From the NCBI GenBank assembly GCA_025965975.1, contig JAOPVX010000409.1, positions 1-55,196 on the forward strand: a stretch of 55,196 bases of DNA, given 5' to 3'. Positions 1 to 55,196 of this stretch are shown in pieces. Both the position numbers and the translations under genes were made by a program. Every line of letters begins with the position of its first letter. Position 1 is the first letter of the stretch. The DNA is from Mycobacterium sp. (lineage in GTDB: Bacteria > Actinomycetota > Actinomycetes > Mycobacteriales > Mycobacteriaceae). Under the pieces are notes generated by a model. It had not been told where the DNA came from, made no database searches, and worked only from the letters and a program-made list of their open reading frames with translations.

Positions 1-1805
1 CGAACACGCGGGGTCAGCACCTCGCCTACCGGTTTCTGGACTTCTCGACCGAGCGTGACGGCGTCTACCAGGACCTGACCTGGTCACAGTTCAGCACCCG
101 CAACCGCGCCGTCGGCGCCCGTCTGCAGCAGGTCACCGAACCCGGTGACCGCGTGGCCATCCTTGCGCCGCAGAACCTCGACTACATGGTGGCCTTCTAC
201 GGCGCCCTGTACTCCGGTCGGATCGCGGTGCCGCTGTTCGATCCCGCCGAGCCTGGCCACGTCGGCCGCCTGCACTCGGTGCTCGACGACTGCTCGCCGT
301 CGGCGATCCTGACCACCACGGACTCCGCCGAAGGTGTCCGCAAGTTCTTCCGGAACCGCCCCGCCAGGGAACGTCCGCGCGTGATCGCGGTCGACGCCAT
401 TCCCAACGAGGTCGGCTCCACCTGGGAGACCGTTCCGGTCACCTCCGAGACCATCGCCTACCTGCAGTACACCTCCGGCTCCACCCGTGCCCCGGCCGGC
501 GTGCAGATCACGCACCTCGGCGTGGCCACCAACTTGGTCCAGCTGATCACCGCACTGCAGGTCGAGGAGGGCCAGCGCGGCGTCACCTGGCTGCCGCTGT
601 TCCACGACATGGGCCTGATCACCGCAATGGTGCCGTCCGTCGTCGGGCGGTACATCACGATCATGACGCCGACCGCATTCGTGCGCCGGCCCATCCGATG
701 GATGCGTGAGCTGGCGGTTCACGGCGACGACCGCGGACCGAGCTTCTCGGCCGCACCGAACTTCGCGTTCGAGCACGCCGCGCTGCGTGGCCTGCCGAAG
801 GAGGGCGAGCCGGAGCTCGATCTCTCCAACGTGCTGGCCCTGCTCAACGGCAGCGAGCCGATCTCGACCGCGTCGATGCGCAAGTTCAACGAGGCCTTCG
901 CCCCGTACGGGTTGCCGACTTCGGCGATCAAGCCGTCCTACGGCATGGCCGAGGCGACGCTGTTCGTCTCGACGACCGATATGAAGGAAGAGGCGTTGAC
1001 GATCCACGTGGATCGCGAGGAACTCAACGCCGGCCGCTTCGTCAAGGTCGACGCCGATTCGCCGACGGCCGTCCCGCAGGTGGCGTGCGGCGTCATCTCC
1101 ATAGACCAGTGGGCCACCATCGTGGACACCGAAACCGCCACCGAACTGCCCGACGGTCAGGTCGGTGAGATCTGGCTGCACGGCGGCAACATCGGATCCG
1201 GCTACTGGGGTCGCGACCAGGAGACGCACGACACCTTCCGCAATATCCTCAAGTCGCGGGCCAACCCCTCACACGCCGAGGGCGTGCCCGACGACGGCGT
1301 GTGGATGCGCACCGGCGACTACGGCACCTTCTTCGAAGGCGAGCTCTACGTGACCGGCCGCGTCAAGGACCTTGTCATCGTCGACGGCCGCAACCACTAC
1401 CCGCAGGACCTGGAGTACTCGGCCCAGGAAGCCAGCCGTGCGGTGCGCGCCGGCTACGTCGCCGCGTTCTCGGTGCCCGCCAACGAGCTGCCCGCCGCCG
1501 TGTTCGACAACCCGCACTCGGGGCTGAAGTTCGACAGGGAGGACACCTCCGAGCAGCTGGTGATCGTCGGTGAACGCGCCCCCGGTGCACACAAGACGGA
1601 CATCCAGCCGGTCGCCGACGACATCCGGGCCGCCATCGCAGTGCGCCACGGCGTGACGGCGCGCGACGTGCTCCTGGTGCCGGCCGGCTCGATCCCGCGA
1701 ACCTCCAGCGGCAAGATCGGGCACCGCGCCTGCCGCGCCGCCTACATCGACGGCAGCCTGCGCGGCGGGTACGTCCAGGACGCGTACCCCGACCAGGCGG
1801 AATGA
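1..1805 (+). CDS. fadD32: Long-chain fatty-acyl-AMP ligase FadD32 (5' end outside the window)
   Basis: Activates the long meromycolate chain as an acyl-adenylate and loads it onto the N-terminal ACP of Pks13, in the cytoplasm. The reading frame is open from the first bases of the window (frame of base 3), so the N-terminus is missing; about 600 residues are present. Visible features are the AMP-binding P-loop motif [12 protein letters not shown], the YGMAEATLF adenylate motif, the TGD motif (MRTGDYG), and a C-terminal lysine in SSGKIGHR, the catalytic lysine region of adenylating enzymes. It is followed after 60 bp by pks13 and then accD4, the same order as Rv3801c-Rv3800c-Rv3799c in M. tuberculosis. 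The identification follows from family motifs and from this synteny. Confidence 0.96.
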
Positions 1806-1865
1806 CGATCCGACACGACGCGCTGAAGGGGAGCCGGAGTCCGGCTCACGAGGTGAACGCTGAAC

Positions 1866-4800
1866 ATGTCTGACACAGAAGTGGATTCGCAACCGAACGA
1901 GGAGCAGAAGCCGGGCTTCATGCTGGCGCCCGAGCAGCAACGGCGGGCAGAAGCGCAGCGACCGGGGGATCAGCTCAGCACATCCGGCGCCGCACGCACC
2001 GATATGACGGTCGTGGAGATGCGGACCTGGCTGCGCACCTGGGTGGGCAGCGCGACCGGCCAGTCACCCGACTCCATCGACGAATCCACTCCGATGGTCG
2101 AGCTGGGCCTGTCGTCACGCGACGCCGTGGCGATGGCCGCCGACATCGAGGACCTCACCGGCGTCACCCTGTCGGCCACCGTGGCGTTCCAGCACCCGAC
2201 CATCGAGTCGCTGGCCACCCGCATCGTCGAGGGTGAGCCCGAGATCATCGACGACAGCGACGACGCCGACTGGTCGCGACGCACCGGCAGCTACGCGCCG
2301 ACCGACATCGCGATCGTCGGCCTGGCCACCCGGTTCCCGGGGGACATGAACACCCCCGACGAGATGTGGCAGGCGCTGCTCGAGGGCCGCGACGCCATCA
2401 CCGACCTGCCCGAGGGCCGCTGGTCGGAGTTCATGGATGAGCCGCGGCTGGCCGAGCGCATCGCCCAGGCCCGAACGCGGGGCGGCTACCTGAAAGACAT
2501 CAAGGGCTTCGACGCCGAGTTCTTCGCGCTGTCGAAGATGGAAGCCGACAACATCGATCCGCAGCAGCGGATGGCACTGGAGCTGACCTGGGAGGCGCTG
2601 GAGAGCGCCCGCATCCCGGCGTCCAGCCTGCGTGGCGGCAGCGTCGGCGTGTTCATCGGCAGCTCGACGAACGACTACAGCTACCTGGCGATGATGGATC
2701 CGACGACGGCGCACCCCTATGCCATCACCGGGACGGCCAGCTCGATCATCGCCAACCGGGTGTCCTACTTCTACGACTTCCGCGGCCCGTCGGTCGCCGT
2801 GGACACCGCATGCTCGTCGTCGCTGGTGGCCACCCATCAGGGTGTGCAGGCGCTGCGCAGCGGTGACGCCGACGTGGCGATCGTCGGGGGCGTCAACGCG
2901 CTCGTCACTCCCGCGGTCACACTCGGCTTCGACGAGGTCGGCGGCGTGCTGGCCTCCGACGGCCGGATCAAGTCCTTCTCGTCGGATGCCGACGGTTACG
3001 CCCGCTCGGAGGGCGGCGGCATGCTGGTGCTCAAGCGCGTCGAGGACGCCCGGCGCGACGGCGACCAGATCCTGGCGGTGATCGCCGGCAGCGCCGTCAA
3101 CCACGACGGCCGCTCCAACGGCCTGCTGGCCCCGAACCCCGATGCGCAGGCCGACGTGCTGCGCCGTGCCTACAAGGACGCCGGGATCGACCCGCGCACC
3201 GTGGACTACATCGAGGCGCACGGCACCGGCACCATCCTCGGCGACCCGATCGAGGCAGATGCGCTGGGCCGTGTCGTCGGCAGGGGCCGTCCCGCCGACA
3301 AACCGGCGCTACTGGGTGCGGTGAAATCCAATGTGGGACACCTGGAGTCGGCCGCCGGTGCGGCCAGCCTGGCCAAGATGGCATTGGCGCTGAAGCACGA
3401 CAAGCTGCCGCCGTCGATCAACTACACCGGGCCCAACCCCTACATCGACTTCGAGGCGGCGCGGCTGAAAGTGGCGGATACCGTCACCGACTGGCCCCGC
3501 TACAGCGGTCACGCGATCGCGGGAGTCTCCGGCTTCGGCTTCGGCGGTGCCAACGCGCACCTGGTGCTGCGTGAGGTGCTGCCGTCGGATCTTGTTGAGC
3601 CTGAACCGGAACCAGAAAAGGAAGAGGACAAGCAGGCCGATCCCTCAGCGGCCGACGCCGTCTATGTCGGCGGCGTGCGGATGGACGAGTACGGCGAGTT
3701 CATCGACTACGACCAAGACGAGCCCGAACACGCGGTCGCCTCTGACGAAGAGCCTGAACTGCCGGGCCTGACCGACGAGGCCGAGCGGCTGCTCGTCCTC
3801 GCGCGCGAGGAGCTCGAGTCAGAACAGCTGCCCACTCCTGTGGTCCCGCTGGCTGTTTCGGGCTTTCTGACGTCACGCAAGAAGGCCACCGCGGCCGAGC
3901 TTGCCGACTGGATCGACAGCGAACAGGGCCGCGCTTCGTCGCTGGAGTCGATTGGCCGTTCACTGTCGCGGCGCAACCACGGCCGCTCCCGCGCGGTGGT
4001 GCTGGCCCACGACCACGACGAGGCCGTCAAGGGCCTGCGGGCGCTGGCCGACGGCAAGCAGAACCCGAACGTGTTCACCGCCGACGGGCCCGTCACCAAC
4101 GGACCGGTGTGGGTGCTGGCCGGTTTCGGCGCTCAGCACCGCAAGATGGCCAAGAGCCTGTACCTGCGCAACGAGACGTTCGCCGAGTGGATCAACACGG
4201 TCGACTCGCTGGTTCAGGACGAGCTGGGTTACTCGGTACTCGAGCTGATCCTTGACGACTCGGTTGACTACGGCATCGAGACCACGCAGACGGTGATCTT
4301 CGCGATCCAGATCGCGCTCGGTGAGTTACTCAAGGCGCATGGCGCCAAACCCGGTGCGGTGGTGGGTCAGTCACTCGGCGAGGCCGCTGCGGCGTACTTT
4401 GCGGGTGGCCTGTCGCTGGCCGACGCCACTCGCACTATCTGCTCGCGCGCCCACTTGATGGGCGAGGGCGAGGCCATGCTGTTCGGCGAGTACATCCGGC
4501 TGATGGCGCTGGTCGAGTACTCCGCCGACGAGATCGAGACCGTGTTCTCCGACTTCAAAGACCTCGAGGTGTGCGTATACGCCGCGCCGACCCAGACGGT
4601 CATCGGCGGCCCGCCGGAGCAGGTCGACGCGATCATCGCCCGCGCCGAGTCGGAGGGCAAGTTCGCCCGCAAGTTCCAGACCAAGGGTGCCAGCCATACC
4701 TCACAGATGGACCCGCTGCTCGGTGAACTGGCGGCAGAACTGCAGGGCATCGAAGCGCGTCCGCTGACTACGGGCTACTTCTCGACGGTGCACGAGGGCC

Positions 4801-7256
4801 GCCACATCAGGCCGGGCGGCGAGCCGATCCACGATGTGGAGTACTGGAAGAAGGGGCTCCGCCAAAGCGTCCACTTCACCCAGGGCGTTCGCAACGCCGT
4901 CGACAACGGGCACACCACTTTCCTTGAGCTGGCACCCAATCCGGTGGCGCTCATGCAGGTGGGCCTGACCACGGCCGCCGCTGGGCTACACGACGCCCAG
5001 CTGATCGCAACGCTTGCGCGCAAGCAGGACGAGGTCGACTCGATGACGTCGACCATGGCGCAGCTGTTCGTGCACGGTCACGATCTGGACTTCCGCACCC
5101 TGTTTGGTCGCGGTGATTACGCGAACATCCCGCCGACTCGCTTCCGCCGCAAGCCGCACTGGCTGGACGCGAAATTCACCGGCGACAGCTCGGTGATGAT
5201 GCCGGGCAACCACGTCGCCACTCCGGATGGCCGCCACCTATGGGAGTACGCCCCGAAGGGCGAGGCCGATCTTGGAGCGCTGGTGAAAACCGCTGCGGTG
5301 CAGGTTGTTCCGGACGCGAAGTTGACGGCGTTCGAGCAGCGCGCGGTGCCAGGCGAGGGCGCGCGGCTGGTGACGACGCTGACGCGGCACCCCGGCGGGG
5401 CGACGGTGCAGGTGCACGCCCGCATCGACGATTCCTTCACATTGGTGTACGACGCGGTCGTGAGCCGCGGTGGTACAGCCACCGCACTGCCGACCGCCGT
5501 CGCGACCGGAGCCGCCGTCGCGGCGCCTGCGGTAGCCGACGTCCCTGTCGCCGAGGTACCCACCGACGATGCAGAGATCCTGAGCGACAACCTGACCCAG
5601 GGCGCCAATCTCGGCGCCGGCTTTAAGAAGTGGTCGCCGGATTCGGGTGAGACGGTGCACGACCGGCTCGCAGCGATCGTCGGCGGCGCGATGGGTTACG
5701 AGCCCGAGGACCTGCCGTGGGAGGTGCCGCTGATCGAGCTGGGCCTTGACTCGTTGATGGCGGTGCGGATCAAGAACCGCGCCGAGTACGACTTCGACCT
5801 CCCGCCGATTCAACTGACCGCAGTGCGGGACGCGAACCTGTACGCGGTCGAGAAGCTCATCGAGTACGCGATCGAACACCGCGACGAGGTCGAGCAGCTG
5901 CGCGAGCATCAGCAGACGCTGACGCCAGAGGAGATCGCGGCCGAGCAGGCCGCGATGATGGCAGGCACGGCACCGACCGTGACGGACGCACAGGCCGAGC
6001 CGGAAGCAGCTGCGCCGGTGGATATCCCGCCGCCACCGACGGACCCGAGTGGCCCGGGCATCCCGCCGCCGCCGATCGACCCGTCGGGCCCGGCTCCCAC
6101 CCAGTCGCCTGCTGCCATGGCTGCCAAGATGCTGACGCAGGAGGCCGTGACCGATGCGCTGGGCGCCGACGTGCCGCCCCGCGAAGCCGCGGAGCGCGTG
6201 ACGTTCGCGACGTGGGCAATCGTCACCGGCAAGTCGCCCGGCGGCATCTTCAACGCGCTGCCCGCGCTCGATGACGGGACCGCCGAGAAGATGGCGCAGC
6301 GTCTTTCGGAACGCGTCGATGGCACCGTCACCGCCGAGGACGTCAAGCACGCCACGACCATCGAAGCGCTGGCGACCGTCGTGCGCGAGCACCTTGAGGC
6401 CGGCGAGATCGACGGATTCGTACGGACACTGCGAGCGCCGAGACAAGACCAAGCGGGCTCCTCGAAAATTCCCGTGTTCGTGTTCCACCCGGCGGGTGGC
6501 TCCACCGTGGTGTACGAGCCACTGCTCAACCGGCTGCCACCGGACACCCCGATGTACGGCATCGAGCGGGTCGAGGGCTCCATTCAGGAGCGCGCCGCCG
6601 AGTATGTGCCGAAGCTGCTGGAGATGGGCGGCAACGGGCCGTTCATCCTGGCGGGGTGGTCGCTGGGCGGCGTGCTCGCCTACGCCTGCGCGATCGGGCT
6701 GAAGCGTGCAGGCGCCGATGTGCGGTTCGTCGGGCTGATCGACGCGGTGCGCGCCGGGGAAGAGGTTCCGCAGACGAAGGAGGAGACCCGCGCCCGCTGG
6801 GACCGCTACGCCCGCTTCGCCGAGCGGACGTTCAACGTCGAGGTCCCGCCGATCCCGTACGAGCAGCTCGAGAACCTCGATGACGAGGGCCAGGTGCAGT
6901 TCGTGCTGGACGCGGTAAGCCAGAGCGGTGTGTCCATTCCCGGCGGAATCGTCGAGCACCAGCGCACGTCCTACCTCGACAACCGGGTCATCGACACCGC
7001 GAAGATCGAGTCATACGACGGACACGTGACGCTCTACATGGCCGACCGCTACCACGACGACGCGATCTTCTTCGAGCCGCGCTACGCCATCCGCAAACCC
7101 GACGGCGGCTGGGGCGAATTCGTCTCCGAACTGGAGGTCGTGCCCATCGGGGGCGAGCACATCCAGGCGATCGACGAGCCGTACATTGCGAAGGTCGGCG
7201 CCCACATGAGCGAGGCGATCGATCGCATCGAAGCCGAGGAGAAGCAGGCCAAGTGA
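1866..7256 (+). CDS. pks13: Polyketide synthase Pks13, mycolic acid condensase
   Basis: Performs the final Claisen-type condensation joining the meromycoloyl chain to a carboxylated C24-C26 chain. 1796 residues with the expected order: N-terminal ACP (phosphopantetheine Ser84 in LGLSSRDAV), ketosynthase (Cys316 in DTACSSSL), acyltransferase (Ser836 in GQSLGEA), second ACP (Ser1296 in LGLDSLMAV), and thioesterase (Ser1599 in AGWSLGG), which also transfers the product to trehalose in the known enzyme. Compared with the M. tuberculosis protein as recalled, it has about 29 extra N-terminal residues and a proline-rich ACP-to-TE linker with an imperfect repeat ([12 protein letters not shown], then [12 protein letters not shown], around 6025-6095). 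A GAGGTGA ribosome-binding sequence lies upstream of the ATG. The stop overlaps the accD4 GTG by 4 nt, indicating translational coupling. Confidence 0.98.
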
Positions 7257-8827
7257 CCGCAGGATCCTCTCCCGCCCACCACCCGACCACTACCGCTGAA
7301 AAGCTGGCCGAACTCCGCGAGCAGCTCGAGCTGGCCAAGGAGCCCGGCGGTGAGAAGGCCGTCGCCAAGCGGGAGAAGAAGGGCATCCCAAGCGCCCGCG
7401 CACGCATCAATGCGCTGGTCGACCCTGGCAGCTTCCTGGAGATCGGCGCGCTGTGCAAAACGCCGGGCGATCCCGACGCGCTGTTCGGCGACGGCGTGGT
7501 CACCGGGCACGGCACCATCAACGGCAGGCCGGTCGGTGTCTTCAGCCACGATCAGACGGTGTTCCAGGGCTCGGTCGGCGAGATGTTCGGCCGCAAGGTC
7601 GCCCGCCTGATGGAGTGGGTGGCGATGGTCGGCTGCCCGATCATCGGAATCAACGACTCGGCCGGGGCCCGGATCCAGGACGCGGTGACCTCGCTCGCGT
7701 GGTACGCCGAACTTGGCCGCCGCCACGAGCTGCTGCGCGGCCTGGTCCCGGAGGTCTCCATCATCCTCGGCAAATGCGCTGGCGGAGCTGTGTATTCGCC
7801 GATCCAGACCGACCTGGTGGTGGCGGTGCGCGACCAGGGCTATATGTTCGTCACCGGCCCCGATGTCATCAAGGACGTCACGGGTGAGGATGTCAGCCTC
7901 GACGAGCTCGGTGGCGCCGACGCGCAGGCCAGCTTCGGCAACATCCACCAGGTGGTCGAGGACGAGGCAGCGGCGTTCGCCTATGCCCGCGACTACTTGA
8001 GCTTTTTGCCGCCCAACACATTTGAGGACGCGCCGATCGTCAACCCCGGCCTGGAACCGGAGATCACCCCGCACGACTACGAACTCGATTCGATCGTTCC
8101 GGACAGCGACAACATGGCCTATGACATGCACGAGATCCTGCTGCGGATGTTCGACGATGGCGACGTCTTCGATGTGGCCCAACAGCAGGGGCAGGCGATG
8201 ATTACCGCCTTCGCGCGCGTCGACGGGCGGCCGGTCGGCGTGCTTGCGAACCAGCCGATGCACTTGTCGGGTGCGATCGACAACGCGGCGTCCGACAAGG
8301 CGGCACGGTTCATCAGGTTCTGCGACTCCTACAACCTCCCACTGGTTTTCGTGGTCGACACCCCGGGGTTCATGCCAGGCGTCGAGCAGGAGAAGGGCGG
8401 AATAATCAAGCGCGGCGGCCGGTTCCTCAACGCCGTTGTCGAGGCCGACGTGCCGAAGGTGACGATCACCATCCGCAAGTCCTACGGCGGTGCGTACGCG
8501 GTGATGGGCTCCAAGCAGCTGTCCGCCGACCTGAACTTCGCCTGGCCGACCGCGCGGATCGCAGTGATCGGCGCAGAAGGTGCGGCCCAGCTGCTGGTGA
8601 AGCGGTTCCCGGATCCCACCGCGCCGGAGGTGCAGAAGATCCGCGCCGACTTCATCGAGGGCTACAACCTCAACATGGCGACCCCGTGGATCGCCGCCGA
8701 GCGCGGCTTCATCGACGCGGTGATCCAGCCGCACGAAACACGGCTGTTGCTGCGCAAGTCCATGCGGTTGCTGCGCGACAAGCAGATCGCGCGGGTGCAG
8801 CGCAAGCACGGCCTCACCCCGATCTAA
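7253..8827 (+). CDS. accD4: Acyl-CoA carboxylase carboxyltransferase subunit AccD4
   Basis: Carboxyltransferase (beta) subunit that, with a biotinylated AccA3 subunit encoded elsewhere, carboxylates the C24-C26 acyl-CoA used by Pks13 as extender. 524 residues, close to the known length of AccD4. Typical carboxyltransferase sequences are present, including [12 protein letters not shown] in the N-terminal half and the oxyanion-hole regions [10 protein letters not shown] and [14 protein letters not shown]. The GTG start overlaps the pks13 stop (GTGA). The position third in fadD32-pks13-accD4 matches the conserved mycolate operon and separates it from other AccD paralogues. Confidence 0.96.
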
Positions 8828-8867
8828 ATCCCGCTCAGGCTTCAATCAGGCGAGGGTAAGGACCAGC

Positions 8868-9476
8868 ATGAGGAAGATCAGCGCGGGCATGTTCGTCGCC
8901 CTCGACGGGGTTGTGGAGGCGCCCGACCAGTGGCACTTCCCGTACTTCAACGACGAGATGGGTCAGGCGGTCGACGCGCAGCTCGGAGCCGCCGACACGA
9001 TACTGCTCGGCCGCAAGACGTATGACAGCTTCGCGGGGGCGTGGCCGGATCGGGAGGCCGAAGGCGGGGAGGACGCCGACTTCGCCAAGAAGCTCGGCGA
9101 CGCCCGCAAGATCGTCGTGTCGAACCAGAACCTCGACTTCACCTGGCGAAACTCGGAGCAGCTCAAGGGTGACCTGGTCGACGCGGTCACCGCACTGAAG
9201 CGCGAGCCCGGCGGCGACATCGGGATGAGCGGGTCGGTGTCGGTGGTGCGCCAGCTGCTGTCCGCGGGCCTGTGCGACGAGTTGCACCTGCTGCTGCACC
9301 CGATTGCGGTCCGCAAGGGAATGCGGCTGTTCGACGACGGCGAGACCATTCCGCTGAAGCTGCTGTCCTCGCGGGCGTTCGAGACCGGCGTGCTCCATCT
9401 GGTCTATACACGAGACGACTCTGTCCGCACCGGAGGCTACGAGCAGGCCAAGGCGCATCTGCCGCAGGATTCCTGA
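8868..9476 (+). CDS. Dihydrofolate reductase / RibD C-terminal domain family protein
   Basis: 202 residues. The start MRKISAGMFVALDGVVEAP and the later ILLGRKTYDSFA and GDIGMSGSVSVVRQLL segments are typical of the RibD C-terminal / DHFR-like fold, an NADPH-binding reductase fold. Many actinobacterial members of this group have no known substrate, and this one has no riboflavin or folate genes nearby, so a specific reaction cannot be assigned. An AAGGA ribosome-binding sequence precedes the ATG. It lies 40 bp after accD4 on the same strand and could be read through from that operon. A second, distinct member of the family lies at 46430. Confidence 0.85.
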   Translation: MRKISAGMFVALDGVVEAPDQWHFPYFNDEMGQAVDAQLGAADTILLGRKTYDSFAGAWPDREAEGGEDADFAKKLGDARKIVVSNQNLDFTWRNSEQLKGDLVDAVTALKREPGGDIGMSGSVSVVRQLLSAGLCDELHLLLHPIAVRKGMRLFDDGETIPLKLLSSRAFETGVLHLVYTRDDSVRTGGYEQAKAHLPQDS

Positions 9477-9510
9477 CTCTGCAGTGCTAGGGCAGGGCTC
9501 GTAGCCGAAC

Positions 9511-9525
9511 TATAGGATGCGCCCA
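9511..9525 (+). promoter_or_regulatory. Putative -10 element for a leaderless kinase transcript
   Basis: TATAGGAT at 9511-9518 contains the TANNNT hexamer TAGGAT (9513-9518), which ends 6 nt before the ATG at 9525. This is the geometry expected when transcription starts at or next to the start codon. No Shine-Dalgarno sequence is visible. Confidence 0.45.
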
Positions 9526-10904
9526 TGCCGCTAGCGGACGGCCAGGTGATCGCCGGGTACACCATCCTGCGATCTCTGGGTGCTGGTGGGATGGGTGAGG
9601 TCTACCTGGCCCAGCATCCCCGCCTGCCGCGACGCGACGCGCTCAAGGTGCTGTCGGCGCCGGTGTGTGCCGAAAGCGAATACAGGCAACGGTTCAACCG
9701 GGAAGCCGACATCGTGGCCACGCTGTGGCACCCGCACATCGTCGAGGTACATGACCGCGGCGACTTCGAGGGCCAGCTGTGGATTGCGATGGATTACGTC
9801 GAAGGCAACGACGCCGCCAGGCTGCTCGCTGAGAGCTATCCCGACGGCATGCCTCCCTACGAGGTTATCCGCATCGTGACGGCCATCGGCGAAGCGCTCG
9901 ATTACGCACATCAACGCGGCCTGATGCACCGCGACGTCAAACCCGCGAACATCCTGCTCGCCAACACCGGCACCGAGGACGAACGCATCATGCTGGCCGA
10001 CTTCGGTATTGCGCGGAAAAGCGGTGAAGCGAGCACGTTGACGGGAACGAACATGACCATCGGCACCGTCGCATACGCCGCGCCCGAACAGCTCAAGGGT
10101 GAGGAGATCGACGGGCGCGCCGACCAGTACGCCCTGGCCGCGACGGCATTTCAGCTGCTGACGGGATCACCCCCGTTTAAGAATTCCAACCCCGCAGTGG
10201 TCATCAGCCAGCACCTGACGTCCGATCCACCGAAGATCGGCGCGCTACGCCCCGAATTGTCCGGACTGGGGCCGGTTTTCGACAAGGCGCTCGCGAAGGA
10301 CCGCGAGGATCGCTACGACCGGTGCATCGACTTCGCCCGTGCGCTCGCCCACCGGATCGGGACGCCAGGGGCGGACGTCGACGTCGGCGCAACCATGTTG
10401 GCGCCCGCTGCCACCGGCCCGCGACACGCCAAGGCGGAGGCAAAGCCGAGGCGGCGCATGGTCGTTGTCACGGTCACGTTGGCCGTGATCGCGGTGGCCG
10501 CCATCGCCTTCGTGCTGTTCGACCGCACCCGCGGTCACCAGGCCGAGGCCAAACCGCGCCAGTCATCCGCGCCGACCGCGTCGTCGGCCCCGGCGTCGCA
10601 GGGAACGGTCGCCCTGCCGGTGGTTGTCGTCGGCGCGAACTGCGCAACGCTTGGCGCCGCAGGCATCACCGCAGCCGGCGCACCGGCGTACTGCGCGCAC
10701 CTGTCGACGACCAACGCCACGATCTGGTCGGTGTACCCTGGCGAAATCTCCAGTCCGACAATCACACCAGGGCCCAACGATCAGCTGTATCCATCGCAGA
10801 CGGAGTCACCGGTTCTGGTGTGCATGGAGCAGACCGGCCAGAGCAGGTTGAACTGCCATGACGACATCCTGCAGGGCAACGCGCCGGCCACGCCGTCGCC
10901 GTAG
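9525..10904 (+). CDS. Transmembrane serine/threonine protein kinase (PknB-type fold)
   Basis: 459 residues. The cytoplasmic kinase domain (about 1-285) shows the glycine loop LGAGGMGEVY (18-27), Lys41, HRDVKPAN (135-142, catalytic Asp137), DFG (159-161), a Thr-rich activation loop and APE (186-188). A juxtamembrane Lys/Arg-rich segment precedes a single membrane helix at about 312-334. The external domain of about 125 residues has four cysteines, possibly two disulfides, and matches no sensor domain (PASTA, NHL) that I recognise. It points towards embB, ending convergently with the metallo-hydrolase gene. In M. tuberculosis the PknH-EmbR pair controls embCAB, so a role in envelope regulation is plausible, but that is inference from position only. 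Confidence 0.93.
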   Translation: MPLADGQVIAGYTILRSLGAGGMGEVYLAQHPRLPRRDALKVLSAPVCAESEYRQRFNREADIVATLWHPHIVEVHDRGDFEGQLWIAMDYVEGNDAARLLAESYPDGMPPYEVIRIVTAIGEALDYAHQRGLMHRDVKPANILLANTGTEDERIMLADFGIARKSGEASTLTGTNMTIGTVAYAAPEQLKGEEIDGRADQYALAATAFQLLTGSPPFKNSNPAVVISQHLTSDPPKIGALRPELSGLGPVFDKALAKDREDRYDRCIDFARALAHRIGTPGADVDVGATMLAPAATGPRHAKAEAKPRRRMVVVTVTLAVIAVAAIAFVLFDRTRGHQAEAKPRQSSAPTASSAPASQGTVALPVVVVGANCATLGAAGITAAGAPAYCAHLSTTNATIWSVYPGEISSPTITPGPNDQLYPSQTESPVLVCMEQTGQSRLNCHDDILQGNAPATPSP

Positions 10905-10921
10905 ACCGCGTTGCCCGCCCC

Positions 10922-11833
10922 TCACAGAAGCGGCAGCTCCAGCCAGTCGTCGACCATGAACGCGTCCCCGCGCGCGACCACCGTCGTACCGCCATGCCCG
11001 GGATAGTGCGCGGGGATCACCGCCGCGCGCTGCCGTGACGCCTCGGTCAGCACTCGCTTGCGTGTCACCGCGGCGGCCGCGAAGTCTTCGTCGAATGCGC
11101 ACGGATCCATCGGCCGGCGCAGCTGCACAGGGCAGTGCGTGAGATCGCCGACGAACACGGCGGGCTTACCCGCGTCCAGCCACAGCACCGATGATCCCGG
11201 TGTGTGCCCTTGGGCCGGCCGCAGCCGCAGCGACTCACTGATCTGATAGTCGTCGGCCCATAGCTCAATCTGTGCTTCGACAGGAAGAATGCTGTCCTCG
11301 AACACGACTAGGGCTCCCGCCCGTCGTGCCGCGTCCGCCTCGGTAGGCGGCGGCGGTCGCTGATCAGCATTCTCGGGGTGGAAGTATCGGTAATCGGGTT
11401 CCGGCATCAGATAGCGGGCATTGGGAAACGTCGGGACCCATGCGATGTCCTGCCGCATGGTGTTCCAGCCGACGTGGTCGGAGTGGATATGGGTGTTGAC
11501 GACGACGTCGACGGCCGCGGGGTCGACTCCGACGCGTTGTAACGCCCCGAGGAAATCGGTGTTCAGATGGTCGAATGGCGGCATCGCCGGGCGGTCGCGA
11601 TCGTTACCGACGCCGGTGTCCACCAACACCGTCAGGCCGTCGATCTCGATCACCCACGTCTGTAACGCAATTCGCCAGCCATCGGCATTCCAGAACGTCG
11701 GCGCGAATTCGCCGGCGGCGTCATCCCACGCCTCGGAAGGGGTCTGCGGAAACAACGCCACCGATAGCCCGTCGACCTGCGACTCGACGAGGCGAGCCAC
11801 GCTGGCGCTTCCCATCAGGATCCGGTCAGCCAT
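10922..11833 (-). CDS. Metallo-beta-lactamase-fold hydrolase
   Basis: 303 residues with the zinc-binding motif HIHSDH (His115, His117, Asp119, His120), a VDTGVG strand before it, and further conserved His and Asp residues (FVGDLTHCP; a late PAHYPGHGG). The layout is that of the N-acyl-homoserine-lactonase/AttM-like branch of the fold, but the substrate is unknown. Its ATG abuts the embB stop codon with no gap, so it is almost certainly the last gene of the emb transcript. Whether it acts on cell-wall intermediates cannot be told from sequence. Confidence 0.88.
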   Translation of the reverse strand: MADRILMGSASVARLVESQVDGLSVALFPQTPSEAWDDAAGEFAPTFWNADGWRIALQTWVIEIDGLTVLVDTGVGNDRDRPAMPPFDHLNTDFLGALQRVGVDPAAVDVVVNTHIHSDHVGWNTMRQDIAWVPTFPNARYLMPEPDYRYFHPENADQRPPPPTEADAARRAGALVVFEDSILPVEAQIELWADDYQISESLRLRPAQGHTPGSSVLWLDAGKPAVFVGDLTHCPVQLRRPMDPCAFDEDFAAAAVTRKRVLTEASRQRAAVIPAHYPGHGGTTVVARGDAFMVDDWLELPLL

Positions 11834-14800
11834 TTACGGCCCGATGCGGATCTTGCCGGGCTTCCACAGCCCACTGTGTGTGGCGGTGCCGAATTGAAGT
11901 TGCGCTTGCTCGGCATTCACGATGGTGTCGAACCTGCGCAGCGACCCCCAGTCGCGGCCCCAGTCGTTCGACAGGTACGTCGCCATCACGTGTGCGCGCA
12001 GCAGGAGGTCGGTGATGCCGAGCAGGCCGCCGTTGAGGCCGTCCTCCCAGGTGTCGGTGTCCTTGCGCTTGGCGTTGTAGTCGGGGGTGATCCGGAACTT
12101 CGGAATCTCGGTCACACCGTTGGCGTGCAGCATCGGCTGTTGACACGGGAACGCAAGGCCGACAGCCCAGTCCATCAGCACGGGCTGATCCGAGCCGAGG
12201 TACTCCTGCACCGACCGCAGCTCGGGCACGCGCGGCGGTGTGACCGCGAGCCAGTCGCCCGGCGTCAGTGACAGATCCTCGGCGACCACCCTCACCGCGA
12301 CCGCATCGGCTGGAATCGCCGACCGGGGGAATCGCAGGTTTCGCCACGATGGGATGGGCCCGACGTCGTAGGGCACCAGTCTGCCTGCGGGAACCGGGGT
12401 TCCGCCCGGGCCGGGGCGCGCGTACTCCAGCTCGACCTTCTGACCATCGGTGTGCCCGTTGAACACGCTGTCACCGGCGATGGTGCCCGCGGCGGTGACA
12501 ACCACGAGCGGATGAGCGTCGTCGGGTCGTGGCAGTTGATACCAGGCGGAGGTCAACCGGCTCTGCTGTTGCGGGCCCTCGACATACGTGCCCGCCAGTG
12601 GCACCTTCGCAGGGTCAAGGCCGTACGGCAGCGGAACCGTCGACCCGTTGACACCTGGCGTCTTGAGCTTGGTTGGCGCGTCCCAGTCGTAGTCGGTGCC
12701 TGGCATCGGCAGGTTCATCCGGATCGTCTCGGCGACAATCTTTTCCGGCACAGCGCTGGGGGTGAAGCCGACCGGCCCGACACCGCCGAGCGGGCCGAGC
12801 GGACCGTAGTTTCCTGGCATCGGTGCCAGGAAACCGTCGTTGGCGTCGGGCTCCACGAGCACATCGTCGGCCAGTCCGCAGCCGCCGGTGAACGAGCGAA
12901 GATTGGCCCACGCGTTGGAGTAGGTCGGGTACTGGCGCACGATGCCCGCGACCATCGACCCGACGAAGACCACCACCATGAAGCCGGCCGCAAGGGGTAC
13001 GGGTGCGGCGGTCAACGCACGCGCAATGCGCCCCTCGCCGTGGTCACGGGACGTGAAGTGCAGCCAGGTCGCGTAGATCGCGGTGATCGCGAACAGGATG
13101 AAGAAGATGAAACTGACGGTGAGCCCTGCGATCTTCGGCGTCGCGTTGTTGAACGGCACGCCGTAGCTCGACACGTACCACCAGCCGTTCGTGGTGGCGA
13201 AGCACAAGGCCAGTGTGAAGAACACCGCGGCAAGGAACGCCGTCCGGTTGCGCGACCACCGCATCACCGCAGGGGACATCAGCACCGTGACCACAGCCGC
13301 CATCGCCGCGCCCACCGCGGCGAACAGACCGAAGTGATGCACCCACTTCGTGGGGGTGAACATCAGGAAGAACATGGTGCCGAAGATGACGCCAACCAAC
13401 CGCCACACCGGCCCGCGTGCCACCCCGGGAACACGCTTGCGCCGCAACATGATGAACATCGCGGTGAAGAGCGCCAGCGCGGTGATCAGGAAACCGAACC
13501 GCCGCGACAGCGAACCGTCGACCGTCGGAAGGATCAGGTAGTAGTAGCGCAGGTTCTCGGTGTACCACGCCTGGCTTGGCCCGATGGCGGTGCGAATCCT
13601 GGTGGCCTCCAACACCGTTGCGAAAGTCTGGTCGGCGAACACCACGGTCAGCACGACCGTGCCGGCCGCAAGCAGCGGCGCGACAAGTGGCCAGGTGCCG
13701 ACGATGCGGTGTCGCCGCACCAGGATTCGGAGCAGCGGGCGACCGCCCGCCAGCAGCGCCGCGACGGCGATCAGACCGGTTGGCTGGATACCCAAAGTGA
13801 ACGAGGCGGTCAACACCGCCAGCGCCGCAGGCGTCATGCGGCCAGAGATGATCGCCCGCTCGATCAGCACGTAGGTGATCAGCGCGCCGGTGGCGATCTG
13901 TCCCTCGGGCCGCAGGCCGTTGTTGAACGGCATCCACGCCGCAAGCAGCACAAGCCCGGCCGCCCACACCGCGGGCTTGCTCGCCGCGACCGCGGGCCCG
14001 AGCCGGGGCAGCACTTCGCGAGACAGCAAGAGCCAGCACACGATTCCGCACACCAGATCGGGCAATCGGATCCAGATGCTCTGGTCGCTGACGCCGGTCA
14101 TCAGCGCCAGCAGGTTGTAGTACCAGCCGAACGGGTCCTCGGGGCTGCCGAACCACCTGAAGTAGTTCGACATGTAACCCGCATGCCCGGCGACACGGGC
14201 CATCTGCAATATGTAGCCGTCGTCCGACGAGTTAGCCCCGATCACGTGCCACACCAGGAAGCCACCGATGACCACGACGTCGGTGGCGGAGAACGTGCGC
14301 CAACGCTGGGGAATCCAACGCTGCATCCGGCGGCCGTCGAGCCGGTCCAGCCGCCAAAGGGCGACCAGCGCGACGATGGTGGAAATGATGGCAAGCACCA
14401 TCGCGGCCAGCTTCAAAACCGTTGGTGTGGTGGAGAACCGGGTGTCGATGACGGCCGACGCGCCAAGGCCCGGCGGGGCGGGCCCGGTCAGATCGGTGAA
14501 GATGCCGACGATCGACGGGCGCAGGTTGGGGTCTGCGAAGCCGGTCCGCTGTTGGGAGCCCGTGGTGGGATCGGTCAGCCCGACAAAGGTGGCGAAGGTC
14601 CCCGCCTCCGATGACGTGATCTCAACGCGCTGGCAGTCCGGCGTCATAACGCGTGCCCGCGGCACACTGGCCACAACGACGTTGCGGTCGGTGATGTCGA
14701 CGCGCTGGCTGTTGACGTTGACGAACAGCGACTGCAGCGCCGCCTGCTTGCCGTCCTTCGGTGCGGTGCTCAACACCATGCCCCCGGCGGGCGGCATCGC

Positions 14801-15013
14801 GCGGATCACGTCGCACGGCACGGTCACCGTCATATTCACCGGCACCTGGGAAATCAGCGGCGCCGTAACGTCATTGAGCTGACCATTCTGCGGCCAGTTC
14901 AGCGTCGCCGTCGTCTGCACGACCGGCAGCAGCGGCGTTGCGACCGACAGCACGAAGCCGATCAGGCCGGCGATCGTCGCCACCCACCGGGCGACCCTCA
15001 CATCACGCGTCAC
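11834..15013 (-). CDS. embB: Arabinosyltransferase EmbB
   Basis: Membrane GT-C arabinosyltransferase that, as a complex with EmbA, adds alpha-1,3 arabinofuranose branches to arabinogalactan using decaprenyl-phosphoryl-arabinose. It is a target of ethambutol. 1059 residues, beginning with GTG that overlaps the embA stop by 4 nt (GTGA). Features: a first membrane helix, a long extracytoplasmic loop, the catalytic Asp pair in SSDDGY (Asp264-Asp265), multiple further helices, and a large C-terminal carbohydrate-binding region ending KIRIGP as in M. tuberculosis. The ethambutol-determining segment reads YILQMARV: the Met306 equivalent is present (Met271 here), with Gln at the preceding position, which is Gly305 in M. 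tuberculosis as recalled. Confidence 0.97.
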
Positions 15014-18000
15014 GGCAGTGCCCTAATCGGTCCGTTGCGAGTCCAGCCGAACACCCGCACCGAGCCTTGGTCGATGGCGGCGTCGGGCGCAACCGTCGCG
15101 GGCACGACTCGGTCGTAGCGCTCGATCCAGCCCCAGTCGCGGTACCAGTCGTTGCGCAGATAGGTCGGAACGGTTGACGTGCGCAACAGTGCCTGGGTGA
15201 ACAGGAACGGACCGCCACCCTCGGCGGACTGCCACTGCTTCGACGACACCACCACCTGCTTGAAGTTCGGGAGGATGCGGTAATCCGGGAGCTCGGCCAC
15301 GCCGAGGTGTTCGGAGAACGGGCGCTGGCAGGGGAAGTTCGCCGCGGTGGCGATGTCCATCAGCACGGGTGTGTGGGCCCCGAGGAGTCGTTGCGCGGTT
15401 TCCAGCACCGGCACCCGCGGAGGGGTGAACGCGAACCACTGGTCGGTGGACAGGTTCGGGTCGTCGGCGACGATGCGCGCGACGTTGGCCTCCTGCGGCG
15501 CCCACGCCAGCGGGAATCGCAGGTTGCGCCAGGCCTTTTGGGTGAAGATGTCGATCGGCTGGACCTGACCCAGTGCCTGGTAGCTGCCGTCGGGTCGGTG
15601 CACGCCCCACTCCAGCTTCAGCGACTGGCCGTAGTTGAACGAGCCGTCCTCCGAGTAGTACCAGATCGCGCCCGCGGCGGCGACCGTCACCAGCGGACGG
15701 TCAGGGGTACGGGGCGGCAGCTGATACCAGGCCGAGGTGACCTTGGCCGCGACGGTGTTCTCGTTGTAGCTGCCCATCACCGGGGTGCGATTGGGGTCGA
15801 GGCCGAACGGCAGGAAGACGTTGGATCCGTTGGCGCCGACGGGCCCGTAGCCGCCGCCGGTTCCCGCCGCATACCCGATCCCGATGTTCGGTTCGTTCGG
15901 AGACCCTGGCGAGTTCGCCGTGCCGGGGTTGGCGGTGACCGGCTTGGCAGGCTCAAGGATGTCGCTGACGCCGTTGGGCGTGAACCCGACCGGGTTCTCC
16001 CCGCCGAGCGGCCCGTACTGGCCGAAGCGCTGACCCGGAACCGGTTGCAACAGACCGGCATTGGTGTCGGGCTCGACGAGCACGTCGTCGGCCATCGCGC
16101 AGCTGGGGGCCGAGGCCCCTGAAACAAACCCAGCCAGCACGTCGACGTTGGCCTTTGCGGTGGTGTAGACGGGATAGCGCTGCGCGGCGCCCTTGGCCAT
16201 CGAGCCGACTTCCAGCACCACCATGATGACGGCCACCACCAGCAGCGGCGTTGATGCCAGCACCCGGTTGCGGCGGGTATCGGTGACCTCGGTGTGTCCG
16301 GTGTAGTCCATCCGGAAGTGCAGCCAGCCGGCGAGCAGGCCGGACACGATGGCCAGCACAAGGAAGATCGTCATCACCGGAATCCCGACGATGACGGGCT
16401 GCTTGTCGAACCACGGCACGCCGTAGTTGCCGACGTAGAACCAGGCGTTGATGCCCGATGTCGCCACTGCCAACACGAACAGCAGCGCGGTCACGTACAG
16501 CGCCAGGTTTCGACGGTTGTGCAGCCCGACCCGGGCGAAGGCGAAGGCGGATACGCCGCCAAGTGCGCCCGCGAGGCCGGCGAACGCGCCGAACTGCACC
16601 GCCCACTTCGTCGGCGTGAAGTTAAGGAGCAGCAGCCCGACCGCCGTTGCGCCGATCAACCGCCACACCGGGCCCTTCGCCATGCCGGGGACACCTCCCC
16701 GCCGCAGCAACACCGCGAGCATGCCGAACAGGCAGACCAGCATCACCAGCACGGCGAAGCGACGGGTCAGCGAGGAGTCGGCGCTGTCCTCGACGGTGAG
16801 GAAGTAGTAGCGCAGGAAGTCCTGGTACCACGGGATGGTCGGGCCGATCTTGTACTTGATGCGGGCTGATTCGGCGACGGTTGCCAGCGTCTGGTCGCGG
16901 AACACGACGACGAAGATCAGCGCCAGCGCGGCGGCCAACGGCGCGAGCTGGGCGATGAGCCCGTCGACGGCACGCCTGCTGCGGATGATCCTGGCGACGG
17001 CCCGCCCGCCAACCAGCAGCGGGGCCAGCGCGATCAGGCCCTGGGGCGCGAGCGTCACGCTGAAGACCGCGACGATCACGGCAACCGCGGCGGGCCACAA
17101 CCGGCGGGTGGCGATCGCGTTTTCGACCAGCATCCACGCGGCGAGCGCGCCGAACGCGATGAGCGGCTCAGGCCGAAGGCCGTTGTTGAACGGCAGCCAC
17201 GCCGCAAGGAACACGGCGCCTGCGGTCCAGACGGCGACCCGGTTGTTCGCCAGCCGCCTGCCGACTCGCGGCAACACGCAGCGGCTGATGATCAGCCAGG
17301 TGGCGATCGCCGCCGCCGTGGCGGGCAGTCGCATCCACACGCCGGCCGTGCTGATCGCCGCCAGGTGCGCGAGCACCGACTGATACCAGTCGAACGGCGC
17401 CTCGGTCGCGCCGAAGAAGCGGTAGTAATTGGCCGAATAGCCGGCATCGCCCGACACCCGGGCGATGGTCAGGTTGTAGCCGTCGTCGGACGACGTTGCG
17501 CCGATGAGGTGCCATAGCAGCAAGGTGCCGACGACTCCGATGTCGGCCAGCCACGTGGACAGGCCGACGCGCCGGAACCGTCGCCACGCGTCGCGGACGC
17601 GACGACCCGAGTGTCGGTCCAGCATCGCCAGCGCCACGATCGACCCAAGTACGCAGATGACGCCAAGCACCATCACACCGAGCTTCAATGCCGTCGGCGA
17701 CGTGATGAACCGGGTGTCGACGTCGATGCGCGCCGACAGGCCCGGCTGCGCGGCGACCTGCAGGTCGGTGAACACCCCGACAACCTGAGGTTTCTTCTCC
17801 GCGGACAGCGTGCCGGTGGCGCGAGGTATGCCGACGAAGTCGGCGCCAACCCCCCCGGCATTTGCCCAGACGTGCACGGTGCTGCAGGCGCCGGAGGCCA
17901 CCGCGGGCCGCGGTGCCACCGCTGCCACCGAGTCACGGAAGGCGACGACGACGGCATCGGCATTGGCCGTGACGAACAGCCCGTTGCGGGTGGCCTCAAT

Positions 18001-18399
18001 GCCACCGGACGGGATGGTGGAAAAGATCAGGCCGCCGGCCGCAGGCAGGGTGGCGATCGTCCGGCAGGGGATCGAAACGTCGAGGGCCTGCGGGGCGCCT
18101 GACACAAGGGGCACGGTGATGTCGCTGATCAGGCCGCCGGTGCTGGGTCCCTTTCCCGATGTCGCCGCCGGTGCGGCTCCCTTTCCCGATGTCGCCGCCG
18201 GTGCGGCTCCCTGTCCCGATGTCGCCGCCGGAGCGGCTCCCTTTCCCGATGTCGCCGCCGGAGCGGCTCCCTGCGCCTGCGGCCACATGATGGTGGCGGT
18301 GGTCTGCTTGACCGGCAGCAGCGGGACCAGCGCGCACAGCACCACGCCCGCGATGCCCGCTATGACGGCGATCAGCCGGGCGATGCGGTGGGCAGACAC
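15010..18399 (-). CDS. embA: Arabinosyltransferase EmbA
   Basis: Partner of EmbB in arabinogalactan arabinan branching, with the same GT-C membrane fold. 1129 residues from a GTG start, 24 nt after embC. The catalytic-site Asp pair is in SSDDGY (Asp305-Asp306), and the C-terminus ends GPIRALP as in the M. tuberculosis protein. It is longer than usual because residues 44-83, just after the first membrane helix in the first extracytoplasmic loop, hold four near-identical 10-residue repeats ([10 protein letters not shown] type) that the M. tuberculosis protein lacks as recalled. The rest aligns well with EmbA, and gene order embC-embA-embB confirms the assignment. Confidence 0.97.
18151..18270 (-). 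repeat. In-frame 30-bp tandem repeat, four copies, inside embA
   Basis: Copies at 18151-18180, 18181-18210, 18211-18240 and 18241-18270 differ only at one or two bases (CTTTCCCG versus CTGTCCCG; GTGCGG versus GAGCGG). They encode an Ala/Pro/Gly/Ser-rich decapeptide repeated four times in the extracytoplasmic part of EmbA next to the first membrane helix. Confidence 0.95.
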
Positions 18400-18423
18400 G
18401 AGGCTCGATGGTAGGCGACGGAC

Positions 18424-21400
18424 CTAATGGCGCAGCGGCGCCGGGCTCCACAGTCCGCTACGAGTTGCCGAACCGAGATCGAGCCGTGCCGGCTGCGCGT
18501 TCGGGTAGTACGGCGTGAGCTGCTGCAGCGCGCCCCAGTCGCGGAACCAGTCGTCCTTCAAATAGGTCGGCAGCGTGGTGGACCGCAGCAGGAGTTCGGT
18601 AATGCCGAGCGGCCCCCCGCCGAGGTTGTCCATCACCGGCGAGTTGGCTTCTGCGCCGAACCGGTCCGGCAGGATCCGCCACTTCGGCACCTCGACGACA
18701 CCGTATTGATGGCCGAACGGGCGCTGGCACGGGAACGCCATGCCAACGAGCCAGTCCAGCAGCACCGGGTCCTGCGAGCCGACGACGTCCTGCAGGGTGC
18801 GTAGCTGCGGGATACGAGGAGGGGTGATCGCGATCCAGTGCAGAGGGTTGAGGTCGTCGTCGGTGGCGACCAGCCGCACCTGGGTAGCGTCGCGCGGGAT
18901 CGCGGCCATGGGCGCGCGCAGATTGCGCCATGCCGGTGCCGCACCGACGTCGGCGAACCCGATGCCGCCCGCGGGCTCACCCTTGTCGTTGGCCCACTGC
19001 ACTGTGACCTCGCCAGGTTCGAAGCGTCCGGCCGCAGACACCACCAGTAGTGGGCCCGCTTGGTCGCGTGGAGGTAACCGGTACCACGCCGAGCGCAGCT
19101 GAGCCGGTTGCTGGGTTCCGCCACGCCAGCTGCCCATCACCGGCGTACGGGCGGGATCGAGGTCGTAGGGCAGCCGCGCCCGAGATCCGTTGACGCCAGC
19201 CGCGGCGGTGGTGCCGCCTTCGGTGCCCGCCTCGTTGGCGGTCATGGTTCCGGTGTCGGCGAAGTTGGAGGTGCCGGGCGATTCCATGACCGGGTCGGCG
19301 GACACGTCGGCGGGAATGCCGTTGGGCCCGAATCCTTCTGCGGTCGCAGCGCCTAGAGCCTCGCCGACCGGCACGCCGATGGGGTTCAGCAGCCCGGCAT
19401 TGGGGTCCTGTTCGACCATCACGTCGTTGGCCAGCCCGCATGTCTTGCCGGTGACCGCCTCGAGGTTCGAGCGGCCGTTGCTCCACGCAGGGTATTGCTC
19501 CGTCATCCCCAGTGTCAGCGACAGCACCTCGAAGAGCACCAGCAGCCAGGCGGCAATCGCCAACGGGGACTGCACAATTCGCTGCCGGGCGCGCCGGGTC
19601 GGCGGCGACTCGTCGCGACCGGAGAAGTGGAACCATGCCGCCACCAGCAGGGCTGCGACCGCGAGACCGAGCAAGAAGGTGGTGAACCCGAAATGCCACT
19701 CCGGGAACTGATTCGACCAGGGCACGCCGAAGTTGGAGACGTACCACCAGCCGTTGACGGTGGCGAACGACAGCGCCATCACGAAAAGCACCGCCGCGGT
19801 GAACATGGCCCGGTTGCGTCGGGACTTCATCGCCGTGGCGGTGATGGCCACCGCGGCCAACGCGCCAAGCGATCCCGCCAACCCTGCGAACACACCGAAG
19901 TGGTGGGTCCACTTCGTTGGCGTGAACATCATCGCGAGGAAGGAAATGATGGTGATGCCGACGATGCGCCGGCTCGGGCCGACGGCAGTGCCAGGAATCC
20001 GGCCCTTGCGCAACGACATTGCCACCGAAACGGCCAACGCCAGCAACAGCGTCAGCACCGCGAACCGGCGGGCCACCGAGCCGTCGGGGCTGGTGGTGAA
20101 CAGCCGTTCGTAGCGGATGTGCTCGTCGAACCAGCTGAGGCTGGGGCCGACCGCCGACTTGAACGTGCTGGCCTGCAGTTCCCCGATCAACGTCTGATCA
20201 CGGAAGATCAGGATGATCGTTACGGTGCAGGCGGCGAGGATCGGCGCCAGCAGCGCAAGATGTCCGAATCGCGAAGTATGTCGGGCCACAATGGTTTTCA
20301 GCGGGCCGATGGCAACAAGCATGGCGCCGACGGCCGCGATGCCGGTCGGCCCGGAGAACAGTGTGAGCGCGCCGATGACGATCGCGATGGCGACCGGAAG
20401 CATGCGGTTGGTTGCGACGCCGCGCTCGACGGAGCACCAGGTCAGCAGGATGCCAAGGGCGATAATCGGTTCCGGACGCAGCCCGTTGTTCAGCGGCAAC
20501 CAGAAGGCCAGGAACATGCCCGCCGCCGTCCAGGCCGCGGCCCGGCTGGTCTTGACCGAGTGGCCAAGGCGCGGGATGACCTCACGACTGATCAGCCACC
20601 AGCACACCAACGCCATCACCAGCGTCGGCAGCCGCACCCAGGCGCTGTTGGTACTAACGTGTGCCCACAGCGCCAACAGGTCGTAGTACCAGCCGAACGG
20701 CGCTTCGGGCGTGCCGAACCATCGGTAGTAGTTGGCCATGTAGCCGGCGTGCTCGGAGACCCTGGCCATGGTCAGGATGTAGCCGTCGTCGGATGTGTTG
20801 GCGCCGACGAAATGCCACCACACCAGCACGGCGGCCACCACCCCGTCCAGCGGCGTCACCGACCACCACCGCGGCGGCAGAACGCGTTTCAACCGCCTGC
20901 CGTCGGCGCTGTCCAGCACGTGAAGGGCACCGAGGGCGATGGCCGTCATCGCCACCCCGACGATCATCGCCAGCATTTTCAGCAGCGTCGGCGAACTGCT
21001 GTAGCGGGAATCGACTGTCGCCGAGAACCGAAGACCCGGCGGCGCGGGCCCGGACAGGTCGGTGAAGACTCCGACAATCTGTGGCCGGAAGTCATAACCA
21101 CTGCGTTCGCCGCGCAACGGTTTGCCAGGGTCGTCGGAATCGCGACCCTTCACAAGGCCGACGAATTCACCGGTGACCTTGTCGGCGTGCGCGGTGAACG
21201 TCAGTCGCTGGCACGCCGGGCTGAGCACCTGGTTCAGCGGGGCACTGACCACCGGGGTGTTGCGGACGATGACGAGCAGATCGTTGTTGACTCGTTCGAT
21301 GAGCAGGCCGCGGTCGACGGCCTTGGGCGCCTGCTTCGGCACCGTCGAGAGAAGCACGGTCTTGCCCGTGTTTTGCGGGCCGGCCAGTCCCGCGGCCGCG

Positions 21401-21657
21401 CTGCACGGCACGGTGATGTCGAGGTCGGTGGCGACGTATCCGATCAGCGGCGCGTTGACACTCTGCAGCACGCCGTTCTGCGGCCAGTTCAGCTGCGCGG
21501 TGGTTTGCGTCACGGGCAGCAAGGGCGTTGCGATCGCCAGCGCCGCCCCGAGCAGGCCGGCGACGATGGCGATGAGGCGCGCGGTGCGATGGTTGCCCGC
21601 AGCGGTCACGGGGCTTGATGGTAACTGGCCTGCTTGCGGCGCCGCTGACGTGGCCAT
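18424..21657 (-). CDS. embC: Arabinosyltransferase EmbC
   Basis: GT-C arabinosyltransferase that elongates the arabinan of lipoarabinomannan. 1077 residues, with the Asp pair in NTSDDGY (Asp290-Asp291), many membrane helices, and a C-terminal sugar-binding region ending RSGLWSPAPLRH. Segments such as KTVLLSTVPKQAPKAVDRGL are the same as in M. tuberculosis EmbC and differ from EmbA and EmbB. The ATG overlaps the aftA TAA by one base. First of the three emb genes in transcription order. Confidence 0.97.
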   Translation of the reverse strand: MATSAAPQAGQLPSSPVTAAGNHRTARLIAIVAGLLGAALAIATPLLPVTQTTAQLNWPQNGVLQSVNAPLIGYVATDLDITVPCSAAAGLAGPQNTGKTVLLSTVPKQAPKAVDRGLLIERVNNDLLVIVRNTPVVSAPLNQVLSPACQRLTFTAHADKVTGEFVGLVKGRDSDDPGKPLRGERSGYDFRPQIVGVFTDLSGPAPPGLRFSATVDSRYSSSPTLLKMLAMIVGVAMTAIALGALHVLDSADGRRLKRVLPPRWWSVTPLDGVVAAVLVWWHFVGANTSDDGYILTMARVSEHAGYMANYYRWFGTPEAPFGWYYDLLALWAHVSTNSAWVRLPTLVMALVCWWLISREVIPRLGHSVKTSRAAAWTAAGMFLAFWLPLNNGLRPEPIIALGILLTWCSVERGVATNRMLPVAIAIVIGALTLFSGPTGIAAVGAMLVAIGPLKTIVARHTSRFGHLALLAPILAACTVTIILIFRDQTLIGELQASTFKSAVGPSLSWFDEHIRYERLFTTSPDGSVARRFAVLTLLLALAVSVAMSLRKGRIPGTAVGPSRRIVGITIISFLAMMFTPTKWTHHFGVFAGLAGSLGALAAVAITATAMKSRRNRAMFTAAVLFVMALSFATVNGWWYVSNFGVPWSNQFPEWHFGFTTFLLGLAVAALLVAAWFHFSGRDESPPTRRARQRIVQSPLAIAAWLLVLFEVLSLTLGMTEQYPAWSNGRSNLEAVTGKTCGLANDVMVEQDPNAGLLNPIGVPVGEALGAATAEGFGPNGIPADVSADPVMESPGTSNFADTGTMTANEAGTEGGTTAAAGVNGSRARLPYDLDPARTPVMGSWRGGTQQPAQLRSAWYRLPPRDQAGPLLVVSAAGRFEPGEVTVQWANDKGEPAGGIGFADVGAAPAWRNLRAPMAAIPRDATQVRLVATDDDLNPLHWIAITPPRIPQLRTLQDVVGSQDPVLLDWLVGMAFPCQRPFGHQYGVVEVPKWRILPDRFGAEANSPVMDNLGGGPLGITELLLRSTTLPTYLKDDWFRDWGALQQLTPYYPNAQPARLDLGSATRSGLWSPAPLRH

Positions 21658-23516
21658 TAGCTCGTTGGCTTCCGGATCGCCAGCACGAACGGACCGACGG
21701 TGGACACGTCGAAGCGCGGGTCGTCGAACAGCGGGCTGTCAAGCGCGATCTGGTAGCGGCGGACGTTGGGCTGGTTGGGGTAGACGTCGGACGCCAGTCG
21801 CAGGGTGTAGGTGTCATTGGCGCCGCGGCGCATCAAGAACACCGTCGGCGGCTTCCACGGCAGCTTGTCCAGCGCGGCGACGAACTGGTCGGCGTTGGTC
21901 AACGTGGCCCAGCTCTCGATCGCTGCTGCCCGCTTGTCGAACTGTGCGAGGGGGTTGGCGTAGTGCGACGTCAGGCCCTGGAAGCCGTAGTAGGGGTAGT
22001 AGGACAGGAAGCTGTAGTCGGCGGTGAGCACAACGGTCTCGTTGCGCGGCAGGCCGGTCGCCTGCCGGACCTTGGTGTCGATCTCGCGGTAGTACTGCTC
22101 GGCGCCGGGTGGTCGCCGATCGGCGCGTTGGCCGTAGCCGTCGGTGTCGGTGTAGGCGACGACGATGTCCGAGCGCAGCACGTCGGGGATGTCCTGGCTG
22201 AACGTCAGCGCGCCGATCGCGCCGATCGCCACGGCGGCCGTGACGATGCGCCTACCCGTCTCCGGCCGGTAGCGGCGGGCCATCGCGAGCGTGGCCTCGA
22301 TGAACCCGAACGCACCCGCGGCGACCAGCAGGATCGTCAGCGTGGGCTGCAGCCGGAACGACAGCAGCGTGGTACCGACCAGGGTTCTTAGCATGGACAG
22401 CAGCGACCACGCGTAGAGGGCAAGCACCGCGATCGCCAGCGCACCGGCTCTGGTCGAACTGCGGCCGCGCACCACCAGCCACAGCGTGCCGACCATGCAC
22501 AGCGCGCCGAGGAGTGTGAAGTGCAGCATCGGAAACTCGAGCTGCGCGCCGGCGGAGGGCAGATAGTGCTGAGCGGTGCCGGAATCGGCGGGATGGCCGT
22601 TGATGGCGGCGACGAGGTACGGCCCCCAGCCGACAAGCGCGATCGCGCAGGCGATCACTGCGATGGCGGCGAGCCGCAGCAGTGGTTCGAGGCGTCGGCG
22701 GGCCACCGCCAGCACCAGGCCCATGATCGTCAGCGTGAAGGCGGCGTAGGCCAGCAGCAGGGTGTAGAACAGCGCGGCGACGCCGAGGAAGAGGCCGACG
22801 CCGATGACCGCGGCCCACCCGCCACCTCGCGTCGCGCCCCGCAGCCCCGACCACGCCAGCACGAACATCGGCGGCAGGAGCACGGCGATCATCGCGGCGT
22901 AGGGCTCGGTGGGTGAGTACGCCAACGTGGCGGCGGCGGTGGCGGTCGACACGATCAGCGCCCACTCGAAGCGAATCATGCTGGCCCACAACACGAAAGC
23001 CAGCACCACCGCGATCGTGATGGAGACGATGGCCCACGGCTTGAAGATCTCCCACGCGGGCGTGCCCGTCAGTGCGGCGAGGCGGCCACCGATCCAGAAC
23101 CAGCCAGGCGGATAGAACGGCGGCAGACCGTAGTAGGTCATGTCATGCAGGCCCGCGGTGTCGGTGAGCCGGGTCAGGTACTCCGTGCGGAACTGCTGAT
23201 CGACCGAGATGCCGAACAGGTAGAGCTTGGTCGCGCCCAATGGCATGGCGAGTGTGACAACGGAAAACGCCGACAGGAAGAGAAGTGCGAAAGCTCGCGA
23301 CAGCAAGCGGCGTCCGCGACGCCAAATCCATCCGCCGGCTAATAGCCCCGCCAGGCAACCGAATTGGCCGACGGTGGTCAACGCGTGCAGTTGGTTCGAC
23401 GAGTTGTAGGCCGGCCATTCCACCCGCGATATCGCGACGAGGGCGATCACCGCAACGACCACCGCCACGACGACCGCCACCGCCATCTGGCCGACCACGG
23501 CCAGCGCGCTACGCAT
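21657..23516 (-). CDS. aftA: Galactan 5-O-arabinofuranosyltransferase AftA
   Basis: Transfers the first arabinofuranose residues from decaprenyl-phosphoryl-arabinose onto the galactan chain, priming arabinan synthesis. 619 residues from the ATG at 23516, close to the known AftA length. About a dozen hydrophobic segments occupy the N-terminal two-thirds, followed by a soluble C-terminal domain. I chose 23516 because it lies 2 nt after the dprE2 stop and begins directly with a membrane helix; an upstream in-frame ATG at 23600 would overlap dprE2. The position between dprE2 and embC matches Rv3792. Confidence 0.95.
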
Positions 23517-23518
23517 AG

Positions 23519-24301
23519 CTAGATGGGGAGCTTGCGGAAGATGGGCCGCGGGATGTGTCGCAACACCATCATCACGTACCTGAACGCCCCCGGCGCCCAT
23601 ACCAGTTCCTTGCCCTTGGCCGATGCCGTGACCGCCAGGTCGGCGACGTACTCCTTGTCGACGGTGAACGGCGCTTCTTTGGTGCCCGTGGCTTTCCAGT
23701 GCTGGATCGTCGTCGTGGTGCGCACTTGCCCGGGCCTGATCACGAGCACCCGAACGCCGTACTCGCGCAACGCTTCTCCAAGGCCGAGGTAGAAGCCGTC
23801 AAGGCCGGCCTTGGTGGACCCGTATACGAAGTTGGACCGCCGTACCCGCTCCCCGGCAGCCGAGCTCATCGCTATGACCTGGCCGAAGCCCTGTGCGCGC
23901 ATCCTCTCGCCGACCAGCACCCCGACCGAAACCGCTGCGGTGTAGTTGATCTCGGCGACCTGCACGGCCTTTCGCTGGTTCTGCCACAGCTCTTCGGCGT
24001 CGCCGAGCAGTCCGAAGGCGACGATGGCCACGTCGACATCGCCGCCCGCGAAGGCCGCATCGATGACCTTCGGATGACTCTCGGTGTCGATCGCGTCGAA
24101 GTCGATCAGCTCGACGGACTTTGCGCCCGCCGCCTTCAGCTGCGCGACGGCGTTGTCGCGGAGCGGGTCATCGGGCAGCGCGGTCAGCACGATGCGCGCT
24201 GGCGCATTGCGCAGATAGCGCTCACAGATGGCCAGCCCGATCTCGGATGTGCCGCCGAGCAGCAGAATGGTCTGGGGATTGCCTACGGCGTCGAGCACCA
24301 T
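23519..24301 (-). CDS. dprE2: Decaprenylphosphoryl-2-keto-ribose reductase DprE2
   Basis: NAD(P)H-dependent short-chain dehydrogenase that reduces the keto intermediate made by DprE1 to decaprenyl-phosphoryl-arabinose. 260 residues. The nucleotide-binding GGTSEIGLA is at the N-terminus and the SDR active-site YGSTKAG in the middle, and the C-terminal [13 protein letters not shown] matches the M. tuberculosis enzyme. A short insertion of about six residues is present near [11 protein letters not shown] compared with M. tuberculosis. The ATG directly abuts the dprE1 stop with no gap. Confidence 0.96.
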
Positions 24302-25684
24302 CTAGAGCAGCTCCAAGCGTCGGGCCATGTCGGAGGCGAACACACCGTTCGGATCGACCTTGCGGCGCACGGCGATCCACTCGTCGATTCGCGGGTACAT
24401 GGCGTGGAAGGTCTTCGCCTGGACTCGGTTGTCCTTGGCGGTGTACAGCCGGCCGCCGAACTCCAGCACTCGGCCGTCGAGTTCATTGAGAAACTCGTTG
24501 AGGCCCGGCTTGATGGGGAAGTCGACGCATACGTTCCAGCCTGGAATCGGGAAGCTAAGGGGAGCTTCGTTGCCCGGCCCGAACAGCTTGAACACGTTAA
24601 GGAACGAATAGTGGCCCGACTTCTGAATGTCGTACATGATGCCCTTGAACGCCTCGATGGCCTCGGTGGGCACCACGAACTGGTACTGGCCGAAACCCGC
24701 GGAGCCGTACGCACGGTTCCACTCCCCGAACATGTCGAGCGGGTGATAGAACTGCGTCAGGTTCTGAGCCTTGCCCCGGTAGGTACCTGACTTGCGATAC
24801 CACAGCTCTCCGACCGCGGTGAACGAGTACTTGTTCATCAACCCGTTCGGGAATATGTCGGGAAATGTAAGTAATTGTGGCGCATCAAATTTCAGCGGGT
24901 TCCGCCGCAACTTCTTGGGCAACTGGTCGAGCGTGGCCAGCGAACCGCGGGAGATGGCCGCACGACCGAGTTTGGGTGGCGCACTGATCGCGTCGAACCA
25001 GGCCGACGAGTAGGTGTAGTCATCTTCGCTGCCGTCGCTGTGGAATGCGATGGTCTCGTCGAGGCCGGCCGTGACATCGCCGTCGGCGATGAAGTACGCC
25101 GTCTCGGTTGGGGTCATCTCGATCGTCGCGCGCAGGATGATGCCGGTCAGGCCGTTGCCGCCGACGGTGGCCCAGAACAGCTCGGCCTCGGGGCCGTCGG
25201 GGGTCAGCTGGCGGATGTCTCCGTCGGCGGTCAACAGGTCCATCGACCGCACGTGGTTGCCGAAGCTGCCCGCGCTGTGGTGGTTCTTGCCGTGGATGTC
25301 GCAGGCGATCGCGCCGCCGATGGTGACCTGGCGGGTGCCAGGCAGTACCGGCACCCACAGCCCGAGCGGCAGCCCAGCCCGCATCAGTTGGTCGAGGTTC
25401 ACTCCGGCGTCGACATCCACCAGGTGGGTACCGCTGTCCATCGAGTGGATTTTGTTCAGCGGAGTCATGTCGACGACGAGACCGCCGCCGTTCTGGGCGT
25501 TATCGCCGTAGGAGCGTCCGAGCCCGCGGGCGATCACACCGCGGCCGCCGCTGTCGGCCACCTGGGCCACGGCCTTCGCGATGACGTCTGCCTCGGGGGT
25601 CGACAGCACCTGGGCCACGGAAGGGGCGGTCCTGGCCCAGCCGGTCAGCCGCTTCGGGGTCGTCGGAACGTCGGTGCTCAGCAT
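24302..25684 (-). CDS. dprE1: Decaprenylphosphoryl-beta-D-ribose 2'-oxidase DprE1
   Basis: FAD-dependent oxidase that starts the epimerisation of decaprenyl-phosphoryl-ribose, in the periplasm-facing DprE1-DprE2 complex. 460 residues from the ATG at 25684 ([16 protein letters not shown]), which matches the known N-terminus. A longer in-frame start at 25759 would run through the 16-bp repeat array and is rejected. The FAD-binding region [16 protein letters not shown] and the substrate region [12 protein letters not shown] are present. Cys386 (in PGWNVCVDF) corresponds to Cys387, the residue trapped by benzothiazinones, so the enzyme should be of the sensitive type. Confidence 0.97.
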
Positions 25685-25698
25685 CGTCAAAGAGGGTA
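25685..25698 (-). promoter_or_regulatory. Possible -10 element just upstream of dprE1
   Basis: Read on the minus strand, TACCCT at 25698-25693 lies 8 nt before the dprE1 ATG. This fits a TANNNT -10 hexamer for a near-leaderless internal promoter. It would give dprE1-dprE2-aftA-emb its own start below the repeat array. Weak evidence. Confidence 0.25.
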
Positions 25699-25720
25699 CC
25701 GTGCGCGTCTTGGCGCTCGG

Positions 25721-25771
25721 CAGGCATGAATAAGCGCAGGCATGAATAAGCGCAGGCATGAATCAGCGCAG
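25721..25771 (-). repeat. 16-bp tandem repeat (3.2 copies) at the gtrA stop / dprE1 leader
   Basis: CAGGCATGAATAAGCG at 25721-25736 and 25737-25752, then CAGGCATGAATCAGCG at 25753-25768 and a final CAG. The gtrA-like stop codon (TCA on this strand, 25763-25765) lies inside the third copy, so the array duplicates the gene end into the spacer before dprE1. It lengthens the gtrA-dprE1 gap to 78 bp. Confidence 0.9.
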
Positions 25772-26173
25772 CCGGAAAATGACCGCCCGCTGAACCACGA
25801 AGTTGATGACGGTCGCGGTGCCCTGGGCAATGACGAACGCCACCGGCACCGCCCACGTCCGGTAGTCGAAGGCATGCAGGCACACGTGATTGAGCCCGAC
25901 CTGCACTACGAACGTCAGCGCGTAAAGCGCGACCACCGCGATGAACCGTTCGATGCTTGGTTCCGCCTGAAACGTCCAGCGCCGGTTGATCAGGTAGGCC
26001 GTGATCGTGCCGACGATGAAGCTGATGATCTTGGCGATGTCGAAAGACAGGCCAAGCGCGTGCAGTGCGATGTAAAGCCCGAAGTCCACGATCGCCGAGA
26101 AACCGCCGGTGACAATGAATCGCCACACCTGGGTCCGCAGCGTCAGGTTCGGCGACATCGGGGGCTCGGCCAC
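25763..26173 (-). CDS. GtrA-family membrane protein (Rv3789 homologue)
   Basis: 136 residues with four predicted membrane helices ([38 protein letters not shown]; a third at [15 protein letters not shown]; a fourth at [17 protein letters not shown]) and the family motif YLINRRWTF. Position immediately upstream of dprE1 matches Rv3789, whose proposed roles are decaprenyl-phosphoryl-arabinose translocation or anchoring of AftA; the literature disagrees. The start is uncertain: GTG at 26173 or ATG at 26158, and the M. tuberculosis protein is shorter still at its N-terminus. Confidence 0.88.
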
Positions 26174-26182
26174 CCGGGCAGC

Positions 26183-27595
26183 TTAGCCAGCCAGTCCGCT
26201 GGCCCTGAGCACCCCGCACAGCGCCTCGACCGCGCCTCCGAACGCATACTCGGCCGGGGCGGCGAAGCCGACGATGATGCCATCGCGGTTCGCGATCTGC
26301 TGGCCGGCCAGTGGATGGCGCATCCTCGAAAGGCCCTGCAGTGCGACACCGGCGTCGCCCGCCCGTCGCAACACCTCGTGCTCGCTGCCGTCGGGCAGGG
26401 TCAGCAGCACGTTCACGCCGGCGGCCAGACCGCTGATCCCGACCTCGAATCCGGCGAGCGCGTCGACGAGGGCGTCGCGGCGTCGCCGGTAACGCGCACG
26501 CATCCTGCGGATATGGCGGTCGTACTGACCGCTGGCAATGAAGTCGGCCATTGTGAGCTGGTTGATGGAGTCGACGTAGAACTGCGCGCCACCCGCGGCG
26601 TCGATCACCGGGTCGACGAGGTCTTCGGGCAGCGCAGCCCAACCGAGCCGCAGCGTCTGCGCCAGGCTCTTGCTGGTCGATCCCAGGTAGGCGACCCGAT
26701 CGGGACACAGTGGCTGCAGGGCACCCACGGGTTGGCGGTCGTAGCGGAACTCCCCGTCATAGTCGTCGTCGAGCACGTAGCCGCCGGTGCGCTGCGCCCA
26801 GTCGACGACGGCGGTGCGCCGCGCCGGATGCAGTGGCATGCCGTGCGGGTGGTGGTGAGCCGGGGTGAGCAGCACGGCGGGCACGTCAAGCCCGTCTAGA
26901 TCGCTCACGACCGCGCCGTGCTCGTCAAGGCCGATCGGGATCGTCGGCACCCCCAGCTCGGCGATGGCGTCGCGGAAGATGAACAGCCCGTAGGCCTCGA
27001 CGGCGATCGGGCCACCGACGACACGTGCCAACAGTTGGACCGCGTGTCGGACCCCGGCGCAGATCACGATCGTCTCGGGCGACGTGCGCACGCCGCGCGC
27101 CCTGGCAAGGTATTCGGCGAGCGCGTCGCGAAGCTCGGGCCGCCCGCGTGGATCTCCCATCCGCAGCGCCGCGGTGGGCGCGTTGGTCAGTGCCCGGCGA
27201 GCGGCGGCCACCCATGCGTTGCGCGGAAACTCGGCCACGTCCGGCGAGCCGGGCATCAGGTTGTGCGTCGGTACGACTGGTATCCCGCGGGGCCTCGCGG
27301 GCACTCCCGTTCCGCTGACGTTGACCACCCACGTGCCGGCCCCCTGCCGTGACGCGAGCCATCCTTCGGCGACTAGCTCTGCATAGGCCTCGGCCACCGT
27401 GTTGCGGGCCAATCCGAGGTCCGCAGCGAGGCTGCGCGACGGCGGCAGCATGGTGCCTGGCGTCAACCGGCCGGATCGCACCGCGTCGCGCAGGGCGCTG
27501 AGCAGCCGGCCTCTGGCTCCGCGAGCGCCAGGCGTGATGGTTTGACGCAGATCAAGATGCAGGTCACGGCTACCCAAATTGGCCCATGAATCCAT
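26183..27595 (-). CDS. MocR/PdxR-type transcriptional regulator (GntR domain plus aminotransferase-like domain)
   Basis: 470 residues from the ATG at 27595. The N-terminal winged helix (LLSALRDAVRSGRLTPG, then a second helix region SRSLAADLGLARNTVAEAY) is followed by a class I aminotransferase-like domain with DDDYDGEFRY and the lysine in GSTSKSLAQTLRLGW, where PLP binds in this family. Such proteins use PLP or an amino compound as effector and bind direct repeats. It is divergent from the AhpD-like gene at 27645, with only 49 bp between start codons, so that gene is the likely target. Confidence 0.9.
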   Translation of the reverse strand: MDSWANLGSRDLHLDLRQTITPGARGARGRLLSALRDAVRSGRLTPGTMLPPSRSLAADLGLARNTVAEAYAELVAEGWLASRQGAGTWVVNVSGTGVPARPRGIPVVPTHNLMPGSPDVAEFPRNAWVAAARRALTNAPTAALRMGDPRGRPELRDALAEYLARARGVRTSPETIVICAGVRHAVQLLARVVGGPIAVEAYGLFIFRDAIAELGVPTIPIGLDEHGAVVSDLDGLDVPAVLLTPAHHHPHGMPLHPARRTAVVDWAQRTGGYVLDDDYDGEFRYDRQPVGALQPLCPDRVAYLGSTSKSLAQTLRLGWAALPEDLVDPVIDAAGGAQFYVDSINQLTMADFIASGQYDRHIRRMRARYRRRRDALVDALAGFEVGISGLAAGVNVLLTLPDGSEHEVLRRAGDAGVALQGLSRMRHPLAGQQIANRDGIIVGFAAPAEYAFGGAVEALCGVLRASGLAG

Positions 27596-27612
27596 AACAA
27601 AATTGAACCATG
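27576..27612. promoter_or_regulatory. Direct repeat, candidate MocR operator
   Basis: AAATTGGCCCATG at 27576-27588 and AAATTGAACCATG at 27600-27612 match at 11 of 13 positions and are spaced exactly 24 bp apart. They overlap the regulator's start codon and lie upstream of the divergent AhpD-like gene. MocR proteins are known to bind paired direct repeats. Confidence 0.5.
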
Positions 27613-27644
27613 TAGATGGGACTTTCGGTATTAGCGTTGTCGGT

Positions 27645-28118
27645 ATGACACAGACATTGGAAACCAAGACCACCGTCGATCGCCTCAAGCTCTACAAGAC
27701 GTCTCCCGAGCTGTACGACGCGATGATGGCGCTGAGCAATGCCGCCGCCAAGGACATCGATGCCGACCTGGCGGAACTGATCAAGATCCGCGCTTCGCAG
27801 ATCAACCACTGTGCGTTCTGCCTCGACATGCACACGCGCGACGCCCGCAACCTTGGCGTCAGCGACCAGAAGCTCGACGTGCTCGCGGCATGGGAAGAGG
27901 CCGGCGATTTGTTCACCGAACGTGAGAAAGCCGCGTTGGCGCTGACAGAGTCGATGACGGACCTCCCAGGCGGCGACCACGTCTCCGACGAGGTGTACGC
28001 ACGCGCCGCTGCGGCGTTCTCCGAGCGGGAGCTGGGCCAGGTCATCGCGATGGCGCTGACGATCAATGCCTGGAACCGCATCGGCGTGACGACACGCCTG
28101 CCGCTGCCCAAGCGCTAA
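27645..28118 (+). CDS. Carboxymuconolactone decarboxylase / AhpD-like protein
   Basis: 157 residues from the ATG at 27645. The AhpD-type redox motif appears as NHCAFCLDMH (CxxC with a following His), in the usual place after EL..IRASQ. The family acts as alkylhydroperoxidase-like disulfide reductases. TAGCGT at 27632-27637 ends 7 nt before the ATG, which suggests a near-leaderless transcript and supports this start over an upstream in-frame ATG at 27579. The divergent MocR regulator probably controls it. Confidence 0.9.
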   Translation: MTQTLETKTTVDRLKLYKTSPELYDAMMALSNAAAKDIDADLAELIKIRASQINHCAFCLDMHTRDARNLGVSDQKLDVLAAWEEAGDLFTEREKAALALTESMTDLPGGDHVSDEVYARAAAAFSERELGQVIAMALTINAWNRIGVTTRLPLPKR

Positions 28119-28145
28119 TTCAGTCGAGGGGTGCGGACCCGGTCT

Positions 28146-28209
28146 GGTGCAGAGATCGACGTCAACGGCGACGTGGTCTAAAGACGTGGTCTAAATCTAA
28201 AACTGCACC
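28146..28209. repeat. 13-bp tandem direct repeat inside a 7-bp inverted repeat
   Basis: GACGTGGTCTAAA occurs twice back to back at 28170-28182 and 28183-28195. The pair is bracketed by GGTGCAG (28146-28152) and CTGCACC (28203-28209), which could pair. It occupies the gap between the convergent AhpD-like and DUF222 genes (28119-28272), where no gene is seen, and may be a weak terminator or an insertion scar. Confidence 0.6.
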
Positions 28210-28272
28210 GGCCGGGCACCGACGCCCGCCCGATGGCGATCCGGCTGGGCGTCCTGTGAAGTGCCCTTGGAG

Positions 28273-29667
28273 CTAGAAGGGCGGTGGGTCGGCGGCGTAG
28301 CGGGCCCGGTTGAGGCCGCGTTCCCATTGGACTCGGTACGCGCGGTCCTCTGCCCGGCTGCGTTTTCGCTTGGGCATCGCGAGTTCTCGGTTCGGGCCGG
28401 GCGAAGGGCCCTTCGCAAGAACTAGTTTCTCCGTTGGCACGGCGAGTTGTGGAAAGAACAACGCACCAAGCGGTTTGGTGGTGTAGGTGCGCCCGGTCGG
28501 CGATGTCCAGATCACCGTTCCGTCGGCCAGTTGTTGTTCGTCCCAGCCGGCCGGTCCGGCGTAGAAGGTCTTAAACAGGTGGTGGATTCGGCAGTACAGC
28601 TTGTTGTTCGACGGGTGCGTCGGCCCGACCGGATACGGCACGGTGTGGTCGATGTCGGATACCACCGCGGACTCATCGCAGCCGGGCCAGCGGCACGTCA
28701 GATCGCGGCAGCGGATGAACCTCGTCAAACCCGCTGATGGGCGGTAGTGCGGTTCTGCGACAAGGTCTTTGGGGACGACTACTGGGCGCAGCTTGGCTTG
28801 CTTCGCCAGCTCGGTGACCATCGCGGCGGGCAGCGCGCCGTAACCCGGCAGGTAGCCCGGCTTGTCACTGGTGCCATCGACAGTGCCGGCTTCGGCGAGC
28901 ACGTTGATGACGATCTCGCCGCACGGGGCCTCGGTCGTGGCTGCCGGGCAGTCGGTCGATCCACAGCTGCACGGCATCGTTGCCGCGCCTGCGGCCAGTG
29001 GCGTCAGCGCATCGGCGCGGCGTTGCGTTTTCGTGCGCGGATCATCAGGGCACACCGTCGACGCGAGTTCGTTCAACTTCTTGTCGAAGGCCGCCGCATC
29101 CGGTGCGCGCACACTGCCCCAGATCTCGGCCAAGCCGCTCTGGTCGGGCTGGACCTCGATATGACGGTCGAGGTCACGCTGACGAGCGACGCGCACCGCG
29201 TCGGGGTCCAGATCGATCACCATCCAGTCGACAAGGTCGGTGATCTTTTCGCGCGAGAGTTTGTTCCAGGCCGGCGCCTTCCGGGCGAGCTCGGTATCGA
29301 TTTTGGCCAGGACGGCCTGGTCGCTGATCAAGTCGGTACGGAAGATGGCCGCTGCGACCACCCGGAAGTCCACCCTGCCGGCGAGAAACACCTCCGTCAG
29401 TTGCGGGAACCGCTCCAGGAGCGTGGTTCCATAGCGCATTTGCGAGGACGCCCGGCCACGGCTGATGCCCAGCTCGGCGCCGATCTCGGCCGCAGTGGCC
29501 TCCCAGTCATCGGTGCACCAGATGTCGTGTTCGCCGGACTTCTGCTCCATGCGGCGCTGGGCAAACCGGCCCACCGCCATCAGCTGGCGCGCGAAGGCGG
29601 CGCGCTCGGCTTGCTGGGCATTGCCCATCAGGTCGAGCAGCTCGGCGTCTCCGCATCCATCGAACAC
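28273..29667 (-). CDS. DUF222 / HNH endonuclease domain protein (13E12 repeat family)
   Basis: 464 residues, GTG start. The N-terminal DUF222 helical region is followed by a C-terminal HNH domain with CRDLTCRWPGCD, SDIDHTVPYPVGPTHPSNN and CRIHH, which supply the zinc cysteines and the His-Asn-His core. This is the repetitive 13E12 family of mycobacteria, present in many copies per genome. Individual functions are unknown and they are often thought to be mobile. An internal CSCGSTDCPAATTEAPCG segment could bind metal. No repeats or transposase flank it. Confidence 0.9.
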   Translation of the reverse strand: MFDGCGDAELLDLMGNAQQAERAAFARQLMAVGRFAQRRMEQKSGEHDIWCTDDWEATAAEIGAELGISRGRASSQMRYGTTLLERFPQLTEVFLAGRVDFRVVAAAIFRTDLISDQAVLAKIDTELARKAPAWNKLSREKITDLVDWMVIDLDPDAVRVARQRDLDRHIEVQPDQSGLAEIWGSVRAPDAAAFDKKLNELASTVCPDDPRTKTQRRADALTPLAAGAATMPCSCGSTDCPAATTEAPCGEIVINVLAEAGTVDGTSDKPGYLPGYGALPAAMVTELAKQAKLRPVVVPKDLVAEPHYRPSAGLTRFIRCRDLTCRWPGCDESAVVSDIDHTVPYPVGPTHPSNNKLYCRIHHLFKTFYAGPAGWDEQQLADGTVIWTSPTGRTYTTKPLGALFFPQLAVPTEKLVLAKGPSPGPNRELAMPKRKRSRAEDRAYRVQWERGLNRARYAADPPPF

Positions 29668-29765
29668 ATGTTTGATTATTCCGCATCGGGCGACATTGAC
29701 AGTTCCCGAAGCCGTCCCGAAGCCGTTGCTTGGGGATCAATTTCGGACTGTGGACAATTGCCAAA

Positions 29766-30380
29766 TCAGGTGGCACCTTCGGCGGTCGGGGTCGGCCCGG
29801 TCAGGTACCGCTGCACGGTCGGGCCGATCCATGCGACAAGGTCGTCGACGCCGGTCGACGCGATCGGTTCGATTCTCAGCTGGTAGCGCGCGAACGCGAG
29901 CCCCATCAAGTGCGAGGCGACCAGCTCGACGCGCAGTACGGCATCGTCAACGTCGAACTCGGCGGCCAGCCGCTCGGCGACGGGCCCGGCAAGGGTGTCG
30001 GACAGCAGCTTCTTGGCCAGCGGCTGATCGGCCGCCGATCGCCACACCGTGACCAGCGGCTCGAAGGTGTCGCCCTCGTCCCAGCGCTCGATGAACCGGC
30101 GGACGAGCCGCGGGCCGATCTCCTCGATGCTCTCGTCGAGCATGCTGGCCAACTGGTGCAGCGGATGTTCCGGGATGTCGATCACCGCCGCGTTGAACAG
30201 GCCTTCCTTGTTGCCGAAGAAGTAGTAGACCATCGCGACGTCCACGCAGGCGTCGGTGGCGATCGCGCGGACGGTGGCCTGCTCGTAGCCATGCTTAAAG
30301 TGCTCGCGCGCCACCTCGACGATGCGCTGCTTGCTCTGCTGGCCCGTTCGCCAGCGGCCGGTTCGCCGGCTTTCAGGCAT
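29766..30380 (-). CDS. TetR-family transcriptional regulator
   Basis: 204 residues. The N-terminal helix-turn-helix contains VRAIATDACVDVAMVYYFFGNKEGLF, the TetR signature. The C-terminal domain is typical of the TetR_C group with ELVASHLMGLAFARYQLRIEPIAS. It is divergent from the ICMT-like gene at 30470. On the minus strand TACGCT ends 7 nt before its ATG, and a palindrome (30396-30409) lies just upstream of that element, so autoregulation is likely. Confidence 0.9.
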   Translation of the reverse strand: MPESRRTGRWRTGQQSKQRIVEVAREHFKHGYEQATVRAIATDACVDVAMVYYFFGNKEGLFNAAVIDIPEHPLHQLASMLDESIEEIGPRLVRRFIERWDEGDTFEPLVTVWRSAADQPLAKKLLSDTLAGPVAERLAAEFDVDDAVLRVELVASHLMGLAFARYQLRIEPIASTGVDDLVAWIGPTVQRYLTGPTPTAEGAT

Positions 30381-30395
30381 GCCAAGAAGCGTACT

Positions 30396-30409
30396 TCAAC
30401 ACATGTTGA
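30396..30409. promoter_or_regulatory. Candidate TetR operator palindrome
   Basis: TCAACACATGTTGA, with arms TCAACA and TGTTGA around a 2-nt centre, sits upstream of the likely -10 element of the TetR gene within the 89-bp divergent gap. Confidence 0.5.
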
Positions 30410-30434
30410 CGTTTATTCGCGGCGAGGCTAGCGT

Positions 30435-30458
30435 CTTCTTCAGCGGTTGTTGAAGAAG
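30435..30458. repeat. Inverted repeat in the leader of the ICMT-like gene
   Basis: CTTCTTCA (30435-30442) and TGAAGAAG (30451-30458) flank an 8-nt spacer. The right arm runs into the Shine-Dalgarno sequence AAGGAGG (30457-30462), 7 nt before the ATG. It could be a second operator or a hairpin that hides the ribosome-binding site. Confidence 0.45.
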
Positions 30459-30469
30459 GAGGTATCTAG

Positions 30470-31000
30470 ATGGCTCGTCGACGACTGTGGTGGCGGCATC
30501 TGCTGTCCGTTCTGCTGGCGCCGGCCATGATGACCGTCTTCATTCCTTCGGTTATTGCGGCGGCCACCGGTGTCGAGGCACCGGATCTGGACACCACCCG
30601 CGGTTGGCTGTTGGCCATCGCCGGTGGCCTGCTGATCGCTCTGGGTCTCGGCATGCTGGTGTGGACGGTGGTCCTGTTCGACCGCGTCGGCGAGGGCACG
30701 CTGGCCATCGGGTCACCGGTCAAATTGGTGGTGCGCGGCCCTTATCGGCATGTCCGCAACCCGATGATGACGGGAGTCTTCTGCATTCAGCTCGGGACGG
30801 CCATCGCCACGATGTCGCCGTGGCTGTTCGGCTGGTTCGCGCTGTTCTTCACCGCGGTCCTGATCGCGATCCGGTTTGTCGAGGAGCCGCACCTGCGCAG
30901 GCGGTTCGGCAGCGACTACGACGAGTACCGGCGCCACGTACCGCGCTGGATCCCGCGGCTCACGGCATGGGAGCCCAGCCCGACCGGTTCCGCCGTCTAG
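30470..31000 (+). CDS. Isoprenylcysteine carboxyl methyltransferase-like membrane protein
   Basis: 176 residues with four or five hydrophobic helices and the PEMT/ICMT-like C-terminal signature GPYRHVRNPMMTGVF, followed by EEPHLRRRFGSDYDEYRRHVPRWIPR. This family methylates membrane-embedded substrates using S-adenosylmethionine; the actual bacterial substrate is unknown. It has a strong Shine-Dalgarno sequence (AAGGAGG) and a divergent TetR gene as likely regulator. Its end overlaps the wzm end by 4 nt in the convergent direction. Confidence 0.85.
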   Translation: MARRRLWWRHLLSVLLAPAMMTVFIPSVIAAATGVEAPDLDTTRGWLLAIAGGLLIALGLGMLVWTVVLFDRVGEGTLAIGSPVKLVVRGPYRHVRNPMMTGVFCIQLGTAIATMSPWLFGWFALFFTAVLIAIRFVEEPHLRRRFGSDYDEYRRHVPRWIPRLTAWEPSPTGSAV

Positions 31001-31827
31001 ACCCAGTACGGCACGCGGGCGCGGTATTGACGCATCGCGAACGCGGCCAATATCCAGCCGATCGCCGTCAGCACCAGCACCACCACCCAGTGCCGCAGTT
31101 CCTGCGGGGCACCGAGGAGCGGCGCGCGCACGATGTCGAGGTAATGCAGCAGCGGGTTGAGTTCGACGATCTTGGCCCACTTGCCCGCGCCCTGGTGCTG
31201 CAGGGTGGCCTCGTTCCAGATGATCGGCGTCATGAAGAACAACAGCTGCACGACGCTGAACAACAGCGGGCTGATGTCACGGTAGCGGGTGGACAGGATG
31301 CCGAAACACAGTGACACCCATACGCAATTCAGCATGATCAGAAAGAGCGCAGGGATGAACGCGAGGTCGGCCAAGGACCACGGTTTGGGATAGATGATCG
31401 CGATGATCACGTAGATGACGATGTTGTGCGCGAACAGGATCATCTGCCGCCACACCAGCCGGTAGACGTGCACGGACAACGGCGTGGGCAGCTGTTTGAT
31501 CAACCCTTCGTTGGCGACGAACACGTCGGCGCCCTCCAGAATGGCCGCATTGATCAGGTTCCAGATGATGAGGCCGAGCGTGACGTAGGGCAGATGTTCG
31601 GACAGCTCGAGATGGAACAGCTTGGAATACAGCCCACCCATCGCGACCGCCGTTGTGCCTGTCGCGATCGTGATCCAGAACGGGCCAAGCACCGAGCGGC
31701 GGTAGCGCTGCTTGATGTCCTGCCAGCCCAGGTGCAGCCACAGCTCGCGCTTGCCGAACCCGGCGACCAGGTCGCCCCACGCGCGGGTCATCGTCTTGGA
31801 CTGTGCGGCCGCGTCGGTAAATGTCAT
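30997..31827 (-). CDS. wzm: Galactan ABC exporter, permease Wzm (Rv3783/RfbD homologue)
   Basis: 276 residues from the ATG at 31827 (MTFTDAAAQSKTMTRAW). ABC-2 type polysaccharide permease with six predicted helices and the family sequence GWQDIKQRYRRSVLGPFWIT near the N-terminus. With Wzt it moves lipid-linked galactan across the plasma membrane before arabinan is added. The start overlaps the glfT1 stop by 4 nt (ATGA), which decides the start over longer in-frame options. Confidence 0.93.
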   Translation of the reverse strand: MTFTDAAAQSKTMTRAWGDLVAGFGKRELWLHLGWQDIKQRYRRSVLGPFWITIATGTTAVAMGGLYSKLFHLELSEHLPYVTLGLIIWNLINAAILEGADVFVANEGLIKQLPTPLSVHVYRLVWRQMILFAHNIVIYVIIAIIYPKPWSLADLAFIPALFLIMLNCVWVSLCFGILSTRYRDISPLLFSVVQLLFFMTPIIWNEATLQHQGAGKWAKIVELNPLLHYLDIVRAPLLGAPQELRHWVVVLVLTAIGWILAAFAMRQYRARVPYWV

Positions 31828-32843
31828 CGGCCGAACCTTTCGCGTCGCCCCATCCGCCGCAACCGGATCCATTCGATCAGCCCGGCTGGATCGCGGCGAG
31901 ACACCAGGAAGAACCAGGAGAACCGAATCCACTCCTGCGCCAACAGTTTCCGCAAGCCCGGCTGCGAAAGCAGATAGCCGCGGTTGCGGTAGGTGAAAAA
32001 CCGCTTCCCGGCATCGTCGGGGTACTGGGTATGCATCCGTCCGCCGAGGATCGGCTTGAACTCGTCGCCACCTTGCGGATGCAGGTACACCGCGTTCAGG
32101 CAGGTGCCGAACGGCAGCCCCGAGCGCACGAGCCGACGGTGCACCTCGACCTCGTCACCACGCACGAACAATCGGAGATCGGGAACGCCGACCGCCTCGA
32201 GCGTCGACGCCCGAAACAGCGCGCCGTTGAACAGCGACGCGATGCCGGGCAACAGGTCCTGATGCGATCCTTCGGTGCGCAGCTCGCTGACCCTTCGCCG
32301 CCACAGCAGCCCGCGGCGCAGCGGAAAAGCTAGACGCTCATGGTCGTTCATGTCGCACACCATCGGTGATACTTCGGCCAGTTCGTGGTTCTGCGCGCAG
32401 GTAAGCAGCGTGCCGAGCACTTCAGAATCCAACGGCCTTCCATCGTCGTCGGCCAGCCACACCCAGTCGGCGCCCAGCGCCAGCGCGTGTAGCATGCCCA
32501 ACGCGAAACCGCCTGCGCCACCAAGGTTTCGGCGCGACCCGAGATAGGTGGTTGGGATCGGCTGGCCGCTCACGATGTCGCGCGCACGTGAGTCGTCGTC
32601 GTTGTCGACGACCACCAAATGATCGGGGGCGCGGGTCTGTGCGCTCAGTGCGTCCAGCGACTTGGCTAGCTCGTCGGGACGCCGATGGGTGACCACCACG
32701 GCGTGGATTGTCTGCTCTTCGCGCAAGCGCTCATCGGTTGTCTGCTCTTCGCGCAAGCGCTCATCGGTTGTCTGCTCTTCGCGCAAGCGCTCATCGGTTG
32801 TCTGCTCTTCGCGCAAGCGCTCATCGCCCACCGAATCAGTCAT
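31824..32843 (-). CDS. glfT1: Galactofuranosyltransferase GlfT1
   Basis: Adds the first galactofuranose residues to the decaprenyl-linked rhamnosyl-GlcNAc primer, using UDP-Galf. 339 residues from the ATG at 32843. GT-A fold with THRRPDELAKSLDAL at its start, LGSRRNLGGAGG and the metal-binding ADDDG (Asp132-134). Residues 7-46 are four copies of DERLREEQTT, an extension between the first six residues and the catalytic domain; the M. tuberculosis protein as recalled goes directly from MTESV into AVVVTHRRPDE. The repeat is charged and probably helical. The start overlaps the wzt stop by 8 nt. Confidence 0.94.
   Translation of the reverse strand: MTDSVGDERLREEQTTDERLREEQTTDERLREEQTTDERLREEQTIHAVVVTHRRPDELAKSLDALSAQTRAPDHLVVVDNDDDSRARDIVSGQPIPTTYLGSRRNLGGAGGFALGMLHALALGADWVWLADDDGRPLDSEVLGTLLTCAQNHELAEVSPMVCDMNDHERLAFPLRRGLLWRRRVSELRTEGSHQDLLPGIASLFNGALFRASTLEAVGVPDLRLFVRGDEVEVHRRLVRSGLPFGTCLNAVYLHPQGGDEFKPILGGRMHTQYPDDAGKRFFTYRNRGYLLSQPGLRKLLAQEWIRFSWFFLVSRRDPAGLIEWIRLRRMGRRERFGR
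32708..32826 (-). repeat. In-frame 30-bp tandem repeat, four copies, at the 5' end of glfT1
   Basis: Units at 32708-32737, 32738-32767, 32768-32797 and 32798-32826 (last one cut by a base) are identical over their length. Each contains TCTTCGCGCAAGCGCT, a 16-mer that occurs again outside genes at 39073-39088. On the coding strand they encode the decapeptide DERLREEQTT four times. Confidence 0.97.
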
Positions 32844-33714
32844 CGGGAACCGTTGCGGGCCAGTCCGCGCTGGCGTCCTCGGTCGGCGACCAATCGCCTC
32901 GGTGCTCCTCGGTCGGCGACCAATCGCCTCGGTGCTCCTCGAGGAACTCCCGCACATGGCGGGCCGCATCATCACCCTCGTACGCGCGCACGACGTCCTC
33001 GATACCGCCGGTCATCTTGATGGTGCCGTGGTCGATCCACATCGCGGTCTTACACAGCCGGGCAAGAAACTCGTTGGAATGGCTGGCGAACACCAGGATC
33101 CCGGAGCGCTCGACGAGGTTCTGCAGCCGTGACTGGGCCTTCTTCAGGAACTCGGCGTCCACCGCGCCGATGCCCTCGTCGAGCAGCAGGATCTCCGGGT
33201 CGATGCTGGTGACCACTCCCATGGCCAGCCGCACCCGCATACCGGTGGAGTAGGTGCGCAGCGGCATCGACAGGTAATCGCCGAGCTCGGTGAACTCCGC
33301 GATCTCATCGATCTTGGCCAGCATCTGCTTTCGGGTCTGCCCGAGGAACAGCCCGCGGATGATGATGTTCTCGAACCCGGAGATCTCCGCGTCCATCCCG
33401 ACGCCGAGGTCGAACACCGGGGCCACCCGGCCAGTCACCGAAGCCACCCCGCGGGTCGGTTCGTAGATCCCGGACAGCAGCCGCAGCAGGGTCGACTTTC
33501 CCGCGCCGTTGTGCCCGACCAGCCCCACCCGGTCGCCGAGTTCCAGAGACATGGTGATGTCCCGCAACGCCTCGATCACAACGACGTTGGACTCGTTGCG
33601 TCCGATCGCGCCGCCGGCCTTGCCGAGGAACGCCTTCTTGAGCGAGCGCGTCTTCGCGTCGAAGATCGGAAACTCCACCCACGCGTTGTGGGTTTCGATG
33701 TGGGGCTGAGACAC
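32836..33714 (-). CDS. wzt: Galactan ABC exporter, ATPase Wzt (Rv3781/RfbE homologue)
   Basis: 292 residues. ABC ATPase with Walker A GHNGAGKS (67-74), signature YSTGM (155-159) and Walker B ILLLDE (175-180). The SGIYEPTRG and GVGMDAEISGFENI segments are typical of polysaccharide-exporting ATPases. It energises Wzm. The C-terminal tail holds two exact copies of EEHRGDWSPT (259-268 and 269-278) and is longer than the M. tuberculosis protein (about 273 residues). No carbohydrate-binding C-terminal domain is present, as in the mycobacterial type. The stop overlaps glfT1. Confidence 0.94.
   Translation of the reverse strand: MSQPHIETHNAWVEFPIFDAKTRSLKKAFLGKAGGAIGRNESNVVVIEALRDITMSLELGDRVGLVGHNGAGKSTLLRLLSGIYEPTRGVASVTGRVAPVFDLGVGMDAEISGFENIIIRGLFLGQTRKQMLAKIDEIAEFTELGDYLSMPLRTYSTGMRVRLAMGVVTSIDPEILLLDEGIGAVDAEFLKKAQSRLQNLVERSGILVFASHSNEFLARLCKTAMWIDHGTIKMTGGIEDVVRAYEGDDAARHVREFLEEHRGDWSPTEEHRGDWSPTEDASADWPATVPDD
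32881..32940 (-). repeat. In-frame 30-bp tandem duplication at the 3' end of wzt
   Basis: 32881-32910 and 32911-32940 are identical. They encode EEHRGDWSPT twice in the Wzt tail. The array lies only 54 bp from the glfT1 array on the other side of the wzt/glfT1 overlap. Confidence 0.95.
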
Positions 33715-33719
33715 AGGAC

Positions 33720-34217
33720 CTACAGGTACTGACCGGTCCCCGGGCCGCCGCGCTGTCCTGGCACCGCCGCACCCGGCGGCAATTGCCGCATCTGCTCCAG
33801 CTGCTGGCGCGCCGCCATCTGCTGGGCGAACAGCGCGGTCTGGATGCCGTGGAACAGGCCTTCGAGCCAGCCGACCAGCTGAGCCTGCGCGATCCGCAGT
33901 TCGGCGTCGGATGGCACGGTGTCCTCGGTGAATGGCAGCGTGAGCCGCTCGAGCTCCTCGCGCAGCTCGGGCGCAAGCCCGCCCTCGAGCTCGCGGATAC
34001 TCGTGCGGTGGATGTCGCGCAGCCGGTTGCGGCTGGCGTCGTCAAGAGGAGCCGCGCGCACCTCCTCCAGCAGCTGCTTGATCATGGTGCCGATTCGCAT
34101 CACCTTCGCAGGTTGTTCGACGAGATCGGTCAGCGACTTGCCGTCGGCATCGTCGACGACCAGGCTGTCATCGCCGCCGATGATTTCGATGTTGTCGTCG
34201 TCGGTGTTGGCTGTCAT
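33720..34217 (-). CDS. bpa: Bacterial proteasome activator Bpa/PafE (Rv3780 homologue)
   Basis: 165 residues from the ATG at 34217, which overlaps the upstream gene's stop by 4 nt. Helical-bundle protein that forms a dodecameric ring and opens the 20S proteasome gate without ATP. The C-terminus GQYL provides the hydrophobic-Tyr-X proteasome-docking motif. Characteristic helices are VMRIGTMIKQLLEEVR, ELRIAQAQLVGWLEGLFHGI and QTALFAQQMAARQQLEQ. A slightly longer N-terminus starting at 34235 is possible. It lies between the Rv3779-like gene and wzt, exactly as in M. tuberculosis. Confidence 0.94.
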   Translation of the reverse strand: MTANTDDDNIEIIGGDDSLVVDDADGKSLTDLVEQPAKVMRIGTMIKQLLEEVRAAPLDDASRNRLRDIHRTSIRELEGGLAPELREELERLTLPFTEDTVPSDAELRIAQAQLVGWLEGLFHGIQTALFAQQMAARQQLEQMRQLPPGAAVPGQRGGPGTGQYL

Positions 34218-36163
34218 GTCCCCTCTCCGCGCCATTCGTAGATGCGAGCCTCGCCGTTGTCGTAGATCTTCTTCCACGACCGCGACCTATCTAGCGACAC
34301 TAGCCCGTCGGGCATGACGAACCCGCGGACCACCGGTGTGCTCGTCACCACGTACCGAATGTTGAGCGCCTTCACCGCCTCGGCAACCCGCGGGTCGGTG
34401 TCGGCGTCGTGGGCGTAGGCCCAGAAGATGAACCGGTGGTAGCCCGGACCCTGCTGGACCGGGAAGTCGTAGTGGGTCCACAACGGGTGCAGGTCAGCGA
34501 CGGCGTACATCCACGAGGTGCCGTCGGTGTTCGCATCGCCGATCAGGGTGTCGTGCGCACCCGGCAACGTGGCCAGATAGGCCCACGCCTCCAGGTCCTT
34601 GGCGTCGACGAGCACCCTGTCGTACTTCTCGCCGAACAGGAACTGATCCCGCGGCAGATAGGCAAGCCCGATCCCGACGCTAACGGCCACCACGATGGCG
34701 GCCGTCGTTGCGTGCCAGGCTCGTGGGCTGCCCTTGCCGACCAGCCGGCGTCCGCCTGCGACTGCGGCCGACGCCAGCGTGAACACGGCGATGCCGACCG
34801 CAGCGGTGAGCAGCATCGTGACCACCGCCGACAGCCGCCGCGGGTCGCTGTAGAACAGGTTGCTGAACTTGCCGACGACCGCGCCGATCGGACCGCCGAA
34901 CGGCGCCGACGAGTGCACGATCGACACCACAAGCAGCAGCCACACCGCCAGCGGCCACCAGATCCGCCGCACCAAAAGGACGACCGCGCCGATGGCGGCC
35001 AGGATGATCAGCACCCACTGGACCGGGAAGTCGTTGAGATGCCGGGTGTGCTGCACGACCGCGTCGATCAGGCCACGCTTCTTGCCCTCGTGGGTGACGA
35101 ACGCGTGCCCGGCGATGATCTCGGCCTGCTGCCACACTCCCAAGAACTGCGGCAGGAGCAGCGCCACGGTCGGAATGGCGATGAGCAACAGGTCGACCAA
35201 GTCCGCCAGGCGGCCGCGGACGGGATGCCACAGAGCGTCGACCAGCCACCACGCCGCCACGAACAGAACGACCACCACGCCCCCGGTGATGTGCACCGAG
35301 AACACACCAAGCAGCGCCAGCACCGCGAGCGGGATGCGGTCGCGGTGTCGCAGCGCGGACACGACCAGCGCCATGGTCGGGACGGCGACGCCGAAGGCGG
35401 CGAGGTTGGGCATGGAGGCGGTGTCGAACTCGACGTAGGGGATCGCGGTGAACGACGCCGACAGCGCGGCTGCCGTGGCCGCGGCGCCGGCCGTGCGCCA
35501 CTCGTCGGTTCGGCTGCGAAGCAGCCGCCACGTCAGCGTGGCGGCGCTGACCGGGAATAGCCAGATCGCGGCCGCCAGTGAGTTCAGCGTGTACGCGGTG
35601 GCCGGCGCCGCCCCGGTGAGCTGACTGAAGATCGCTGCAAGGGCGTGAAACGTCGACGGGTAGTACAGCGCTTCGTGGGTCTCAACGTTGCGTAGCTCAC
35701 CCATGTGGGTCGGCGACGCCTGGCCGGTGTCGAGGATGAAGCGAATCGTGTTGGCGTGCCAGACCGAATCCCAGTTACTCGGAATCGATTGCCAGTTTGG
35801 CATCCCGCGAAGCGCTGCCAGCCCGATCAGCAACCCGCCCAACAGGACGCCAGCGGCCACAACGAGCGCGGGCCCGCGGGTCGCCGCGCGGGCCTCGGCG
35901 CCAACGTCGCGAACGCGGCGCAGCGCGACCCGCACACCCAGCGCGGTTCCGGTCACGACCGCCAGAGCAAACAGCGCCGTCCATGCGTTCCACGGGACAC
36001 CAAGTGCGCCAAATGGAACGATGGACAACGCCACGACGCCGTAGGTCAGGGCCGGTCCGACCGCGACCGCGGTGGGCCAGGTTAGCCGGCCGACACGTGC
36101 GACGATTGCCCCGGGGAGCACCAGCAAAAATAGTGCAATTAGCACTCCGAACCCCAAGCTCAC
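34214..36163 (-). CDS. Multi-membrane-span protein, Rv3779 homologue (putative GT-C glycosyltransferase)
   Basis: 649 residues from a GTG at 36163 (then SLGFGVLIALFLLVLPG, the expected N-terminal helix). This start is preferred because the N-terminus then matches Rv3779 as I recall it and its length (about 666). About a dozen membrane helices are followed by a soluble C-terminal region with ANTDGTSWMYAVADLHPLW. The M. tuberculosis homologue has been linked to polyprenyl-phosphomannose synthesis, but the mechanism is not evident from the sequence here. CATACT lies 6 nt before the GTG and may be its -10 element. First gene of the bpa-wzt-glfT1-wzm run. Confidence 0.85.
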   Translation of the reverse strand: MSLGFGVLIALFLLVLPGAIVARVGRLTWPTAVAVGPALTYGVVALSIVPFGALGVPWNAWTALFALAVVTGTALGVRVALRRVRDVGAEARAATRGPALVVAAGVLLGGLLIGLAALRGMPNWQSIPSNWDSVWHANTIRFILDTGQASPTHMGELRNVETHEALYYPSTFHALAAIFSQLTGAAPATAYTLNSLAAAIWLFPVSAATLTWRLLRSRTDEWRTAGAAATAAALSASFTAIPYVEFDTASMPNLAAFGVAVPTMALVVSALRHRDRIPLAVLALLGVFSVHITGGVVVVLFVAAWWLVDALWHPVRGRLADLVDLLLIAIPTVALLLPQFLGVWQQAEIIAGHAFVTHEGKKRGLIDAVVQHTRHLNDFPVQWVLIILAAIGAVVLLVRRIWWPLAVWLLLVVSIVHSSAPFGGPIGAVVGKFSNLFYSDPRRLSAVVTMLLTAAVGIAVFTLASAAVAGGRRLVGKGSPRAWHATTAAIVVAVSVGIGLAYLPRDQFLFGEKYDRVLVDAKDLEAWAYLATLPGAHDTLIGDANTDGTSWMYAVADLHPLWTHYDFPVQQGPGYHRFIFWAYAHDADTDPRVAEAVKALNIRYVVTSTPVVRGFVMPDGLVSLDRSRSWKKIYDNGEARIYEWRGEGT

Positions 36164-36287
36164 TGGACTAGTATGGCTGCCCAGGTGAACCGGTCCGGGC
36201 ACGGCATGGGCAGCGACAGGCACGGCCGGCCATCCGCCGAAATCGTGTCGGTTTGTCGAATTCACAGACGCTCTAAGGTGGGCTGGC

Positions 36288-37484
36288 ATGGCATACGACG
36301 TCGCCCGGGTGCGTGGTCTGCATCCGTCTTTAGGCGATGGGTGGGTGCACTTCGACGCGCAGAACGGCATGCTGCTGCCCGATTCCGTTGGCAGAGCGGT
36401 GTCGACCGCTTTCCGCGGGTCGATGCCGACCCCGGTTGGACCTCATCCGTCGGCGCAACGCAGCGCCGCGGTGCTCGACGCCGCGCGCCAGGCGGTCGCA
36501 GATCTGCTCGACGCGGATCCGAGGGGCGTAGTGCTCGGCGCCGACCGCGCGGTCCTGCTGACGTCTCTGGCTGACGCGTCTTCCTCACGGGTCGGTCTTG
36601 GCTATGAGGTGGTGGTGACCCGGCTCGACGACGAGGCGAACATCGCACCGTGGCTGCGCGCCGCGAATCGCTATGGCGCCAAGGTGAAGTGGGCCGAGGT
36701 CGACATCGAAACCGGCGAACTGCCGACCTGGCAGTGGGAGGGTTTGATTACGCGGCCGACCCGTTTGGTCGCAATCGCCTCTGCCTCTTCGACGCTGGGC
36801 ACCGTAACCGATCTTCGGGCGGTCACCAAGCTGGTACACGAGGTCGGCGGGTTGGTGGTGGTCGATCACTCCGCGGCCGCGCCGTACCGGTTGACTGACA
36901 TTGACGAGATCGACGCCGATGCGGTCGCGGTGAACGCGATGGCGTGGGGTGGCCCGCCGATCGGGGCGCTGGTCTTCCGCGACCCGTCGATGATCGACTC
37001 GTTCAGCTCCGTGTCGCTGAACCCGTATGCGACCGGGCCCGCGCGACTCGAGGTGGGTGCGCACCAATTCGGCTTGCTCGCCGGCGTCGTTGCCAGCATC
37101 GAGTACCTGGCTGGACTGGACGAGTCGGCGCAAGGGTCGCGCCGCGAACGACTTTCGGTGTCAATGCAATCGGCGTCGTTGTACATGAGCCGGGTGTTCG
37201 ACTACCTGCTGGTCTCGCTGCGTTCCCTGCCGGGGTTGATGGTGATCGGCCGACCCGAGGTACACATTCCGGTGTTGAGCTTCGCGGTCAGCGACGTGCC
37301 CGCCGAGCGGGTGGTGCAGCGGCTGGCCGACAACGGCATCCTCGCGATCTCCAACGTCAACTCGCGTGTGCTGGATGTCATCGGAGTCAACGACATTGGG
37401 GGTGCGGTCACCGTCGGGCTGGCGCACTACACGACGACTGCGGAGGTCGATCAATTGGTGCGCGCCCTCGCGTCACTTGGCTGA
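36288..37484 (+). CDS. Class-V aminotransferase / cysteine-desulfurase-like protein lacking the PLP lysine (Rv3778c homologue)
   Basis: 398 residues, with the class-V aminotransferase fold from [14 protein letters not shown] to the C-terminal [18 protein letters not shown]. The cofactor region [14 protein letters not shown] (Asp193) is recognisable, but the position that carries the Schiff-base lysine (SxHK.xxGPxGxG in desulfurases) reads [12 protein letters not shown] (216-227) with no Lys, and the usual Gln after the Asp is missing. The same lack is present in Rv3778c as recalled, so this is a family property rather than a local mutation. Function unknown; it is divergent from the Rv3779 homologue. 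Confidence 0.9.
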
Positions 37485-37500
37485 CCTTTCGGCTAACGCG

Positions 37501-38475
37501 CTAATCAGCAACGCGCAGAAGGACTTTCCCCGACACCTCACCGGACGCCAGCAGCTCGTGCGCGGCCCTGGCCTGCTCGATGGGGAACTCGGCGCCGATG
37601 ATCGGACGCACCTGGCCGTCTGCGATCATCGGCCAGACGTTAGCGACCACCTCGGCGACGATCTCGCTCTTGCCGCCGCGGCCGCTGACCGGACGCGACC
37701 GCAGCGTCGTTGCGATCACCCCGGCGCGCTTGCCCAGCAGCTTGCCGAGGTTGAGTTCAGCCTTCACGCCGCCCTGCATCCCGATGGTGACCAGCCGACC
37801 CTCGGTGGCGAGAGCGTCGACGTTGCGGTCGAGGTAGGCGGCGCCCATGATGTCGAGGATCACGTCGGCGCCGCCTTCGCGGCTTACCCGCTCCACGAAG
37901 TCCTCGTCGCGGTAGCCGATGGTGATCTCGGCGCCCAGTTCGGCACACAGGTCGAGTTTGTTCTGCGGCCCGGCGGTAATGGCCACCCTGGCGCCGATCG
38001 CGCGTGCCACCTGGATGCCGTGGGTGCCGATGCCGCTGGCGCCGCCGTGGATCAGCACGAGTTGACCGGCGGACAGCTGCGCGGTCATCATCAGGTTCGA
38101 CCACACCGTGCAGGCCACTTCGGGCAGTCCAGCGGCATGATGAAGCGGCACACCGTCGGGAATCGGCATCACCTGGCCGGCGGGGACAGCGACGAACTCC
38201 GCGTAACCCCCGCCCGCCAGCAAAGCGCAGACTTGTTGCCCGACGGTCCACTGGGGGACTCCGTCGCCCACCTCAGCGATGGTCCCTGACACCTCGAGCC
38301 CCAGGGTCTGGCTGGCTCCAGGAGGGGGTGGATAGTAGCCAGCGGCCTGCAGCAGGTCGGCCCGGTTGACTCCCGCCGCACTGACCTTGATGAGCACTTC
38401 ACCGAAGTCGGGTGCGATGTCGGCGATTTCTTGCCAGGTGAGCTGATCGGCTGATTCCGCCACGATCGCACGCAT
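37501..38475 (-). CDS. NADPH:quinone oxidoreductase-type zinc-independent medium-chain dehydrogenase (Rv3777 homologue)
   Basis: 324 residues from the ATG at 38475 (MRAIVAESADQLTWQEIAD). PIG3/QOR-like member of the medium-chain dehydrogenase family: GROES-like N-terminal domain with AAGVNRADLLQAAGYYPPPPG and a Rossmann domain with HGGASGIGTHGIQVARA. No zinc-binding cysteines are visible. It probably reduces quinones or other carbonyls with NADPH. It ends convergently with the Rv3778c-like gene (16-bp gap) and is divergent from the MarR gene at 38553, which may regulate it. Confidence 0.9.
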   Translation of the reverse strand: MRAIVAESADQLTWQEIADIAPDFGEVLIKVSAAGVNRADLLQAAGYYPPPPGASQTLGLEVSGTIAEVGDGVPQWTVGQQVCALLAGGGYAEFVAVPAGQVMPIPDGVPLHHAAGLPEVACTVWSNLMMTAQLSAGQLVLIHGGASGIGTHGIQVARAIGARVAITAGPQNKLDLCAELGAEITIGYRDEDFVERVSREGGADVILDIMGAAYLDRNVDALATEGRLVTIGMQGGVKAELNLGKLLGKRAGVIATTLRSRPVSGRGGKSEIVAEVVANVWPMIADGQVRPIIGAEFPIEQARAAHELLASGEVSGKVLLRVAD

Positions 38476-38540
38476 TGGGCTAACGCTACTACGCGCAGAA
38501 TACAGTGTGGATTTCCCGTCGCAGCAATGCTTGCCTGCTT

Positions 38541-38553
38541 TACCATAGCGAAA
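38541..38553 (+). promoter_or_regulatory. Putative -10 element for a leaderless marR transcript
   Basis: TACCAT at 38541-38546 ends exactly 6 nt before the ATG at 38553. The geometry fits transcription starting at the start codon, and it favours this ATG over the in-frame ATGs at 38505, 38562 and 38589. Confidence 0.5.
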
Positions 38554-39065
38554 TGGAGGGGATGATCGCCGGGCGTACTGCAAGTGACATGCCTGGTTTG
38601 GACATCGCTGAGCAGAGGTCGTGGCAAAACTTCCTCGACTCAGCCTTGAGGATGTATGCGACCCTGAACCGGTCGCTCGTGGACGCGCATCATCTGACGC
38701 TCAATGACGTGCGGCTGCTCGACATTTTGGACCGGTCCGCGACCGGCTCGGCGCGCATGGGGGACCTCGCCGACGGGCTGATGTCGTTGCCCAGCCGGGT
38801 GACCCGGCAGATCCGGCGGTTGGAACTGCAGGGCCTGGTGCGCCGCGGCGCCAGCCCCGACGACGGCCGAGGCGTGCTGGCCTCCATCACCCAGGAAGGG
38901 CGCTCCGCGGTGGCTGAGGCGATGCTGACGTACGGCGAGGGGGTGCGCGCGCACTTCCTCGGCAGGCTGTCACGCCCGCAGATCGCCGCGATGGGCGAGA
39001 ACTGCAGGCGGATCAGCGTCGCGCTGAAGGCAGGGGCGCCACCGGCGAAGCTTGGCCGCGTCTAG
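38553..39065 (+). CDS. MarR-family transcriptional regulator
   Basis: 170 residues. Winged-helix region with LTLNDVRLLDIL, GDLADGLMSLPSRVTRQIRRLELQGLVRR (recognition helix) and the wing SPDDGRGVLASITQEG, the MarR signature. The effector is unknown. It is divergent from the quinone oxidoreductase gene with a short shared promoter region (38476-38552), a common arrangement for MarR control of detoxifying oxidoreductases. Confidence 0.88.
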   Translation: MEGMIAGRTASDMPGLDIAEQRSWQNFLDSALRMYATLNRSLVDAHHLTLNDVRLLDILDRSATGSARMGDLADGLMSLPSRVTRQIRRLELQGLVRRGASPDDGRGVLASITQEGRSAVAEAMLTYGEGVRAHFLGRLSRPQIAAMGENCRRISVALKAGAPPAKLGRV

Positions 39066-39072
39066 TCGGTCT

Positions 39073-39088
39073 TCTTCGCGCAAGCGCT
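39073..39088. repeat. Intergenic copy of the glfT1 repeat core
   Basis: TCTTCGCGCAAGCGCT at 39073-39088 is identical to the core of each of the four 30-bp units in glfT1, with related flanking bases (GATCGG here, CATCGG there). It lies in the 47 bp between marR and tRNA-Ser(TGA). Confidence 0.85.
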
Positions 39089-39112
39089 GATCGGCCCCGT
39101 ACTGTTGTCGGC

Positions 39113-39199
39113 GGTGGCGTGGCAGAGCGGCCTAACGCACTCGCCTTGAAAGCGAGAGACGGCTAAAACCGTCCGGGGGTTCAAATCCCTCCGCCACCG
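39113..39199 (+). tRNA. tRNA-Ser (anticodon TGA)
   Basis: Class II tRNA of 87 nt. The acceptor arms GGTGGCG (39113-39119) and CGCCACC (39192-39198) pair, with discriminator G. The anticodon loop CTTGAAA in the stem CTCGC/GCGAG gives anticodon TGA. A long variable arm (GACGGCTAAAACCGTC) and the T-loop GGTTCAAATCC are present. CCA is not encoded. Confidence 0.97.
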
Positions 39200-39562
39200 C
39201 TCTGTGATGTCTCAAGACATCGGAATAGTCGGAACCCGCGCTTTGCTTGGGTCTTGCCGCGCCTGCGGCGGGGACTTCTCGGTATGGCGTAATCACGATG
39301 AAACAGGCACTGAACATTGGTGACCCTGATTCATAGTCAACTGGTCCAAACAGATCTGGGTTTTCGGACGGAGGGTGACGATGATCCGCATTCGCCGAGT
39401 CATGGGACATCTCACTGGACGGCCGTGAGTACACCTTCCACATTCGGCAGGGCGTGAAGGTCCACATGTGGGACAGAACTGCCCGCGGCATTCGGCAAGG
39501 CCCGCCGGTCAGATCGGTTCGTCTGGAAATTCGCACTGTGCGCACCAAACCTAGGAGATCCC
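39200..39562. other. 363-bp gene-free stretch after tRNA-Ser with a palindrome; possible mobile-element scar
   Basis: No convincing gene: all frames are interrupted or lack recognisable protein. Seven bases after the tRNA is GATGTCTCAAGACATC (39206-39221), whose arms GATGTCT and AGACATC pair perfectly around CA. TGTCTCAAGACATCG-type sequences occur at ends of some actinobacterial insertion sequences, so a decayed element is possible but unproven. The stretch ends with the ribosome-binding sequence AGGAGA (39553-39558) of the next gene. Confidence 0.4.
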
Positions 39563-39760
39563 ATGCCGGATAGTGAATTCCTGCCCCCCGAAGCCCAGGT
39601 GGCCGCCGCGTTCGAGTACGCCGGGCTGACCATCTCGCCAGAGCGTCTCGCGGCGAACTACGAAATCTACTCATCGACGCTCGCGCTGATCCGTAAGGCC
39701 TCGACGCCAGGCCTGGGCGAGACGGTCCCGGCCGTCGGCTTCAAGGCGTCCTGGGACTGA
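39563..39760 (+). CDS. Small AtzG-like (DUF4089-type) amidase partner protein
   Basis: 65 residues. It has the pattern of the small AtzG-like proteins, two helices with [20 protein letters not shown], that pair with an amidase-signature enzyme. In cyanuric acid degradation AtzG forms a complex with the 1-carboxybiuret hydrolase AtzE. It lies 18 bp upstream of an amidase gene, as atzG lies beside atzE. An AGGAGA ribosome-binding sequence precedes the ATG. The name is from size, context and general resemblance; the family membership needs a profile search. Confidence 0.6.
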
Positions 39761-39778
39761 ACGTAAAGGAATACCGCG

Positions 39779-41185
39779 ATGGAACTGTACGAACTTCCCA
39801 TGATCGAGGTCTCGGAGAAGATCCGCACCAAGGAGGTGTCCCCGGTCGAGGTCACCCAATCGTCGCTCGCACGCCTGGAGCAGGTCGAACCTACGCTCAC
39901 CGCATTCGCCACGACCACACCGGAACTCGCGCTCGAACAGGCCAAGATCGCCGAGAAGGAGATCAGCGACGGCAATTACCGGAGCCCGCTGCACGGTGTT
40001 CCGCTCGCAGTCAAGGATCTCTACGACACTGCCGGAGTCAGGACGACGTCCAGCTCCGCGCAGCGGGCCGACCACGTGCCGGATACCGATTCGGTGTCCG
40101 TCGCGAAGCTGTACGCGGCAGGGATGGTCCTTATCGGTAAGACCCATACCCACGAATTCGCCTACGGCGCAACCACTCCCACCACGGGCAACCCCTGGGC
40201 GCCGGACCGCACACCAGGCGGATCCAGCGGCGGTTCTGGAGCTGCGGTAGCCAGCGGCGTCGTGCACGTCGCTCTCGGCAGCGATACCGGCGGATCCATC
40301 CGCATCCCGGCCGCGCTGTGTGGCACCGTCGGCCTCAAGCCGACCTTCGGCCGCGCCTCTCGCGTCGGAGTCGCGTCGCTGTCGTGGTCTCTCGACCATG
40401 TGGGACCGCTCAGCCGCAGCGTGGTCGATTCGGCGCTGGTGATGGCTGCGATGTCTGGCTACGACCGCACCGACCCGGGCACCGTCGAAGTGCCGGTGCC
40501 GGACATGGTGACCGGGATCGACGCTGGCGTGGCGGGGAAGAAGATCGGTATCCCAGTCAACTACTACACCGAACACGTTGCCACCGAGGCGGCACAAGCG
40601 GCCGAGACCGCCGCCGCGACGCTCCAGGCGCTCGGCGCCGATCTGGTCGAGGTAAAGATCCCGATGGCCGAACACATCATCTCGACCGAGTGGGCGATCA
40701 TGATGCCGGAGGCGACCGCGTACCACATGGACTACCTCCGCAATTCCCCGGAGAAGTTCACCGACGAGACCCGTACCCTCCTCGAGATCGGCGCAGCAGA
40801 ACTCGCCACGGATTACGTCAACGCGCTGCGCCTGCGGACGCTGATCCAGGCGGCGTGGAAGGAGATGTTCTCCTCAATCGACGTGCTGCTCGCACCCACG
40901 CTCGTCGCTGCGGCGACCCTGCGGTCCGATCCCTTCATCAGGTGGGGGGACGGCACGGTCGAGGGTGCAACCCCTGCTTACGTGCGCCTGTCGGCGCCCG
41001 CCAACGTCACCGGACTGCCGTCCTTGTCGGTTCCGGCGGCCTTCACCGCCGACGGACTTCCGTTGGGGGTGCAGATCATCGGAAAGCCGTTCGCCGAGCC
41101 CGAGATCCTGCGGTTCGGCTATGCGCTGGAGCAAAACACCGACGTGGTCGGCAGGATCGCGCCGGTCGTCGCGAGGGGCGCGTAG
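39779..41185 (+). CDS. Amidase-signature family hydrolase (AtzE/GatA-like)
   Basis: 468 residues. The Ser-cisSer-Lys triad is in place: Lys79 (PLAVKDLYD), Ser149 in GGSSGGSG and nucleophile Ser173 in SDTGGSIRIPAA, with the usual 70 and 24 residue spacings. No C-terminal allophanate-hydrolase domain is present, so it is not an AtzF/DUR1-type enzyme. With the preceding AtzG-like protein it resembles the AtzEG pair. The stop overlaps the ureE GTG by one base, so it is co-translated with urease genes. A carboxamide or ureido substrate that yields urea is a reasonable inference; GatA function is unlikely because gatB and gatC are absent. Confidence 0.88.
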   Translation: MELYELPMIEVSEKIRTKEVSPVEVTQSSLARLEQVEPTLTAFATTTPELALEQAKIAEKEISDGNYRSPLHGVPLAVKDLYDTAGVRTTSSSAQRADHVPDTDSVSVAKLYAAGMVLIGKTHTHEFAYGATTPTTGNPWAPDRTPGGSSGGSGAAVASGVVHVALGSDTGGSIRIPAALCGTVGLKPTFGRASRVGVASLSWSLDHVGPLSRSVVDSALVMAAMSGYDRTDPGTVEVPVPDMVTGIDAGVAGKKIGIPVNYYTEHVATEAAQAAETAAATLQALGADLVEVKIPMAEHIISTEWAIMMPEATAYHMDYLRNSPEKFTDETRTLLEIGAAELATDYVNALRLRTLIQAAWKEMFSSIDVLLAPTLVAAATLRSDPFIRWGDGTVEGATPAYVRLSAPANVTGLPSLSVPAAFTADGLPLGVQIIGKPFAEPEILRFGYALEQNTDVVGRIAPVVARGA

Positions 41186-41664
41186 TGACGACTGCCCGCG
41201 CGGGCCTGCGGATCCTCGAAGGGATCGTCGGGTGGGTGACGGACCAGGAAGTCGCCGACCGTTTGCACGAACTGCGCCATCACCCCTACCTCGAGCATGC
41301 CGTCGAGTACCTCCACCTGGATGTTCACGACCTCGATCGCAAACGGCTGCGCGCGACATCGGATGCGGGCACCGACTACGCCATCGTGCTGCCGCGGGAC
41401 AGCGCACTCGCCGATGGTGCGGTGTTACTGCTAGAACCCGATCGCGCGGTGGTCGTGCGGGCGGGGGCTCCACGGACAATAACGTTGCGGGCCAACGATA
41501 TTGGGGCAGCACTACGCCTCGGCTTCCTCGTCGGACACCTGCATTGGAAAGCCGACCAGCGCGACGAATCCGTCGTGGTTCACCTGGAGGGTCCGGAATC
41601 CGACTACACCTCACGGATCGTCGAGCTGCTCGAGAACGGGCGGGTCGAGTCGCTCGATGACTGA
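41185..41664 (+). CDS. ureE: Urease accessory protein UreE (nickel metallochaperone)
   Basis: 159 residues from the GTG at 41185 (TAGTG overlap with the amidase stop). N-terminal beta domain with DLDRKRLRATSDAGTDYAIVLPR and a ferredoxin-like C-terminal half including IGAALRLGFLVGHLHWKAD, where a His would bind nickel. There is no His-rich tail. UreE delivers Ni2+ to the UreDFG-urease assembly complex. The M. tuberculosis urease operon has no ureE as far as I recall, so this marks a different lineage. Confidence 0.85.
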   Translation: MTTARAGLRILEGIVGWVTDQEVADRLHELRHHPYLEHAVEYLHLDVHDLDRKRLRATSDAGTDYAIVLPRDSALADGAVLLLEPDRAVVVRAGAPRTITLRANDIGAALRLGFLVGHLHWKADQRDESVVVHLEGPESDYTSRIVELLENGRVESLDD

Positions 41665-42316
41665 TCTTGGGCAGCTGCTTGCCGCCATCCGTTTCGGTGA
41701 CAGCGCATTCCCGTCCGGTGGATTCGCCTTCTCCTCGGGGTTGGAGGGCTCGCATCGTGACGGAATGGTGCAGGACGAGGGGGACGTCACTGCCTTCGTC
41801 GCCGAGCAGCTTGAGGGAAATTGGCATCGGCGCGACCGGGTCCTGTTGCGGCGAGCCTGGACCGAGCTGGACCCTTCCGCTGTCGACACTTTCGCCGAGG
41901 CTGTCACGACGATGTCGGTGCTGCGGGAGGCGTCCCGCCGCGCTGGTGCCGCCGCCCTTGCAACGTTCGCTGCAGTGATCGACCCCGGTGTCGTCGACTA
42001 CCGCAGCCGGGTGCTCGCCGGGGCGGCTCCCGGTCACCTTGCGGTGGCCCAGGCGGTCTGTTTCCGTGCCGCGGGCCTCACCCTGGAAACGGCAGAGGCC
42101 GTCGCGGCATGGCAGGTGGTCTCCGGAATTACTGGTGCCGCACTGCGTCTCGGAATCTACGGGCACCTCGGCGCCCAGCGGGTCGTGACGAATATGACCC
42201 CGCTCCTCCTCGATCTGCTGCAACGCCAGCCACCCACCGACCCCGCCGCCTTCACCGCCTACGCCGACATCGCGGCCCAGCGCCACGACGACGGCGTGCG
42301 GTTGTTCGCCAGTTGA
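41657..42316 (+). CDS. ureF: Urease accessory protein UreF
   Basis: 219 residues from the ATG at 41657, overlapping the ureE stop by 8 nt. The all-helical UreF pattern is visible: FGDSAFPSGGFAFSSGLEG at the start, SRRAGAAALATFAA in the middle and LGIYGHLGAQRVVTNMTPLL near the end. UreF binds UreD and recruits UreG during nickel insertion. The in-frame extension upstream to 41501 overlaps ureE and is rejected. Confidence 0.92.
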   Translation: MTDLGQLLAAIRFGDSAFPSGGFAFSSGLEGSHRDGMVQDEGDVTAFVAEQLEGNWHRRDRVLLRRAWTELDPSAVDTFAEAVTTMSVLREASRRAGAAALATFAAVIDPGVVDYRSRVLAGAAPGHLAVAQAVCFRAAGLTLETAEAVAAWQVVSGITGAALRLGIYGHLGAQRVVTNMTPLLLDLLQRQPPTDPAAFTAYADIAAQRHDDGVRLFAS

Positions 42317-42340
42317 CCACCCGTACATGAAGGAGATCGT

Positions 42341-43009
42341 GTGAACCTGACGCCCACCGAGCTCGAGCGGCTTACGGTGTTCAACGCCGCCGAGTTGGCG
42401 CGGCGCAATCTTCGCGAAGGCATCCCGTTGAGCCACCCAGAAGCGGTGGCCCTGCTGGCCGACGAGGTGATGCTCGCGGCGCGCAAGAATATGGCCTACG
42501 ACGAGGTGATCGACCACGCCGCGGCGCTTCTCACGGCCGACCAGTGCGAGCCGGGTGTGCCCGACATGGTGCGCATCGTGACACTGGACGCTCCTTTCCC
42601 TGACGGCACCAAGCTCGTCACGCTGATCGACCCGATCATCTCCGGGGAGAACGATATCCGCCCAGGGGAGATCATCGTCGGCGATGAGCCGATCGAGCTG
42701 TTCGGAGGTGCCGAGCGACTGTCACTGACCGTCGTCAACCGCGGCGACCGGGATGTCCAGGTGCGTAGCCAGTCGCACTTCTTCGAAATCAACCCAGCGC
42801 TCGAGTTCGACCGCCGCGCCGCGTGGGGTCACAAACTGGACGTGGCCTCCGGTGCAGGAGTGCGGTTCGAACCCGGTATACCCGTGGAGGTGAAGTTGGT
42901 TCCGATGGCCGGTAATCGTGTGGCCCAAGGCTTCTCGGGGGTGGTCAACGGACCAATCGATGCAGCCGGTGCCCTCGAAGCGGCGCTTACTGCGCAGCAC
43001 GAAGGCTGA
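42341..43009 (+). CDS. ureAB: Fused urease gamma-beta subunit (UreAB)
   Basis: 222 residues from a GTG, with AAGGAGA 5 nt upstream. Residues 1 to about 100 are the gamma subunit (LTPTELERLTVFNAAELARRN) and residues from about 105 on are the beta subunit (IRPGEIIVGDEPI, HFFEINPALEFDRRAAWG, VRFEPG). In M. tuberculosis UreA and UreB are separate proteins of about 100 residues each. Fused gamma-beta subunits are known in Helicobacter and in some actinobacteria. It assembles with UreC as the urease trimer. Confidence 0.95.
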   Translation: MNLTPTELERLTVFNAAELARRNLREGIPLSHPEAVALLADEVMLAARKNMAYDEVIDHAAALLTADQCEPGVPDMVRIVTLDAPFPDGTKLVTLIDPIISGENDIRPGEIIVGDEPIELFGGAERLSLTVVNRGDRDVQVRSQSHFFEINPALEFDRRAAWGHKLDVASGAGVRFEPGIPVEVKLVPMAGNRVAQGFSGVVNGPIDAAGALEAALTAQHEG

Positions 43010-43016
43010 CAGCGCA

Positions 43017-44723
43017 GTGACATCGATCAATCGGCAGTCCTACGCCCGCATGTTCGGCCCCACCAAGGGAGACCGGATCCGCCTCGCCGACTCGGACCTC
43101 TTCGTCGAGGTCGAACGGGATTACACGGTGCCCGGATATGAGCTGCTCGCCGGCGCGGGCAAGTCCGTGCGGGATGGCGAAGGGTACCGCCCGTCCTCGA
43201 AGCCGTCGGACGGCGCCCTGGACTACGTCATCGTGAATGCGGTCATCATCGACGCGGTTGCCGGAATCATCAAGGCGGACATCGGCATCCGTGACGGCAG
43301 AATTGCCGGCATCGGAAAGGCGGGTAACCCGGACACCATGCCCGGTGTCACCGCGGGGTTGGTCGTCGGCACCAGCACGACGCCGATTCCCGCGGAAGGC
43401 ATGATCGTGACTGCCGGGGCGATCGAGACCCACGCGCACCTGATTTCGCCGCAGCAGACCGAGCACGCGCTGTCTACCGGCACCACGACCCTCATCGGTG
43501 GGTCGCTGGGCCCGTCGTTCGAAGTCGCCACCGGAAGCCCCCGCAATCTCGGGATGTTCCTGAAGGCCGGTGAGTACACACCCATGAATTTCGTCGCGTT
43601 CGGCCGCGGCTCCTCCGATCCGGAGGCAGTCTTGGAGTCGGTGGTTGCCGGCGCTGGCGCGGTGAAGATCCACGAAGACTTGGGGGCGTCGCCGGCCGTC
43701 ATCGACAAGACGCTGGAGGCCGCCGATTCCGCCGACTTCGCGGTACACCTGCACACCGACTCGATCAACGAGTTCGGGTTTTCCGAGCGGACGCTGTCGA
43801 CGATCAGGGGTCGGACAATCCACATGTACCACGTGGAAGGCGCCGGCGGAGGACACGCCCCCGACCTGATCAGGTGCGTCGGTTACGAGAACGTCATTCC
43901 TGGCACGACCAACCCGACGAATCCCTACACGGTCGTCGGGCTCGACGAGGGTGTGCCGATGACGATGCTGGCGCACTTGATGAATTGGGAAGCGCCAGAG
44001 GACATCGCGTTCGCCGAAGCTCGGATCCGGCCGCAGACCATGGTCGCCGAGGACTTTCTGCACGACATGGGGGCCATCTCGATCTTCGGCAGCGATACCC
44101 AGGGCATGGGCCGCCTCGCCGAGAACATCACCAACTGCTGGCAGCTCGCTGCGGTGATGAAGCAGCGCATCGGGCGTCTGCCGGACGAGACAACCGGCTT
44201 CGCCGACAACGAACGCGTCAAGCGCTACCTCGCGAAACTCACCATCAACCCTGCCATCTCGATCGGCGCCGACGCACACATCGGCTCCGTCGAGACCGGC
44301 AAGGTGGCCGACCTGGTGATCTGGCAGCCCGCATTCTTCGGTGTCAAACCCAGGGCGGTACTCAAGAACGGGCTGTTCGCGTCGGCGGCACTCGGTGACG
44401 CGGCGGGGTCTATCTCGTCGTCGGAGCCGATCATCCAGCGCCCGAACTGGGGTGCTCTTGGCGACGCGGCCGCCAAACTTGGGTTTCTGTTCATGTCCTC
44501 GCTCGCGATCGATGCGGGCGTGCCGGACAAGCTGGGGCTGCGCAAGAACGTGCTGCCGATCAAGTCGGTGCGCGGGCTTCGCAAGACGGACATGGTGCGC
44601 AACGACGCTCTTCCCCATGTCGAGGTTGATCCCCGTACGTTCGAGGTCCGTGCCGACGGTGAGCTGCTCATCGCCGAACCGGCTGCCACCGTGGCATTTT
44701 CGAGAAAGTACATGCTGCGATGA
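43017..44723 (+). CDS. ureC: Urease alpha subunit UreC, divergent, Ala at the flap Cys319 position
   Basis: 568 residues from the GTG at 43017. All dinickel-centre residues are present, and by chance of length most carry the Klebsiella numbering: His139 and His141 (HAH; 134/136 in Klebsiella), carbamylated Lys217 and His219 (KIHED), His246, His272, Asp360 (GSDTQ), plus catalytic His320 and Arg336. The flap reads MTMLAHLM, so Cys319 is Ala and His321 is Leu; Trp222 is Leu. In Klebsiella a Cys319Ala change leaves considerable activity but removes thiol-reagent sensitivity. The enzyme is therefore probably an active but unusual urease or a related ureido-hydrolase. Confidence 0.93.
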
Positions 44724-45337
44724 CCACTCCCATGAGAGCTGCGCGTATCGGCATCGGTGGGCCGGTCGGGTCCGGCAAGACCGCGATCGTCGAGGCGCTG
44801 CTCGCTGGATTCGCCCGGCGCGGACGCTCGGTCTCGGTGATCACCAACGATCTGGTGACGGCCGAGGACGCCGAGCGGATCCGCCGCTCCGGGCTGATCG
44901 ACCCTCAGCGGGTACGGGCCGTCGAGGCAGGCGGCTGCCCGCACACCGTGATCCGCGAGGACCCGTCACTGAACATCGCCGCCGCCGATGCCCTCGAGGC
45001 CGCCTACCCCGACACCGAGATGATTCTGCTCGAATCCGGTGGTGACAACCTCGCGTCGACGTTCTCGCGGGATCTGGTGGATTACTGGCTTTTCGTGATC
45101 GACGTTGCCGGGGGTGACGACATCCCACGCAAGCGCGGACCGGGTGTGGTGCGGTGCGATCTGCTGGTGGTCAACAAGGTTGATCTCGCGCCGTACGTTC
45201 GCGTCGACCTGACCCTGATGCTGAAGGAAGCCAGCGAGGTGCGCGGCGGCAGACCCGTCGTCGCCACCAACGCCTGCAGCGGCGAGGGGATCGAGGTGCT
45301 GATGGACATGCTCGAACGTGACGTGCTGTTCGTGTGA
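44720..45337 (+). CDS. ureG: Urease accessory GTPase UreG
   Basis: 205 residues, ATG overlapping the ureC stop by 4 nt. SIMIBI-class GTPase with P-loop GPVGSGKT (14-21), the metal-binding Cys-Pro-His motif at 73-75 ([11 protein letters not shown]), [12 protein letters not shown] and the guanine-specificity NKVD. It drives nickel transfer to urease with UreD, UreF and UreE. Confidence 0.96.
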
Positions 45338-46170
45338 GCACCCGCAATGCCCTCGACCTCACGTTCGCCTGTGTCGGCGGACGCACCGCCCTGACCCGGC
45401 GCCGTTACCGGTGGCCACTGCTGATCGGGCGCGTCTTCACCGACCGAACACGGCCAGGCGTTGGCTCGGTGACCATTCAGAACTGTGCCGGCACGGTCAT
45501 TCCCGGCGATGTCGTCAGGCAGCGGATCGCGGTGGTCCACGGCGGGTCTGCAGTGGTCCGTGGCCAGGGTGCCACAATCGTCAGCGGCGTTCGCGGCGGT
45601 GAGACGGCGGTCGAGGACACTCGCCTGCGGGTGGACGCGAGCAGTCGGCTGCTGTTCGACCCCTCGCCGCGCATCCTCACTGCGCACGCGCGCTATCGCC
45701 AGCGCACGCAGGTGTGTGTCGAGCCCGGCGGACGGGCGGTGATCGTCGACGCCGTCGTGCTCCACCCCGACCTGACGGACGAGGCGTTCGGCAGCTACGA
45801 GTCCAGCGTCGCCGTCGCCGCTCCTGACGGAACGCTCCGCGCACTCGATGCGCAGATGCTCGAGACGACGCCGCAGGTCCGCCGGGCCCCGACGGCTTTC
45901 GGGACCGTGTACGTCGTCGGTGACGGGTTCGACACCACGATGGCGGCGCTATCGCCAGACCTCGAATCGCTCAGTGTGCTCACGGGCGACAGGCGTGTGT
46001 ACCTTGCGGTGACCGACCTGCCTAACCATGTTGGATGGGCGGTTCGGATCGCCGGGTCGGATGGCGGAACGTTGCGGGCGACAGTCGCAGCGGTGACCGA
46101 GCTGATCGAGGCGGGAAGCTGTGAGGGGGAGCGGCCAGCTTCGTACTCCTCCGCGGTCCAGCAGAGGTAG
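45334..46170 (+). CDS. ureD: Urease accessory protein UreD
   Basis: 278 residues from a GTG that overlaps the ureG stop by 4 nt. The all-beta UreD pattern is recognisable: [19 protein letters not shown], a [23 protein letters not shown] segment and a C-terminal [11 protein letters not shown] strand region. It is the scaffold that docks UreF-UreG onto urease. Last gene of the cluster. Sequence conservation in this family is low, so the call leans on position after ureG. Confidence 0.86.
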
Positions 46171-46429
46171 TCGGATCGGCGCATTCGGCGAGCGAGTCGG
46201 CGACCGGATCCCATACGCGCAAGTTCCAACGTTGTGTCAACTGGTCCGCGCACTCGGTGAATGCAAGAAGACGCCCCGACGAACGCCTCGGCGGCCACCC
46301 GAGTCGTTAGCCACAAACCCAAAAATTAATTAACGCTTGTGCAAATCCGATCGAGCAAGCCCGCCTTCCTTCTCACGGCGCTAGCGGGGTCGTCGATGAC
46401 TTTCGCGAACCCCGGAGGTCGACACCTTT
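46171..46429. other. Gap between ureD and the DHFR-like gene, with an AT-rich island
   Basis: 259 bp without a clear gene. It contains AAAAATTAATTAA (46321-46333), strikingly AT-rich for this genome. No transposase, tRNA copy or direct repeat of the tRNA-Ser end was found here. It could be the right junction of an acquired urease block or a promoter. Confidence 0.4.
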
Positions 46430-46999
46430 ATGGCGAAGTTCTTGTACTCGGCAGCGATGTCGCTCGACGGGTTCATCGCGGGCCCCGGCGGCGACATGTC
46501 ATGGATGATCGACTATCTCGGCCCGAATCCCGTTGTGGACGAACTGATTCCGCAGACCGGTGCGATACTGGCTGGCAACCGGACCTTCGGCGGCGACGAT
46601 CCCCACAAGGGCCGGCCCGGCGAGGGTGAGGTCTTCGGCGGTGGTTGGGAAGGGCCGCAGTTCGTGCTGACGCACCACCCCCCAACCGACCCGGTTGCAG
46701 GAGTGACGTTCGTCCGCGACATCGACACCGCGATCACCGAGTCGCGGGCCGCGGCGTCGGGCAAGTACGTAAACATCCTCGGCGCAGGCGTGGCCGCACA
46801 ATGTCTGGACGCAGGCGTACTGGACGAAGTGCTGGTGTGTGTTACACCCGTGCTGCTCGGCGACGGCACCCGCCTGTTCGCACACCCCGGTGGCAAGACC
46901 GTGCGACTCGAACAGATCGGCGTAACGCACACGCCTACGGTGACCAATCTCTGGTACCGCGTCACCGCATGGCAAGGGCCAGTGCCTGCACGCCCGTGA
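46430..46999 (+). CDS. Dihydrofolate reductase / RibD C-terminal domain family protein
   Basis: 189 residues. The start MAKFLYSAAMSLDGFIAGPGG, ILAGNRTFGG and VNILGAGVAAQCLDAGVLDEVLV fit the RibD-C/DHFR-like fold. GGAGG (46414-46418) lies 11 nt before the ATG. Distinct in sequence from the paralogue at 8868. Its last 38 nt overlap the convergent MocR gene. The substrate is unknown. Confidence 0.85.
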   Translation: MAKFLYSAAMSLDGFIAGPGGDMSWMIDYLGPNPVVDELIPQTGAILAGNRTFGGDDPHKGRPGEGEVFGGGWEGPQFVLTHHPPTDPVAGVTFVRDIDTAITESRAAASGKYVNILGAGVAAQCLDAGVLDEVLVCVTPVLLGDGTRLFAHPGGKTVRLEQIGVTHTPTVTNLWYRVTAWQGPVPARP

Positions 47000-48350
47000 T
47001 GATCTGCGATTCACTGAGATTGGCGTATCCCAGCATCAACCCCGGCAGCGCCGTCTCGGGCTCGGCGTAGCAGGGCGCCAGCGGCTCGACCCTGACCCGC
47101 ATCTCGGCGGCCCGGTGGACCAAATCCGCGACGCGACAGCCATCGGGAAGGCGCACCGTCAGGTGAACCCCTGCCGCCGCGCCGAGCACGGTCGCCTCCG
47201 GCAGATACCGAGCCAGTGCCCGCAGCAGCGTATTTCGGCGAGTCAGATATCGGCGGCGCATCTGGCGCAGGTGCCTGTCGTATCCGCCGGACGTCAACAG
47301 CTTCGCGAACGCGATCTGATCCATCACCGAACTTCCGGCGTCGGCGAGGCCTTTCGACAGCGTCGCCCGGCCGACGAGATGTGCGGGCAACACCATCCAC
47401 CCGATCCGCAGTCCGGGCGCCAGCGTCTTGCTCGTCGAGCCGACGTACACCACGCGGTCGGGCGCGATGCCCTGCAGCGCGCCGACGGGTGCACGGTCGT
47501 AACGGTATTCGGCATCGTAGTCGTCCTCGATGACCAGGTGTCCCGCCCTCGCCCAAGTCACCAGCGCGGCGCGGCGCGCGGCGGACAGCACCACACCGGT
47601 CGGCGATTGATGGGCCGGAGTGGCCAGCATCGTCGTCGCACCGCTATCCGCGAGGGCGGCGACGTCAAGGCCGTCATCATCGACCGGAATCGCAACGGGC
47701 TCGATGCCGTTGTGTCGCATCACCATCCGGTGCAACCAGAACCCAGGGTCCTCCATCGCCAGCGTCTGGTCTGACAGCACCGATGCGAGCAGGGCGATGG
47801 CCTGCGTCGCCCCCGAACACAGCACGATGTGCTGCGGGTCCGCGAGGACGCCGCGGGTGCGCCGCAGATAGTCCGCCACAGCGAGGCGGGCGGTGTGTAA
47901 CCCCTGCGGCGCGACGTAGCCGAACGCATCCGACTCGATCTCGGCGAGGCCTTGCCGCAACGCCCGCAGCCACGCATGTCGCGGAAAGCGGCCGAGATCC
48001 GGTGAGCCGGGTGCGAAGTCGATGTCGAAGTGCCTCGCAAGCTCACCGGTGTCGCGCTCCGGCACGCTGGCGGCATCGACCGTCGCCACCCTGGTACCGG
48101 ACCCGTGCCGGCTGAGCAGGAACCCCTCGGCGGCCAGCTGGCTGTACGCGTCCACGACGAGGCGGCGCGAGACGCCGAGGTCCGCGGCCAGCACCCGGGT
48201 CGACGGCAATCGCGTCGCCGGCGCCAAACGCCCCGTGCGGATTGCATCGCGCAGTCCGTTGGCGAGCTGGCGATGCAGCGGGTCCGGAGCGGCGCGGTCG
48301 AGTTCGACCAGCAGCTCCGGGCCCGAAGTGGTACCCGAAATCGTCATCAA
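46962..48350 (-). CDS. MocR/PdxR-type transcriptional regulator (second copy)
   Basis: 462 residues: N-terminal GntR winged helix (LANGLRDAIRTGRLAPATRLPSTR, then LAADLGVSRRLVVDAYSQLAAEG) and a class I aminotransferase-like domain with EDDYDAEYRYDRAPVGALQG and the PLP lysine in GSTSKTLAPGLRIGW. Related to but distinct from the regulator at 26183. It is divergent from the membrane protein/epimerase pair at 48394, with a 43-bp shared gap that contains ATCCT and AGGAT as a weak inverted repeat, so that pair is its probable target. Confidence 0.9.
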   Translation of the reverse strand: MMTISGTTSGPELLVELDRAAPDPLHRQLANGLRDAIRTGRLAPATRLPSTRVLAADLGVSRRLVVDAYSQLAAEGFLLSRHGSGTRVATVDAASVPERDTGELARHFDIDFAPGSPDLGRFPRHAWLRALRQGLAEIESDAFGYVAPQGLHTARLAVADYLRRTRGVLADPQHIVLCSGATQAIALLASVLSDQTLAMEDPGFWLHRMVMRHNGIEPVAIPVDDDGLDVAALADSGATTMLATPAHQSPTGVVLSAARRAALVTWARAGHLVIEDDYDAEYRYDRAPVGALQGIAPDRVVYVGSTSKTLAPGLRIGWMVLPAHLVGRATLSKGLADAGSSVMDQIAFAKLLTSGGYDRHLRQMRRRYLTRRNTLLRALARYLPEATVLGAAAGVHLTVRLPDGCRVADLVHRAAEMRVRVEPLAPCYAEPETALPGLMLGYANLSESQIITGVQALALAMR

Positions 48351-48393
48351 AGTGGAGCCTATCCTGAGGCCATTGAGGATCTAGCGTGAAGAT

Positions 48394-48801
48394 ATGACGA
48401 CAACACCCATGCGCACAAGAGCCCGCTACGTCGAGGTGATCCTGATCGTGTTCGGGGTGTACTCGGTGCTTCTTGGAGTGTTCATGTTCGTCGCTCCAGG
48501 AACGTTCTTCGACACGCTCGGGAATTTCGGCGCACGCAACGACCACTACATCTTCGACAACGCCACGTTCGAGTTTCCGCTTGGCCTGATGATGCTGGCC
48601 GCGGCGCGCTGGTCGTCGTGGCGAGTTCCGGCGCTGGCGTTCGCCACGCTGCACTGGGGGCTGCACGCCCTCAGCCACCTCATCGACCCCCACCACGGCG
48701 CGGGTGAATCCATCGGCATGCTCGAGGCCGGGGGTTTGGTGGTGAGCACCGCGTTCATTGCAATTGCGTTGCGCGCCAGCGTTGTTGCGGAGAAGAGCTG
48801 A
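48394..48801 (+). CDS. Four-helix membrane protein, function unknown
   Basis: 135 residues with about four hydrophobic helices (VEVILIVFGVYSVLLGVFMF first; FPLGLMMLAAARW; VPALAFATLHWGLHAL; GLVVSTAFIAIALRA last). A His-containing loop (HWGLHALSHLIDPHHG) stands out. I do not recognise a named family. The stop overlaps the start of the epimerase gene by one base, so the two are co-translated. Confidence 0.8.
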   Translation: MTTTPMRTRARYVEVILIVFGVYSVLLGVFMFVAPGTFFDTLGNFGARNDHYIFDNATFEFPLGLMMLAAARWSSWRVPALAFATLHWGLHALSHLIDPHHGAGESIGMLEAGGLVVSTAFIAIALRASVVAEKS

Positions 48802-49709
48802 TGCGCGTATTGGTGGCCGGCGCGACAAGTGTGCCAGGACTTCCGCTGGTAAGGGAACTGAATGCCCGCGGCCACGATGTCGTCGGCCTGACCCGCCAGT
48901 CGGCGAGGACGCCGCAGATCGAGCAGGCCGGCGCCAAACCGGTGGTGGCCGACGTCTTCGATGCCGGCCAGATCGACGCGGTGGTCGCCGACATCGAACC
49001 CGAAGTGGTCATCAGCCTGCTGACCACGCTGCCGAAATGGGGACCCAAGCGGCCCAAGGACTTTGACGCCGCGAAGAAGTTGTGGAAGACCGGCGCTGCG
49101 AACCTGGTGTCGGCCGCACAGCACGCAGGCGTGCGTCGGGTCGTGGCGGAGTCGATGGTCTTCGCCTACGGCTATCCGACGACGGGGCCGGCGGTGATGG
49201 ACGAGACAGACCCATACCCTGGGCCGCCGCCGAAGGGCGGAGACGACATGCTGGCGGCGCTGCGCGGCATGGAGCAGACGGTCCTGACGTCGGGGGAGCA
49301 CAGCAACACCGAGGGAATCGTGTTGCGTTACGGCGTCTTCTACGGGCCAGGCGTACCGCACGACGAATTGTTCGTCCGACTGGCCAAGTGGTGGGCATTG
49401 CCCGCGATGACCGGCAACGGGATGGTGCCCTGGATTCACATCGACGACGTCGCAACCGCGACGGCCGACGCGATCGACAAAGGCCGCGGCGGGCAGATGT
49501 ACAACATCGTCGACGACCGACCGCAGTCGTTCGGCGGCTACGTCCGCGAGCTGTCCGCGACGCTCCATCGCCCGCGGCCGCTGCCAATACCGCACCAGCT
49601 GGTGGGCTTGGTCGCCTCCTACCCGGCGACCGCCTTCGGCCGGACGTGGCTGCCGCTGTCGAACGCCAAGGCCAAGGCAGAGCTCGGCTGGACTCCTACT
49701 CCCCGCTGA
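48801..49709 (+). CDS. NAD-dependent epimerase/dehydratase family protein
   Basis: 302 residues. Extended short-chain-dehydrogenase fold beginning MRVLVAGATSVPGLPLVREL (Rossmann GxTxxxG-like), with a later LRYGVFYGPGVPHDE segment typical of the family. The classical YxxxK pair is not obvious, so the catalytic type is uncertain. It forms a two-gene unit with the membrane protein upstream. Its last 14 nt overlap the convergent echA21 gene. Confidence 0.88.
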   Translation: MRVLVAGATSVPGLPLVRELNARGHDVVGLTRQSARTPQIEQAGAKPVVADVFDAGQIDAVVADIEPEVVISLLTTLPKWGPKRPKDFDAAKKLWKTGAANLVSAAQHAGVRRVVAESMVFAYGYPTTGPAVMDETDPYPGPPPKGGDDMLAALRGMEQTVLTSGEHSNTEGIVLRYGVFYGPGVPHDELFVRLAKWWALPAMTGNGMVPWIHIDDVATATADAIDKGRGGQMYNIVDDRPQSFGGYVRELSATLHRPRPLPIPHQLVGLVASYPATAFGRTWLPLSNAKAKAELGWTPTPR

Positions 49710-50520
49710 ACTGCGGCGGCCGCTTCTCGAAGTGGGCGCGCAGCCCCTCGGAGAGGTCGTTGGACGGAAGGAACGCGGCGTTCCACGCCGCCACGTAGCG
49801 CAGGCTCTCCGAGACGCGGGCAATGCGCTGTTGATCCAGCACGTCCTTTACGCCGTTGACCACCAGCGGTGGGTTGCCTGCGATCTCGGCGGCCGTCTGG
49901 TGCGCGGCGGCCAGCGACGCCTCAGCGTCGTCGTGGACGTCGTTGAGCAGGCCGATCTTCTCGGCCCGGGCCGCATCGATGTTCTTGCCAGTCAAGGCCA
50001 GTTCGCGCAAGTGCCCGTCGGACAGAATCAGCGGCAGCCGTGCGAGGCTGCCGACATCCGCGACCATCGCCAGCTTGACCTCGCGCACCGAGAACTTTGC
50101 GTCGGCGCTGGCGTAGCGGATGTCGACGGCCGAGATCAGATCCACGCCTCCGCCGATGCACCAGCCGTGCACCGACGCGATGGTCGGGGTGCGGCAGTCG
50201 GCGACGGCGTTGATGGCACCCTGCATCCGCAGGATGGTGGCGTGAAAGTCCGCCCGCGGCCGGGCCGTAGCGCCGTCGGCCAGCACCCCCGAAAGCGAGC
50301 CGCCCATCGCGGGCAGATCCAGCCCGTAGCTGAAGTTCTTTCCCGAGCCGGTCAGCACGATCGCACGCACGTCGCGGTCGGCGTCGAGCTTGGCGAACAC
50401 CTCGGGCATCTCCGCCCAGAACGCCGGCCCCATCGCGTTGCCCTTGCCTGGACCGACCAGCGTCACCTGTGCGACGTGACCCTCGATGTCCACGGTGACG
50501 GATTCATATGCATCGCCCAT
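49696..50520 (-). CDS. echA21: Enoyl-CoA hydratase/isomerase family protein EchA21
   Basis: 274 residues of the crotonase family: GPGKGNAMGPAFWAEMPEVF, the oxyanion-hole region GKNFSYGLDLPAM and SVHGWCIGGGVDLISAVD. The dienoyl-CoA isomerase-like catalytic Asp/Glu positions lie after ADAKFSVREVKL. Matches Rv3774 in sequence and in position next to the Rv3773c and hisC2 homologues. On the minus strand TAGCCT ends 6 nt before the ATG, suggesting leaderless transcription. Confidence 0.9.
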   Translation of the reverse strand: MGDAYESVTVDIEGHVAQVTLVGPGKGNAMGPAFWAEMPEVFAKLDADRDVRAIVLTGSGKNFSYGLDLPAMGGSLSGVLADGATARPRADFHATILRMQGAINAVADCRTPTIASVHGWCIGGGVDLISAVDIRYASADAKFSVREVKLAMVADVGSLARLPLILSDGHLRELALTGKNIDAARAEKIGLLNDVHDDAEASLAAAHQTAAEIAGNPPLVVNGVKDVLDQQRIARVSESLRYVAAWNAAFLPSNDLSEGLRAHFEKRPPQFSGE

Positions 50521-50537
50521 GAAAGAAGGCTAGCCAC

Positions 50538-50978
50538 TCACCGCGGCGGCGAGCCCATCAGCACCTCGCTAACGGTGGCCTGGGGCAGGAACTGGCAGGC
50601 GGCGTCGACCAGCATCTGCCCGACGGACTCGCCGTTCGGGCCAAGCGGATTGTTCTGCTGGGCCAGGATCGCGCGGATGACGGCCAGCCGGGTGGCGTCA
50701 TCGAGCTTGGTGAACTCGCTGCATTTCATGGTCAGCGCGTTGGGCGGTGCGGGGACGACCGGAACGTTGGTGTTCCTGGGAAACCCGGGGATCGGAATGT
50801 TCGGAATGGGGATGCCAGGCAACCCAGGCACAGTCGTCATCGGCGTCTTCGTGGTGGAGGTGATCGGCGGTCCCGGCTGGGTGGTCATCGCGACTGTGCC
50901 GGGCGTGCTGCGCTCGCAGCCGACGGTAAGGCCGGTGAGGATCAGCGCGGCAACGGCCACCCAAACGTGCGTCCTCAT
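50538..50978 (-). CDS. Putative lipoprotein
   Basis: 146 residues from the ATG at 50978. The signal sequence MRTHVWVAVAALILTGLTVGC has a lipobox (LTVGC). A Thr/Pro-rich tether follows, then a small domain with two cysteines (MKCSEFTKLDD, VDAACQFLPQ) that could form a disulfide. No named family recognised. It is divergent from the Rv3773c-like gene with a 40-bp gap. Longer upstream in-frame starts are rejected because they bury the signal peptide. Confidence 0.85.
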   Translation of the reverse strand: MRTHVWVAVAALILTGLTVGCERSTPGTVAMTTQPGPPITSTTKTPMTTVPGLPGIPIPNIPIPGFPRNTNVPVVPAPPNALTMKCSEFTKLDDATRLAVIRAILAQQNNPLGPNGESVGQMLVDAACQFLPQATVSEVLMGSPPR

Positions 50979-51006
50979 CCTGTGAACGATATGCGCAAGC
51001 GCGACG

Positions 51007-51019
51007 TAGCGTGGGCGCA
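51007..51019 (+). promoter_or_regulatory. Putative -10 element for a leaderless transcript
   Basis: TAGCGT at 51007-51012 ends 6 nt before the ATG at 51019. No Shine-Dalgarno sequence precedes the start. Confidence 0.5.
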
Positions 51020-51588
51020 TGCCCTCAGTATCCGATTCACCGCCGGTCGATGAACTCCAGAGCGCCGAAGCGGCGCTGGCCGTGTTGCAGGACGTGCTGC
51101 ACGGCATCGCCAACGACGAGTGGACGAAGCAGACACCGTGCCGCGAGTTCGACGTCGCCGGACTCACCGACCACTTGATGAACTCGATCGCCGCCATCGG
51201 CGGCGCCGCAGGCGCGACGTTCCCCGAGCGCGACCGGGACGACTCGGTGGAACGGCAGGTCGTCCTCGCTGCGCGACCGGCGCTGGGCGCCTGGCGCCAC
51301 CGCGGCCTGGACGGCACCGTCGCGCTCGGCCAGAACGAGACGCCGGCGACGGTGATGGCAGGCATCCTTTCGCTCGAGTTCCTCGTCCACGGCTGGGATT
51401 ACGCGAAGGCGACCGGGCGAGAGGTGACGGCGCCCGATGCCCTTTCGGATTACGTGATGGGTCTGGCGAAGACGATCATCACGCCGCAGGGGCGCAGCAA
51501 TGCCGGGTTCGACGATCCGATCGATGTGGCCGCCGACGCAGGCGCGCTGGACCGGCTGATCGCCTATACCGGCCGCCAGCCGAGCTAA
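51019..51588 (+). CDS. TIGR03086-type / DinB-like metal-binding protein (Rv3773c homologue)
   Basis: 189 residues. The N-terminal segment DEWTKQTPCREFDVAGLTDHLMNSIAAIGG and ILSLEFLVHGWDYAKATGRE contain the conserved His residues of the maleylpyruvate-isomerase N-domain/DinB superfamily helical bundle. In mycobacteria these may link to mycothiol-dependent chemistry, but no specific role is shown. Positioned as in M. tuberculosis between echA21 and hisC2. Confidence 0.85.
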   Translation: MPSVSDSPPVDELQSAEAALAVLQDVLHGIANDEWTKQTPCREFDVAGLTDHLMNSIAAIGGAAGATFPERDRDDSVERQVVLAARPALGAWRHRGLDGTVALGQNETPATVMAGILSLEFLVHGWDYAKATGREVTAPDALSDYVMGLAKTIITPQGRSNAGFDDPIDVAADAGALDRLIAYTGRQPS

Positions 51589-51652
51589 TGGCGCGTTCCA
51601 GGTTGAAGTGGCCATAGCGGCGGTCATCGAGCCCGGCGGTCGAGTGCTTCTG

Positions 51653-52717
51653 TCAGTGCGCTTCGATCCAGTGTTTGGCGAAGTCGCCGAAGGCGTCGTT
51701 CTCGTGCGGGGCGGCGACGGTCACCCGCACACCGTCGTCGCCGTAGGGGCGGACGATGACGCGGCTGTTCGCCGAGTCCTTCGCGAACTGTATGGCGCGT
51801 CCTGGCAGCGGCAGCCAGACGAAGTTGGCCTGTGACGGCGGCACCGTGTAGCCGACGTCGCGCAGCACGGCGGTGACGCGGGCGCGTTCGGCGACGACGG
51901 CATCGGTGCGGGCCAGCAGCTCGTCGGCGGCGTCGAGTGATGCGATGGCCGCCGCCTGCGAAATGCTGGTCGCGGTGAAGGGCACGTAGACCTTGGCGAG
52001 CGCGGTGATGATGTCCGGATCGCCGACCGCATACCCGATCCGCAGTCCCGCCAGCCCGTACGCCTTCGAAAACGTCCGCAGCACAACGACATTGTTGTGC
52101 TTGCGGACCAGGCCGAAGCTGTCGGGCAGCAACCCGTCGCGGATGTACTCGACATACGCCTCGTCGAGCGCGATCAGAATGTCGGACGGAACCGCCTCGA
52201 CGAACCGGGCCAGCGCATCGGGGTCGACGACGGTACTGGTCGGGTTGTTCGGGTTACAGACGAAGATCAGCCGGGTGCGGTCGGTGATCGCGGCGAGCAT
52301 CGCATCAAGGTCGTAGGTGTAGTCGGTCAGCGGCACCTCGACCGGCGTGGCGCCGGCGGTGCGCACCTGCAGCGGGTAGATCTCGAAGCTGCGCCAGCCG
52401 TACAACACCTCGTCGCCCACCGTCGAGGTGATCTGGATCAGCTGCTGGCACAGGCTGACCGACCCGCAGCCCACCGAGATGTGCTCGGCCGCGAAAGCCC
52501 CGTTGTCCAGGTGCTTGGCCAGCTGGTCTTTGAGCTCGACATAGCCGTTGTCGGGATAGCGGTTGACGTTGTCGGTGGCCTTTTCAATCGCTGCCCGCAC
52601 ACTCGGCAGCGGTCCGTGTACCGTCTCGTTGCTGGCGATCTTGATCGCCCCCGGCACCGTCTTGCCAGGGGTGTACGCGGGCAGATCGGCGAGTTCGGGT
52701 CGCAGGCGCGCGGTCAC
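51653..52717 (-). CDS. hisC2: Aminotransferase HisC2/Pat (histidinol-phosphate / aromatic aminotransferase)
   Basis: 354 residues, GTG start. Class I PLP aminotransferase with KIASNETVHGPLPSV, NPNNPT (155-160), DEAYVEY (185-191) and the Schiff-base Lys218 in RTFSKAYGLAGLRIGY. The homologue Rv3772 acts on aromatic amino acids or histidinol phosphate. TAGACT on the minus strand ends 6 nt before the GTG, the leaderless geometry, and supports this start. The tRNA-Ser and tRNA-Arg genes follow on the other side. Confidence 0.92.
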   Translation of the reverse strand: MTARLRPELADLPAYTPGKTVPGAIKIASNETVHGPLPSVRAAIEKATDNVNRYPDNGYVELKDQLAKHLDNGAFAAEHISVGCGSVSLCQQLIQITSTVGDEVLYGWRSFEIYPLQVRTAGATPVEVPLTDYTYDLDAMLAAITDRTRLIFVCNPNNPTSTVVDPDALARFVEAVPSDILIALDEAYVEYIRDGLLPDSFGLVRKHNNVVVLRTFSKAYGLAGLRIGYAVGDPDIITALAKVYVPFTATSISQAAAIASLDAADELLARTDAVVAERARVTAVLRDVGYTVPPSQANFVWLPLPGRAIQFAKDSANSRVIVRPYGDDGVRVTVAAPHENDAFGDFAKHWIEAH

Positions 52718-52723
52718 CCGACC

Positions 52724-52729
52724 AGTCTA
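52724..52729 (-). promoter_or_regulatory. Putative -10 element of hisC2
   Basis: Read on the minus strand TAGACT (52729-52724) ends 6 nt before the GTG at 52717, consistent with a leaderless message. Confidence 0.5.
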
Positions 52730-52800
52730 TGGATCGCTCACCTGCACTTTGCCTTCGGCTGTTGCCCCTGTGTACGCTGTCGGATCGGCGGTAAACGTCA

Positions 52801-52889
52801 GGAGGCGTGCCAGAGCGGCCGAATGGGGCTCACTGCTAATGAGTTGTCGCCCTCAAAGGCGACCGGAGGTTCAAATCCTCTCGCCTCCG
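52801..52889 (+). tRNA. tRNA-Ser (anticodon GCT)
   Basis: 89 nt, class II. Acceptor GGAGGCG (52801-52807) pairs with CGCCTCC (52882-52888), discriminator G. The anticodon loop CACTGCTAATGAG contains GCT. A long variable arm with TCGCC/GGCGA pairing and the T-loop GGTTCAAATCC are present. Confidence 0.97.
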
Positions 52890-52924
52890 CCGCGGCTGAC
52901 TCGTCGGCCACAAACTGAAGACAT

Positions 52925-52997
52925 GCGCCCGTAGCTCAACGGATAGAGCATCTGACTACGGATCAGAAGGTTGGGGGTTCGAATCCCTTCGGGCGCG
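52925..52997 (+). tRNA. tRNA-Arg (anticodon ACG)
   Basis: 73 nt. Acceptor GCGCCCG (52925-52931) pairs with CGGGCGC (52990-52996), discriminator G. The anticodon loop CTACGGA within CTGAC/ATCAG gives ACG. D-arm AGCTCAACGGATAGAGC and T-arm GGTTCGAATCC are regular. It lies 35 bp after tRNA-Ser(GCT). Confidence 0.97.
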
Positions 52998-53340
52998 CTC
53001 AGCTCAGAGGCGCTTTTCGTCGTTTCCAAATCGCCTCTGTTTGCTCGTTGACGACACTTTTGACGATCTGACTGACGGGTCCTGGGCACCGGAAGAGCAG
53101 TTGTCCGACGGTCAGGTGGTCAGGTCGTCGGGGTCGGCACTGGATCCATGTCAGTTGAGGGCCACTCCAAATGATGACCATTGCTGGGCGGTTCGTCACA
53201 GAGGCTGACGACCGTCCTGACTTGTTTGTGGCGATCGTATGCACCATCCGGGTGCCGATGGTTCGGGGTCTCGGGGTCACGACGAGCGCGGGCAATGGGT
53301 GTACGCCGCATGAAGCCGTGGCCCGGTACAGTCCCCAGAA
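52998..53340. other. 343-bp gene-poor stretch after tRNA-Arg
   Basis: CAGAGGCG (53005-53012) and CGCCTCTG (53032-53039) can form an 8-bp stem with a 19-nt loop and could terminate the tRNA transcript. A minus-strand open frame covers part of it but shows no family features, and I do not call it. No direct repeat of the tRNA end was found, so no attachment site is claimed. Confidence 0.4.
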
Positions 53341-53341
53341 A
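53327..53341 (+). promoter_or_regulatory. Possible -10 element before the Cys-rich hypothetical gene
   Basis: TACAGT at 53327-53332 lies 8 nt before the ATG at 53341. There is no Shine-Dalgarno sequence, so a short-leader or leaderless message is likely. Confidence 0.35.
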
Positions 53342-53922
53342 TGTTGGTTGCCGACCTGCACCACTTCCTCGACCTACCCCCTGACACGCCGGGCCCAGCC
53401 CGCCGCCTCGCCGAGCACCTGAGCAACATTGTTCGGGCGGCAACAGCTGGTGACCCCGCAACCAGCTGGGAAAGCGCGCTGCCGTGCCGGCGCCGGCCGG
53501 CCCACCGGCGCTGCCCGGGTCAGCTGATCGTGCAACAGATGGAGCGGGGTGCACCGATCCGGTGGGGGTGCAGCGTTTGCGACGACGACGGGATCATCAG
53601 CAATTGGGAGGACTCGCCTTTCGATCTGCGCCGCCGACAGCTCGCTCTCGCTTGGTCTGTCAACGAGATCGTCATCGCTGATGAGGTGGCAGCGGCGCTG
53701 CGCGAGTTGCGGCTGCTCGACACCGACTGCGAGCGAATGGTGTTCGGGATCCGCGCCCACAACGACGGCCTTGTCCTGGCTGCCACCGACGACGACCTCG
53801 ACGAACTGATCGGGTTCGTGGCGGCCGAGGCTAACCGTGAGCCCAACCTCCGGCGCCGACGGCAACTCGACGCCGCATTCGAGTCGCTCAACACTGCAGC
53901 CCAGATTCTTAACGGCCGATGA
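53341..53922 (+). CDS. Hypothetical protein with a putative zinc-binding Cys cluster
   Basis: 193 residues. I do not recognise a named family. A cysteine pair at CRRRPAHRRC and a second pair at WGCSVCDDDG, about 26 residues apart, look like a zinc ribbon. The second half (LALAWSVNEIVIADEVAAALRELRLL and on to the end) is predicted mainly helical and acidic. It starts after the tRNA pair in a region without obvious synteny to H37Rv. The putative -10 element 8 nt before the ATG supports the start. Confidence 0.65.
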   Translation: MLVADLHHFLDLPPDTPGPARRLAEHLSNIVRAATAGDPATSWESALPCRRRPAHRRCPGQLIVQQMERGAPIRWGCSVCDDDGIISNWEDSPFDLRRRQLALAWSVNEIVIADEVAAALRELRLLDTDCERMVFGIRAHNDGLVLAATDDDLDELIGFVAAEANREPNLRRRRQLDAAFESLNTAAQILNGR

Positions 53923-53944
53923 GGGCCAGTGACCTTCTGCTGCA

Positions 53945-54349
53945 TCAAGTGCCGAGCAGCCTGTCAGTGAACGTCCCGACCGCCAGGACCGCATCCGCCG
54001 CTGCGGTGCTCGGGTCGACCTCGGGATGGTCCAACGTGATCTGATCGACGTAGGCCGAAGTCCCCTGAGTGGACGAGTTCGCGAAATTGGCCTGCAGATC
54101 TTGCAGCTGGGTGCAAATAGTGCCGGTCGGATCGCCGAACCCACTCCGGGCACCCCATATCGGTGGAAACCGCTCCGGTGTTGGGTCGTACCGAAAGGCA
54201 ACGACGTCGCCCTTCATGGCGACGATCGGGCAGATCGCCGACGCGATGTGGTCAGCCGCCGTGGGCACTCTCCAGCGGACCGGTTGCCGATCATCGTGAC
54301 ACCGCAACGGCGTGCCTGTCACTGATGTGTTTGGCCGTACAGCGTGCAT
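53945..54349 (-). CDS. Hypothetical protein, possibly a gene fragment
   Basis: At most 134 residues; the N-terminal part overlaps the hairpin at 54341-54388, so a later start (GTG at 54268 or ATG at 54217) is more likely. The C-terminal region (LQDLQANFANSSTQGTSAYVDQITLDHPEVD, then DAVLAVGTFTDRL) looks like real helical protein but I recognise no family. It may be the remnant of a secreted protein that lost its signal sequence. A plus-strand frame also covers the region; codon usage does not settle it by eye. Confidence 0.35.
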   Translation of the reverse strand: MHAVRPNTSVTGTPLRCHDDRQPVRWRVPTAADHIASAICPIVAMKGDVVAFRYDPTPERFPPIWGARSGFGDPTGTICTQLQDLQANFANSSTQGTSAYVDQITLDHPEVDPSTAAADAVLAVGTFTDRLLGT

Positions 54350-54388
54350 TCAGGGCGGAAGGCAAAGCTCCCGCCCTGAATGCACGCT
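54341..54388. terminator. Perfect 18-bp stem hairpin, likely bidirectional terminator
   Basis: AGCGTGCATTCAGGGCGG (54341-54358) and its exact reverse complement (54371-54388) surround a 12-nt loop. It lies between minus-strand gene 54408-54653 and the frame at 53945, ending 19 bp after the former. No U-run follows, as is usual for mycobacterial hairpins. Confidence 0.75.
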
Positions 54389-54407
54389 CTACGTCGATGG
54401 TTAGTGG

Positions 54408-54653
54408 TTAGCGATGCCCCCCATGATCCCCATACCCAAACCCATACCCATACCCAAACCACGGGTACTGCAGCTGGCCAGCCTGCAGCGCCGTAGCCCC
54501 AGGCTCAGTGGTGACCTGCGCGTTGCCCGGCGACTCGACCACTGTCGCCGCGCCGGTGTCTGTAGTAGTGGACGCGGCTGCGGCAAGCGGTGCTAACCCG
54601 ATCGCTGCCGCCGTGGCGACCATGGCAAGTGGCGCGATGTAGCGAATTTTCAT
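54408..54653 (-). CDS. Small secreted Gly/Tyr-tailed protein
   Basis: 81 residues. A clear signal peptide (MKIRYIAPLAMVATAAAIGLAP, cleavage near LAAAAS) is followed by a Thr/Ala/Gly-rich linker and an aromatic tail WFGYGYGFGYGDHGGHR. The tail is encoded by hexamer repeats, see 54429-54458, and its His/Asp/Gly end could bind metal. No named family recognised. A 20-bp palindrome (54710-54729) lies 57 bp upstream and a degenerate TetR gene lies beyond it, which suggests TetR control. Confidence 0.75.
   Translation of the reverse strand: MKIRYIAPLAMVATAAAIGLAPLAAAASTTTDTGAATVVESPGNAQVTTEPGATALQAGQLQYPWFGYGYGFGYGDHGGHR
54429..54458 (-). repeat. Hexamer microsatellite (CCCATA/CCCAAA, five units)
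   Basis: CCCATA, CCCAAA, CCCATA, CCCATA, CCCAAA in a row. On the minus strand these are TTTGGG and TATGGG codon pairs, giving the alternating Phe/Tyr-Gly tail of the small secreted protein. Length changes would stay in frame. Confidence 0.85.
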
Positions 54654-54709
54654 TAGTTGTCCTTCCTGATCAGACGGCGTCCCACCCGCTTGGTCGGATC
54701 ACCGCCGTA

Positions 54710-54729
54710 GAAACTGAACGTTCAGTTTC
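54710..54729. promoter_or_regulatory. Perfect 20-bp palindrome, TetR-type operator
   Basis: GAAACTGAACGTTCAGTTTC is its own reverse complement. The TGAACGTTCA core is of the kind bound by many TetR dimers. It lies between the TetR pseudogene and the small secreted-protein gene, both on the minus strand. Confidence 0.75.
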
Positions 54730-54782
54730 ACTTCTAGGTGAACGCAAGACTGGACTCATTCCATTCAAGCTGCCTAGTGATG

Positions 54783-55196
54783 TCAGCCACTCAGTGCGAG
54801 ACCGCGCATCGCCGCGTCGACGATCGCGTCGACCCCCGCTTCGTCGAGCGGGCGCGTGGCCGATGAGGAGCCGGTATAGCAGCGGCCCGAACACCAGATC
54901 GAACGCGGCCTCCGGGTCGACGTCGGTTCGCAATTCACCACGCGCAACACCTCGGTCCCAGATCGCCCGTATCAGCTCGCGGCGAGGTGCCACCAGATTC
55001 CCTCTGCACGAAGGGATCAGATAGCCCCTCCCCGACAGCTACGCGAAGACCCGACCTGTGGCCCCGAGTAGACCTGCAGCATGCCGCGCAGCACGCTACG
55101 GAAGTCCTCCTGCGCCGACCCACGGTGTTGGGATCAGGCGATTGGGCCATCATCTCCGACAGAAACGCCTCGACCGGCCAAATGTGTGGCCTAGCA
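54783..55196 (-). pseudogene. TetR-family regulator pseudogene (N-terminal part beyond the window)
   Basis: The C-terminal TetR domain can be followed only by switching frames. FLSEMMAQSPDPNT runs into AQEDFRSVLRGMLQVYSG in another frame. Next, the GRVFA segment meets an in-frame TAG where CAG would be expected. The segment PRRELIRAIWDRGVARGELRTDVDPEAAFDLVFGPLLYRLLIGHAP (described by its ends) then shifts one base, at an extra C in GCGCCCGCTC, into LDEAGVDAIVDAAMRGLALSG and a stop at 54783. At least three lesions make a sequencing error unlikely. The helix-turn-helix lies outside the window. Confidence 0.8.

Follow-up and report, generated by a model that had tools for sequence, protein, structure and literature searches.

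In Pseudomonas sp. ADP, the 1-carboxybiuret hydrolase AtzE-AtzG is encoded by an amidase-signature gene directly following a small-subunit gene of 65-70 aa, in a setting of nitrogen catabolism (PMC6219798, accessible sections). A like pair stands at the head of a urease cluster in the window, by which we mean the whole 55,196-nt stretch of Mycobacterium sp. DNA analysed here (contig C185 of the draft genome G000, which is 93.4% complete in 449 contigs). The pair also recalls GatCAB in having a GatA-like amidase and a small subunit whose family profile finds GatC, and the urease genes share their order (ureE-F-AB-C-G-D) and a fused gamma-beta subunit with urt-linked cassettes (Aminobacter, Methylobacterium and Acinetobacter plasmids).

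A further parallel is offered by msmeg_1082-1090 of M. smegmatis, a species whose second urease we take to be msmeg_1091-1096. The former genes, annotated as a LuxR regulator, peptide-opine-nickel and dipeptide ABC genes, an amidotransferase-like protein, a hypothetical protein and an amidase, were matched to the operon described below by annotation order alone, and the accessible sections of the papers give no unit with urease. Under nitrogen starvation, msmeg_1082 and 1084-1090 are expressed 4.6- to 52-fold above a glnR mutant (Table 1 in the accessible part of PMC4222082); msmeg_1082 lies at a GlnR ChIP peak (71.9 and 277.4, which we take as enrichment and expression change; PMC3662644, in part) and rises 7-fold in continuous culture (PMC4617892, in part). 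In gel shifts GlnR did not bind upstream of msmeg_1084 or 1090, which fits a single promoter before msmeg_1082, and msmeg_1091-1096 is absent from the 3-fold list (both in the accessible sections of PMC4222082). No paper treating these amidases and a urease as one unit was found in the accessible parts of the literature covered, outside which most subscription journals lie.

Organization of the cluster and identity of its amidase pair

All eight open reading frames that the sequence-only reading had described as coupled genes on one strand at 39563-46170 are present on the plus strand (Table 1), and seven of the eight proteins (the amidase, UreE, UreF, UreAB, UreC, UreG and UreD) exceed their Pfam cut-offs. 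That most junctions overlap is barely true, with four overlaps (1, 8, 4 and 4 nt) and three gaps (18, 24 and 7 nt) at the seven junctions; the overlap between the amidase stop and the ureE start is real and amounts to one shared base (TAG 41183-41185, GTG 41185-41187). This overlap, together with a gene order kept elsewhere, bears out the assignment of the amidase to the urease unit. The order recurs in Mycobacterium, Rhodococcus/Rhodococcoides and Saccharopolyspora, and is therefore beyond chance. The eight remaining genes are under purifying selection: dN/dS between the window and locus L010 is 0.11-0.27 across the eight, against 0.09-0.22 between L010 and L004, the window comparison being slightly higher in five genes and lower in three. 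G000 encodes a second UreC on contig C44, 52% identical and with the usual CHH flap. A PHROGs search with two proteins flanking the cluster gave no match.

Table 1. Features of the amidase-urease cluster and of the remnants upstream, in window coordinates
Feature	Position	Strand	Basis
tRNA-Ser(tga)	39113-39200	+	ARAGORN
Promoter remnant of the lost LuxR-type regulator, with GlnR-type box at 39300-39315	39282-39345	+	Local alignment
Decayed piece of the family-5 solute-binding-protein gene from the lost ABC importer	39388-39533	+	Protein and nucleotide alignments
Small-protein gene, predicted GatC/AtzG-superfamily amidase partner, 65 aa	39563-39760	+	ORF list, profiles
Amidase 2, amidase-signature enzyme, 468 aa	39779-41185	+	Pfam Amidase, motifs
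ureE, GTG start	41185-41664	+	Pfam UreE_N
ureF	41657-42316	+	Pfam UreF
ureAB, gamma and beta fused	42341-43009	+	Pfam Urease_gamma and Urease_beta
ureC of the amidase-linked clade, GTG start	43017-44723	+	Pfam Urease_alpha/Amidohydro_1
ureG	44720-45337	+	Pfam cobW; TIGR00101
ureD	45334-46170	+	Pfam UreD

Searched by itself, the small protein gave no Pfam match at E<=1, no NCBIfam relative and, in the PDB, only one chance-like match (E 1.2). Amidase relatives were encoded in 377 stretches and 80 amidase loci were kept; 72 of these have a small ORF at most 250 nt ahead of the matched amidase, and in three further loci (L020, L022 and L028) one lies beside another amidase of the same family. A family profile was built from 42 of 78 such ORFs, omitting 25 of the 26 that form a Streptomyces-type group, along with 11 that were second copies or nearly identical. 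Against the PDB it returned GatC-containing chains as the top four of five matches (E 6e-5, 3.5e-4, 3.8e-3 and 0.16), and in a single comparison AtzG of pADP-1 scored 10.3 bits against it. Since the family profile finds GatC chains first, the small protein belongs to the GatC/AtzG superfamily of amidase partners, though outside the Pfam definition of AtzG. The AtzG profile PF13318 (cut-off 24 bits), which detects AtzG itself at 36.2 bits, did not match the window protein, nor was the small gene among the G000 matches at E<=10. Three of the 42 family members, the window's not among them, match PF13318 weakly (best 0.0058); sets of 7 and 23 genomes, 14 control genomes among them, yielded weak matches, none above the cut-off. 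The proposal of an AtzG-like protein thus stands as to the GatC/AtzG kind and falls as to the Pfam family.

Amidase 2 belongs to the amidase-signature family (384.4 bits against PF01425) and carries KDLYD (residue 79), GGSSGG (147) and TGGSIR (from 169), the motifs of the Ser-Ser-Lys residues. It remains below both AtzE cut-offs (336.5 of 461 bits for TIGR02715, 324.1 of 425.75 for NF006631) and below that for GatA (TIGR00132, 313.9 of 481.1 bits, or 304.8 in the genome-wide run), the true GatA of G000 being encoded on contig C106 (631 bits). A tree of 102 amidases (quick method, SH-aLRT only; built from gene calls of 430 aa or more, with part of the Streptomyces group halved) placed the three GatA proteins in their own clade and AtzE on a separate long branch of unsure placement. 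Amidase 1 (16 rows, support 99) and amidase 2 (73 rows, 99) formed clades joined at 83, and the urease-linked amidase 2 rows, including those of the window and of L003, made up one clade of 12 (100). The grouping with GatA that the sequence-only reading had named as a refuting outcome is therefore absent, the amidase lying below the GatA cut-off and outside GatA in the tree. Its AtzE-type assignment is not upheld, given the scores and a position outside AtzE in the tree, where that of AtzE itself is unsure. A cyanuric acid branch of AtzE type was likewise rejected, with the scores below the cut-offs and no atzD, atzF or atzH in the cluster. Amidases of the family also adjoin nitrile hydratase genes (L023, L035, L040 and L048).

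The intact operon in relatives and the deletion in the window

In relatives, the same genes form the downstream part of a 15-gene operon with the order LuxR-type regulator, dipeptide-type ABC importer (five genes), amidase 1, small gene, amidase 2 and ureE-F-AB-C-G-D. A UreC match at E<=1e-220 was found in 10 of 297 genomes of the genus, the window's own included, and all 15 genes are colinear in each of the nine others with window-type UreC, four of which were taken to be the same contigs as L004, L006, L007 and L010. Among the 80 amidase loci, ten (L004-L012 and L024) hold the small gene, amidase 2 and the urease cassette in order; regulator and ABC genes lie upstream in all ten and amidase 1 in nine (L009 lacks it), so the conservation of the neighbourhood is confirmed. 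Rhodococcus/Rhodococcoides loci carry the intact order, and Saccharopolyspora does likewise without amidase 1. Pfam assigned the upstream proteins of L010 as a GerE/LuxR-type regulator, SBP_bac_5, two permeases (BPD_transp_1), two ABC ATPases and an amidase; neighbourhood genes came from a simple codon-score caller, by which starts may be misplaced. The operon is rare and patchy, since a wider sample at order level (1e-205) gave 3 of 397, one being the window and one G245 again, and a phylum sample (1e-190) gave 1 of 396, the window itself.

Three loci (L013, L016 and L018) combine importer, amidase 1, small gene and amidase 2 with urease absent from the stretches seen, that of L018 stopping 0.7 kb past amidase 2; L015, whose contig stops about 310 nt past amidase 2, was left uncounted. 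The importer thus pairs with the amidases rather than with the urease. In Kineococcus (L032), importer and urease share one strand; the small gene and an amidase outside the urease-linked clade run divergently.

Upstream of the small gene, the window retains traces of the operon. The promoter remnant aligned to the regulator promoter of L004 with a score of 37 and of L010 with 30 (best of 300 shuffles 24 in both), and to those of L006 and L007 with just 27 (26), through the box alone. This box, GAAACAGGCACTGAAC, is called GlnR-type because it follows the motif in PMC3662644 (accessible part). Like elements lie 42-142 nt before the regulator, as its start was placed by the codon-score caller, in all 10 operons examined, and the box frequency window-wide is 0.07 per 400 nt. 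The binding-protein fragment is 80% identical to L004 over 25 residues at 39391-39465 (E 2e-8), with a further 13 residues to 39512; a second comparison gave 69% at 39388-39465, and short nucleotide pieces reach 39533.

Elsewhere in G000, at its draft completeness, neither the binding protein nor amidase 1 has a close copy, the best matches being 33% for the former and 42% for the latter (to amidase 2, next 38%, to GatA on C106), and relocation of the transporter or amidase 1 within the genome was rejected on these searches. Because promoter and binding-protein remnants persist upstream and G000 contains no close copies, we conclude that this genome has lost the regulator together with amidase 1 and the bulk of the importer. 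The absence of a transporter, noted by the sequence-only reading, thus reflects a deletion in this genome and is no property of the system, relatives carrying the five-gene importer. The starvation promoter remnant now lies about 220 nt from the small gene. On the MAG contig L003, from a near Mycobacterium relative, the same tRNA-Ser recurs together with four of the ten genes compared from the flanks of the window cluster; of the operon it carries the small gene and amidase 2 alone, with no urease. The 19 remaining loci compared have none of the ten. A tRNA scan of 16 loci besides L003 gave no clear call and one ill-defined call within the L012 amidase; among the loci scanned, the cluster adjoins tRNA-Ser solely in the window and L003.

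The amidase-linked UreC clade and urease cassettes in other bacteria

The window UreC scores 709.9 bits against TIGR01792 (cut-off 680) and keeps HAH, KIHED, LHTD, YHVEG and SDTQ, the motifs of the metal site; the accessory proteins E, F, G and D are all encoded. It departs from the usual enzyme in a 4-residue deletion after GPS, a flap reading AHL for CHH, and GMGR for AMGR, so that neither the usual Cys-His-His flap nor the uncut loop is found, and the description of the urease as atypical holds. The flap Cys is not known to be essential in ureases, and the first flap His is catalytic.

In a tree of 45 UreC proteins (bootstrap/SH-aLRT), the window protein falls in a separate amidase-linked clade of 17 rows (100/100), of which 14 are actinobacterial, two from Rhizobium plasmids and one from a Pleomorphomonas plasmid. 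The tree omitted L158 (duplicate of the gene in L002), L180 (duplicate of the window), rows no longer than 380 residues, several Mycobacterium/Rhodococcoides copies (e.g. L006, L007, L012, L099, L101 and L106-L108), and L173-L178 and L181, which the motif filter did not recognise; when L173-L176 were looked at again, L174 and L176 showed UreC motifs. The 4-residue deletion and the loss of the second flap His are common to all 17 clade rows, and 15 carry Ala for the flap Cys, which the Rhizobium rows keep. GMGR is also seen, as is a 3-residue deletion, among ureases outside the clade (L152, L179 and L182-L184), and L164 in the canonical clade is also without the flap Cys. In L020, L022 and L028, a distant atypical UreC (46-47% identity for L020 and L028) lies between family amidases and shows the same deletion and the same flap Cys and His changes as the amidase-linked clade. 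A search of the phylum for the L020-type UreC found none in 386 at E 1e-170, a strict limit run with no positive control.

On a Rhizobium tumorigenes plasmid (L149), a clade urease lies downstream of a homologous importer (33-46% identical to that of L010), a formamidase-family gene and an asparaginase-domain gene. Three amidases, one 42.5% identical to L010 amidase 2, and a 66-aa gene are divergent from this urease and adjoin it; the 66-aa protein gave no profile match and is possibly an amidase partner by size and place alone. Amidase and UreC matches lie about 11 kb apart on an R. rhododendri plasmid (L151), and Pleomorphomonas (L150) has a UreC of the same clade, accompanied by more distantly related amidases and a Liv-type transporter. 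Outside the clade, three cassettes adjoin urea-transporter (urt) genes (urtA in L152 and L182, urtB-E in L184), and that of L183 accompanies a branched-chain-type ABC importer and a nitrilase-family gene. Neighbours of the L152 cassette include an ammonium transporter, glnT and nirB.

Proposed function and comparison with known systems

The explanation that we prefer, and hold to be as probable as all others combined, is a GlnR-controlled operon scavenging nitrogen from an imported amide or ureido compound, of which the window has a truncated copy. Nitrogen starvation would switch the operon on through GlnR, and the dipeptide-type importer would take up an amide- or ureido-type compound. The amidases, Ser-Ser-Lys hydrolases presumably held in a complex by the small subunit, would cut its amide bonds to give ammonia and/or urea, and flow would then run to the specialised urease, which would convert urea, or a closely derived compound, to CO2 and ammonia. 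The simplest amidase substrate would be an N-acylurea, the class of compound on which AtzE, AtzF and ureidomalonase act. Genomic evidence for a link between amidase and urease is good; that urea connects them in metabolism is the likeliest reading, with roughly an even chance. That the amidase makes urea is plausible, although it need not do so, since L003 has the small gene and amidase without urease and nitrile hydratase genes are neighbours elsewhere. In favour of nitrogen scavenging we count the gene overlaps, the nine of nine colinear operons, the pairing of importer with amidases, a UreC clade across two phyla, the L149 neighbours, the urt genes beside non-clade cassettes, the ureases of L020, L022 and L028, the GlnR boxes, the M. 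smegmatis data and dN/dS. Against it we count the missing msmeg_1091-1096 in the 3-fold list, the M. smegmatis match by order only, L032, L150, L003, the nitrile hydratase neighbours and the slightly higher dN/dS in five of eight genes.

Amidases and urease might instead form a co-regulated bundle, freeing ammonia from different compounds under one GlnR promoter, a possibility to which we lend perhaps a quarter of our belief. The L152 cassette, related and set among general nitrogen genes, would suit such a bundle, as would the amidase module occurring without urease (L013, L016 and L018) or beside nitrile hydratase genes, and the upstream part standing alone in the M. smegmatis GlnR list (accessible sections). 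It sits poorly with the overlap of the amidase 2 stop and ureE start, with the replacement here of the urt genes of related cassettes by an amidase-linked importer, and with a separate UreC clade having altered pocket motifs. A urease shifted to a substituted urea or related amide released by the amidases, and no longer hydrolysing free urea, is rather unlikely: the metal-site motifs and first flap His are kept, TIGR01792 is passed, Cys319 mutants of Klebsiella urease reportedly remain active, and GMGR, the shorter deletion and a missing Cys are all seen outside the clade. What speaks for it is the invariance of the loop deletion and second flap His loss across the clade, the prevalence of Ala for the flap Cys, and the recurrence of the same three changes in a distant urease among amidases. 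In its fullest form, an improbable one in our judgement, the amidase-linked UreC would be a nickel enzyme of the urease family whose substrate is a substituted urea or acylurea fragment, acting last in a dedicated import-hydrolysis pathway of Actinomycetota and Rhizobium plasmids; if true, this would give the family a second class of substrate. Very little weight falls on the lost importer being a nickel importer serving the urease, with the amidases incidental. Family-5 binding proteins do include nickel-binding ones, with matches to chains of that kind at E 6e-33 to 1e-28, but better matches come from YliB, heme-binding and dipeptide-binding chains (E 1e-55 to 4e-44), and a nickel importer was rejected as the main reading because the importer accompanies the amidases where urease is missing. 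An oxalurate (Hpx) branch, as set out in the accessible part of PMC12625717, was also considered.

Nitrogen scavenging through an amidase-urease operon would tie a strongly GlnR-induced orphan mycobacterial gene set to a second, unusual urease, and would provide a route for making urea inside the cell from an imported compound instead of by uptake. M. smegmatis has two urease clusters yet does not grow on urea (PMC4222082, accessible sections), which would fit a urease dedicated to an internal source. The UreC clade marks residues that may be relevant to a changed substrate range.

Compared with AtzE-AtzG, the window amidase is under both AtzE cut-offs, the small protein fails PF13318, and the cluster is without atzD, atzH and atzF, having a urease in place of allophanate hydrolase. 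Unlike in GatCAB, the amidase is under the GatA cut-off, the genome's GatA lies apart on C106, and there is no gatB in the cluster. The urt-linked ureE-F-AB-C-G-D cassettes, in turn, keep the CHH flap, sit outside the amidase-linked clade and stand with urt genes, whereas the operon described here unites its urease with a dipeptide-type importer and amidases.

Divergence and reduction of the operon

Comparison of the window operon with the intact operon of a Mycobacterium-genus locus (L010) gave synonymous distances of 0.67 for the small gene, 0.47 for the amidase and 0.22-0.37 for the urease genes. The higher values in the small gene and amidase than in the urease genes hint at recombination.

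The Mycobacterium MAG RYN_141 locus (L003) has the tRNA-Ser and downstream genes in common with the window, and of the operon it retains just the small gene and amidase 2, without urease. At this one site, L003 and the window each carry a copy of the operon, reduced in a different way. At a further locus, L029, UreG and a UreD in two separate pieces follow an importer-amidase module, and UreC was not recognised alongside them, so these remains are apparently a decayed urease cassette.

Coordinates of the features
Feature	Locus	Coordinates	Strand
Operon	window	39563-46170	+
tRNA-Ser, downstream genes, small gene and amidase 2	L003	1-10523	
UreG and UreD pieces	L029	10491-11973	opposite to importer-amidase module
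Arginase-family gene, immediately upstream of the Saccharopolyspora operon regulator	L009	1384-2394	
Row of three amidases, adjoined by three small genes (60-74 aa)	L019	5288-10395	

Divergent ureases and UreC-like proteins

Three loci (L020, L022 and L028) carry a very divergent urease (~46% identity) between amidase genes, and ureE was not recognised in these loci; a histone-deacetylase-family gene adjoins this urease, and a copper amine oxidase lies nearby in L020. The UreC-like proteins of L173-L176, which come from one actinobacterial family (f29), scored 584-597 bits, below the urease cut-off of 680.

Other settings of the amidase family

The 60-aa small protein beside the L019 amidases had no Pfam match. 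Further amidase-family members are adjoined by nitrile hydratase genes, identified by Pfam in L023 and L035 and by clustering in L040 and L048; judged from this gene context, the family would serve several amide-producing routes.
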